Shown here piece by piece: positions 1-33,886 of a DNA stretch of 33,886 bases (the first letter of the stretch is position 1; each line of letters begins with the position of its first letter). The notes beneath the pieces were generated by a model. That model was given only the letters and a program-made list of their open reading frames with translations. It had not been told where the DNA came from and did no database searches. Position numbers and translations under genes: made by a program. The stretch comes from a virus, in the IMG/VR virus record IMGVR_UViG_3300006736_004257, positions 1 to 33,886 of that record; one strand, written 5' to 3'.

Positions 1-1248
1 TTATTTTTTGATGGGGCGCAGATGGGGCGCAAGGTCGCCCTGGTCTGTGCTTTCTTTCTCGTATCCGAGTAGTTTTGATGCCATCGATGCCAGCGGCAGC
101 TGGTCTTCTTTAATCCATTTGGCGTATCGGGTTTCGAGTGTTCTCACGGAGGCGTGGCCCATTTGCCTGGCGATCCATTCTTTTGGCATGCCGAGGGTTA
201 GCATTTGGCTGGCGTAGGTGTCGCGACAGTGCTTTGGTCCACGGTAGCGCACTTTGGCTTTTTTCAGGTGGTAGCTAAAAAACCACTGTCTCAGGTAGTT
301 GTCTGAGGGGATTGGTTTGCCGGTGTTGGTGTTGATGAACACTGGTCGCCACTTTTCTTTTTTGATGGTTTTGTTGTCTGTCTGCATCACGTTGATGGTG
401 ATGGCTGGCAGCATGTAGGTGATTTCCTTCTGTCGCTTTAGTATATCGATGGCGGGGGTTATGAGTTCAACTGTGCGGCGGCCGGCTTTGGTTTTCGGGC
501 GCTTATACTGTTCTCTGACTCTGGCGCGACATACGTCGATTTCCCAGGATTCGAGATCGATATCATCCCAGCCCAGGGCGATCAGTTCGGACGCGCGCAG
601 GCCTGACCAGATGTCAAAGATGATCGCGTGGTGTTCGTTGCGCCGTGCTGTTTTTGTGGTGGCTATTCGTTCTATCTCGGCCCTGGTGAACGGATCAGGT
701 GGGTCGATGTCTGTGGCCAGGTTGTCGATGTCGGGCAGCTCGGTGATGATTTTGTCTTTTTTGGCGGTCTGCCAAAGGGCGCGGAAAACTACCAGGACTT
801 CGTTGATGGTTTTGTTTTTCAGCCCTACCAGGTCTACGGCTATCCATTCGTCGATCTCGGATTGCGCGACGGTACGGAAGGTGCGGTTGTCCCATTTGGG
901 GCGGATGTGGGTGTCGGCTTTTGATTTGTAGCCGCGCATGGTACTGGTGGCCACGGTTGTTTGTTTGACCCGGAGGTATTCGTCGAGCGCCTGGCCAATG
1001 GGCTTGTCTGGCCTGGCGGCTGAAAAAAAGCCCGCACGTTTTGAGTGCGGGAAGTGGCTGGCGTAGTCGAACTGGCCTCGGGCTATTTCGTAGAGTATGG
1101 ATGCTCGTTTTTGCTCGGCGTAGCGGATGTTGGCTTTGGTTGGATCGAGCCCGCGCAGGGTTTCACGGCAGCGCTGGCCCCGATACACAAATGAGATCCT
1201 GATTGAGTCATTGCGGATTTCTACTCCCTCTGGCGCTGCTGTTGTCAT
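1..1248 (-). CDS. int: Phage tyrosine recombinase (integrase)
   Basis: A 415-aa site-specific recombinase that would integrate and excise the prophage. The N-terminus (about 10-60) resembles the Arm-binding DUF3596-type domain, about 85-170 is the SAM-like core-binding domain, and about 185-390 is the catalytic domain. Visible catalytic residues are Arg218 (SGLRASEL), the K-x-K strand near 252-254, Arg342 (CRDTYAS), His365 (MGHAS) and Tyr375 (ETRYAKW). In the usual H-x-x-R box the first position is Lys339, with a His at 340, a variation from the classic motif. No integron-integrase-specific insertion is recognisable, so it is a phage Int and not IntI. The start at 1248 lies inside the end of the excisionase gene, so the two are translationally linked; its AGGAA is unusually close to the ATG. 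It is the last gene of the leftward early operon, and its stop is the first base triplet of the window. Confidence 0.95.
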   Translation of the reverse strand: MTTAAPEGVEIRNDSIRISFVYRGQRCRETLRGLDPTKANIRYAEQKRASILYEIARGQFDYASHFPHSKRAGFFSAARPDKPIGQALDEYLRVKQTTVATSTMRGYKSKADTHIRPKWDNRTFRTVAQSEIDEWIAVDLVGLKNKTINEVLVVFRALWQTAKKDKIITELPDIDNLATDIDPPDPFTRAEIERIATTKTARRNEHHAIIFDIWSGLRASELIALGWDDIDLESWEIDVCRARVREQYKRPKTKAGRRTVELITPAIDILKRQKEITYMLPAITINVMQTDNKTIKKEKWRPVFINTNTGKPIPSDNYLRQWFFSYHLKKAKVRYRGPKHCRDTYASQMLTLGMPKEWIARQMGHASVRTLETRYAKWIKEDQLPLASMASKLLGYEKESTDQGDLAPHLRPIKK

Positions 1249-1423
1249 TTCCTGCCATCCACTCTTGTATCAGCGGGAGATTGTAGGCGATTCTGCCGTC
1301 CGGCGCTTTACGCCAGTGTTTGCCCTCCAGCCAGGCACCAGATTGCCGTTTGCCCTCGAGGGCTTTTTCGGTGTAACCGACGTCCCGCTCGATGATGCGA
1401 GAGAGAACCCACTGTGCGCTCAT
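1208..1423 (-). CDS. xis: Excisionase (DUF1233-like Xis)
   Basis: A 71-aa basic protein whose body (WVLSRIIERDVGYTEKAL, then an aromatic-rich WLEGKHWRKAPDGRIAYN segment and LIQEWM) matches the pattern of the DUF1233 putative excisionase family. These are winged-helix DNA-binding directionality factors. It overlaps the start of int by 41 bases, the usual xis-int pairing. An AGGA about ten bases before the ATG at 1423 supports the start. The DNA just upstream is the outermost attC site of the cassette array, so xis is the first ordinary phage gene on that side. Function by family resemblance and position; no experimental support. Confidence 0.82.
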   Translation of the reverse strand: MSAQWVLSRIIERDVGYTEKALEGKRQSGAWLEGKHWRKAPDGRIAYNLPLIQEWMAGNDNSSARGSRNPQ

Positions 1424-1453
1424 GATCCCATCTTTCCTCGATAAAATTATTGT

Positions 1454-1505
1454 CTATAACACCCCGTTGCGCTGGACCTGCGGCCAGCGAACAGGACTGT
1501 TAGGT
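1454..1505 (+). other. attC site 0 (leftmost)
   Basis: R''-like CTATAAC at 1454-1460, spacer of 5, L'' GTT(G)CGCTGG at 1466-1475 with G1469 unpaired, loop 1476-1483, L' CCAGCGAAC at 1484-1492, spacer of 6, and R' GTTAGGT at 1499-1505, which fits GTTRRRY fully. It is a compact 52-nt attC with a right spacer one base longer than the left, as in the aadA site. The peptidase gene's stop codon (complement of TTA, 1500-1502) is inside R'. Confidence 0.88.
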
Positions 1506-1862
1506 TTTATCCCAGCGTGCTGGCCCATTGGTTCTGGAATCCACATGCACGAAAGTGGGGTACACGCCAAACCCGTATTTGCCTGGGTATCTTTCGCACA
1601 GCCATAGGTAAACAGCGTGCGGGTTCGGCACCGGTAAATCGAGCGCCCGACAACGTGGATGCTGACTGCTGTCAGTCGATCCAACAGCCTTGGATCGGTT
1701 GTACGCATAGCACCGCGCCGCACTACTCGGTGTGATCGGCACACCTACAAACTCGCGCACTTCGTCGGCAATGCGCAGCGTTTCCGTATCCATAGAGTCG
1801 AGTCCGCACCCGCACTTGCAGGCCATTTCGTGACGTGAAAAATATTTGCTTATGTCGCCCAT
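1500..1862 (-). CDS. M15-type peptidase (D-Ala-D-Ala carboxypeptidase/endolysin-like), cassette gene
   Basis: A 120-aa protein matching the Peptidase_M15_3 pattern. The N-terminal SRHEMACKCGCG signature (residues 9-20) is followed by the metal-binding region around 67-76 (SSQHPRCRALD, His and Asp ligands) and a C-terminal FVHVDSR with the third ligand His. The family cleaves D-Ala-containing peptide bonds of peptidoglycan and is common among phage endolysins. There is no signal peptide. It is the sole gene of cassette 1. A strong AGGAGG lies 7 bases before the ATG at 1862, and the TAA stop is formed by the R' box of attC 0. Its place in the early operon, 22 kb from the late lysis genes, is odd for an endolysin. 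A role in wall remodelling or as cassette cargo is possible. Confidence 0.85.
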   Translation of the reverse strand: MGDISKYFSRHEMACKCGCGLDSMDTETLRIADEVREFVGVPITPSSAARCYAYNRSKAVGSTDSSQHPRCRALDLPVPNPHAVYLWLCERYPGKYGFGVYPTFVHVDSRTNGPARWDKT

Positions 1863-1876
1863 CAGGGCCTCCTAAA

Positions 1877-1950
1877 ACCTAACCAGTAAATCCAGCTGAC
1901 CACTCACTCGCTGGCACTCGTTCGCGTCAGCTGATCATGGTCGGTTAGCG
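1877..1950 (+). other. attC site 1
   Basis: R'' ACCTAAC at 1877-1883 fits RYYYAAC fully. L'' is AT(C)CAGCTGAC at 1890-1900 with one extra C, and L' GTCAGCTGAT lies at 1926-1935. R' GTTAGCG is at 1944-1950. The ten-base arms pair perfectly apart from the extra C. The TAA stop of the 112-aa gene (1945-1947) lies within R'. Confidence 0.9.
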
Positions 1951-2283
1951 CGCCAATGCAGCACGCTGCTCGTATGCGTCGCCATCATCCAGCCAACTCT
2001 TTGCCATCGCGGCACAACATGCGCTGCACCAGCGGTATGACATGAGTTCGCCATCAAATACAGCGGCCATTGTCCTGATCCGCTCGCCGGGTCGTATCTC
2101 CTGTTCACACAGGAAGCACTTGCCGCCTTTACGTGCCGTGGCCATCTTGTCTCTCAGAATGCGGTCATCTGGTGAGCCAAAATCACCCTCGAAAGGCCCG
2201 CAAGCCAGACAGTCGTTCTCGGAAAACGCGCTAACAAGCGGGTCAACTGCGACCGTAGAAAGCGGTTCGGTTTTATCGTTCAT
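1945..2283 (-). CDS. Small cysteine-rich (zinc-binding?) cassette protein
   Basis: A 112-aa protein of unknown function. The second half has paired cysteines, KCFLCEQEI (about 56-59) and WCSACCAAM (about 84-88), separated by a basic GERIRTM segment. This resembles a small treble-clef or zinc-ribbon fold seen in uncharacterised phage proteins. An AGGAG sits 8 bases before the ATG at 2283. The first ~18 codons lie inside attC 2, so the N-terminal sequence is dictated by a recombination site. The TAA stop comes from the R' box of attC 1. It is cassette 2 of the array. The real start could be downstream if the attC-encoded N-terminus is dispensable. Confidence 0.65.
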   Translation of the reverse strand: MNDKTEPLSTVAVDPLVSAFSENDCLACGPFEGDFGSPDDRILRDKMATARKGGKCFLCEQEIRPGERIRTMAAVFDGELMSYRWCSACCAAMAKSWLDDGDAYEQRAALAR

Positions 2284-2334
2284 ATCAATCTCCTGTGCGC
2301 CGCTTTCTACGGCGCGTTACCCTTGGCGTTATGG
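2229..2334 (+). other. attC site 2 (long, VCR-sized)
   Basis: R'' CGCTAAC at 2229-2235, spacer of 4, L'' GGGT(C)AAC at 2240-2247 with C2244 unpaired. A perfect 13-bp stem follows, CCGTAGAAAGCGG (2253-2265) with its complement at 2300-2312. Then L' GTTACCC at 2316-2322, spacer of 5, and R' GTTATGG at 2328-2334. At 106 nt it is close to VCR length. The left arm and loop overlap the start and Shine-Dalgarno of the 112-aa gene. Confidence 0.9.
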
Positions 2335-2336
2335 CG

Positions 2337-2534
2337 CTACTGAAAATCAGCAGCATGGGGGCAACTGCCAGGCTCACACCAACCCATGCCGCTTGAGTTT
2401 TCTTCCAGCTTGCACTGTGGCCCTTGGCCTGGGTCTAACTTTTCGCCCTCGTGGTCGCGATCTTTGCATATTGCTTGAGCCTCCAGCCATGCCTCTCTCG
2501 CCACCGCAATTAAATCGTCAAATGTCTTTTCCAT
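2337..2534 (-). CDS. Small cassette protein of unknown function
   Basis: A 65-aa acidic protein not recognised. The first half is predicted helical (MEKTFDDLIAVAREAWLEAQ); the second half is loop-like with cysteines at about 23, 40, 52 and 57, which might bind a metal. The reading frame is open upstream to 2669, but a GGAGG eight bases before the ATG at 2534 fixes the start. That start also sits just after attC 3, as expected for a cassette. The TAG stop lies 3 bases from the R' box of attC 2. The end sequence (TAG then CGCCATAAC) is the same as that of the gene at 3465-3803, so the two may share cassette ancestry. Confidence 0.6.
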   Translation of the reverse strand: MEKTFDDLIAVAREAWLEAQAICKDRDHEGEKLDPGQGPQCKLEENSSGMGWCEPGSCPHAADFQ

Positions 2535-2548
2535 TCGGCACCTCCGCG

Positions 2549-2619
2549 CCATAACAATTGCAATCAGTTCGCTGCGCGGGATGTCGCTGACGCTCCACCC
2601 CTGTTGCAGCGGGTTAGTT
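2549..2619 (+). other. attC site 3
   Basis: R'' CCATAAC at 2549-2555, spacer of 3, L'' TGCAA(T)CAG at 2559-2567 with T2564 unpaired, L' CTGTTGCA at 2601-2608, spacer of 4, R' GTTAGTT at 2613-2619. Nearly the same left and right arms occur in attC 5, so the two are one attC family. The TAA stop of the next gene (2614-2616) is in R'. Confidence 0.9.
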
Positions 2620-2817
2620 GCTCTTTTCAAAGCAGTCGGCAACATGGTTAAACTTCTCAACATCGCCATCTTCTATGACCCAATACAGCTTTCCCCGGCA
2701 CTCTTTCCGGGTGATGTTTTTTGAGTTGTTCAGCCAGAGGTTGCTGTTTTGCCATGCCCCAAAAGCCACACCAGCAAATGTCACCGCCATAGCCACTAAA
2801 ATAAATAGTTCGTTCAT
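2614..2817 (-). CDS. Small single-pass membrane cassette protein
   Basis: A 67-aa protein, not recognised. Residues 3-22 (ELFILVAMAVTFAGVAFGAW) form one hydrophobic membrane segment. A polar C-terminal domain follows, with two cysteines (about 41 and 62) that could form a disulphide. The start at 2817 is preferred over the ATG six codons upstream because GGAGGAAAG directly precedes it. Cassette 4: the gene lies between attC 3 and attC 4, with its TAA stop within attC 3 R'. Possible roles (superinfection exclusion, membrane-acting toxin or immunity) are guesses from size and topology only. Confidence 0.65.
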   Translation of the reverse strand: MNELFILVAMAVTFAGVAFGAWQNSNLWLNNSKNITRKECRGKLYWVIEDGDVEKFNHVADCFEKSN

Positions 2818-2833
2818 CTTTCCTCCGAAACGC

Positions 2834-2905
2834 AACTAACAAGTCGCGCAAGTTGCTGTCGCTCGGACCCGCAAAAAGCGCGGGCCGCTTCGCTCAGGGT
2901 TAAGC
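2834..2905 (+). other. attC site 4
   Basis: R'' AACTAAC at 2834-2840, spacer of 5, L'' GCG(C)AAG at 2846-2852 with C2849 unpaired. The inner stem is CCCGC with GCGGG around an A-rich loop (2868-2884). L' CTTCGC is at 2888-2893, spacer of 5, and R' GTTAAGC at 2899-2905, a full GTTRRRY match. The CTCGGACC... interior resembles attC sites of environmental integrons. The stop of the Lar-like gene (2900-2902) is in R'. Confidence 0.92.
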
Positions 2906-3148
2906 GGCTATTCGTTTATTCCAGGCTTCCGCAGCGTCAACCTTGGTTGCCCGGTAAAAGCCCTCTGGCGGCATATACATTGGGCACTCCGGTTCGTCTT
3001 GCCCATCACCGCCGTTGGCGCACATAACCACTTTCTGGTAATACTCTGGCGTTGGTTCGTACTCCCACATTTCTGCGGCATATCCGCAAAAAGGGCAACG
3101 CTCCAGCCGGTCATCCCACCCATCAATTTTTCTGTACATTTCATGCAT
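2900..3148 (-). CDS. Lar-like restriction-alleviation family protein, cassette gene
   Basis: An 82-aa protein with the layout of the Lar_restr_allev/Lar-like zinc-finger family. It has CPFCG at 18-22, a hydrophobic MWEYEP segment, a second cysteine cluster (VVMCANGG... EPECPMY) at about 42-57, and the terminal AAEAWNKR that is nearly diagnostic for the family. Rac prophage Lar modulates type I restriction (EcoK) in favour of modification, so this cassette may help the phage evade host restriction. Many members remain untested. GGAG eight bases before the ATG at 3148 supports the start. Its TAA is formed by attC 4 R'. It is cassette 5 of the array. Confidence 0.8.
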   Translation of the reverse strand: MHEMYRKIDGWDDRLERCPFCGYAAEMWEYEPTPEYYQKVVMCANGGDGQDEPECPMYMPPEGFYRATKVDAAEAWNKRIAA

Positions 3149-3173
3149 TTTTATTACTCCGTAGCGGGTCGCC

Positions 3174-3243
3174 GCTTAACAATTGCAATCAGTACGCTGC
3201 GCGGGACGGCTGAAAAGCGCCGCCCCTGTTGCAGCGGTTATCA
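3174..3243 (+). other. attC site 5
   Basis: R'' GCTTAAC at 3174-3180 is a full RYYYAAC match. Spacer of 3, L'' TGCAA(T)CAG at 3184-3192 with T3189 unpaired, inner GC-rich stem, L' CTGTTGCA at 3226-3233, spacer of 3, R' GTTATCA at 3237-3243. It shares both arms with attC 3, while its central stem differs, as expected for the variable terminal structure. Confidence 0.9.
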
Positions 3244-3438
3244 GTTATACCCATGATGGGCGTACCACTCTGCGCGGGTACCAGCGAATACGGTTTCTGA
3301 CTTCCCACACTTACAGCAAGTGCGCATATCGTGATGCGTTTTTTTCCCAACACTTAATATCAGCTGGCCTTCCCAGAGATGCCGACAGAAAAGACTGATA
3401 ACAAACCGGTCAACGCGACTCATTACGCCTGGCTTCAT
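3241..3438 (-). CDS. Small Cys-rich cassette protein of unknown function
   Basis: A 65-aa basic protein, not recognised. The C-terminal third has CCKCGK (about 41-46) followed by WYAHHGYN, whose Cys and His residues could make a small zinc site. The GGAGGT preceding the ATG at 3438 and the first ~14 codons lie inside attC 6, so recombination-site DNA doubles as ribosome-binding site and coding sequence. A start five codons later (3423) is possible. The TGA stop overlaps the R' box of attC 5. Cassette 6, the shortest of the array. Confidence 0.6.
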   Translation of the reverse strand: MKPGVMSRVDRFVISLFCRHLWEGQLILSVGKKTHHDMRTCCKCGKSETVFAGTRAEWYAHHGYN

Positions 3439-3462
3439 TCGCTCGTTACCTCCGGGTTATGG
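3396..3462 (+). other. attC site 6 (rightmost)
   Basis: R'' TGATAAC at 3396-3402, spacer of 5, L'' GGT(C)AACG at 3408-3415 with C3411 unpaired, L' CGTTACC at 3444-3450, spacer of 5, R' GTTATGG at 3456-3462. L boxes and R' resemble attC 2. It contains the Shine-Dalgarno and start of the 65-aa gene and abuts the stop of the next gene (3465). Confidence 0.85.
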
Positions 3463-3464
3463 CG

Positions 3465-3803
3465 CTAATCCCATTTTTTCCGGTTAGCAATTTTCCATAT
3501 CTGACCGGTAAGCTCTAACAGCATTAAGCTGCCAACGTGTTCCTGGAGGTGGGTAAAAATATCCCGCCGTGATTGCTCCAGCTTTTCAAGCTCTGCAACC
3601 GGAACTGCAACATAACCATCCGGTGATAGGTCCAGTGCAATCTGGCGTACTTTTACAGCCAGGTGTTTCTCGTGGCTGTAGGTTTTCAGTGTTTCCGGGC
3701 AATCGATTATTCCCGTGCTTGGTATGCTGTGGCTCTCTTTTAAAGCCTCTGCTTGGCTGTCAATGTAGTCAGCCACTTCAATCAAAATTGTTTTTGTGTC
3801 CAT
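3465..3803 (-). CDS. Conserved-looking small phage protein, unknown function
   Basis: A 112-aa protein, not recognised. It is mostly helical with a Lys/Glu/Gln-rich C-terminal half (VAELEKLEQSRRDIFTHLQEHVG). The start at 3803 is chosen over the upstream ATG at 3833, which overlaps the previous stop, because GGAG lies five bases before it. Its TAG is three bases from the R' box of attC 6 and shares the end sequence of the 65-aa cassette gene at 2337. It may be a former cassette gene whose own attC has been lost; no attC is seen upstream at 3804-3830. It follows the cupin-like gene by about 26 bases in the leftward operon. Confidence 0.6.
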   Translation of the reverse strand: MDTKTILIEVADYIDSQAEALKESHSIPSTGIIDCPETLKTYSHEKHLAVKVRQIALDLSPDGYVAVPVAELEKLEQSRRDIFTHLQEHVGSLMLLELTGQIWKIANRKKWD

Positions 3804-3829
3804 AACGACTCCAGAGTTTGTCGGGGTGT

Positions 3830-4282
3830 TCATCTGTCCGGCCGGGTGCCACAGTACCGCCACCAGTCCCGTGCGCTTGTTGCTACGCGCTCCTCGGATC
3901 CATCGGTGTTGATGAAGCTCCAAAAAGGGAACCGCCTCGGCCCGACAATCATCAGGGTCCAGGTTTCTGGTTTGATCCAGCCTATCCGGTGAGTTCGGGT
4001 GCGGCCGATAATCGCGGGCATACCCAAAGGGCGGCGCGATCGGGTGGTCAGGTTTTGGCCAGAGAGCAGGTGCTCGGTGTAGCGTCCAGCGAGCACAATG
4101 CTTAGGGCCCGCCATGGGTGGTTGTGGTGGTGCCGGTCTCCATCGGCGGACAGAAAACGGTGAAGCCAGAACTGGACCCCGGCAAGAGAGCCCAGATAGT
4201 AGCGCTGCAGGTAGGGTTGTCCCTGGACATCAATCTGCTTCATGGGCTTGTTGCGAGTCATTTTGATAAGACATTTTCTCAT
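3830..4282 (-). CDS. Cupin-like phage protein
   Basis: About 150 aa. A beta-rich body has HHHNHPW followed about 8 residues later by a strand ending LAGRYTEHLL and a later THRIGWI-x-TWTLMIVG. This arrangement is seen in small phage proteins of the cupin/double-stranded beta-helix type, in which the His cluster would bind a metal. Substrate unknown. The frame is open to 4420. The ATG at 4282 is taken because GGAG lies ten bases upstream; ATGs at 4261 and 4243 (MKQIDVQGQPYLQRYYLG) are plausible and have weaker ribosome-binding sites. It overlaps the gene upstream by about 50 bases. Early-operon location only; role unknown. Confidence 0.6.
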   Translation of the reverse strand: MRKCLIKMTRNKPMKQIDVQGQPYLQRYYLGSLAGVQFWLHRFLSADGDRHHHNHPWRALSIVLAGRYTEHLLSGQNLTTRSRRPLGMPAIIGRTRTHRIGWIKPETWTLMIVGPRRFPFWSFINTDGSEERVATSARDWWRYCGTRPDR

Positions 4283-4502
4283 TCTGGGTTGGCTCCATGT
4301 TTTTAAGTTGCTCGTATCCCGGTAGCTCCCCGTCCAGGAATCGCTGGATGTCTTTTGGTTTGTGGCGGTGGCAGAAGTGGTGCGGCGCAGCCGCTGGCTG
4401 GCCAATGCAGGACCAGCCACAAAGGTCGCAGAAGATCCACGGCTCCCAGTATTTGACGGTTCCCTTCATGGGGATGTGCAAAATCCACTCGCCGGTGTTC
4501 AT
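4230..4502 (-). CDS. Small putative zinc-binding phage protein
   Basis: A 90-aa protein, not recognised. A Cys/His cluster (FCDLCGWSC then HHFCHRH, about residues 26-50) looks like a zinc finger, followed by KPKDIQRFLDGELPGYEQL, which is common in hypothetical phage proteins. The ATG at 4502 overlaps the stop of the preceding gene as ATGA and follows a G-rich Shine-Dalgarno (GGGGGGAG), so the two are translationally coupled. The long open frame upstream (to 4646) is read-through of the neighbouring gene's other frame. Confidence 0.6.
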   Translation of the reverse strand: MNTGEWILHIPMKGTVKYWEPWIFCDLCGWSCIGQPAAAPHHFCHRHKPKDIQRFLDGELPGYEQLKNMEPTQNEKMSYQNDSQQAHEAD

Positions 4503-4876
4503 GTGTTGGCTCCCCCCGCGAAGATGTCGGGCTGCTCTTCGGCCCGGGTCCAGGTTTCGGCGCGGCAGCGAGGGCAGCGGTCGCGGTGTTCTCTGGCGCG
4601 CATGTTGCGTTGCTCGAGGTGGTGTTTGTGTCGGCAGCGGCAGCACTCGACGAGGGGGTTGCCCTGGAGGATTTCTGCCACGGGTTGTTCGAGTGTTTTC
4701 AGTTGGCGCAGGCGGCGTTTGATGGCGACCTGCACTGATTTTTGCAGGTTTTCAACGTCGAGAGCCTGGCGGCATTCGTCGGGGTTGAAGCGGCGCACCA
4801 TGTCGATGCGGTCCTGGGCGCCCACGGCACCCACGGGGTGGCTTCCCCAGCGGCTGGTAATAAACGGGTTTTTCAT
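4499..4876 (-). CDS. Phage protein with two CxxC pairs (zinc ribbon-like)
   Basis: A 125-aa basic protein. The N-terminal half is helical (FNPDECRQALDVENLQKSV, then a basic KRRLRQLK stretch). The C-terminal half carries CCRCRHKHH and RCPRCRAETW, a four-cysteine zinc-ribbon arrangement suggestive of nucleic-acid or protein binding. Start at 4876 with GGAGG ten bases upstream. The ATG overlaps the stop of the TraR/DksA gene (ATGA), and its own stop overlaps the next start. No named homologue recognised. It is probably a replication or recombination accessory by position next to the primase; this is a guess. Confidence 0.6.
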   Translation of the reverse strand: MKNPFITSRWGSHPVGAVGAQDRIDMVRRFNPDECRQALDVENLQKSVQVAIKRRLRQLKTLEQPVAEILQGNPLVECCRCRHKHHLEQRNMRAREHRDRCPRCRAETWTRAEEQPDIFAGGANT

Positions 4877-5076
4877 TGGTTTCTGGCCTCCCTGATTTGT
4901 TGGCAGTACACGCAGAGCCCGACGCCTGGCAGGGCTGTTTGTCGGGCCTGGGGTATTTCGCTGGCACACTCGAGGCAGTGGGTGAGGCTTTTGCCCTGGT
5001 AGTGCGGGATGAGTGATAGCCCTGCATGGATGGTTTTTTCGATACGTTCGGCGGCAATGTCGGCAATATCGGCCAT
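4873..5076 (-). CDS. TraR/DksA-family C4 zinc-finger protein (early copy)
   Basis: A 67-aa protein with an N-terminal helix (MADIADIAAERIEKTI) and a C-terminal C4 finger, HCLECASEIPQAR followed by GVGLCVYCQQIRE, the hallmark of short TraR/DksA-type phage proteins. TraR binds the RNA polymerase secondary channel; whether this short form does so is not known. It lies directly after the primase-helicase (16-base gap), and its stop overlaps the next start. A second member of the family is encoded in the late operon at 24202-24426. The two share an 18-base identical stretch (4973-4990 and 24317-24334). Confidence 0.85.
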   Translation of the reverse strand: MADIADIAAERIEKTIHAGLSLIPHYQGKSLTHCLECASEIPQARQTALPGVGLCVYCQQIREARNQ

Positions 5077-5092
5077 GGTTTTCTCCTTGGTT

Positions 5093-7822
5093 TTAGTTAT
5101 TGTCTGGCACGGATACGGTGAGGCCGTATTCGCGCAGTTTGTTGAGGCTGATGGCGTGCAGGTGGGCGACCCGGCTGCGGCTGATGGTGCGCTCTACGTC
5201 GTCGAGGGCGATTATCCCGGCGCGCTTCATTTGGTCGTGGAATACCCGGGCTGATTTCACGGGCAGTGCGTCGTATTTGGCGCGCAGTGCGTTGTTTTGT
5301 GAGAGGTGCTGCATGCAGTGGGTGGCGCGGAATAGCAGCAGGGTGTCGGTGCCGTCGTCGCTCTGTTCGAATTTGTAGGGTGCGCTGAACTGGCCGCGAT
5401 CGATCTCGCCCAGGACGACTTCGAGGATCCACACCCATGGCTCGCGAGCGGCACGGGATTCGAGCACATGGCTGTTCATTTCGGTGACGAGGTCGTCTGG
5501 CAGGTCGCCGTGGTCTACGGGTAGGCCGGCAAACTCACAGAGCAAACGCCAGGCGGTGGCCAGCGCCGCATAGTTGACGACCATGCGTGCGCCACCGTCG
5601 TCGTTGTGACTGGCTGCGGATCTGCTGCGGAGTTTTTCGCAGGCTGTGTTGTACCGTTGGCGGACGCGCTGAGGGTCCAGTGTTGACAGCCATTGCAACC
5701 ATTCGCGCACCGGGAAGCGGGGGAGGGTTTCTGGCAGCAGGTTTCCGCGCCGGCCGCTGAGCTGGGTGCGGACGACTTTGCCGAGCAGGCTGTCGACGGG
5801 CACGTCTTCGCCTGCCAGGAGGACCGGGGCGCACAGCAGGTATTCGGTCATGTCGGCGCCACGCCGGGTGACGGTGAACTGGTAGGTTTCTTGCAGCAGC
5901 GCGACGGCTTTGTCGATGATGTCCTGTCGTCTCGCAGAGAGTTCTTCCCAGCCGACGGGGTGCGATGTGTGAGAAACGGAGGTGATAAGGCGGAACTCGG
6001 TGCCGAGGCTTTGGCCGGAGAACATGGTGAAGCCGATGGTGCGCTCCAGTCGCTTGATCAGTGTGGATTTGCCCGCCCCTTTGTCGGCCTGCAGCACCAT
6101 GTGTGGCCAGAATCCGAGCAGCGCTTTGAGGTGTCCGCCCAGGGCCCAGCAGAGCAGCAGGGATGCGGCGTTGCTTTTGAAGGTGTTCTGGTAGGCGGAT
6201 ATGACGTGTGCTGCGTCGCTGATTGGCCCGCGAGGAAATTGCAGGTTGTGGTAGGGGCACTGTTTGTCGGGTTCGCTGAAATAGCTGTCCGGCCCTTCGT
6301 TGATGGCGGGCCGGCTGTCCCGGTAGCAGAGGCCGACGAAGTTGGCGGCGTTGCGTGCGCCGAGGTCGGTGCCGCGTTCCCAGATGGCGAGCATGCGGCT
6401 GAACTGCTGGGGGCGAAACACCGGGCCGAATTTGTTCCAGTTGGTGAGGTTGTGCAGGCCGTCGTCGGACATGACTCGCCGGAGCAGGGTGTTGCCGTGG
6501 CGGGGGATTTGTACGGAGGCGGCAAAGACTATGTTGGGCTGGGTGTCCGGTTCGCCGGTCATGGTGGCCTGGGCGCTGGCAACGGTGATGCGAGAAAGGG
6601 CCGCCAAACGAAAACCGCAGATGTCTTCGTAGCGCAGGGTGCGCTCGCCTTCTTCGTCTGACACTTCTTTGACCATGCTGGTGAAGTCGGCTTTGACGCG
6701 GTATTTCCAGTAGATGGCGAAGTCGTGCGCGGGCAGGAATAACCGTTTTTTGCCTGGCTGCTCGGTGGTGCCCGGCAGTCCGGGGATTAACCAGGGTTCG
6801 AGGGTTTCCAGCGCCTGTCGAGTGAGGTCCGGACCTTTCTCTCGCAGGTGGTCGTTGATGTCGTTGATGTCTTCCCAGGGTGCCTGGTCTACCAGCATGG
6901 CGGGGATGTTCATGCCGGTGAGTTGGTCTACTACACGCCAGGCGGCGACCAGCCCGGGCCGCTCGCCAGCTTTTGGGCCGCTGGTGGTGGGCTTGTCGTT
7001 ATCCAGGCAGAGCACGACGCGCTTGCCGCGCAGCGGTGCCCAATCGATGTCCTGGTTGTTGGTGCCGCGTATGGCCACGGCAGCCCAGCCCTTGAGCCGG
7101 CCGGTTTGCTGGGCGATGGTTTCGACGGTTAGGGCGTTGATGGCGCTCTCTACGATGACGACGGTGTGGGCGCGCTCCAGTCGGTGTTTGCAGGATGTCC
7201 AGATTACCCCGCTTTTTTCGCCCTGTGATTTGGTTTTCAGGTCGCCGTTGAGGGTTGGGTCCAGGTAGCGGTAGTCCACGCCCAGCACGGCGCCGGTGGT
7301 CAGGCTGCGGCAGATGGTGGCGATGGCCGGGCCGCCATAGCCAAGTTGCCCTGGCTGTTTGCTGGTTGAGGTCCAGGACGAGAACCCGAGGGTGCGTCTT
7401 GCGATAGCGGTTTTTATGGTGTCGGCATCGATGCCGCGCTGGTTTTGTAGGTAGTCGATAGCCTGGTCTGGATTTCGCAGGCATTGCTGGGCGATGTATT
7501 CGATGGTCGATATGGGCTGGTGGCTTGGCTGCTCGGGTTTTGGATCTGCGGGGAAGCCGAACAGGTCGCGCACGCGCTTGATGGCGGTGGATGGGTCGCA
7601 GTTGTCGACGTAGCGCACCAGGTCGAAGCAGTCGCCACCGGTGTCGGCGCTAAAATCTTTCCAGCGCAGCTCGCCACCGTTGGCGGTGTAGATAGAGAGC
7701 GACGGGCTTTTGTCGTCGTGGTGAGGGCTCCGATAGTTGCCGGACGGATCCGGGCGCTCCAGGCCGAGCATTTCGGCCAGGGAGTGGAGATCCACTCTTG
7801 CTTTGATTTCGTGCAGCTGCAT
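5093..7822 (-). CDS. Phage primase-helicase (CHC2-like, Toprim, P-loop)
   Basis: A 909-aa replication protein. Residues about 5-95 resemble the DnaG-type CHC2 zinc-binding domain but have SPHHDDKSPSLSI and DTGGDCFDLV where the canonical CPFH...CFGC-GGD occurs, so most zinc-ligand cysteines are missing. A Toprim domain follows: VVIVESAINAL (221-231, Glu225) and CLDNDK (273-278). A P-loop DKGAGKST (580-587) and a HPVGWEEL segment (about 622) mark the ATPase/helicase-like domain, and the C-terminus is probably a DNA-binding tail. It would prime and unwind phage DNA, replacing the P2 gpA-type initiator, which is absent. The start at 7822 is preceded by ACGGGGCTGAC and lies one base from the stop of the 56-aa gene upstream. 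Confidence 0.9.
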   Translation of the reverse strand: MQLHEIKARVDLHSLAEMLGLERPDPSGNYRSPHHDDKSPSLSIYTANGGELRWKDFSADTGGDCFDLVRYVDNCDPSTAIKRVRDLFGFPADPKPEQPSHQPISTIEYIAQQCLRNPDQAIDYLQNQRGIDADTIKTAIARRTLGFSSWTSTSKQPGQLGYGGPAIATICRSLTTGAVLGVDYRYLDPTLNGDLKTKSQGEKSGVIWTSCKHRLERAHTVVIVESAINALTVETIAQQTGRLKGWAAVAIRGTNNQDIDWAPLRGKRVVLCLDNDKPTTSGPKAGERPGLVAAWRVVDQLTGMNIPAMLVDQAPWEDINDINDHLREKGPDLTRQALETLEPWLIPGLPGTTEQPGKKRLFLPAHDFAIYWKYRVKADFTSMVKEVSDEEGERTLRYEDICGFRLAALSRITVASAQATMTGEPDTQPNIVFAASVQIPRHGNTLLRRVMSDDGLHNLTNWNKFGPVFRPQQFSRMLAIWERGTDLGARNAANFVGLCYRDSRPAINEGPDSYFSEPDKQCPYHNLQFPRGPISDAAHVISAYQNTFKSNAASLLLCWALGGHLKALLGFWPHMVLQADKGAGKSTLIKRLERTIGFTMFSGQSLGTEFRLITSVSHTSHPVGWEELSARRQDIIDKAVALLQETYQFTVTRRGADMTEYLLCAPVLLAGEDVPVDSLLGKVVRTQLSGRRGNLLPETLPRFPVREWLQWLSTLDPQRVRQRYNTACEKLRSRSAASHNDDGGARMVVNYAALATAWRLLCEFAGLPVDHGDLPDDLVTEMNSHVLESRAAREPWVWILEVVLGEIDRGQFSAPYKFEQSDDGTDTLLLFRATHCMQHLSQNNALRAKYDALPVKSARVFHDQMKRAGIIALDDVERTISRSRVAHLHAISLNKLREYGLTVSVPDNN

Positions 7823-7823
7823 G

Positions 7824-7994
7824 TCAGCCCCGTGGTTTTTTGTTGTGTTGTGCCCAGGTGTTTTTTAAATGGGTTTTGACCATCGGCCGGAATTTTTCCG
7901 GCACTTTTTCCAGTGCGGCCCGGCGCTCGTCCAGTGTTTTCATTCTGGCAATTTCGAGCGCCCATTGGCGCGGTGGTTTGGTTGCTACTGGCAT
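7824..7994 (-). CDS. 56-aa phage protein
   Basis: A short gene found by reading the gap between the primase and the next gene. It encodes 56 residues beginning MPVATKPPRQWALEIARM, then KTLDERRAALEKVPEKF and RPMVKTHLKN. The pattern (LEIARM...ERRAALEKVP...VKTHLKN) is one seen in small proteins of P2-like and related prophages, of unknown function. The start overlaps the end of the upstream gene (stop 7985) by 10 bases, and the TGA lies one base before the primase ATG, so it fits the tightly packed operon. It is basic and helical, perhaps a replication accessory. Confidence 0.7.
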   Translation of the reverse strand: MPVATKPPRQWALEIARMKTLDERRAALEKVPEKFRPMVKTHLKNTWAQHNKKPRG

Positions 7995-8206
7995 GGCTGG
8001 TTTGCATCCGCTGATGCTGGCCCGACGAGTGGGGCAACTTCGGCCATTACTGTGTGGGCGGTTTTCATGGAGATAGAGCTAAACAGCCTGGTGAGCTCGG
8101 CAAAGTCTTCCTGGCTGGTGGCGGATAAGTCTTTTTTCATGAGTGCGTGGTATTGCTCAATTTCAAGCAGCAGTTTGTGGCCGAGGGGGATGGTTACGTA
8201 TTTCAT
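7985..8206 (-). CDS. Small phage protein, unknown function
   Basis: A 73-aa protein, predicted largely helical (HKLLLEIEQYHALMKKDLSAT, EDFAELTRLFSSISMKTAHTV). Not recognised. GGAG five to six bases before the ATG at 8206 gives a clear start. Its end overlaps the start of the 56-aa gene. Member of the leftward early operon between the switch and the primase. Confidence 0.65.
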   Translation of the reverse strand: MKYVTIPLGHKLLLEIEQYHALMKKDLSATSQEDFAELTRLFSSISMKTAHTVMAEVAPLVGPASADANQPCQ

Positions 8207-8218
8207 TGGTGGCTCCGG

Positions 8219-8458
8219 TTATGCCGTTGCGCAGCAGCAGTGCGCTTTTTTCTGCCGGGCATGGCGAATGCTAAAGGCAACCCGGACGGCAATTTCTGAT
8301 TCTGTGGCCAGCTCGGCGGCCAGCCCGCCCAGCTCCATTTCCAGTGCAGACTTGTCTGCCGGGTGAAGGTCGGGGGCGTCGAGGTGTTCGATAATTTCTT
8401 CGCGCCGGTGCATTTTTTGCTCGAGGCTCGCATCGAATATGACGTCCAGTTTGATCAT
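8219..8458 (-). CDS. Small phage protein, unknown function
   Basis: A 79-aa protein beginning MIKLDVIFDASLEQKM, helical and acidic in the middle (LHPADKSALEMELGGLAAEL) and ending in a Cys-rich HCCCATA. The overlapping frame 8203-8433 was rejected because this frame has the better start (GAGGGC upstream of 8458) and fits between its neighbours without long overlaps. Function unknown; early operon. Confidence 0.6.
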   Translation of the reverse strand: MIKLDVIFDASLEQKMHRREEIIEHLDAPDLHPADKSALEMELGGLAAELATESEIAVRVAFSIRHARQKKAHCCCATA

Positions 8459-8469
8459 AAAAAAAGCCC

Positions 8470-8844
8470 TCAGTGGACGGCTTTTTTGACGACAGAGAGT
8501 CGCCGGCGATGTGGGGTATCGATCAGCCGGTCGAATATGAGGCTGACTGAAACGGCGTAGTGGATGCCGCTGTTTGGGTCGACGAGTACAGCCATGCTGC
8601 TGGTGCTCAGGCTGATGTCCATGTGGCGCTGGTCGTTGGCGCTGGTCAGCTCGCCGTAGGCTCGGGCGACGGTGTTTTCTGCAATGGCCCGGTTTGCCTT
8701 CATGGTTGTGGTCAGATAGCCAACTGCACGGCTGAACAGCTCCTGCTCGCCAAGGTGTTCGCCCCGGTGTCGCCGGAGAAACGCCAGGGCCGCTTGCTGC
8801 AGGGTTTCCAGGTAGTTTGTGGGGTAGTGCAGTAATTCACTCAT
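8470..8844 (-). CDS. Phage protein, unknown function
   Basis: A 124-aa protein. MSELLHYPTNYLETLQQAALAFL leads into a helical middle and a C-terminal beta-rich part (SSMAVLVDPNSGIHYAVSVSLIF). The ATG at 8844 overlaps the stop of the preceding gene (ATGA) and follows AGAGGG. The open frame continues to 8937, but the overlap and the ribosome-binding site set the start. Not recognised beyond a general resemblance to hypothetical early proteins of P2-like prophages. Confidence 0.6.
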   Translation of the reverse strand: MSELLHYPTNYLETLQQAALAFLRRHRGEHLGEQELFSRAVGYLTTTMKANRAIAENTVARAYGELTSANDQRHMDISLSTSSMAVLVDPNSGIHYAVSVSLIFDRLIDTPHRRRLSVVKKAVH

Positions 8845-9035
8845 GGTTTTATCCCTCTGGGTTGCACCGGGTAAAGCGCCCGGCCGCGTCCACTGGTGCG
8901 CTTTGCTGCTTTGCGCAGCGCGGTTTTTGCCAGCCACTCGGCTGCCTGGTTGATGTCGTCAAGCCCCTGGTCTCGGCGGACGCGCTCTAGCGTTTCCCGT
9001 TCCGCCTGGCTTAGGGGTAGTTTTTGTTCCTGCAT
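8841..9035 (-). CDS. Small basic phage protein
   Basis: A 64-aa protein, MQEQKLPLSQAERETLERV followed by a helix and a basic tail (RKAAKRTSGRGRAL). The SQAERETLERVRRDQGLDDINQAAEWLAKTAL region looks like a ribbon-helix-helix or CopG-like segment, which would make it a DNA-binding accessory protein; this is inference from pattern. Coupled to the next gene by ATGA. Shine-Dalgarno is weak. Confidence 0.6.
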   Translation of the reverse strand: MQEQKLPLSQAERETLERVRRDQGLDDINQAAEWLAKTALRKAAKRTSGRGRALYPVQPRGIKP

Positions 9036-9063
9036 CTTTTCGTCGGCTCTTTAGAGACTTTGT

Positions 9064-9252
9064 TCAGGCGGTAACGGGTATGACACTGGGTGCATCCAGG
9101 ACGGTAGCCGCCTCTCGCATGATCAGCTGCCGCAGCATGGCGGCGGGCTGCTCACCCTGGTAGTTGGCCAGGGCTTGGATTAGAGCGTGCTCGTAGTCGT
9201 CCAGGCGAACAGTCACTCGGTTGTCACGGACGCGCTTTGGGTCGGCGTACAT
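9064..9252 (-). CDS. Ribbon-helix-helix-like phage protein
   Basis: A 62-aa protein. NRVTVRLDDYEHALIQAL (about residues 10-27) has the strand-then-helix pattern of a ribbon-helix-helix domain, followed by a second helix (GEQPAAMLRQLIMREAATVL). Such proteins often regulate or assist replication; here the target is unknown. AAGGAG seven bases before the ATG at 9252 is a strong start. It is the second gene of the early operon, 11 bases from the stop of the first. Confidence 0.7.
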   Translation of the reverse strand: MYADPKRVRDNRVTVRLDDYEHALIQALANYQGEQPAAMLRQLIMREAATVLDAPSVIPVTA

Positions 9253-9264
9253 GGCTGTCTCCTT

Positions 9265-9504
9265 CTACCGGGTACTTAAGTTGGTGGGTGCTGTCATGTG
9301 TATGGCCGGAGGAATGTTCCCCAGCTTTATGCCGAGCAGGCAGGCGGCGCGGTGTGATTCGCCACGCAGACCCTTCTTGCGACCGGACAGCAGTTGATAA
9401 ACGGTTGGCTCGTCCAGACCGTGTTCACGGGCGAAATCGGCAATGGATTTCCCCTGGTGATCCAGGGCTTGGCGGGCTTGCTCGGGGGTAAGTAAATGGG
9501 GCAT
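9265..9504 (-). CDS. HTH protein, BcepMu gp16-like family; first gene of early operon
   Basis: A 79-aa protein matching the phage-associated BcepMu gp16 family. LTPEQARQALDHQGKSIADFAREHGL is followed by DEPTVYQLLSGRKKGLRGESHRAACLLGIK, a helix-turn-helix with the typical LSGRKKGLRGE core. In this family's prophages it is the first gene opposite the repressor, a Cro-like position, so it may help commit to lytic growth or prime the early operon (inference). Transcription should start at the leftward promoter at 9541-9568. Its ribosome-binding site is weak. Its stop is 11 bases from the next start. Confidence 0.85.
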   Translation of the reverse strand: MPHLLTPEQARQALDHQGKSIADFAREHGLDEPTVYQLLSGRKKGLRGESHRAACLLGIKLGNIPPAIHMTAPTNLSTR

Positions 9505-9519
9505 AGTTCAAAACCATCT

Positions 9520-9594
9520 AAATGCGTTCATGTTGGGTTGATTATGCACACAAAAACGATCATTGCAAGAGGTTGTGCATACAAATGAGTTCAT
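9520..9594. promoter_or_regulatory. Repressor operator array (three related sites)
   Basis: Three related 12-mers occur at regular intervals: AAATGCGTTCAT at 9520-9531, AAAAACGATCAT at 9552-9563 and AAATGAGTTCAT at 9583-9594. Start-to-start distances are 32 and 31 bp, about three helical turns. The third is embedded in the near-palindrome AATGA-GT-TCATT and covers the repressor start codon (9585). The second lies within the leftward promoter. The flanks of sites two and three also match (TATGCACAC and TGTGCATAC). Probably bound by the XRE repressor, the gp16-like protein, or both. Confidence 0.6.
9541..9568 (-). promoter_or_regulatory. Leftward early promoter
   Basis: On the minus strand, TTGCAA (complement of 9563-9568) and CATAAT (complement of 9541-9546) are separated by 16 bases, a fair sigma-70 promoter with 4/6 and 5/6 matches. 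Transcription would start near 9534, 30 bases ahead of the gp16-like ATG. Operator site two (9552-9563) fills its spacer, which fits direct repression. Confidence 0.55.
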
Positions 9595-9929
9595 TGGGCG
9601 ATAGGCTTCGCAGCGAACGAGAAAGGCTAGGTTTAAACCAGGAGGATTTTGGTCGGGTCGGGGGCGTAAATAGAAATAGTCAGGCGAACTATGAAAAGGG
9701 GGCTAGAAGCCCTGACTCGTCATATTTGGCCGCGATCGCCGCCGCAGGTGTCGACGTGTTGTATGTGTTGACTGGGGACAGGACCCCCCAGCCAGAGCAA
9801 GCGCTGAGCGTCAGAGAGCAATCAGTTGTCTACAATTTCCGGGTCCTTTCGGAGGCAGATAAAGCTGCAATACAGCGTCTCTCTGGTGCGCTGGCGCAAT
9901 CGCCCGACGACGAGCTGAACGAGGGCTGA
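9585..9929 (+). CDS. XRE-family phage repressor (CI-like)
   Basis: A 114-aa protein. The helix-turn-helix domain (about 4-60) reads LGDRLRSERERLGLNQEDFGRVGG, NRNSQANYEKGARSPDSSYLAAIAAAGVDVLYVLTG, the XRE pattern typical of short prophage repressors. The remainder is a helical oligomerisation tail without a LexA/UmuD-type protease domain, so RecA-triggered self-cleavage is not expected. The frame is open from 9522, but the protein pattern begins at the ATG at 9585, which overlaps operator site three. This would allow autorepression, including at translation-start DNA. Divergent from the early operon. It would maintain lysogeny. Confidence 0.88.
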   Translation: MSSLGDRLRSERERLGLNQEDFGRVGGVNRNSQANYEKGARSPDSSYLAAIAAAGVDVLYVLTGDRTPQPEQALSVREQSVVYNFRVLSEADKAAIQRLSGALAQSPDDELNEG

Positions 9930-10209
9930 TATTTTATTATTGTCGGCCGACTCTTTAGCCGAAGCCGCGCCAGCTCTGCTTTTGCGGCAGATTTTCACAT
10001 TGATGTGACACGGTAAATCACCGCCAAACCCTTCGCCTGGCGAAACCATAAAACGCTCTAAACCCCTGTGGCTGCGGGGCTTTCAGCGTTACACTGATTT
10101 CAGCTCCCAAATTTTTGCCGTTTTCCGCAGGCGTTGGGAGGAGTGACCGGCCGGCCTCGGGTGGCCGCGATTTTTGATTTTGTCTGTTGTCCTTGAGGGG
10201 GGTCAGTTG
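9930..10209. other. Intergenic region between repressor and moron
   Basis: About 280 bases without a convincing gene. It holds an inverted repeat CTCCCAA (10104-10110) with TTGGGAG (10134-10140), a GC-rich stem with T-run at 10152-10175, and CCCC...GGGG around 10069-10080. Minus-strand frames here have no ribosome-binding site and look like noise. No promoter for the downstream gene was recognised with confidence. Confidence 0.5.
10152..10175 (+). terminator. Possible rho-independent terminator after repressor
   Basis: CGGCC (10152-10156), loop TCGGGT, GGCCG (10163-10167), followed by CGATTTTT. The five-base GC stem is short, so confidence is moderate. It would end the repressor transcript and insulate the next gene. 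Confidence 0.45.
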
Positions 10210-10719
10210 ATGTCTATAACAAGCTGTAAAGAATGTGGCGTGGATGTATCAAAAAAAGCTAAAGCATGCCCGGCGTGCGGCGTAAAAAAACCAGGGCTCA
10301 CCTGGAAAGATACCGCCATGGGTCTGGCTTTCTTTTTTGTGTTGGTCGGAGTGGTAAGTCTGTTTTTTGGTTCTGACGACAAGGAAGATACTGGCTCTGC
10401 TGAGCGGGAATGGTATTCAGGCGGGACTCTACACCAGGAGAATGGCTTGGCCTGGCAGACCGCATCGGAAGAGAACCGTTTGGCGACCTGCGCCGACATT
10501 GTTTATGCAATGCACGATAAGGGTATTTTTAAAAGTAGTATCAGCGACAACATAGCGGTTGTTGATGATCTCAAGCCGTATGCAACAGAGCTGAAAAACG
10601 CACTAGATACGGCATTCGAGAAGAAGCCGAACCAAGAAGAAAACAAAAATCTGTACACGAACCAGCTGGTGAGCGAGACGGCGGTAATGCTGTCAACGCT
10701 GATGGGGTGGCTGGAGTAG
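10210..10719 (+). CDS. Zinc-ribbon plus membrane-anchored protein (moron candidate)
   Basis: A 169-aa protein. The N-terminal zinc ribbon has CKEC (6-9) and CPAC (20-23) spaced by a Lys-rich loop, followed by one transmembrane helix at about 36-54 (AMGLAFFFVLVGVVSLFF) and a polar, helical 115-residue domain. Topology and function cannot be read further. The frame opens at 10174 but a G-run Shine-Dalgarno precedes the ATG at 10210. It is transcribed rightward in an otherwise leftward stretch, between repressor and late operon. It is visibly richer in A/T codons (Lys/Asn-rich C-terminal part) than its neighbours. That is the classic position and look of a lysogenic-conversion gene expressed from the prophage. 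It converges with the baseplate spike gene, with only about 11 bases between stops. Confidence 0.7.
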   Translation: MSITSCKECGVDVSKKAKACPACGVKKPGLTWKDTAMGLAFFFVLVGVVSLFFGSDDKEDTGSAEREWYSGGTLHQENGLAWQTASEENRLATCADIVYAMHDKGIFKSSISDNIAVVDDLKPYATELKNALDTAFEKKPNQEENKNLYTNQLVSETAVMLSTLMGWLE

Positions 10720-10730
10720 AGGCATTTTTG

Positions 10731-11429
10731 TTATTCCGTCATTGGGTCCAGTGAAGACTTGAGCCCACCAACCGCGCCACTCGCGCCGGTAAATGTTCCC
10801 GCGTTGGTTGGTCCGCTGCCGCCGTGGTTGTGTGCCGCTGCGGCGTTGGCGATGGTGATGACTTCGCCCATGAGATCCGACAGCAGCTGCAGCACGTTGT
10901 CCGCTTCGTTGCCCACCCAAACTTTGCCACCGTCCTCGACTTTCAGCCGCTGCCGGGTGGTGGCCAGTCGGTCGGCGATGGCCTGGCAGCGCTCGGTGAT
11001 GTTGTCGTCCTCATCGATGCGGTAGTAGTTGTCCGCGTCCCGCGCCAGCAGCACGTCATCCGCGCCCAGTGCGGGCAGGGTGCAGCCCTGCACGAGAATC
11101 GTCCGGATGAAAGGCTTGTCCGGATTGCCCAGGATAAACCCCAGCTCCACCAGCGCCCCTACCTTTGGATACACAAAAACCCCGCGCTGCTCACCGGATC
11201 CGGTGGCGGGCAGTGGTATCTTGTCGAATACCGGCACAGCCGTGTCGGGCTTGCCCTGGTTGTTAAGCACCTGCACATCCACGCAGTAGGCCGGGGCCTT
11301 GCTGGTCGATACGGCCGCTTCACCTATCGGGTAAACTTTCTCCACCCGACCCCACTGGGGCAGGTGCAGGCGGGCGGTCAGCTCGGGAAACAGGCGACGC
11401 ACAATGCGGCGAATCGTTTGCTCTAGCAT
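10731..11429 (-). CDS. V: Baseplate spike / assembly protein V (gp45-type)
   Basis: A 232-aa protein with an N-terminal helix, an OB-fold region (about 20-125: GRVEKVYPIG, VPVFDKIPLPATGSG, GVFVYPKVGALVELGFILGNPDKPFI) typical of phage baseplate assembly protein V/Mu gp45 spikes, and a C-terminal repeat-poor tail with AAAHNHGGSGPTNAG, the His-rich tip motif of such spikes. It would form the membrane-piercing trimer under the tail tube. In P2 gene V is upstream of W-J-I; here it is the last gene of the late operon, after the fibre cluster. It starts one base beyond the hub gene's stop. Confidence 0.85.
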   Translation of the reverse strand: MLEQTIRRIVRRLFPELTARLHLPQWGRVEKVYPIGEAAVSTSKAPAYCVDVQVLNNQGKPDTAVPVFDKIPLPATGSGEQRGVFVYPKVGALVELGFILGNPDKPFIRTILVQGCTLPALGADDVLLARDADNYYRIDEDDNITERCQAIADRLATTRQRLKVEDGGKVWVGNEADNVLQLLSDLMGEVITIANAAAAHNHGGSGPTNAGTFTGASGAVGGLKSSLDPMTE

Positions 11430-12140
11430 TTACCGATCCCTCCACGGGTTTGCGGCCCACTGCAGCTGCATATTCAGTCCGGATAGGGCCACATCCGTCA
11501 GCACGTTGCCGTTGTAGATCGCCCCAGGGCGGAATGCCGGCATAGCGGGAATGGTCGCGCCGTTGCTCACCGTCACGCTGGTTTCAAATTCCCTGGGCAC
11601 GTCAACGGGCTTGCCAGGCCACGCCGAATGGTCCCAGCTGCCCACAAACACCGCGCCGTCCGGCTGCTGCTGCCAGATCGGTTTTGCGATGTTGAAAACT
11701 GCCGCCAGGCTGTCCATGGCATGGTATCCGCTGCCCAGATTGTAAAACGCCGGGGCTCTTTTCTGCTGGTAAAGCGTGGCGGCAGTTGGCAGCGTGAACC
11801 CCACGCCGGTTGCGGCTGTAATGGCCGCCAAGGTGTCTCCCAGCGTCACATCCCGCAACGCCAGTGGCAGCCGGTGATACAACACCCCGGCCAACTCTCG
11901 GCAGAAAATTCGCACCTGCTTTTTGTCGACGGCCGTGCAGCTCTCCACATAGCCAACAAACCACGTTTTGAGCGCCGTGGCCTGGTAGCCGCAGCGGAAC
12001 ACCACCACCCCTTTCAGGGTGGCGGTGTCGCTTTGCACGGAGAACACCGCACGCCCCGGGCTGAACAGCGATAGCTGAATGCTGTCCGAGACAATCTGGC
12101 GCGGCTCACCCGCCACCGTCAGGGTCTTGTGCAGCTTCAC
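11430..12140 (-). CDS. D: Baseplate hub protein D-like
   Basis: A 236-aa protein with the early-beta pattern of phage late-control protein D/gp27-type hubs: LTVAGEPRQIVSDSIQLSLFSPGRAVFSVQS, a GVVVFRCGYQ segment, WFVGYVESC, DVTLGDTLAAITAATGVGF and YHAMDSLAAVF. It would cap the tail tube and hold the spike encoded next. It is shorter than P2 gpD (387 aa). The start is GTG, overlapping the preceding stop as GTGA, so it is translationally coupled. Assignment rests on pattern and on its position directly before the spike gene. Confidence 0.72.
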   Translation of the reverse strand: MKLHKTLTVAGEPRQIVSDSIQLSLFSPGRAVFSVQSDTATLKGVVVFRCGYQATALKTWFVGYVESCTAVDKKQVRIFCRELAGVLYHRLPLALRDVTLGDTLAAITAATGVGFTLPTAATLYQQKRAPAFYNLGSGYHAMDSLAAVFNIAKPIWQQQPDGAVFVGSWDHSAWPGKPVDVPREFETSVTVSNGATIPAMPAFRPGAIYNGNVLTDVALSGLNMQLQWAANPWRDR

Positions 12141-12616
12141 TCGCCACCCGCCAGCTGCCGATCGGCATAGTCCGCCACGTTCTCAAAATCCGTTTTGGTG
12201 CTGCTGGCCTCTGTTGCCGAGGGGTCCTTGCGCTGCTCCGTCTTCTCTGGCGTGCTCAAGTGTTCTTTCAGCCGAAACAGCACCCGCCATGCCTGCTGGC
12301 CGTCAATTTCCCTAGTGTCGATCGTCCCAGTGAACCGCACCTGGCGCACATTGGCCACATTGGCCGTGCGCTCCAGAATGTCATAAATCACCAGGTCGCC
12401 GTTGTCGTCCGTGGCCTCAGCAATGCGGTAGAAGTTGGTCAGCTTCTCGGCATCGTCATACCGAACCAGAAAATGCGCATTTATCTCTTTCGGCTTAATG
12501 CCTTTGTGGGCCGTGGCCGTGCTGCTGGTTTCCCCGCTCAGGTCTTCGTCCCTGAACGTGGTGGACAGGCTCACCCGCAGCTCGTCCTGTGGCACCAGGT
12601 AGTCGTTAAGCCGCAT
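12137..12616 (-). CDS. Tail/baseplate protein, unknown
   Basis: A 159-aa protein. MRLNDYLVPQDELRVSLSTTFRDEDLSGE, a HFLVRYDDAEKLTNFYRIAEATDDNG segment and a WRVLFRLKEHLSTPEK stretch suggest a beta-rich baseplate component, followed by a charged, low-complexity tail (RKDPSATEASSTKTD). It has the size and place (before the hub) of connector proteins such as P2 U, but no sequence link is claimed. Its TGA overlaps the hub's GTG. Confidence 0.65.
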   Translation of the reverse strand: MRLNDYLVPQDELRVSLSTTFRDEDLSGETSSTATAHKGIKPKEINAHFLVRYDDAEKLTNFYRIAEATDDNGDLVIYDILERTANVANVRQVRFTGTIDTREIDGQQAWRVLFRLKEHLSTPEKTEQRKDPSATEASSTKTDFENVADYADRQLAGGE

Positions 12617-12626
12617 TGTCGTACCC

Positions 12627-13550
12627 CTATGCCGCCAACGCGCTGAGAGTTATCACAGGCCCGCTGGTATCCACGGTGACGCTAATGTCTGCCTCCACGG
12701 TATACGCCGAGCCAGCTTTTGCGCGCAGCACCAGCCTGCCATATTTTGTGCCGTCACCGGCTGAGGCTGTCAGTCCGCCCAGTGCGGTGGCAATGGGCAC
12801 CTCTCCCGAGCCGCCGCCATTGGTCCAGGTAAAGTTGTTGACGCTCTGCCCGGAGTGGTTTGCCAGCGCCACATGCGTCACGCCGCCGTCATTCGCCCAG
12901 TTGCGCAAAATAGCCAGGGCCAGTGTCGTGTCATTAACCGTTTGCCCTGTGGGAGCACCGCCATCGATCGCGATACCGTCCGCGCCAGCCGGAATGTCGG
13001 CTACCCATATACTGTCCTGGGACTGGGTGTTGATGCCGGATTTATCCGCGTCGAATTTCCAAAAATTCTCCGCGCCAGCACCGTTATGGTTGATCGGCGC
13101 CGCATTGGTAGGGCCAACCCATGACCAGGCCACCATGTAAAAAACATTGCTCTGGTTGCCTGCGCCATCCAGCGGGTTGACGCCGTCGGCGTCCTCGATG
13201 GTGACGTTTGTACCATCGACCACCGAGGCTATTCGGAACACACCATCGTTAAAGCTCCCATGGCTTAGGTAGAGGCCGTCCCCAGCGCTCAGGCCCGCGG
13301 TGTCGCCGATTGTCCACTCCTTGGTGGTATCGTTATAGCTGCCAGTTGAGCCAGCGGTCAGCACCGAGGCGGCGGGAGTCAAGCTCGCCTTTACCGATGT
13401 CGTGCCGGGGAACCCAGCTGCCGCGTCGATAAATGCGTCCAGCACCTCCGTTGCATCGAAAGAGGTACACGCAGCAATCAGCTGCACCCCAAGCCCGGCC
13501 AGCAACGGGTCCGCTTGTGCGCCACCGGCGCCGTTAACCAGAATAGTCAT
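12627..13550 (-). CDS. Putative virion tail protein with Ig/beta-rich domains
   Basis: A 307-aa protein, Gly/Ala/Thr-rich and low in charge, with many predicted beta strands and no membrane segment. The N-terminal 45 residues (DPLLAGLGVQLIAACTSF) differ from the rest. The final 50 (YGRLVLRAKAGSAYTVEADISVTVDTSGPVITL) look like an Ig-like or Big-type terminal module. A surface-exposed tail-tip or decoration protein is likely. No family recognised. TAATG overlap with the gene before it. Confidence 0.6.
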   Translation of the reverse strand: MTILVNGAGGAQADPLLAGLGVQLIAACTSFDATEVLDAFIDAAAGFPGTTSVKASLTPAASVLTAGSTGSYNDTTKEWTIGDTAGLSAGDGLYLSHGSFNDGVFRIASVVDGTNVTIEDADGVNPLDGAGNQSNVFYMVAWSWVGPTNAAPINHNGAGAENFWKFDADKSGINTQSQDSIWVADIPAGADGIAIDGGAPTGQTVNDTTLALAILRNWANDGGVTHVALANHSGQSVNNFTWTNGGGSGEVPIATALGGLTASAGDGTKYGRLVLRAKAGSAYTVEADISVTVDTSGPVITLSALAA

Positions 13551-13765
13551 TATTGGTCACCCCGCTGTTTTTTAATCCACTGTCCATCGCGCTCAACATG
13601 CCCGGCCATAAACTGCGCCTGCGCTTCACCCAGGGCAACGGCAAACGGTTTTTTACTGGCCTCTGCTGCGGCCAGAATCGTCTCAATTTGGCCCAGCGAC
13701 AAGCGGCTGTGCCGTAGTTTTCGCAGGCGCTCTGGCACCTGGTTGATGCTCGCAAATCTGGCCAT
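13550..13765 (-). CDS. Small phage protein, unknown function
   Basis: A 71-aa basic helical protein (ARFASINQVPERLRKLRHSRLSLGQIETILAAAE, then ALGEAQAQFMAGH). The AGGAG ten bases before 13765 is good, and the TAA overlaps the next ATG. Its 5' end overlaps the zinc-ribbon gene at 13683-13907 by 83 bases in another frame. Tail chaperone or structural accessory by position; not recognised. Confidence 0.6.
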   Translation of the reverse strand: MARFASINQVPERLRKLRHSRLSLGQIETILAAAEASKKPFAVALGEAQAQFMAGHVERDGQWIKKQRGDQ

Positions 13766-13907
13766 CTTTCTGTTGCTCCTTTGCTATCAGCTTACGCCGA
13801 ATGTTGGCCGAACAGCTGGGGCACACTGGCTGCAGTGGCCGCCCCCTGTCCGGGTTAAATGAAAACGTTTTTGGGCAGTACAGGCACCTCGACTGATCCA
13901 TGCTCAT
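13683..13907 (-). CDS. Small zinc-ribbon protein in tail cluster
   Basis: A 74-aa protein whose first 40 residues carry CLYC (8-11) and CPSC (29-32) around FSFNPDRGRPLQP, a compact zinc ribbon. The rest is basic and looks disordered. The ATG overlaps the preceding gene's stop (ATGA), supporting translation despite no Shine-Dalgarno. Its C-terminal ~27 codons overlap the 71-aa gene, so the functional part is probably only the ribbon. Function unknown. Confidence 0.5.
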   Translation of the reverse strand: MSMDQSRCLYCPKTFSFNPDRGRPLQPVCPSCSANIRRKLIAKEQQKDGQICEHQPGARAPAKTTAQPLVAGPN

Positions 13908-14218
13908 GCCCAAAAGTCTGGTGCGTTGCGCTGTTTCGCCTCCAGCTCCCATTGCGAAAACGCCAGGTCGCTGATCTGGTCTTTTGCACCCACCTGAAAA
14001 ACATACGTGCCGTGCCTAGGCAGGTCGCCTGCGCGCACCAGGTAGCTCAGCGTCCCGCCCGGTACCACACCGGCAAACTCTTCGGGCGGAAAGTCATAGC
14101 GCACCAGCGTGCCGCCAGGCTGACGAATCACCATGCGCACATGGGTCATTGAGGACAAATCCACCTCGCTGGCAAAATCGATACTAAAGCCGTAATCACC
14201 GGCAAACACATGGTCCAT
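13904..14218 (-). CDS. Small Ig-like structural protein (tail)
   Basis: A 104-aa protein starting MDHVFAGDYGFSIDFASEVDLSSMTHVRMVIRQPGGTLVRYDF, ending with QVGAKDQISDLAFSQWELEAKQRN. The strand pattern resembles the beta-sandwich of baseplate upper or carbohydrate-binding modules. The ATG at 14218 is preferred over the GTG at 14224 (which overlaps the previous stop) because GAGG lies five bases upstream of it. In the variable cluster distal to the fibre gene. Confidence 0.6.
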   Translation of the reverse strand: MDHVFAGDYGFSIDFASEVDLSSMTHVRMVIRQPGGTLVRYDFPPEEFAGVVPGGTLSYLVRAGDLPRHGTYVFQVGAKDQISDLAFSQWELEAKQRNAPDFWA

Positions 14219-14220
14219 AA

Positions 14221-14730
14221 TCACCTCACTGCAGCGGATAGCGTTGGATTGAATAGCGGCCTGGCAATTTTTGCGGGCTGCACATTTCTCGCGGCCATCT
14301 GCCCGGCAGAAAAACCGGCCCTGGCCAGCCCCGCACCCGTGTCGATCTGATATTTAAGGCCCTGACCAGCGCGTATTTCCAGGCCAATCTGCAAAACCTG
14401 CTCATCACCCGCCGGGGTCTCGACGCTGCTCAAAATCGAGTAGTTGCCGACGATGTCGCAGCAGCGGCCGCGCAACTGGTAGTCGCCGTCTGGCAGTGAG
14501 TCCATGTCCACCTGGCCGCGAAAAACGTCGTGGGGGATCTCAGGTGTAGCCGCGACCACTTCGGTCATCAGCACCGGGTAGTCTGTGCCGGTGTCGACGT
14601 GGTGCAGCGTCACCTGGCCGTCATTGCCGTAAAAATCCTCGAGGTAGCCGCTGTCGAGGATGCCCAGCTGCTCATTGGATTGCAGTGTGATCCACAGGGT
14701 TGAAAACTGGCCGCGATAGATCGTGCTCAT
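14221..14730 (-). CDS. Tail-associated protein, unknown
   Basis: A 169-aa protein. The N-terminal 110 residues form a beta-rich domain (LWITLQSNEQLGILDS, VTLHHVDTG, DVFRGQVDMDSLPDGDYQLRGRCCDIVGNY) resembling Ig/fibronectin-like modules of phage receptor-binding accessories. The C-terminal part is variable. The start overlaps the preceding stop (ATGA). No family recognised. Confidence 0.6.
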   Translation of the reverse strand: MSTIYRGQFSTLWITLQSNEQLGILDSGYLEDFYGNDGQVTLHHVDTGTDYPVLMTEVVAATPEIPHDVFRGQVDMDSLPDGDYQLRGRCCDIVGNYSILSSVETPAGDEQVLQIGLEIRAGQGLKYQIDTGAGLARAGFSAGQMAARNVQPAKIARPLFNPTLSAAVR

Positions 14731-15956
14731 ACGCCCGCTGCTCCGAGTAGTAAATCCGGGCCGGTGGCAGGAGCTCCCCCGGAGGAGTAGGCAAAAGCCC
14801 AGCCGAGTATCGGATTAGATGGGTTGGTCGTTAATGGAAAATCCCACCCGTCTGCATCGAATGAGTGTCCCGACGCCACAACCGCGTCGGTGCCATCGTT
14901 CTCCAGCAGTCGAAACTGGCCAGCCGTCAGGGATTTACAAACCGTAGTGGCGGCCCCGTCATGATCGCTAAAGCTGTTGCTGTAGACTGCCGCATCGTCA
15001 AAGGACGTGATTGAGAAGGATGCGCCGTTCCCCCCTGTGTCCAGGGTGTTATATGCAGACGGGCCAACAATATGAGCCATCACCCCGAACTCAGGCTCAA
15101 AACCTACACCGGCTTGTGAGTAGTCACCTGTCGTGGGGATTTGCGAGTCAACCAGTGCCAGCTCGACACCGGGCGCGAACTTCAGGGCCAGCCCTATCAT
15201 CTGTGTGCCGGTTGAACCACTGTTGGTGAAACTAAACCCGGCGCTATCAATGTCAGATATTGTTAGCCGCCATCGGGTTGAGCCGATCAGTGTCGCAATC
15301 AACGCCTCTGAATCGCTGGCGCGGGTGTTTTGGTCACCACTTGACGATCCACTATCGGCACACCATGCGATAGATTTCTGCGTTGGTGTGGTGGGGTTGT
15401 CATTGATGACGCAGCCGAACCCAAGGGGGGCGTTGGCATACCCTGCAAAGCTGCTGATATAGTTCTGAGCGAGGAACATCGCATCAAGCTCAAAACCCAT
15501 ACTGGTAAATTCTTGCTGTGAGGTGGTCGAGCCCAAGTCCTGATGAAAGACCTTTGCATCCGTAACATCCGCATCAGTAAAGAAGTGCACCGTGACGAGG
15601 TTGCCGTCAGGGAACCCAGAATGGCTCAGCCTAACACCGTCCGTGATCCACTCAACAAACGCAGCAGACCCTACGCCATCGACATATATAGGCGCACCGT
15701 CGCTTCCATTCCTGTGCGTGCTGGTAGATGCCTGACCATCCAAACAATAGATAGCGATTGATCTATGGTTTGTGCCGTCAGTAAAACCTATGGTTGCTCT
15801 GACATCTGCAGCGATTGCCCCGAGGGTGTCTGCAGCAGACACAATAAACATGGCAGCCTTAATAGTTCCAGCAGCACCAAGCCCGGCAATCGTTATGTCT
15901 TGATTACCAGGTGATGTGCTCAATGCTGCCTGTGTATGCTTAATCGCATCAGCCAT
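14727..15956 (-). CDS. Large beta-rich tail protein (fibre-cluster accessory)
   Basis: A 409-aa protein of uniform low-charge, Gly/Ser/Thr-rich composition. Aromatic strands and a recurring layout of sugar-binding-type beta sandwiches occur (GAAGTIKAAMFIVSAADTLG ... IGFTDGTNHRSIAIYCLDGQ; EFTSMGFELDAMFLAQN; GVGFEPEFGVMAHIVGP; GWDFPLTTNPSNPILGWAF). Hypothetical proteins like this occur in tail regions of gammaproteobacterial prophages. A receptor-binding or fibre-associated role is likely from position. Ribosome-binding site is weak. Confidence 0.6.
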   Translation of the reverse strand: MADAIKHTQAALSTSPGNQDITIAGLGAAGTIKAAMFIVSAADTLGAIAADVRATIGFTDGTNHRSIAIYCLDGQASTSTHRNGSDGAPIYVDGVGSAAFVEWITDGVRLSHSGFPDGNLVTVHFFTDADVTDAKVFHQDLGSTTSQQEFTSMGFELDAMFLAQNYISSFAGYANAPLGFGCVINDNPTTPTQKSIAWCADSGSSSGDQNTRASDSEALIATLIGSTRWRLTISDIDSAGFSFTNSGSTGTQMIGLALKFAPGVELALVDSQIPTTGDYSQAGVGFEPEFGVMAHIVGPSAYNTLDTGGNGASFSITSFDDAAVYSNSFSDHDGAATTVCKSLTAGQFRLLENDGTDAVVASGHSFDADGWDFPLTTNPSNPILGWAFAYSSGGAPATGPDLLLGAAGV

Positions 15957-15957
15957 A

Positions 15958-16281
15958 TCAGCCAGCCGCCAGCGCTAACTCTGCATCAATCCGATCCCAG
16001 AACGCCTGCTCACTGCGATACACGTCTGGCAGTATGCCCAGCTCGGCCAGCGCCAGAAAATCAAATATGATCACACTGAGCGCGGCCTTGTCTGGGTGAG
16101 AGCTGAGCTTTGTCAGGAATGTACCGAGATCGGCTTGCTGTGCTGCATCGAGACCGAATGTGCTAATCACGTCGCCGGGGCTTAGTTGCCCTCTTGATAT
16201 CTCACCAGACATTCCCCTGATCGCGTGGATGGGGATTTTGTTGCCGCCGATGCCTACAATCCGCTCAAATAATGTCGCCAT
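15958..16281 (-). CDS. Tail-cluster protein, unknown function
   Basis: A 107-aa protein (MATLFERIVGIGGNKIPIHAIRGMSGEISRGQLSPGDVIS, LDAAQQADLGTFLTKL). Predicted helical C-terminus. The ATG at 16281 overlaps the previous stop (TGATG); a GTG one codon earlier is an alternative. Between two unknown tail genes. A structural or chaperone role is plausible. Confidence 0.55.
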   Translation of the reverse strand: MATLFERIVGIGGNKIPIHAIRGMSGEISRGQLSPGDVISTFGLDAAQQADLGTFLTKLSSHPDKAALSVIIFDFLALAELGILPDVYRSEQAFWDRIDAELALAAG

Positions 16282-16577
16282 CACTCATACCCTCTTGATC
16301 TAACCTTAACGTTGTACGACTTCTCGCGCCCATGGCGCATGGCCACGGCGTTGTGGAACCCCATCTGCGCCAGGCAGCCGCGGAGTTCTTTGCCCAGGGC
16401 GAGGTCGCTGACTTTCTCGGCGCCCAGCATGACGGCGGTGCGGCCAAAATACCGGCGCCGGATCACGACGAGGCTCACGTCCCAGGGGTGGCCATAGGTG
16501 CCCTGGTGTATGTGCCGCAGCAGCCAGGCCCGGCGGCCGGTGAGCGGGTTTTTACACAGCGGCTCAGCGTGGAACAT
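16281..16577 (-). CDS. Conserved phage protein near fibre gene, unknown
   Basis: A 98-aa basic protein, MFHAEPLCKNPLTGRRAWLLRHIHQGTYGHPWDVSLVVIRR then GAEKVSDLALGKELRGCLAQMGFHNAVAMRHGR. This kind of protein is met next to tail-fibre genes of Pseudomonas/Marinobacter-type prophages, but its function is not known to me. The ATG at 16577 is taken; an in-frame GTG at 16592 could extend it five residues into the preceding gene. Confidence 0.55.
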   Translation of the reverse strand: MFHAEPLCKNPLTGRRAWLLRHIHQGTYGHPWDVSLVVIRRRYFGRTAVMLGAEKVSDLALGKELRGCLAQMGFHNAVAMRHGREKSYNVKVRSRGYE

Positions 16578-16579
16578 GG

Positions 16580-17104
16580 TTATGCGGGCCACCCGGTGGT
16601 GATGTCGATGGCATCCAGTTCGGTCTGGTCGGCAGCGGCCTCGATGCTGGCCACGATCGCGTCCATGGCGTCAAAGATGTCGGACATTCTGGCCGCACCG
16701 TCCTCGCAAACTTGCTGTAGCTGGGCAGCGGTGTGCATCCGCCGCGACCATACGCCACCGCTATCGGCGCACAAAAACGTGCGGTCCAGCCCGGTTTGTG
16801 CGGCACCGATGATGTTGAGCTGATAATCCCGGTTGCTGGGGTAGGTGTGCGTCGTGCCCAGCGCATCGCTGGTGTAGCCCGCAGTGATGTGCTGCTCTGC
16901 CAGGGCGCGAGTCTCAGCCACCAGCGCCGTTTTTTTCTCGGCCAGGGTGGGCGGTGGTGCCGGGTCGCTATAGGTGCCGTCGCCATTATCCAGCCAGCCA
17001 ATACCCACGCCAGGCTCAGCGAGCACCCAGCCGTCCGGTAGTACGTCAAATACCGCGATATTGGCAACCAGGCCATCAACAATCTGCATGCCTCGAACGC
17101 TCAT
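16580..17104 (-). CDS. Tail fibre assembly / DUF4376-type protein
   Basis: A 174-aa protein. It has an N-terminal QIVDGLVANIAVFDVLPDGW segment and a middle WLDNGDGTYSDP. The C-terminal module (AEQHITAGYTSDALGTTHTYPSNRDYQLNIIGAAQTG, FLCADSGGVWSRRMHTAAQLQQV, DAMDAIVASIEAA) is the characteristic DUF4376 pattern found in proteins encoded right after phage tail fibres. Probably a fibre chaperone or adaptor. The start overlaps the fibre stop as TAATG. Confidence 0.8.
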   Translation of the reverse strand: MSVRGMQIVDGLVANIAVFDVLPDGWVLAEPGVGIGWLDNGDGTYSDPAPPPTLAEKKTALVAETRALAEQHITAGYTSDALGTTHTYPSNRDYQLNIIGAAQTGLDRTFLCADSGGVWSRRMHTAAQLQQVCEDGAARMSDIFDAMDAIVASIEAAADQTELDAIDITTGWPA

Positions 17105-18600
17105 TAGAAAAACTCCTCAATAATCACAAAGCCGTCGCCGCCGTCCCCTCCAGCGTAATTTGTAGCGACATCGTCAGTGGCCACGCCGCCGCCACCCTCG
17201 CCGTAGCGAGTTGCGTTGTTCCCGGCCCCCTCAATCGAAGTTGGCAACCCGGCCCCGATCACGGGGCAGTGGCCGCTGAGCCCTGTAGCGACAAACTCTG
17301 CACTAATCACCCGCCCGGATGCCCCCGGTGTGCCGGAGCCGTTAAGGTCGCCGCCCAAACTGCTGCCGGGGGCGCCCTGCCCCGGCAATCCACTGCCGGC
17401 AGTGCCAGTATTTCCCGGCCCTCCACCGCCCCCGTTCGCCACCACATTTATCAACGCCCCCAAAACGGAGGTGTTGCCCCCCGCAGATCCGGCATTGTTT
17501 CCTGCCGCGCCGCCAGGGCCGCCAGCGCCTATCGTTATGTTGTAGGTGGCCTCGATTCGGCTCGTTGTTTTGATCGCAAAGCCGCCACCGCCGCCGTGTG
17601 ATGAATTCGCCGCGGTGCCTGCCCCCTGACCATCCACACCACCACCACCACCGCCCGCGCCGATGGCGGTAAAGCGTATTGCTTTAGTGTCTGGTTGCGG
17701 CACCCATGCCGCATCCGAGACGGTCACATACGTGGTTTTGATTCGGCCAAGCCGGTCCAGCTCCAGCCAGCCGTTGGCAGCGTCATAGCGCAGGCGGGTG
17801 CGCCCACGGATTTCCCCGGCTGCCGGTGTGCCACCACCTTTCAGTTTGATATTTTTTGCGCCAAGCCCCGCCACGTTGACGGTGGATGCCCCGGTGTTGG
17901 CGTTCGCGGCGATAAATTCGTACACCGCACCGTCGAGGTAGGCTCTCGGCCCTTTGCGGCTGGACGACGGGGTCAGCACATACGCATTGGCTGCGCCGCT
18001 GTCGGTATATGCTGTCGCGTTGCTGGCCGCGTTGCCGACATAGTCCGCCACCACCTTCACTGGCGGCACCAGTGTTTCGCTGCTTTCGGCATCCTGTTCG
18101 GTAAGTGTGGCCAGCTCAATCAAACCGGCGGCCAATTCGGTGGCATAGTCAAACTGCCACTGCCAGCTGGAGGCCTCCACGGTCACATTCGTGATCGCCT
18201 GGGCGTCGGTGTAGGTAATCAAAAAGTTGCGGGTGATGGCGTTGCCCAGGTCTTGCCCGCTAGTGGCATATTTGCTGATCGGCTCGATATAGCGCACGGC
18301 GACGAGGGTGTCGTCGTCTGCCAGCAGGCCCACCCAGTTAAACGTAAAGTCGCCCACCTGGGTGCCCAGGTACAGCGAATAGACCACCTTGTCCGCACTC
18401 ACATAGCCGGATTTTGTCACCGGTAGGGTGGCCACCTGGTCGCCCGGCGCGGGCAGCGCCTCCAGCGGGTCGGCGGGGTCGTTTGGATCCAGTCCCACGA
18501 TGTTGGCGAGCATAAACCGGTCGATGGTTAAAACCTGTCCAGCGCCCTGTTTGGCGGCGAAAAGGTCGCGCCCTGCGTCCGTTAAAATTCCTGCGCTCAT
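17104..18600 (-). CDS. H: Tail fibre protein (H-like) with glycine-rich receptor-binding tip
   Basis: A 498-aa protein. Residues about 1-160 match the P2-type tail-collar fibre N-terminus (AGRDLFAAKQGAGQVLTIDRFMLANI, DKVVYSLYLGTQVGDFTFNWVGLLADDD, SWQWQFDYATELAAGLIEL). About 165-300 is the shaft, and about 305-498 is a strongly glycine-rich tip with repeated GGGGGG, GGPGGAAG and GGGGGPGNTG blocks ending GGDGGDGFVIIEEF. Such Gly-rich tips form polyglycine-helix sandwiches in adhesins such as phage S16 gp38, and here the tip would set host range. It lies downstream of gene I as in P2. Confidence 0.88.
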   Translation of the reverse strand: MSAGILTDAGRDLFAAKQGAGQVLTIDRFMLANIVGLDPNDPADPLEALPAPGDQVATLPVTKSGYVSADKVVYSLYLGTQVGDFTFNWVGLLADDDTLVAVRYIEPISKYATSGQDLGNAITRNFLITYTDAQAITNVTVEASSWQWQFDYATELAAGLIELATLTEQDAESSETLVPPVKVVADYVGNAASNATAYTDSGAANAYVLTPSSSRKGPRAYLDGAVYEFIAANANTGASTVNVAGLGAKNIKLKGGGTPAAGEIRGRTRLRYDAANGWLELDRLGRIKTTYVTVSDAAWVPQPDTKAIRFTAIGAGGGGGGVDGQGAGTAANSSHGGGGGFAIKTTSRIEATYNITIGAGGPGGAAGNNAGSAGGNTSVLGALINVVANGGGGGPGNTGTAGSGLPGQGAPGSSLGGDLNGSGTPGASGRVISAEFVATGLSGHCPVIGAGLPTSIEGAGNNATRYGEGGGGVATDDVATNYAGGDGGDGFVIIEEFF

Positions 18601-18614
18601 TGCTGTAACCTCAT

Positions 18615-19136
18615 CTATGCGGCCTCGTCGTAGTACCAGGTGTGGTCAAACTCGTGCCCGGATATGCCGAGGCCCACCGGGGTGATAATGTCGAACTCGT
18701 AGCGTCGGCAGGTGCGGCCGTACTTCTGCATCAGTAGTTTGAGCAGGTCACCGTTCTGGCTCAGCTGTGCGTCGCTCAGCTCCAGGATGATCACATCCCA
18801 GTCTTTGTCAGGCTGGCGCTCGCGCACTTCCACGTAGCCCACACCCAGTCGCTCAAAAATCCGCTTGATACCCGCCACGCTCCCGGCATCCACGGCGTTA
18901 ATAAACGCATGCTTTACACGCAGCCGGTAAAGGCTCTCCGGCTCACCGGCAAAGCGCTGGATATTGCGACCCCAGGCCAGCAGGTTGAGCAGCCCCAGGG
19001 TGCAGGTATCCGGGTCGATCTGAGCCAGTGGCATCTGTACCCAGGTTTCAACCTGCAGCCACCAGGTGTGCAGAAACTCCGCCAGCTGCCGGGCTTTGCC
19101 ACGGTTCAGCCAAATGGGCAGTTTGAGATCACGCAT
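18615..19136 (-). CDS. I: Baseplate wedge protein I
   Basis: A 173-aa protein close in length to P2 gpI (176). The pattern includes the helical LNRGKARQLAEFLHTWWLQVETWVQMPLAQID, LGLLNLLAWGRNIQRFAGEPESLYRLRVKHAFINAVDAGSVAGIKRIFERLG, typical of tail protein I / gp48-like wedge subunits, where the ALDPDTC...LAWGRNI region is conserved. It overlaps J by 8 bases and would link the wedge ring to the fibre. Confidence 0.85.
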   Translation of the reverse strand: MRDLKLPIWLNRGKARQLAEFLHTWWLQVETWVQMPLAQIDPDTCTLGLLNLLAWGRNIQRFAGEPESLYRLRVKHAFINAVDAGSVAGIKRIFERLGVGYVEVRERQPDKDWDVIILELSDAQLSQNGDLLKLLMQKYGRTCRRYEFDIITPVGLGISGHEFDHTWYYDEAA

Positions 19137-20295
19137 GCTCGGCCACCGTCAGCAGATCCAGCCGGGGGATATCCATGGTGCTGTCGATATAGCCCGGGCT
19201 GAACACCAGGTTTTTGATTTCTGGTAGCAGGCCGTGGATCTCATCGCCCAGCAGGGAAAAGCTGAATACATCCCAGGGCTGCGTTTTTGTCACCGAGTAG
19301 CTGGTGTTCTCGCGGAACGCGCAGCGGATAATGTTTTCCACATCCGTCAACAGCGCCGCTTTGTCGGCGGTGGAGAGGTTCGGCAAAAACCACACGGTGC
19401 AGGTCAGGCTGTGGAGCGTTTCCGGCATGGCAAACACCTGCAGGTCGTCGCCGTGGCCGTGGTTTTCGTTGTCGGTGATCTCGCTCTGGATGCTGGCAAT
19501 AAACGCGCCGTCCGGGTTGCCAGTTTCGAGCATCACAAACGCGTTGGCCGTGCCGGGTCCACGCGGCGCGTCGTGCTCAAAATACACGTTATCCGTGGTT
19601 ACACCGGGGAACGCAGCAATGATGGCGGTATAAACCGCATCGGTGTGCCACTGGTTGATGGCGCTGTACTGGTTGCGCACCCGCTCGCGCAGCTCGTCGT
19701 CGGTTTCCTCGTCCGCTCCCGGCGTTGTCAGCCAGTCGGCCAGGTTGGTGACGGTCACCCCATCGATGTCCTCGACCAGGGTTGTGTAGTAGTTCGCGCC
19801 CAGGTTGTGGGCGGTGCCCGCCTCCAGCGCTTCGCAGGGGATAAGCAGCACCGCATCCCCGTCGGCGAGGGTTGCCTGGGCGAGGGTCCGGACGCTGTAG
19901 TTAACCCCGTTGATCGCTACAGACCGCACCTCCGTGCCGGCCGGAATCACCAGCTCGCCGGTGGTGTCCGAGCGGGTGAACTGGATATTGCCCACCGCCG
20001 CGACCGCCGCTTTGCGGGTCAGGTTCACGGCCCATGCGTGCATGTCCAGGTAGGCGGTGGTGGATGTTTTGACAAACGCCTGCGGCAGCACGCCTGTCAC
20101 AATAAAATCTACCAGCCACTGCACCGCGCTGGTCGCAGCAGCGCTCACAAACCGCCAGAAGGGGCCGAATGCGCTGTCGTTGGTGATGGTCAGCCCTTCC
20201 TGGTCGCGCAGCGACTCGAACTCCGCTTTGATTTCGGCTTCGGTGGTCGGTATGCCAGTGTCTTTGGCCAGCTGTCTAAAATCGTCTTGGCTCAT
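19129..20295 (-). CDS. J: Baseplate wedge protein J (Mu gp47/J-like)
   Basis: A 388-aa protein (P2 gpJ is 302). It carries the J/gp47 pattern: ASSAVQW-like helix, VIPAGTEVRSVAINGVNYSVR, a TTLVEDIDGVTVTN strand and, most telling, DEETDDELRERVRNQYSAINQWHTDAVYTAIIAAFPGVTTDNVYF, then GTANAFVML. It would build the wedge that connects hub and sheath. AGGAG precedes the ATG. The length suggests the Mu gp47-type variant. Confidence 0.88.
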   Translation of the reverse strand: MSQDDFRQLAKDTGIPTTEAEIKAEFESLRDQEGLTITNDSAFGPFWRFVSAAATSAVQWLVDFIVTGVLPQAFVKTSTTAYLDMHAWAVNLTRKAAVAAVGNIQFTRSDTTGELVIPAGTEVRSVAINGVNYSVRTLAQATLADGDAVLLIPCEALEAGTAHNLGANYYTTLVEDIDGVTVTNLADWLTTPGADEETDDELRERVRNQYSAINQWHTDAVYTAIIAAFPGVTTDNVYFEHDAPRGPGTANAFVMLETGNPDGAFIASIQSEITDNENHGHGDDLQVFAMPETLHSLTCTVWFLPNLSTADKAALLTDVENIIRCAFRENTSYSVTKTQPWDVFSFSLLGDEIHGLLPEIKNLVFSPGYIDSTMDIPRLDLLTVAEHA

Positions 20296-20324
20296 GGGCT
20301 CCTACTCTGCGCCAGGGTGCAGCG

Positions 20325-20645
20325 CTACAAATAAATCGTGAGATCGCCGTACTCCAGCGTCACGGCGGTGATGTAATACGTCCCCGGCTGGCTATCAACC
20401 GGCAGAAACCGCACCGTGCCGGGCACAAGGCGCAAATCCTTTTCCACTTCCAGCGTCATCTGGCTGATCAGACGCGCCTGCTCAACAGGACTGCGCTGGG
20501 CCACCAGCAACTGCGGCAGACCGGATTCGATCAGCCGATGCTTGATGTCCTGGCCAATGCTTTGGCGGTCGCCCACTTCGGCAGCGAAACCGGCCACGTC
20601 CAGGGAAAAATCCCCATCCTCTACCAGCAGGTCGATATACTTCAC
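20325..20645 (-). CDS. DUF2590 phage protein (W/gp25-position)
   Basis: A 106-aa protein with the DUF2590 pattern: YIDLLVEDGDFSLD, DRQSIGQDIKHRLIESGLPQLLVAQRS, VEQARLISQMTLEVEKDLRLVPGTV. It sits immediately before J, where P2 has W, a gp25-like wedge component, so a wedge role is inferred. The start is GTG, with GGGAGG six bases upstream. Confidence 0.82.
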   Translation of the reverse strand: MKYIDLLVEDGDFSLDVAGFAAEVGDRQSIGQDIKHRLIESGLPQLLVAQRSPVEQARLISQMTLEVEKDLRLVPGTVRFLPVDSQPGTYYITAVTLEYGDLTIYL

Positions 20646-20646
20646 G

Positions 20647-22404
20647 TCAGCCTCCCGCCATCATCAGCTCATCGGTGAGCTGGAATCCGTTGACGCCGCC
20701 GGTGGTGTTCACCTCCATTTTTTCGATGGTGGTGCCCCGGTTGTTGATCTGTTGCTGCAGCCCGCCGGAGGGAACAATGCTCTCCCGCTGCAACCCCCGC
20801 GAGCCGCCGCGCAGATCCTCGGGGCCGCCCAGGCTCGCGGCTGGATCCACGCTCGGCTGGCTGCCTTTGGTGTTGATGTTGATGCCGGGAATCAGGTTGA
20901 TTTTTTTAATCAGCCAGTCGATGCCGGGACCCAATGCCTGAAATGGGTTAAGCCCCGCCACCCACGTTTTGAGGTCGGCGAGCTTGGCCATTACGTCGTC
21001 AACAAAGCCGAGTGCTGCAGCCTTGATGTCGTCCCAGTGGCGCACAGCCATCACAATCGCCGCGATCAGCGCAGCAATGCCCAGCACCACCCAAGTGATA
21101 GGGTTGGCCCAGAGGGCAGCACTAAACAGCAGCATGCCGATGCGGGCGGCCAGCAGTACCGTTTGCAGTCCTGCCAGCGCGACCTGGGCGATGCCGCTGG
21201 CCAGTGCAAACGCGCTGACCGCAGCCACCAGCCCAAAAATCACCAGCACCGCCACGCCAATCACTTTGGTGAGGGTGGGGTATTTGTCCGTCAGGGTGAC
21301 CACGTTTTCGCCCATGCGAATCAGCCACTCTGCAGCGGGCACCAGCACCGGCTGCATAATCTGGCCAAAAATGGTTTTGATGGCGGTGCCGGCGGCGCCC
21401 AGTCGCTCCCAGGGGTCCGCGATGGACTTGGCCATCTTCTCGGCCTGCTCCATGCCGCTGATATTGTCGAGCTTGCCGATATTTGATTGCAGGCCATCCA
21501 TGTCCTGCATCAAAAGTTTGATCAGGCCGCTGGCCTCTTTGCTGCCAAATGCTTTTTTCAGTGCGTCTGACTCTGCCACATCCAGCGTGTCGCCAAACTT
21601 GCCGCGCAGCTTGTCGAGTATGTCCATCATGGGCAGCAACTGGCCCTGACTGTCGACGAACTTCAGGCCCAGCTCGTCCTGGGCTTTGCCAACCCCGGCA
21701 AGAAACGCTTTATATTTTGTGCCTGCCTCGCTGCCGCTCATGGTGGCCTGCAGTTGGCCGAGCACGGCCATTTGCTCACTGATGGCCACACCGTGGCTTT
21801 GGGCCTCGGCTCCCAGGTTGCCGAATGCCCCGGCCATTTCAGAACCGGTGGTTTTAAACATTTGCACCGCCGTGGCGGTCTGCCCGGTCATCTGCTCCAC
21901 CCACTGCGACTTGCCCATGGCGTCGGCGCTGTTTTTGAAGATGCCGTACATGGTGCCCATGTAGTCAGTGATGGTGCTGGTGTCAGACTTGGTGCCTTTG
22001 GCCAGCACCGCGCTGGCCCGTGTGAAACTGGATAGCTCGAGATCCGACAGGCCGCCAATGGCACTCTGGATGTCATAGGAGCTGCGCACGATGTCCGCCG
22101 CGCTGTCGCCGTATTGCACGGACGTTTTCAGTGCGGTTTTTTTAAGCATTTTTAGAGCGCTATCAGACACGTCGAGGCTTTTCACCTCGCCCAGGGCGCG
22201 GCTCATTTCCACCGAGGGTCCCATCAGGGAGTTCAGGGCATATCCGGTGGCAAACAGCCCCCCGGCACCGGTGGCGATTTTCTGCATGCCTTTCTGAGCG
22301 CGCTGGGTGATCTGGTCAATTTGCGCCACAATCTTGCCGGCGGGGCCGCTGGCTTTGTCCACCAGGCCCACAATAAACTGCAATTTTTCCAGCCGGCTTG
22401 CCAT
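20647..22404 (-). CDS. T: Tail tape measure protein (T)
   Basis: A 585-aa protein of the TP901-like tape-measure type. The N-terminal LQFIVGLVDKASGPAGKIVAQIDQITQRAQKGM leads into the helical body (ALGEVKSLDVSD, TRASAVLAKGTKSDTS, NLGAEAQSHGVAISEQMAVLGQLQATMSGSEAGTKYKAFLAGVGKAQ). Several membrane-like stretches follow at about 370-450 (VIGVAVLVIFGLVAAVSAFALASG, ALWANPITWVVLGIAALIAAIV). It sets tail length and is shorter than P2 gpT (815 aa), so a shorter tail is expected. It starts 5 bases after the E' stop. Confidence 0.93.
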   Translation of the reverse strand: MASRLEKLQFIVGLVDKASGPAGKIVAQIDQITQRAQKGMQKIATGAGGLFATGYALNSLMGPSVEMSRALGEVKSLDVSDSALKMLKKTALKTSVQYGDSAADIVRSSYDIQSAIGGLSDLELSSFTRASAVLAKGTKSDTSTITDYMGTMYGIFKNSADAMGKSQWVEQMTGQTATAVQMFKTTGSEMAGAFGNLGAEAQSHGVAISEQMAVLGQLQATMSGSEAGTKYKAFLAGVGKAQDELGLKFVDSQGQLLPMMDILDKLRGKFGDTLDVAESDALKKAFGSKEASGLIKLLMQDMDGLQSNIGKLDNISGMEQAEKMAKSIADPWERLGAAGTAIKTIFGQIMQPVLVPAAEWLIRMGENVVTLTDKYPTLTKVIGVAVLVIFGLVAAVSAFALASGIAQVALAGLQTVLLAARIGMLLFSAALWANPITWVVLGIAALIAAIVMAVRHWDDIKAAALGFVDDVMAKLADLKTWVAGLNPFQALGPGIDWLIKKINLIPGININTKGSQPSVDPAASLGGPEDLRGGSRGLQRESIVPSGGLQQQINNRGTTIEKMEVNTTGGVNGFQLTDELMMAGG

Positions 22405-22408
22405 TCTG

Positions 22409-22875
22409 TTATCTGCCCTTTATTGCTTTGGTGATGCCGTTAGCCACCGCCGTCTCAAAGTTGTCCCAGTAATTCCGCTCCAGAAAGAGCGCCATGCCCA
22501 TGGTTTGTTCGTTGTCCGGTTCTGCAGCCCCAGGCAGGTGTTTCTGTACCAGGGCCTGCAGGTGCGTATAGCCGAGCGCGGCGATCTCGTCCGCTACGTC
22601 TCGCGCTTTTTTACTGCCACCGCCACGTCGGGCTTGTACAGCTCAAGCAGTTCCCCGGCCAGGTCGGTGACGTTGGCAGGGTTGTGCTGCAGCTCGGTCA
22701 GCAGCTCCCGGCTGTCGTCGGTCACACTGGCCGCCAGCAGGTTGTTCATGGCGTTGAACGTGTTTTTGCTGGCACCGTTGATAAAGGCGATGTAGTGCGG
22801 ACGCTCCACGGCGAACCGCAGTGTGCGTCCGTCGTCCAGGTCGAGAGTGATGTTTGCAGCAGTGTTTTTACTCAT
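22409..22875 (-). CDS. Tail assembly chaperone E+E' fusion made by -1 frameshift
   Basis: The zero frame runs MSKNTAANITLDLDDGRTLRF ... PDVAVAVKK and ends at 22594 as a 93-aa product. Over the slippery A-AAA-AAG (22606-22612), a -1 shift continues for 65 codons (ARDVADEIAALGYTHLQAL ... ERNYWDNFETAVANGITKAI) to a TAA at 22409-22411, giving a 155-aa fusion. P2 E/E' and lambda G/GT tail chaperones work this way: short and long forms in a fixed ratio guide tape-measure packing. The -1 frame has no own start codon or Shine-Dalgarno, so it is not a separate gene. Its stop is 4 bases before the tape-measure ATG. The sequence shows the frames and the site; the shift itself is inferred. Confidence 0.85.
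22594..22875 (-). CDS. Tail assembly chaperone E (short form)
   Basis: A 93-aa acidic protein before the tape measure, matching the small TAC family by position, size and pattern (DGRTLRFAVERPHYIAFINGASKNTFNAMNNLLAA, VTDLAGELLELYKPDVA). It is the unshifted product of the E/E' pair. The ATG at 22875 overlaps the holin-like gene end by 8 bases. Confidence 0.8.
   Translation of the reverse strand: MSKNTAANITLDLDDGRTLRFAVERPHYIAFINGASKNTFNAMNNLLAASVTDDSRELLTELQHNPANVTDLAGELLELYKPDVAVAVKKRET
22606..22612 (-). other. Programmed -1 frameshift slippery site A-AAA-AAG
   Basis: On the minus strand the heptamer lies in register X-XXY-YYZ, 9 bases before the zero-frame TAG. A-AAA-AAG is the most efficient class of slippery heptamer in enterobacterial chaperone genes. 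A strong downstream stimulator hairpin was not identified. Confidence 0.8.
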
Positions 22876-23107
22876 GATGTGATTCCCGTTGTTGTTGTCT
22901 AAGCCTTGCTTTCAGTTCTTCGTGAAACTTCTCGCGCTCCAGCGCCATATTCAGTTTTTTGTAGTGCCAGTTGACCAGCATGGTGATAAACCCGGTGACC
23001 AGCACACCCAGGGATATCCACTGGTTAAACGTCAGCCCCCACAGCGCCCCGAATACCACCGTGAGCCACTGCAGGATGAGGTTGTGCTTCTCCACTCTAC
23101 AGGCCAT
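22868..23107 (-). CDS. Small membrane protein, probable holin (second lysis membrane protein)
   Basis: A 79-aa protein. A short basic N-terminus is followed by two adjacent hydrophobic segments (about 9-25, LILQWLTVVFGALWGL; about 27-44, WISLGVLVTGFITMLVNW), then a charged coiled C-terminus (MALEREKFHEELKARLRQQQRE). This is the class II holin layout. GGAAAGAAGG lies directly before the ATG at 23107. It overlaps the end of the larger holin by 11 bases. It could also be an antiholin or spanin component, but no lipobox is seen. Confidence 0.7.
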   Translation of the reverse strand: MACRVEKHNLILQWLTVVFGALWGLTFNQWISLGVLVTGFITMLVNWHYKKLNMALEREKFHEELKARLRQQQRESHHE

Positions 23108-23588
23108 CCTTCTTTCCTGACCGGGCGCTGAACACCTGTACCAGCAGGGGCAGCACGTTCTGCATTGCCCTCTCGCCAAACAGGAAGCCCAGCACCAGGA
23201 AGTTGATAACAATCAGCGCCGTCTGCTGCTGTTCGTTGAGGCTCCAGGTTGCAAACCATTGGAAGTCGAGCCACAGCGTGGCAAACCCCCACAGCGGCCG
23301 CTGGCAGCCTCGCAAAAAGAGCACCAGCGGGCCGAGTATCGGTATCGCCTTGATGTCTTTGGCGGTGCCCTCCAGCTCACCAATTCTCTTGGTCATCGCC
23401 TCCGATGCTTCCTGCGTCGCGGCATCGGCATCCCGCTGTTTTTGCAGCTCCAGATTCATCAGCTCCGCTTTGAGTGCGGCTTTTTCTCCCTCGCTCATGT
23501 CCGGCGGGAAGTAGGTCTTTGCCACATCAAAGGCCAGCGCCCCGATGCCGGACGTGGCTGCACTGGCGATTTTTTTCAGCAGGTTCAC
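23097..23588 (-). CDS. 3TM-type holin
   Basis: A 163-aa protein with GTG start. It has an N-terminal amphipathic part and a long charged coiled region (GEKAALKAELMNLELQKQRDADAATQEASEAMTKRIGELEG), followed by hydrophobic helices at about 82-98 (AIPILGPLVLFLRGCQRPLWG), 102-115 (LWLDFQWFATW) and 122-145 (ALIVINFLVLGFLFGERAM). This matches the 3TM holin family. The frame is open to 23714 but the GTG at 23588 overlaps the previous stop (GTGA) and follows a G-rich Shine-Dalgarno. It would permeabilise the inner membrane. Confidence 0.78.
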   Translation of the reverse strand: MNLLKKIASAATSGIGALAFDVAKTYFPPDMSEGEKAALKAELMNLELQKQRDADAATQEASEAMTKRIGELEGTAKDIKAIPILGPLVLFLRGCQRPLWGFATLWLDFQWFATWSLNEQQQTALIVINFLVLGFLFGERAMQNVLPLLVQVFSARSGKKDGL

Positions 23589-24205
23589 AGGTCCGCCCCC
23601 TCGATCAGCGTGTAGGTAAAGCGGTTGCCGTAGCGGATGGCGGACAGACGGCAAAGCGACATCAGCAAGGCAAAGTCCAGCGGGTTGGCCAACACCTGGC
23701 AACCTGCGCTCCACTTGTCCACCTGGTGGCTGGGCAGGGCCTGAGCGGCGCGGTGGCAGTTAATGCCAAACAGCCCGGTTTGCCTGTCTCCATCGGTATC
23801 CACCACGCCATCCCGGTTGTTATCCCGGCAAACGGTGACAGGGCCAACCTGCACCAGCGCGCTGTATTTGCCCTGGTGCATGCCCATAGTCCACAAGCCG
23901 CTGTACTGGCCGGGCATAACCACGGCGGTGCCTGCTACATTTAGCGGGTTCTCCAGGTAAAACAGGCCGGGGTCGGTGGTGCAGCGCCACGCAAACAGGT
24001 GCGGTTGCCCGTCGGTATAAAACGCCGCGCAAAACCAGTCGTTAAACGTGTTGGCGTTGCTGTCTGCGGTGCGAATGCCGACCAGGTTCAGGTTGTAATC
24101 GCCCCGATCAAACCACTGATAGCCATGGGCTATCACGGCCTGTTCCAGTTGCTCAAAGGTGGGCGGCTGAGCGGCTTTCGGTTTTCTCGCTGGGCGCTTT
24201 GTCAT
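23585..24205 (-). CDS. Late peptidoglycan-active protein (L,D-transpeptidase/YkuD-like), endolysin candidate
   Basis: A 206-aa protein. The C-terminal half has FGINCHRAAQALP followed by VDKWSAGCQVLANPLDFALLMSL. The H...S-x-G-C-Q signature with about 14 intervening residues resembles the YkuD active site (H-X14-SHGC), with Cys as nucleophile. The N-terminus (PTFEQLEQAVIAHGYQWFDRGDYNLNLVGIRTAD) is a separate module. Enclosed by the TraR/DksA gene and holins, it occupies the place of P2 endolysin K, and no classical lysozyme is found in the window. It may cut, not cross-link, the cell wall. The ATG overlaps the preceding stop (ATGA). Confidence 0.6.
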   Translation of the reverse strand: MTKRPARKPKAAQPPTFEQLEQAVIAHGYQWFDRGDYNLNLVGIRTADSNANTFNDWFCAAFYTDGQPHLFAWRCTTDPGLFYLENPLNVAGTAVVMPGQYSGLWTMGMHQGKYSALVQVGPVTVCRDNNRDGVVDTDGDRQTGLFGINCHRAAQALPSHQVDKWSAGCQVLANPLDFALLMSLCRLSAIRYGNRFTYTLIEGADL

Positions 24206-24426
24206 GTGCAAAACCCTTTTTGCTGTTGTTCCTGGTGGCGGTATCCCTGGCACTCTGTGCAGCAGTCAATCCCGCCCATTTGTCGCCGCTGTGGCGCTAT
24301 TTCTTCCCCGCAGTCCAGGCAGTGGGTGAGGCTTGGCAGCCCGCTGCGGTCATTTTTTCGGGCTGCAGCCAGGGCCATATCCCTGGCCCATTGCTCTGCC
24401 TGTTCGGCCCGGTCGGCCTCATCCAC
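24202..24426 (-). CDS. TraR/DksA-family C4 zinc-finger protein (late copy)
   Basis: A 74-aa protein with an N-terminal helix (DEADRAEQAEQWARDMALAAARKND) and a C4 finger HCLDCGEEIAPQRRQMGGIDCCTECQGYRHQ. P2-like phages commonly carry one such gene near the lysis region. Here it lies between the tail tube and the endolysin-like gene, whose start it overlaps (ATGA). It is the paralogue of the early gene at 4873-5076. Confidence 0.88.
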   Translation of the reverse strand: MDEADRAEQAEQWARDMALAAARKNDRSGLPSLTHCLDCGEEIAPQRRQMGGIDCCTECQGYRHQEQQQKGFCT

Positions 24427-24428
24427 TG

Positions 24429-24881
24429 TTAAATCAGGCCGTCTTTGTCACTTTCTGGCGCGTAGGGCACGCCGTTGATCCGGACGAAGTCTTTACCGGT
24501 CACCTCGTAGGGTATCTTGTGTTGCAGTTTTTCCTCGCCGTTCGCGCTGGCGTTGAGCAGGTCGGATATTTTGGTCAGGCACTCGAACAGCTCAACGTTC
24601 AGGTTGCTGCTGTTGGTTTCGCCATTCATGACAATGTCGAACAGCTCCATTTCCTGCCATGACCCGGCCTTTTTTGCGGCCTCGATCATGATGTTGAGGT
24701 TGTCGGTGTCCAGCGTGATTTCGCCGGAGCAGGTCACCCCGCCCCGCACGTATCCGTTGGGGCGGTTGCGGCTCATGGCCGCTTTGCTGCTGTCCTCAAT
24801 GGTGGCGGTGACCTCGATAAACTGCACCGCATAGTTGCCGACCATCACGCCGATGTCGTAACCGGATAGTTTCTGTCCCAT
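24429..24881 (-). CDS. Tail tube protein (FII position, DUF2597)
   Basis: A 150-aa protein with the DUF2597 pattern (MGQKLSGYDIGVMVGNYAVQFIEVTATIEDSSKAAMSRNRPNGYVRGGVTCSGEI...). It follows the sheath gene as in P2 (FI, FII) and has tube-like size and beta content. It would polymerise as the inner tail tube. Good start at 24881; short gap to sheath. Confidence 0.85.
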   Translation of the reverse strand: MGQKLSGYDIGVMVGNYAVQFIEVTATIEDSSKAAMSRNRPNGYVRGGVTCSGEITLDTDNLNIMIEAAKKAGSWQEMELFDIVMNGETNSSNLNVELFECLTKISDLLNASANGEEKLQHKIPYEVTGKDFVRINGVPYAPESDKDGLI

Positions 24882-24914
24882 GGTGTTCTCCTGCCTGCTG
24901 CCTGGTTGATTAAA

Positions 24915-26030
24915 TTACTCGCCGCTCAGATCCAGCAGGATGTTGGCGGTGATGTCTTTCGGCGAGTTGAATGGCTGCGCCTTGATATAAATTTCCACGC
25001 TGGTGATGGTCGGCCACAGAATCGTTATGGCGTCATCTGCCGGGGGCCGGATTTCGCCGGGGAAGTGCTCGCCGGCAAAGGTGGTGCTGTGGCTCATTTC
25101 GCGCATCGGGCGGGTGAAATAGGTTTTGTTGGCCGCAATGCTTACCGGGGTACTGTTGAAGCTGCGGTTTGCCACCCGGGCAATGGCCAGCACTCGGACG
25201 GCGCGGGCGATTTTGTCGATCACGCGCAGGTTTTCGATCACCTGGTAGTCACCGGCGGGCACGTCCAGCAGGTTCAGGTCGCCCCAGTAGGTGCCCGGGT
25301 AGTCGACGTAGCGCTGTATGCAGCTCAAGCGGTTGCTGTCCAGCGTTGACAGGGTCGCGTTGCTCAACGGCTCGCCGTCCATGTCCAGGGGGGCATCGCC
25401 CAATCCCAGCACGGTGCCGGTGGCCACCCGCATCGGGCTGTCGGCAATGCTCACTGCGCGATTGCAGAGTCGACCGGCTACCGCGCCCAGGTCGTTACCG
25501 TGCAGCTGCGGGACAGCGCCAACCCGGTAGGCGGCAACGTCGCTGGTGATCGCCGCCTGGGCGGATTCATAGACTGACCAGGTCTCACCGGTGGACGGTG
25601 TCGGGTCAATGCCCGGCGTGGCAGTCAAAATAATCACGCGCCTTGCCAGCCCGGTGCGCAGCGCCTCGGCCTTGGTTTGCATGGCCTCCAGATCAGCCGC
25701 GACAGTGGCCGGGGTGCAAAGCACGATCAGCTCGGGGCTGATGGTCTCCATGGCACCGTCAACCACCGACTCCCAGTCATAGCCGGTATTTTGCGGGGCG
25801 GCGTAGCACAGCCAGTTTTCCCCTCCGTTGGCCTGGGCGGCCGCCACATTGCGCTTGATTTCGCTGTCGGGTTCGCCGAGCAGTGTGTCCAGGTCGCTTT
25901 GGGCGTTGATGCTTAACACCTGCCCCACGTTGGTTTCGCCCTCGCCGATGAACAGCGCTTTGCGCTCAACTTCATCAAAGGCACCCTGGGCCAAATTCAG
26001 GTTGTTGACGGTAACGGAACCCTGTCCCAT
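24915..26030 (-). CDS. Contractile tail sheath protein (FI position, DUF2586)
   Basis: A 371-aa protein, size close to P2 gpFI (396). The pattern SVTVNNLNLAQGAFDEVERKALFIGEG, TTPATVAAD, LARRVIILTATPGIDP and the C-terminal FNSPKDITANILLDLSGE fits DUF2586, sheath proteins of HP1/K139-related phages. It would contract during injection. Upstream of the tube gene and downstream of S. Confidence 0.85.
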   Translation of the reverse strand: MGQGSVTVNNLNLAQGAFDEVERKALFIGEGETNVGQVLSINAQSDLDTLLGEPDSEIKRNVAAAQANGGENWLCYAAPQNTGYDWESVVDGAMETISPELIVLCTPATVAADLEAMQTKAEALRTGLARRVIILTATPGIDPTPSTGETWSVYESAQAAITSDVAAYRVGAVPQLHGNDLGAVAGRLCNRAVSIADSPMRVATGTVLGLGDAPLDMDGEPLSNATLSTLDSNRLSCIQRYVDYPGTYWGDLNLLDVPAGDYQVIENLRVIDKIARAVRVLAIARVANRSFNSTPVSIAANKTYFTRPMREMSHSTTFAGEHFPGEIRPPADDAITILWPTITSVEIYIKAQPFNSPKDITANILLDLSGE

Positions 26031-26057
26031 GTCGTTCTCCAGTTGTTGTGGATGCGG

Positions 26058-26705
26058 TTACGCCCGCGCCCGTATGGTTTGATCAAACACGGTGTTCACC
26101 ATGTCGTTAATTTCCTGCCCGGTAGCGCCCAGAAAACTCCGCTCTGGCAGGGGAATTACCCAGCGCTGTTTGCTCGGTTTGTCCCGCATCAGCCGCAAAA
26201 TAATGCCGGCCTTGCCCAGGGTGAGCGTGTCCTTGATCTCCCGGATGCTGGCGTTTCGGTAGCCCTTGCCGCTTTTCTTTCGGGCCTTGTAACCCTCGGC
26301 ACGCAATGCCTTTGCCTGGGCCGTGGTGGCGGCGGCGGAATAATCGGGCTGGCCGTGGATCCGGCGCATCTTGTCGGCTGTCATCACCTCGGGGATCCCG
26401 TCCTGGTGAGCCCTGGCTATGCGACCAATCACGGTGCCGTCGAACGCCACTTTGCCGCTATCCGGCTGGTAGTAGGTCTTCATCTGCCGACCCACTTTGC
26501 GCAGCATCTTTTGCTTGCGGCCACTTTTTCTGGGTGCCCATGGCGCACCATCGAGGCCGCGCTGCGCGCGTAATCGTCCCCGGCTGGCGGACCTGACTTT
26601 GCGAGCCACCTGACCCATCAGGCGTTTGCGCTTGGCCGGTGGCAGCTGCAACAACTTGAGTTTGCGCTGCACGTTCAGCTGGCCCTGCACATCGATGCGG
26701 ATCAT
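26058..26705 (-). CDS. S: Tail completion / virion morphogenesis protein S
   Basis: A 215-aa basic protein of the phage virion morphogenesis family (P2 gpS, 150 aa). The core is MIRIDVQGQLNVQRKLKLLQLPPAKRKRLMGQVARKVRSASRGRL, DGAPWAPRKSGRKQKML, IGRIARAHQDGIPEVM. It is longer than P2 S by a C-terminal extension. The ATG at 26705 (GGAG eight bases upstream) is better placed than the overlapping GTG at 26711. Directly after R. Confidence 0.85.
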   Translation of the reverse strand: MIRIDVQGQLNVQRKLKLLQLPPAKRKRLMGQVARKVRSASRGRLRAQRGLDGAPWAPRKSGRKQKMLRKVGRQMKTYYQPDSGKVAFDGTVIGRIARAHQDGIPEVMTADKMRRIHGQPDYSAAATTAQAKALRAEGYKARKKSGKGYRNASIREIKDTLTLGKAGIILRLMRDKPSKQRWVIPLPERSFLGATGQEINDMVNTVFDQTIRARA

Positions 26706-26707
26706 CG

Positions 26708-27202
26708 TCACGGCTCCCGCGTGTAGGGCAGGTCGGTGGGCTGTTCCTGGTCGTCGCCCACGGCGGCCGTATCCACGTCGACAACCCCCGCCGTGGTCAG
26801 GCTCCATTTTTGGCCACCCAGGGCGAGGGACCCTTTGCTGTCTTCGACCAGCTCGATGTCCTCCCGGAAGCGCACACGGATTTCAACGGTCGCTCTGGTG
26901 TCGTCCTCCATGTCGACATCGATGTCAGGCTGCGGCAGCTTGTCATCATCGCGGGTGGGGTCGTTGTCGATCAGCCAGATGCACACCACGGCCATCAGCA
27001 TCGCGGGGTTACCCGAGAAGCCTTCGAACTCCAGCACGGCGTCATACTGCAGCCGACCAATCAGGAGCTGGCCAGCACCGAGTTTTTTGTTTGCCGGCGT
27101 CAGCTGGCCGTCTTCCATCCAGCTGTTGAACCGCTCGGGCATCAGCAGTCTGCTGTCCTCGATGTGCTGGTGCAGAGATTTGAGTTTTTCCAGCGCCGCC
27201 AT
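26708..27202 (-). CDS. R: Tail completion protein R
   Basis: A 164-aa protein with the P2 GpR pattern (LEKLKSLHQHIEDSRLLMPERFNSWMEDGQL, YDAVLEFEGFSGNPAMLMAVVCIWLIDND, RATVEIRVRFREDIELVEDSKGSLALGGQKWSL). P2 gpR is 155 aa. The ATG at 27202 overlaps the stop of L (TGATG). It would complete tails. Confidence 0.85.
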   Translation of the reverse strand: MAALEKLKSLHQHIEDSRLLMPERFNSWMEDGQLTPANKKLGAGQLLIGRLQYDAVLEFEGFSGNPAMLMAVVCIWLIDNDPTRDDDKLPQPDIDVDMEDDTRATVEIRVRFREDIELVEDSKGSLALGGQKWSLTTAGVVDVDTAAVGDDQEQPTDLPYTREP

Positions 27203-27657
27203 CACATCAGCTCCACATCGATACTGGTGGTTTTACCCAGCAGGCGGCGCAGGGCTTTCTGGCTGTTGGCCATCAGCCGCTGGTACATGGCGTCGGATTC
27301 TTTCGCCAGATCCTCGGCACTGTCGCGCCGGCTCATTGTCTGGAAATCTGCCAATAGGTTGGCTTTTGCCCGGTAATACACGGCGGCCAGATAGTCGCGG
27401 TTGCGGCTGCCGCCATCCGTCTCGTCAACGGCCAGCAGTGATTGGTGGCCAGCCGACACCCACAGGGTTTTCCGGGCGACCAGCTGGCTGTTGATTTCAC
27501 CCCTGGCAAAATCTACCTGGTGCTCGATGGCGGCATCGGCGTAATGGCCGGGGATGCGGTGCAGCTGTTGGAACTCACCCAGCACGAGATCAGGGAAAAA
27601 GCCGTCGTTGGCTACTGAGTGCCCCAAAAATGTGGTGTCGCGTCCCGTAAAGCTCAT
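27202..27657 (-). CDS. L: Head completion protein L
   Basis: A 151-aa protein (P2 gpL is 169). The body SVANDGFFPDLVLGEFQQLHRIPGHYADAAIEHQVDFARGEINSQL and YLAAVYYRAKANLLADFQTMSRRDSAEDLAKESDAMY is typical of gpL. It would close the filled head before tail joining. ACAGG before the ATG; 90-base gap to M without a visible gene. Confidence 0.88.
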   Translation of the reverse strand: MSFTGRDTTFLGHSVANDGFFPDLVLGEFQQLHRIPGHYADAAIEHQVDFARGEINSQLVARKTLWVSAGHQSLLAVDETDGGSRNRDYLAAVYYRAKANLLADFQTMSRRDSAEDLAKESDAMYQRLMANSQKALRRLLGKTTSIDVELM

Positions 27658-27749
27658 CTGCTACCTGTCTTAATAAAAAGCGGTGCCGTGGTGGTTAAAC
27701 TGTGGGACTTTTCCGCAGCGCCCCACCAGGCCCGCTGGCTTGGGAGTCG

Positions 27750-28427
27750 TTAAGCCCCAGCACCGAGCTGGGCCTTGAGTTTTTCAATGCGGGTTTTACA
27801 GCCCGCCCGTTCGTTTTCTTCCTGGGCGCGCTCAAACAGCGCCAGCGCTGCCTTGGCGTCGCCACTGGCTTCTGCCAACTGCCCGGCCACCTTGAAAACC
27901 TTGCCGCGCACAATGTCGTTGGTGGTTGGCCAGGTATCGTTTTCCAGGTATTCGCAGACCCGGTCTATCCAGGGGCTGCCGCTTTGCGTCGCTTTCAACT
28001 GGCGCTCAGCCCAGTCGGCAATGGTTTCCGCAAAAAAGGTGGGCAGGTCGCGCTTGAAATGCTCGGGCGGCAACTGCTGCTGGGCCACGCAGGCCTCAGC
28101 CAGGCGCACGCCGGTTTCCATGTCTTCAATGTCCAGCGCCCAGATGGCGCACCGCACGAGGATGGGGTTGTAAAACTGCTGATCCGTGTCCAGCTGGGCG
28201 TCCACGATCGGCAAATACTTGGGCAGCAGTTCGTTGCGTTTCAGGTTGATTTTTTCTTCCACCGAGTCGATGGCGCTCAGGCGTGCCAGGTCTCTGTCCA
28301 GTGAGGCCATGGCCACCTGGTGATCATGGGTGGAGGGGGTTGGCGCCAGGGAGGGGGTAGACCCTGCCTGTTTTTTTGCTGCCGCTTTCGCCAGGGCGTT
28401 GCGCTTGTGTTTGATGGCCAGGCTCAT
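27750..28427 (-). CDS. M: Terminase endonuclease subunit M
   Basis: A 225-aa helical protein with the GpM pattern: LARLSAIDSVEEKINLKRNELLPKYLPIVDAQLDTD, PILVRCAIWALDIEDMETGVRLAEACVAQQQLPPEHFKRDLPTFFAETIADWAERQ. P2 gpM is 247 aa; it works with P at the cos site. The start has GGAG nine bases upstream. It is separated from N by a 130-base gap with two hairpins. Confidence 0.9.
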   Translation of the reverse strand: MSLAIKHKRNALAKAAAKKQAGSTPSLAPTPSTHDHQVAMASLDRDLARLSAIDSVEEKINLKRNELLPKYLPIVDAQLDTDQQFYNPILVRCAIWALDIEDMETGVRLAEACVAQQQLPPEHFKRDLPTFFAETIADWAERQLKATQSGSPWIDRVCEYLENDTWPTTNDIVRGKVFKVAGQLAEASGDAKAALALFERAQEENERAGCKTRIEKLKAQLGAGA

Positions 28428-28493
28428 AGTGTTGTCTCCGCAGCGACTGTTTCTCTGGTTTTAATCTGCACCCTGGAACAGGGCGCAGGTTGA

Positions 28494-28549
28494 AACCCCG
28501 AGGGGTTGCGGCGGCAAAAAGTCCCGGCTTGCGCCGGGCAAATTGCCGC
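28494..28549 (-). terminator. Hairpin pair between capsid N and terminase M (partial terminator?)
   Basis: On the minus strand CCCGGC-GCAA-GCCGGG (28523-28538), a six-base GC stem with a GNRA tetraloop, is followed by ACTTTTT (T's at 28516-28520). It is embedded in a longer stem of GCGGCAA (28511-28517) and TTGCCGC (28543-28549). A second inverted repeat AACCCC/GGGGTT lies at 28494-28507. This is terminator-like but lies inside the operon, so either leaky termination or mRNA stabilisation is likely. Confidence 0.6.
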
Positions 28550-28557
28550 TGCTAGGG

Positions 28558-29589
28558 TCAAACGAATGCCGAACCGTCCCAGATTTTGACGTTGGCGAAC
28601 TCCACCGCCCCCGCTTTCTCCAGATCCTCGATCACATACGCCTCGTTGAGGGTGTTGTAGTGCTCCACACGGTCGCGCTTGGCGTTGTCTTCGATCTTCT
28701 GGCGCACCTTACCGTTCTGGTAGTACAGGCTCAGGTTGTCCCAGCTGGTGATGAGTAGGCCACGGGCCGGCATGTAGGGCACCGTGAAGGAAGGCAGGCC
28801 GCCGTAAGTGCGGGTAACTGCGTTGGTTTCGATGCGCTCTTTTTCCGTGGGGGTTGCGCCCTGGGCTGTGTAGAGCTGAGTTTTGTCAAAGCTCAGGAGC
28901 TCGCGACCCATCATGGCCACCAGGTCGCCGCCGTCGCGGTGCTCTTCGCCCACCAGCTGCAGCACGTCATAAACCATGGCGTCCAGGTTGGGGTAGTCGC
29001 CTGCCCCGCCGAGCCGGATCTCGCCGACGGTGCCGCCTTCGGACATCAGCTGTGCGCTGGCGTTGTAGTTTCGAAGGTGCTCAAACCAGCCGACATTGAC
29101 ATCCTCGCCGTTGGGGTTTGTGCCGCTATTGGTGACTGCAGCCGCCTCGGTGCCGTGGAAGCCCACTTTGATGCGAGACAGCGCAATGGCCCGGCGGACG
29201 TATGTCAGGAAGCGATCGTTAAAGTCGGGGAACTTGGCCCAGGCGTCCAGCAGGGCATAGCCCAGGTGCACGTCGTATTCTGTTTTTACGCACTCGTAGC
29301 CGTTGGCATCGAGGTTCGCCACGTCCGAGGTTTGGCGATCGCCAGCGCTGGTGTCGGTGCGCTTGCCGAGCAGCCCGGACACGCTGCCCAGGATTTTCTC
29401 ACCCTTGAGCTCGTCCACACCGAGCACGTTGATGCGCTGCAGGAAGTCGCTGGACAAAACGATTTTGTCCATCAGGGTTTGCTCCACCGACGGGGTGGCT
29501 GCAAACGATTTGTCTACAGCGTTGACGCCGTAGGTGCGGGCCATGTCGGCGCACATCTTGTTGAATAAAAGGCGGGTGTTGTTGTCCAT
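28558..29589 (-). CDS. N: Major capsid protein N
   Basis: A 343-aa protein (P2 gpN is 357) with the HK97-type GpN pattern: NNTRLLFNKMCADMARTYGVNAVDKSFAATPSVEQTLMDKIVLSSDFLQRINV, LLGKRTDTS, YDVHLGYALLDAWAKFPDFNDRFLTYVRRAIALSRIKVGFHGTEAA, LVAMMGRELLSFDK, SWDNLSLYYQNGKVRQKIEDNAKRDRVEHYNTLNEAYVIEDL. It follows the scaffold/protease gene O. Mature capsid would be cleaved by O. Confidence 0.95.
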   Translation of the reverse strand: MDNNTRLLFNKMCADMARTYGVNAVDKSFAATPSVEQTLMDKIVLSSDFLQRINVLGVDELKGEKILGSVSGLLGKRTDTSAGDRQTSDVANLDANGYECVKTEYDVHLGYALLDAWAKFPDFNDRFLTYVRRAIALSRIKVGFHGTEAAAVTNSGTNPNGEDVNVGWFEHLRNYNASAQLMSEGGTVGEIRLGGAGDYPNLDAMVYDVLQLVGEEHRDGGDLVAMMGRELLSFDKTQLYTAQGATPTEKERIETNAVTRTYGGLPSFTVPYMPARGLLITSWDNLSLYYQNGKVRQKIEDNAKRDRVEHYNTLNEAYVIEDLEKAGAVEFANVKIWDGSAFV

Positions 29590-29644
29590 GATTGCAGTCC
29601 TGTCTCGTCAAGTGTTGTGGGCTGTTGGTATAACCGGTTAGCGG

Positions 29645-30508
29645 TCAGACGACCGCTGACTGGTCCCCATCACCGTCCCCTTCCGGGGTGCCGGTGCCGG
29701 TCCCGGCAGGGGTGTCCTCAAAGGTTTTGAATTTGTTTTCCAGGGCTTCGATCCGACCCTTGAGCGCGGTGTTTTCTTCCGCCAGGGCGGTGAAGGCCGC
29801 CGGGTCAGGTGTGTCACCGTCGCCTGATTCGCCAGCGCTTTCACCGGCGGCCGGGGCGGCTGTCAGTTCTTCGCGCAGTGCTGAAAATTTGGTATCGATG
29901 TGCCCGGAAAGCTGCTCGGTGAGCGCCTGTAGCTGTTCTGGTGTCATGGTGTCGTCTTCCTGGTTGGGGTGGGGTTCGCGCCCGGATATGCCAAAAATGC
30001 GTTTGACCAGGCTGGGGGATTCTTCAATGTTGTCGGACAGGTCGATCTGTCGGCCAGAGAAAACCACGGCATTTTCGTCGCCGTGTTCGGATGAAAACTT
30101 CAGTTCTGTGACGCCGGCGCTGGCTGGGTCGTCGGTCAGCCCAAGCCCCCGCAGGAAATACTTGCCGGTCTTGCGGTAGTTCTCGCCCACTTCGATGCTG
30201 GGGAAGGTGAAGTCGCCGGCTGCATTGGCGTTCACCAGCCAGTCCGACGGGGAGAGGATGGCAAACAGGGTGATTTCCCCGGCCAGTTCTGGCTCAGTGG
30301 CGGGCTCGATCTTGAGCGCGAGGACGGTGCCTGCGCTGAAATAACGGCGATGCTCTGGCCACAATTTAGCGGTGAAAACCCGGGTGTTATAGGTTTCGAC
30401 CATATCCTGCAGCCACTCTTTTTTGATAAAGCGGCCGTCTTCGTCGCCATGCACAACCGGGCCGCTGGTGGCTATGGCAACCCATCCGGTTTTCAGGTTT
30501 CTAGCCAT
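29645..30508 (-). CDS. O: Capsid scaffolding/protease O
   Basis: A 287-aa protein (P2 gpO is 284). The N-terminal protease domain begins GWVAIATSGPVVHGDEDGRFI, with candidate catalytic His53 (WPEHRR) and Ser104 (FPSIEV), then LRGLGLTDDPASAGV; P2 has Asp19-His48-Ser107. The C-terminal half is a coiled scaffold (LQALTEQLSGHIDTKFSALREEL, LAEENTALKGRIEALENKFKTF). The open frame reaches 30589; the ATG at 30508 with AAGGGA is chosen because it matches the family start (MARNLKTGW). First gene of the leftward late operon. Confidence 0.93.
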   Translation of the reverse strand: MARNLKTGWVAIATSGPVVHGDEDGRFIKKEWLQDMVETYNTRVFTAKLWPEHRRYFSAGTVLALKIEPATEPELAGEITLFAILSPSDWLVNANAAGDFTFPSIEVGENYRKTGKYFLRGLGLTDDPASAGVTELKFSSEHGDENAVVFSGRQIDLSDNIEESPSLVKRIFGISGREPHPNQEDDTMTPEQLQALTEQLSGHIDTKFSALREELTAAPAAGESAGESGDGDTPDPAAFTALAEENTALKGRIEALENKFKTFEDTPAGTGTGTPEGDGDGDQSAVV

Positions 30509-30698
30509 TAACGGTTCCCTTTTTTCATGTGTCCGGCTCCCGGTCTCGCTCAATAAATTGCGTTGATGCGGCCACACTACGAAGCGCAAGCGGCTCCGGC
30601 AATCAGTTAAAAACCGTTTTTTTTCTAGTTTTTTTATTCAGGAAAAAACAAAAAATAATCACCGGTTTTTTTATTTTTCTGGCCCTTAAACTGCGGCC
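30509..30698. promoter_or_regulatory. Divergent O/P late-promoter region
   Basis: 190 bases between divergent O and P. It contains the AT-rich, homopolymer-rich segment 30603-30680 and an inverted repeat AAAAACCG (30609-30616) with CGGTTTTTTT (30663-30672). The P2 late-activator consensus TGT-N12-ACA is only approached: TGC-N12-ACA at 30559-30576. Late promoters for both transcripts are expected here, but the exact sites are not proven. Confidence 0.5.
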
Positions 30699-32480
30699 AT
30701 GACTGAATCCACCACCAGCCGGGCGGCGTATCCGCAGGAAGTTAAAGACGCTGCAAAAATGATGTTTTTGCGGCAGGTGCCCGTGCGGGACATTAAAGAG
30801 CGCCTCAATCTGAACAGCACCCGGGTGGTTTACCAGTGGGCAGAAAAAAACCATTGGGACGAAATGCTGCAGCATGAAACGGTAGAGCAGGCCACTGCGC
30901 GCCGCATGATCTACCTGGTGGAAAAACAGCAGAAGTCCGACGACGACTACAAAGAGATCGATCGGCTGGGCGCGCTGCTGGACAGGCTCGCCGGTATTGA
31001 TTTGCGCAAGGCGAAGGCGGCCAAGGAAAAAGCGCATGCGTCGATGGTGGAGCAGGGCGCTGCCGGCCCAGGAGCAGGGAAGAAAAAGCGCCGGGTAAAG
31101 AACGACATTTCCGACATCACGCCGGAACGGCTGGAAGAAATCCGCAATGCCCTGTTTTTTCAATACCAGCACACCTGGCACGAACACAAAGACGAGCGCA
31201 CCCGGTTTATTTTAAAAAGCCGCCAGATTGGTGCCACGTATTATTTTGCCTGGGAGGCGTTCGAGGACGCCGTTATTACCGGCGACAATCAGATTTTTCT
31301 GTCTGCCAGTAAGAACCAGGCGGAGATTTTTAAAGCGTATATCCTCCGGTTCGCGTTGGGGTATTTCGAGATAGAGCTGAAAGGCACGGACGTGATGCCG
31401 CTCAGCAAAGACGGCAAGCCGTGGGCGGAATTGCGCTTTGTCTCAACCAACGGCCGGACTGCCCAGGGCTACCACGGGCACCTCTATGTGGATGAAGTGT
31501 TCTGGATCCCCGACTTTGATCGGCTGAACACCCTGGCGTCAGGCATGGCCAGCCATAAAAAATGGCGCAAAACCTATTTCTCGGTGCCCAGCGTGAAAAG
31601 CCACGGCGCCTACAAGATGTGGAGTGGCGAGAAATACAACAAGCGCAGGAAAAATACGGTTGATTTCGACCTGACTCACCAGACGCTCAAGGATGGCCAG
31701 CTCGGCCCCGACAAAATATGGCGAAACATTGTCACGGTAAAAAATGCCGAGGCCCAGGGCTGCGATCTGTTCGACATCGATGAGTTGATCGACGAATACA
31801 GTGAGGCGGAATTTAACAATCTGTTTATGTGCGCCTTCATGGAAGCCGGTGCCAGCGTGTTCAGCCTGCACGACCTGCTCGGCTGCGCGGTAGATAGCAG
31901 CGTAGTGTGGGTCGATTTCAAGGCCAGACAAAAGCGGCCCTATGGCAACTATCCCGTGTGGGTCGGTTACGACCCGGCCCGGGTGGGCGACCGGTCAACC
32001 GTTTCGGTGCTGGCCCCGCCGCTGGCAGAGGGTGGAAAGTTTCGCGTGCTGGAAAAGCTCGACCTGAAAGGGACATTCAAATATCAGGCCAGCAAAATTA
32101 AAGAGCTGACCGACCGCTACAACGTCCAGTTTATTGGCGTTGACTGTACCGGTCCGGGCCTCGGGGTGCTGGATGAGGTCAGGGCGTTTTATCCCAGGGT
32201 GACGCCGATCCACTACGGGCTGGACAGCAAAACCCGCCTGGTGTTGAAAGCGGTGGACATCATCGAGGCCGGCCGGATCGAGTGGGATGCCGAGCACACC
32301 GATATTGCCCAGGCGTTTCTCCAGGTGCGCCAAACCACCACGGGCAATGACTCCATCACCTATGTGGCAGACCGTAAAAGCGCCACAGGCCATGCCGATG
32401 TGGCGTGGTCGATCATGCACGCAATCAGCAACGAACCACTGACCGGTAGGCGTCGCACCGCCTCGGTCTCATTCGGATAG
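30699..32480 (+). CDS. P: Terminase large (ATPase) subunit P
   Basis: A 593-aa protein (P2 gpP is 590). An N-terminal helix-turn-helix segment (YPQEVKDAAKMMFLRQVPVRDIKERLNLNSTRVVYQW) is followed by an ATPase domain with Walker A-like KSRQIGAT (173-180) and Walker B HLYVDEVFW (261-269), and a C-terminal nuclease domain (VWVGYDPARVGDRS, Asp425; VQFIGVDCTGPGLGV, Asp482). It packages DNA. No convincing Shine-Dalgarno precedes the ATG, which is set by the family start. Divergent from O, operon with Q. Confidence 0.95.
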   Translation: MTESTTSRAAYPQEVKDAAKMMFLRQVPVRDIKERLNLNSTRVVYQWAEKNHWDEMLQHETVEQATARRMIYLVEKQQKSDDDYKEIDRLGALLDRLAGIDLRKAKAAKEKAHASMVEQGAAGPGAGKKKRRVKNDISDITPERLEEIRNALFFQYQHTWHEHKDERTRFILKSRQIGATYYFAWEAFEDAVITGDNQIFLSASKNQAEIFKAYILRFALGYFEIELKGTDVMPLSKDGKPWAELRFVSTNGRTAQGYHGHLYVDEVFWIPDFDRLNTLASGMASHKKWRKTYFSVPSVKSHGAYKMWSGEKYNKRRKNTVDFDLTHQTLKDGQLGPDKIWRNIVTVKNAEAQGCDLFDIDELIDEYSEAEFNNLFMCAFMEAGASVFSLHDLLGCAVDSSVVWVDFKARQKRPYGNYPVWVGYDPARVGDRSTVSVLAPPLAEGGKFRVLEKLDLKGTFKYQASKIKELTDRYNVQFIGVDCTGPGLGVLDEVRAFYPRVTPIHYGLDSKTRLVLKAVDIIEAGRIEWDAEHTDIAQAFLQVRQTTTGNDSITYVADRKSATGHADVAWSIMHAISNEPLTGRRRTASVSFG

Positions 32481-32489
32481 GGAACAGAC

Positions 32490-33545
32490 ATGCGAAAAGG
32501 CCAACTAAAAAACCAACCCGCCCGATTTCCCGCTGGCGACAAAAACCACCATCAAAAGGAAAAACCCGGCCGGGGGACCGCGTTCAGCTTTGGCGACCCG
32601 GAGCGCGTTCTGGCATCAAATCTGGTGGATTACCTGGGCATTTTTATCAACCCCCACGGCGATTATTACGAGCCGCCAGTGAGTCAGAGCGGCCTGGCCA
32701 AGCTGCTGAGGGCGAACGGTTATCACGGCACCATCCCGTATTTTCGCCGTAACATGCTGCGGCGCTGGTATATCGACAACGACGCGCTGCCCGCCGAAGA
32801 CCTCAAAAAAGCGGGTTTTGATCATGATGTGTTTGGCAACTGTTATTTTCAGATCGTCGAAAATCGTTTTCGAAAAAAGTGGTGGCTGCGGCACCTGCCG
32901 GCATTGAACATGCGTCGCATGAAAACAGCAGACCAGTTTTGCATGCTGCGATCCGGCCGCGACCCGCTGCCGTTTAAACCCGGCGAAGTGGTCCAGCTGA
33001 AAGAGTATGACCCCGTGCAGCAGATTTACGGAGTGCCGCAGTATTTGGGCGGGATCCAGTCGGTGTTGTTGTCTGAGGACGCCACGCTGTTTCGCCGGCG
33101 CTATTATCAAAACGGTGCCCACATGGGGTATGTGTTTTATACCGCCGACGCCAACCTGGACCCGGACGACGAGACCGCACTCAAGGAGCAGATCAGAAAC
33201 AGCAAAGGGGTGGGCAACTTCCGCAGCATGTTTCTCAACGTGCCAGGCGGCAAGCCGGACAGCGTGAAAATCATCCCGGTGGGGGATATCGCCACAAAAG
33301 ACGAGTTCGAGCGCGTTAAAAACCTCACCCGCAACGACGTGCTGGCCATGTGGCGCATCAACGGGGCGCTGGCCGGGGTGCTGCCGGAAAACAATGCCGG
33401 GTTCGGTGATCTCGATAAGATCAGCCGCAACAACTACGAAAACGAAGTGGTGCCGGTGCAACAGGTGTTCCTGCAGCTGAATAACATTTTGCACCCGTCG
33501 CGCAAGATAGGATTCGCCACGCCCAGCTTTGCATCAGAGGCTTAA
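32490..33545 (+). CDS. Q: Portal protein Q
   Basis: A 351-aa protein of the PBSX/P2 gpQ portal family (P2 gpQ is 344): LASNLVDYLGIFINPHGDYYEPPVSQSGLAKLLRANGYHGT, PYFRRNMLRRWYID, RRRYYQNGAHMGYVFYTAD, RNDVLAMWRINGALAGVLPENNAGFGDLDKISRNNYENEVVPVQQVFLQLNNIL. It forms the dodecameric ring for DNA entry and the tail connection. TAGGGAACAGAC precedes the ATG; 9 bases after P. Confidence 0.95.
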   Translation: MRKGQLKNQPARFPAGDKNHHQKEKPGRGTAFSFGDPERVLASNLVDYLGIFINPHGDYYEPPVSQSGLAKLLRANGYHGTIPYFRRNMLRRWYIDNDALPAEDLKKAGFDHDVFGNCYFQIVENRFRKKWWLRHLPALNMRRMKTADQFCMLRSGRDPLPFKPGEVVQLKEYDPVQQIYGVPQYLGGIQSVLLSEDATLFRRRYYQNGAHMGYVFYTADANLDPDDETALKEQIRNSKGVGNFRSMFLNVPGGKPDSVKIIPVGDIATKDEFERVKNLTRNDVLAMWRINGALAGVLPENNAGFGDLDKISRNNYENEVVPVQQVFLQLNNILHPSRKIGFATPSFASEA

Positions 33546-33590
33546 CCGACTGAATTGAAAAGGGAAAAACGATAGACCTGGACGATATTG

Positions 33591-33599
33591 TGTTAAAAT
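33591..33599 (+). promoter_or_regulatory. Possible ogr promoter (extended -10)
   Basis: TG-T-TAAAAT (33591-33599) in the 92-base Q-ogr gap is an extended -10. The -35 region (GATAGA) is poor. Transcription would start near 33606, about 30 bases before the ogr GTG. P2 ogr has its own promoter too. Confidence 0.45.
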
Positions 33600-33637
33600 T
33601 TATCCCGACACACCAGACCGCCTGGGGAGGGGACGAC

Positions 33638-33886
33638 GTGCAAGTCATCTGCACCGAATGCCACGGGAAAGCCGTGATCCAGTCTCGCGCAGTGAAAGAT
33701 CCAAAAGTGTCGGATCTTTACTGCAGCTGCAAAAATCCCAGGTGCGGTCACACCTTTGTTATGACCCTCTCGTACAGCCACACCCTATCCCCTTCCTCAA
33801 AACAAGCCAGCAGCATGGTCCTTGACCTACTGCGAGGCATGCCAAAAGCAGAACAACTGCAACTGCTGCAGCAGGCCACTCACTAG
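33638..33886 (+). CDS. ogr: Ogr/Delta-type late transcription activator
   Basis: An 82-aa protein with the Ogr_Delta zinc finger: CTEC near residues 5-8, then C-x4-C (CKNPRC) around 30-35, with RAVKDPKVSDLYCSCKNPRCGHTFVMTLSYSHTLSPS, which is very typical. It binds upstream of late promoters and contacts RNA polymerase alpha to turn on head and tail operons. The GTG at 33638 is chosen because GGGGAGGGG lies just before it and the family starts at this point; the ATG at 33590 would add 16 residues of non-family sequence. It is the last gene in the window. Confidence 0.9.
   Translation: MQVICTECHGKAVIQSRAVKDPKVSDLYCSCKNPRCGHTFVMTLSYSHTLSPSSKQASSMVLDLLRGMPKAEQLQLLQQATH

Follow-up and report, generated by a model that had tools for sequence, protein, structure and literature searches.

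A gene for a small Lar-like zinc-ribbon protein lies between the primase operon and the xis-int genes of a temperate P2-like phage, raising the question of whether it is carried by a mobile cassette and whether its product acts on host restriction. The window analysed here is the whole IMG/VR virus record IMGVR_UViG_3300006736_004257 (33,886 bases). We conclude from its sequence, with a probability of about 0.85, that this Lar-family gene is one of six promoterless integron-type cassettes in the early operon of the phage; this figure covers the cassette and Lar-family assignments and not the function of the product.

An integron-type array between primase and integrase

The terminase of the window phage is nearest to those of Pseudomonas phages (for example phi3), followed by Vibrio and Klebsiella P2-like phages (approximately 47% identity), and its primase is nearest to Burkholderia P2-like phage primases (approximately 55% identity). 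The array spans 1500-3456 and is flanked by the primase operon and xis-int. A single strand carries the primase, the cassettes, xis and int, and these genes diverge from an HTH repressor-like gene (Table 1), an arrangement which makes plausible the early operon proposed by the sequence-only reading, with a putative promoter. A gene near the array (3830-4240) has relatives in two other array-bearing genomes, L128 (43%) and L170 (38%), as well as in L079. The phage's own lysis genes, judged by eye, apparently lie near 22868-24253, besides the M15 peptidase cassette.

Seven successive segments with complementary GTTRRRY-type ends form a chain in the window that scores 30, while the maximum for 100 Markov shuffles of the whole record was 10. 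Each cassette has a GTT-type R box at one end and its reverse complement at the other, and the end boxes of the segments are, in order, GTTATCAGT, GTTAAGCGGC (Lar), GTTAGTTGC, GTTATGGCGC, GTTAGCGCG and GTTAGGTTTTA. Segment 3456-3806 was considered as a seventh cassette and judged to be a resident gene (Table 1); its removal from the chain leaves six cassettes, the number given by the sequence-only reading.

Table 1. Features of the cassette array and its surroundings in the window.
Feature	Position	Strand	Observations
Phage tyrosine integrase	1..1248	-	Arm-DNA-bind_2 and Phage_integrase matches; TIGR02249 16-20 bits against a cut-off of 265
Excisionase-like gene, adjoins int	1208..1423	-	Relative beside int in L168, 46% identity
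Terminal hairpin recombination site, first of array, in place of attI	1455..1505	+	Near-identical in lineage-B phages
Cassette 7 ORF, 120 aa, M15 peptidase, endolysin-like	1500..1862	-	PF08291 E 5e-15; PHROG 894 endolysin E 5e-26
attC, cassettes 6/7	1877..1950	+	PSSM p 0.005
Cassette 6 ORF, 112 aa, three CxxC pairs	1945..2283	-	PHROG 19515 (function unknown) E 1e-18
attC, cassettes 5/6	2229..2334	+	Perfect 13-nt inverted repeat (I23) and cassette 6 start codon; PSSM 12.4, 0/19243 background pairs as high
Cassette 5 ORF, 65 aa	2337..2534	-	Ends GTTATGGCGC; no family match (Pfam, PHROG)
attC, cassettes 4/5	2549..2619	+	About 80% identical to the 3174-3243 attC (direct repeat D1); PSSM p 0.013
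Cassette 4 ORF, 67 aa, one hydrophobic (membrane-like) segment by eye	2614..2817	-	Ends GTTAGTTGC
attC, cassettes 3 (Lar)/4	2834..2905	+	PSSM 6.5, p 0.0004
Lar-like zinc-ribbon ORF, cassette 3	2900..3148	-	82 aa, ATG start; PF14354 31.4 bits
Lar cassette unit, G|TT to G|TT, antisense reading (ORF and upstream attC)	2900..3237		Complementary ends GTTAAGCGGC/GCCGCTTAAC
attC, cassettes 2/3	3174..3243	+	PSSM 7.7, p 0.0004 on +; p 0.12 on -
Cassette 2 ORF, 65 aa, Cys-rich (CCKCG)	3241..3438	-	Ends GTTATCAGT; no Pfam match
attC, cassette 2/resident 112-aa gene	3396..3462	+	PSSM 8.1, p 0.0003; contains cassette 2 RBS and start
112-aa ORF ending at last attC	3465..3803	-	Probably resident; only a 7-nt end match including its own start codon; layout as lineage-B conserved gene
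Primase/helicase	5093..7822	-	Toprim_3 match; in same-strand operon
HTH repressor-like gene	9522-9929		Divergent from primase-cassettes-xis-int

The sites between the segments (approximately 68-107 nt) show attC features, and the six window attC sites carry complementary R boxes of the form G|TTRRRY ... RYYYAAC. A PSSM was trained on 44 attC sites from intI-proximal regions of genomes from the family of Marinomonas balearica, thus representing one bacterial family. With this model each of the six window sites is significant on the + strand, at p <= 0.013, and the - strand gives no significant score. The terminal site fits the attC PSSM on neither strand; comparison with its lineage-B counterparts (L002, L113 and L116-L119; see below) revealed one compensatory pair change in the stem. 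With attC sites, complementary R boxes and no integron integrase, the window array has the features of a CALIN, that is, of integron-type cassettes without an integrase; it departs from the common, though not required, arrangement in which gene and attC run the same way. The 3396-3462 attC shares approximately 20 nt (CATAACCCGGAGGTAACGAGCGA) with the last attC of the unrelated phage L116, with the RBS embedded within the attC.

No phage or plasmid record matched the window array in a DNA search. The array is also not detectable in the examined region of the G213 prophage, a closer relative of the window phage (primase 72% identical), so it is more likely to have been acquired or lost by individual phages than to be a constant feature of the group.

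Cassette exchange and gene polarity in related arrays

Patterns built from the window sites revealed similar arrays in at least four more phage or prophage groups; the chain hits L114 and L038 and the hits L182, L183 and L185-L187, which have no convincing attC or chain, were left out. Lineage B (L002, L113, L116, L117, L118, L119 and L156) consists of podovirus-like phages with a portal related to that of Vibrio phage VvAW1. L128, the full record of L003, has ten cassettes beside its own int, and L184 has four antisense cassettes, which were found by a pattern that ignores gene direction. The G180 prophage (L170, 2818-4991) has a five-cassette antisense array just upstream of the primase, and the G180 genome also holds an intact integron integrase (399 bits).

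The upstream flanks of lineage B are 94-97% identical in the pairs compared, yet these phages carry four unrelated cassette pairs (L002; L113; L116/L119/L156; L117/L118). The pairs encode Lar-like and ASCH-like proteins, proteins of 61 and approximately 65 aa, a protein of approximately 93 aa with a 79-aa lipoprotein, and a protein of approximately 114 aa with a Cys-rich protein. Every variant has GGCGGCATAACC on one side and TAACATTCCTG on the other, thus indicating that the breaks fall at R boxes, and the exchange junctions are the G|TT boxes at which the integrase cuts. L117 and L118 carry the same two cassettes (99.85% identical) with differing DNA directly beyond the terminal site, which points either to the array also being mobile as a unit or to replacement of the flank. 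The mobile cassette that the sequence-only reading had assigned to the Lar-like gene is strongly supported by the integron-type sites, by the cassette swaps in relatives and by a second Lar-like cassette in L002, a phage unrelated to the window phage.

Of the 44 bacterial control sites, 41 have AACAA after the R'' box, and the longest ORF is sense to attC in 52 of 57 control cassettes. The phages show the opposite arrangement. Of their 21 sites, 20 have AACAA and the genes on different strands, and antisense orientation to attC was counted for 26 of 27 cassettes, or 30 of 31 once the four of L184 are added. This last count was kept even though the one L128 cassette scored as sense is in fact antisense (true start 3276). 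Fisher's test of the phage against the bacterial cassettes (26/27 vs 52/57, excluding L184) gives p 1e-15, an optimistic value because neighbouring cassettes are treated as independent. One lineage-B attC, the last in L113, misfits the PSSM, and counting hairpin bulges was abandoned as a measure of orientation because it is too noisy.

The exchange pattern bears on the same question. Each lineage-B variant has its own attC body beside the conserved upstream gene but the same terminal body, and this combination fits a G|TT crossover only if attC lies on the strand opposite the genes. A reading in which the genes run along attC was rejected, as the bodies vary and stay constant at the ends opposite to those it predicts and the sequence models also disagree with it. 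Start codons lie inside the upstream attC body for cassettes 2 and 6 and for the L116 lipoprotein gene, which is sensible if the attC body travels with its gene, and 28 of 33 cassette genes stop at the TAA of the R box. Inverted, cassette-swapping phage arrays are a new form of phage integron cassettes, which are themselves known (Qi et al. 2023, PMC9892861); a search of the open-access journal literature found no report of inverted or antisense cassette arrays.

Recombinase, mechanism and relation to known systems

No integron integrase above the TIGR02249 cut-off was found in the array-bearing phage records, several of which are fragments, and the window phage's own integrase was rejected as the cassette recombinase on its score with this model (Table 1). 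A mechanism is proposed where a host integron integrase, acting in trans, would gain and lose cassettes through the hairpin attC bottom strand, and the cassettes would be transcribed from a phage early promoter. As the genes are opposed to attC, the recombining bottom strand would be the non-template strand of the operon; that transcription exposes this strand is a guess. If the inverted polarity is true, it would also separate the expression of phage cassettes from that of the bacterial pool. Ordinary phage mosaicism at short linker repeats, with no integron recombination, would agree with phage records that lack an integron integrase gene, but it is highly improbable given the complementary cassette ends, the bacterial-type attC motifs and the exchange at G|TT.

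Integrons and CALINs have been described in phages by Qi et al. (2023, PMC9892861), who reported IntI1-mediated recombination of some phage attC sites with attI1 and suggested counter-restriction cargo in the form of methyltransferases. The present arrays resemble those CALINs in combining phage attC sites and cassettes with no adjoining integrase. In TJE1, the published case checked by eye, attC and genes run in the same direction, whereas the present arrays are antisense; they are often int-proximal in an early operon, and near-identical phages exchange their cassettes. The sedentary chromosomal integrons of the Marinomonas balearica family share with the phage arrays the AACAA after the R'' box and the GCG or GGG before G|TT, but their cassettes are mostly sense, often longer, and adjoin an integron integrase. 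Marinomonas balearica L100 (approximately 1386-1453) has an attC with phage L boxes and its gene in sense, the sole genuine-looking match in an 84,980-species genome collection.

We tentatively suggest, at rather less than even odds, that unrelated temperate phage groups keep their own pool of inverted cassettes, expressed from phage operons and apart from the bacterial pool, from which host integron integrases would shuffle swappable early genes against differing host defences. Accessory-gene swapping by recombination is known in phages, although a dedicated site-specific mechanism has rarely been pinned down. Near-identical phages with entire cassettes exchanged at the integron crossover make this swap route directly testable. 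If the Lar-like and similar cassettes counter host defences, they would be the phage counterpart of bacterial integron defence cassettes.

The Lar-like product and the other cassette cargo

The Lar family signature reported by the sequence-only reading was recovered in an ORF at exactly the coordinates it had given. CPFCG occupies residues 18-22 and AAEAWNKR residues 72-79, and the TAA stop of this ORF is supplied by the TTA in the recombination box G|TTA. The protein passes the Pfam model PF14354 Lar_restr_allev (E 2.3e-7, 31.4 bits against a cut-off of 28.6) and matches PHROG 599 'Lar-like' (E 8.5e-6), but falls below the NCBIfam TIGR03655 cut-off (32.6 against 39.6 bits). It has the first CxxC knuckle and the AEAWNKR motif, while its second cysteine pair is C43-X11-C55, not CxxC. 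Among solved structures it gives a weak nigerythrin knuckle match alone (E 0.9), and a structure model based on three sequences was set aside as uninformative owing to its low confidence (pLDDT 59).

Two relatives of the Lar-like protein pass TIGR03655, namely RalR of E. coli K-12 and a protein of L120. RalR tops both Lar models among the proteins tested (TIGR03655 55 bits, PF14354 53.5 bits). We take lar and ralR to be the same gene, as these model matches suggest. In the Rac prophage this gene occupies a place comparable to that of the window gene, immediately before the xis-int end of its early operon (upstream of rcbA, xisR and intR), and its product shares the CPFCG knuckle and the AxxxWN(K)R motif. 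Unlike the window gene, it lies outside any cassette, has CxxC as its second knuckle and is annotated as an endodeoxyribonuclease toxin with an antisense RNA, RalA. In L120 (1545-4112), a DUF3850-Lar fusion gene is flanked by D12-class and C5 DNA methyltransferase genes, which fits a possible restriction/modification role for the Lar-like gene.

In the function favoured here, the Lar-like product would tune host type I restriction/modification or otherwise act early in infection on DNA-modifying enzymes. Three narrower roles can be weighed within and beside this reading. As a restriction-alleviation factor, the protein would boost type I modification and thereby protect incoming phage DNA early in infection. 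The Lar family matches point this way, as do the L120 relative between two methyltransferases, the methyltransferase genes in the cassettes of Qi et al. (PMC9892861) and the report, as summarised in PMC3915230, that Rac Lar alleviates restriction and enhances modification. The missed TIGR03655 cut-off, an aligned identity to RalR of only 32% over a short alignment, the altered second zinc knuckle and the toxin annotation of the family founder argue against it, and we regard this role, put forward by the sequence-only reading, as a family-level guess that is possible but doubtful.

The same founder suggests a zinc-ribbon protein that, like RalR, binds or cleaves DNA, acting as a toxin or a host-takeover nuclease and not in anti-restriction, since the best match to the Lar models is described as a DNase toxin (PMC4147584). 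This appears unlikely; the window protein is not among the matches to the RalR equivalog model NF007260 at E <= 1, a model on which K-12 RalR scores 166 bits. The protein could instead be a small zinc-ribbon accessory factor with another role, for example as an adaptor to a host DNA or RNA enzyme, and 'Lar' by its shared knuckle only. Of 29 cassette proteins taken from four groups, approximately one third are small, mutually unrelated and Cys-rich or zinc-ribbon-like, and Lar domains occur also in DUF3850 fusions, so that such a role is a realistic prospect, if short of an even chance; it has to be set against a Lar profile match which exceeds the Pfam cut-off and extends over the knuckle as well as the AEAWN motif.

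Among the 29 cassette proteins, two are Lar-like and nine have at least four cysteines and a CxxC; single matches were found to the M15 peptidase, DUF551, DUF7352 and zinc-ribbon families. The remaining window cassettes had been put forward as candidates for anti-defence or superinfection functions. None of the ten array proteins tested matched PADLOC, whose models cover defence and not anti-defence, and the cassettes are better described as ordinary early phage accessory genes in cassette packaging, such as the M15 peptidase and small zinc-ribbon or membrane proteins. Their content resembles that of the early-operon accessory regions of temperate phages, where Lar, DUF551, ASCH-like, zinc-ribbon and Cro-like HTH proteins also occur, although not as recombining cassettes. 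One L184 cassette (2847-3128) holds a gene for a Cro/C1-type HTH regulator, and cassette exchange could thus alter phage regulation.

Follow-up and report, generated by a model that had tools for sequence, protein, structure and literature searches.

A phrog_23065 protein encoded behind the repressor of a P2-like phage is a candidate membrane-tethered periplasmic exclusion protein

The window analyzed here is a virus record of 33,886 bases with P2-like gene content. An integrase gene at its left end (1-1248) is followed by a primase gene, the repressor region, the tail genes, which form a leftward operon that includes the tape measure gene, and the terminase and portal genes. The gene under study lies behind the repressor gene, on the far side from the integrase, and ends 11 bp from the baseplate gene, the tail operon being on the opposite strand (Table 1). 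The initial annotation had described an isolated rightward gene with lower-GC codons between these two neighbors and had proposed it as a moron. Both points are borne out: the open reading frame is in that place, and its GC content of 48.8% is the lowest among the 37 called genes longer than 250 bp in the window (median, 59.4%). The odd composition, the repressor neighbor, and the rarity of the gene (around Pseudomonas abyssi, G001, matches in 2/369 class genomes and 3/298 family genomes; around Yersinia aleksiciae, G002, in 2/295 family genomes; center genome included each time) fit an accessory gene of the moron type. The gap upstream of the gene has no promoter-like site on the plus strand, and it is no more structured than shuffled sequences (z 0.24). 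No Rfam family reached its gathering score in the window. Close to the integrase, the minus strand carries an endolysin/peptidase-like gene (phrog_894, 1500-1862) and a Lar-like restriction alleviation gene (phrog_599, 2900-3148).

Table 1. Features around the gene under study (window coordinates)
Feature	Position	Strand	Evidence or remark
Repressor-like helix-turn-helix (HTH) gene, upstream	9522..9929	+	phrog_8, E 2.9e-16
Gap of 280 bp, repressor gene to gene under study	9930..10209		One terminator-like hairpin, 10148-10167 (+)
Gene for 169-aa protein (ribbon, helix, presumed periplasmic domain)	10210..10719	+	ORF from ATG 10210 to TAG 10719; relatives
Four-cysteine zinc ribbon, residues 6-23	10225..10278	+	Sub-threshold Pfam matches, motif rarity, N-terminal-only matches elsewhere
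Single membrane helix, residues 36-54	10315..10371	+	Hydropathy; acidic stretch next
All-helical domain phrog_23065, presumed periplasmic	10393..10716	+	E 3.5e-35; AlphaFold2 mean pLDDT 94.3
Convergent baseplate gene, closes the accessory slot	10731..11429	-	phrog_4011, E 1.7e-61

The protein has the three parts that were first described, a zinc ribbon, one membrane helix, and a C-terminal soluble part. Cysteines 6, 9, 20, and 23 form a CxxC-x10-CxxC ribbon, and a motif of the type CxxC-x(8-20)-CxxC arose in 7 cases when the protein sequence was shuffled 20,000 times. The highest hydropathy over 19 residues was 2.41, a value matched in 3 of 2,000 shuffles. Searches of Pfam and NCBIfam gave ribbon matches below threshold and nothing else; no Pfam zinc-ribbon family exceeded its curated cut-off, the best being Zn_Ribbon_1 (18.4 bits for a cut-off of 25). 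The succession of ribbon, helix, and domain is also found in four relatives (L027, L028, L029, and L037), which argues that this is a true gene and not a chance reading frame. The acidic stretch that follows the helix is consistent with the N-in/C-out topology that we infer from the sequence, and the ribbon is presumed to be on the cytosolic side.

The conserved element of the protein is its 107-aa C-terminal domain. Residues 62-168 align to positions 26-132 of the 134 in the profile of phrog_23065, a family annotated in PHROGs as of "unknown function" and of which our search of the mostly open-access literature found no description. The domain is thus a member of this family, to which the protein adds the ribbon and the helix. 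The N-terminal stretch of 55-65 residues matches phrog_38187, phrog_14275, and phrog_10292; as the profiles of these three families continue for 136-178 positions that have no counterpart in the protein, the N-terminal module appears to have been shuffled. Among nine records of the phage collection that match the protein, seven do so through the first 28-39 residues only and two, both of phage C5a, through the domain.

To describe the family, we used a simple ORF caller of our own and BLAST to label the genes of the window and 34 loci, 35 sequences in all. Of these, 29 were non-redundant and 23 of the 29, the window included, were phage or prophage loci carrying the domain. They comprise group A (12 enterobacterial-type loci: L006-L012, L014, L015, L020, L024, and L026), group B (6: the window, L016, L027, L028, L029, and L037), group C (3 Pseudoalteromonas-type loci: L017-L019), and two loci outside the groups (L036 and L039). 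Redundant loci were dropped in favor of another copy: L013 (L010, identical protein), L023 and L081 (L020), L025 (L024), L021 (L016), L002 (L019, phage C5a), L080 (L027), and L022 (L004); L001, L030-L035, and L040-L044 repeat short stretches of loci already represented. The non-phage loci outside the 23 are L004, L005, L038, L047, L048, and L049, of which L038, L048, and L049 were recovered solely through the N-terminal motif. Two matches at E of about 0.008 (L045 and L046) were kept outside the count, and a spurious match within a very long ORF (L082) was dropped. A weak match to VirE3 and one of L010 to the connector family phrog_187 (E 0.0023) were taken as chance. A scan of genome contigs reduced 83 candidate stretches to 3 loci, a scan of viral contigs alone with the window protein gave no relative, and a motif-only profile (A5) matched 7/398 phylum genomes at E <= 0.01, two of them weakly.

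The leaders that precede the domain vary and can be a signal peptide, a ribbon with a helix, or several helices. In all 12 group A proteins the N terminus resembles a signal peptide, and an A-x-A pattern lies no more than 4 residues ahead of a conserved W; this pattern is a crude test and is also positive in L016, L027, and L029, which have no signal peptide. Phage C5a has, by eye, three hydrophobic helices ahead of the domain, and the protein of a Pseudoalteromonas plasmid (L005) has what we take, by eye, to be a lipobox. Such varied leaders on one domain are easiest to understand if the periplasm is where the domain functions and the leader just delivers it. Hence, the domain of the window protein very probably faces the periplasm, judging from these sequences. 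The "soluble domain" of the initial annotation is indeed present, and the emphasis shifts to it as the conserved core of the protein, most likely periplasmic. The weight that had been given to the zinc ribbon was misplaced: of the 23 phage loci, just 5 (the window and the four relatives of the same layout) have the full ribbon and helix. In one further protein, present in two redundant loci (L016:7155-7679 and L021:5800-6324), the helix and the C-terminal domain are intact and the ribbon retains a single one of its four cysteines. The ribbon is most likely a replaceable N-terminal anchor module, which has decayed once among the relatives.

Some relatives lie outside phages. The Yersinia massiliensis copy, in a plasmid and a genome record (L004:8025-8318 and L022:6022-6315), is found amid IS6 transposase genes; its frame has no ATG, GTG, or TTG ahead of the domain, and the signal-peptide-like stretch persists. 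Divergent relatives resembling secreted proteins or lipoproteins (L047:7613-7939, L048:6594-7019, L049:6864-7325, and L038:6593-7003) come from contigs in which no phage gene is evident, a possible sign of a host origin of the domain.

The position of the gene is a recurrent trait of the family. In 18 of the 23 phage loci, including all of groups A and B, the domain gene is on the same strand as the repressor gene and is the first or second gene after it, although the loci are akin to each other and such counts do not represent independent events. It follows the repressor gene directly in 12 of the 18 and comes after one gene for a 212-214 aa protein in 6, disregarding a 109-aa antisense ORF in the gap of L016 and a 49-aa ORF in that of L028. 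In six loci (L007, L008, L010, L011, L012, and L026) the repressor and domain genes overlap by 4 bp. The integrase gene is downstream in all 12 group A loci, which we call P2-like because of the replication gene seen in some of them. Phage backbones vary among the loci, in that the replication gene of L006 (phrog_91 type, from a cluster common to loci of groups A and C) is different from the primase gene of L016 and the window. The remaining five loci do not follow the pattern: the domain gene is convergent to the repressor gene in the three group C loci, separated from it by 4 kb of other genes in L036, and without a repressor gene in view in the remnant-like L039.

Other genes share this slot. 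The 212-214 aa protein encoded between the repressor and domain genes in six group A loci (e.g., L006:7173-7817, L014:7225-7863, and L020:5221-5865) has, by eye, a hydrophobic C terminus and belongs to phrog_5825 in its L006 copy; the L006 and L014 copies had no defense match. A secreted-looking 175-aa protein is encoded between the domain and integrase genes in L026 (8312-8839) and L015. It is possibly another slot protein, and its L026 copy had no match in PHROG, PADLOC, or Pfam. The slot of L016 and L027 also holds PDC-M53A/B, which are PADLOC candidates, and that of L036 holds KwaA and KwaB (Kiwa), an NgoMIV-type restriction enzyme, and a cytosine methylase. The KwaB of L036 is split across two overlapping open frames (3438-4380, plus strand) between the prophage repressor and the tail genes. 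In phages of the K139/phiO18P type, the interval from cI to the integrase gene has been described as a hotspot for antiviral systems (Rousset 2022, PMC9122126). Pseudomonas phage Fc02 offers a precedent for exclusion genes cotranscribed with the repressor gene, in this case from a position upstream of it (PMC9936078).

The closest known parallel is in Vibrio phage K139, where the gene order is cI-orf2-glo-int with an annotated lysogenic promoter in front and where the annotation of Glo reads "periplasmic protein; involved in phage exclusion." The primary paper on exclusion by Glo is reportedly that of Nesper from 1999. In the literature as far as its text was available, the role of Glo in phage exclusion is cited and the protein is also termed a virulence factor. 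The accessible part of a study of a K139-family phage places lysogen resistance after adsorption and suggests that replication or integration is blocked, not entry, a view that speaks against a block at entry even for Glo. Phages phiO18P and yong1 have Glo-type proteins in the slot between cI and the integrase gene, with N termini that differ from that of Glo: by eye, the domain follows a helix in one and a signal peptide with an extra stretch in the other. A search with a Glo profile gave three viral loci (L086, L087, and L088), of which L087 has the signal-peptide form and looks the same as yong1 and L088 has a form with several helices and no ribbon. These leaders suggest that the Glo family shares the freedom of anchoring of the phrog_23065 family, without a detectable sequence relation. 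A ribbon-helix-Glo fusion was sought with the same profile, which matched 0/369 class genomes, an empty answer that carries no weight in a search that had no positive control.

The resemblance between Glo and the window protein is one of position and type. The Glo-type proteins of these three phages lie, like those of group A, between repressor and integrase genes of P2-like phages; they are small and annotated as periplasmic and exist in secreted and membrane-anchored versions. The window protein differs from Glo in having a ribbon and in the integrase gene being elsewhere. Homology was rejected: at E up to 1 the window protein hit phrog_23065 but no Glo family, Glo matched only phrog_7270, phrog_37565, and phrog_21596 (E up to 0.01), and no alignment between them was convincing. 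In addition, two cysteines are common to the three aligned Glo-type sequences, whereas none is conserved in the phrog_23065 domain. PADLOC had no match for Glo, the phiO18P protein, the two scanned members of the phrog_23065 family, or L015.

Other exclusion proteins can be likened to the window protein by description, within the accessible text of their sources. SieA of P22 is likewise an inner-membrane protein of a prophage and acts on superinfecting phages, but it has three predicted helices in 162 or 164 aa and is reported to block DNA injection via the ejection proteins. Spackle of T4 (gp61.3) is likewise small, helical, periplasmic, and tied to superinfection exclusion. It differs in being made during lytic infection, and the matches obtained here showed no link in sequence or fold.

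These observations lead us to propose that the gene product is a lysogen-expressed, membrane-tethered periplasmic exclusion protein, an analogue of Glo by position and topology from an unrelated family. We put the chances of this whole reading at about even. Carried by a P2-like prophage as an accessory gene, it would be made in the lysogen with or beside the repressor; one helix would hold the product in the inner membrane, leaving the small zinc ribbon in the cytosol and the compact helical domain displayed in the periplasm. There the domain could block the entry of superinfecting phages at the level of the tail tip, the passage through peptidoglycan, or DNA injection, by analogy with the exclusion reported for Glo. 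Expression in the lysogen, which the initial annotation had also considered likely, is firmer than exclusion and is likely by analogy, because the domain and repressor genes share 4 bp in six relatives and the cI-orf2-glo-int order of K139 has its annotated lysogenic promoter. That the protein excludes superinfecting phages is evenly balanced in our judgment, which is drawn from genomic context such as the slot shared with glo and with defense genes. Several results speak against this reading: the lack of detected homology to Glo and of a PADLOC match, the K139-family study cited above, the purifying selection described below, the gap with its hairpin in front of the gene, the integrase gene at the other end of the window, the placement of the gene in group C, L036, and L039, and the divergent relatives in contigs without evident phage genes.

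Selection on the phrog_23065 domain looks purifying rather than diversifying. In group A, dN of the mature domain is well below dS (e.g., 0.008/0.14, 0.029/0.472, and 0.056/0.266). Among 11 pairs that we chose from the 66 in the group, dS could be estimated in 10, where dN/dS is about 0.04-0.2; several distant pairs have dS near or beyond saturation. The signal peptide is less constrained than the mature domain in these pairs. The low ratios support a maintained function and contain no hint that the domain is engaged in an arms race.

The fold gives few clues. Confident, all-helical AlphaFold2 models were obtained for the window domain and L010 (mean pLDDT of 90.1 for the latter); the small alignments behind the two models are almost identical. 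In Foldseek, the first model found nothing at E <= 0.001 in PDB or BFVD, and the second had no significant match in PDB. By sequence, PDB gave one chance-level row, FlhF (E 0.76). None of the fold or sequence matches points to a target for the domain, and we assign it no known fold. The first model did resemble HdeA (1bg8; Z 6.5, rmsd 3.4, 74 residues of a 76-residue chain; next row, 4.0), which raises the alternative of a host-fitness factor of the lysogen, namely an HdeA-type protein, acting as a periplasmic chaperone or in envelope stress, unrelated to exclusion. The relatives in contigs without evident phage genes would agree with such a role. However, there is no HdeA row for the second model (best Z 4.4), the tool itself warns that Z values of this size are frequent for helical folds, and the profile comparison was not significant (PF06411; with an alignment of 9 HdeA sequences, hhalign gave a probability of 0.3%). 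On this mixed evidence we do not count the domain as an HdeA family member, and we consider the host-fitness role unlikely.

The domain could also act like Spackle or Rap1a and inhibit peptidoglycan hydrolases, whether these are tail lysozymes of phages or effectors of bacteria. This would suit a small, helical, and presumably periplasmic domain, and Spackle is, in the accessible text on it, a periplasmic helical bundle that inhibits the tail lysozyme gp5. Yet Rap1a was rejected as a relative (PF18602; hhalign probability 0.2% against a 21-sequence alignment, not significant), with no Rap1a match for four members of alignment A1 at E up to 1. The matches obtained contained no Spackle row, which says little either way, and the available part of one Spackle paper has the T4 titer unchanged when gp61.3 is overexpressed. 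We regard inhibition of hydrolases as still less likely than a host-fitness role. A regulator of lysogeny, whose periplasmic domain senses and whose cytosolic ribbon signals to the repressor encoded upstream, would explain the tight link to the repressor gene and the presumed side of the ribbon. It is improbable, as the signal-peptide forms, which have no cytosolic part, keep the same link and as the ribbon has decayed in L016/L021. A remnant, or a gene read in the lytic cycle only, is suggested by the 11 bp to the tail operon, the 280-bp gap, and the convergent arrangement in three loci, but is just as improbable given the strand opposite to that operon and the low dN/dS of the relatives.

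Returning to the exclusion protein that we favor, its gene would be of a kind already known, that of periplasmic exclusion linked to the repressor, with phrog_23065 as a candidate member. If the proposal is right, this family gains a testable role, inspecting whatever follows the repressor gene in P2-like prophages becomes a way to find periplasmic exclusion proteins missed by the defense database, and zinc ribbons on phage membrane proteins may be swappable anchors instead of the working part. More tentatively, the place after the repressor in P2-like phages might be a plug-in socket for periplasmic exclusion proteins, with unrelated domains, swappable anchors, and a mechanism proper to each; we find this possible but rather doubtful. 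Such a socket would hold at least two unrelated domains, the Glo-type one and phrog_23065, and perhaps a third in Aeromonas phage LPM4. In this phage, three genes lie between the regulator and the integrase gene (L003:2262-4038): two encode small proteins that look secreted by eye, and one, adjoining the integrase gene, encodes a ribbon-helix protein with another C terminus.
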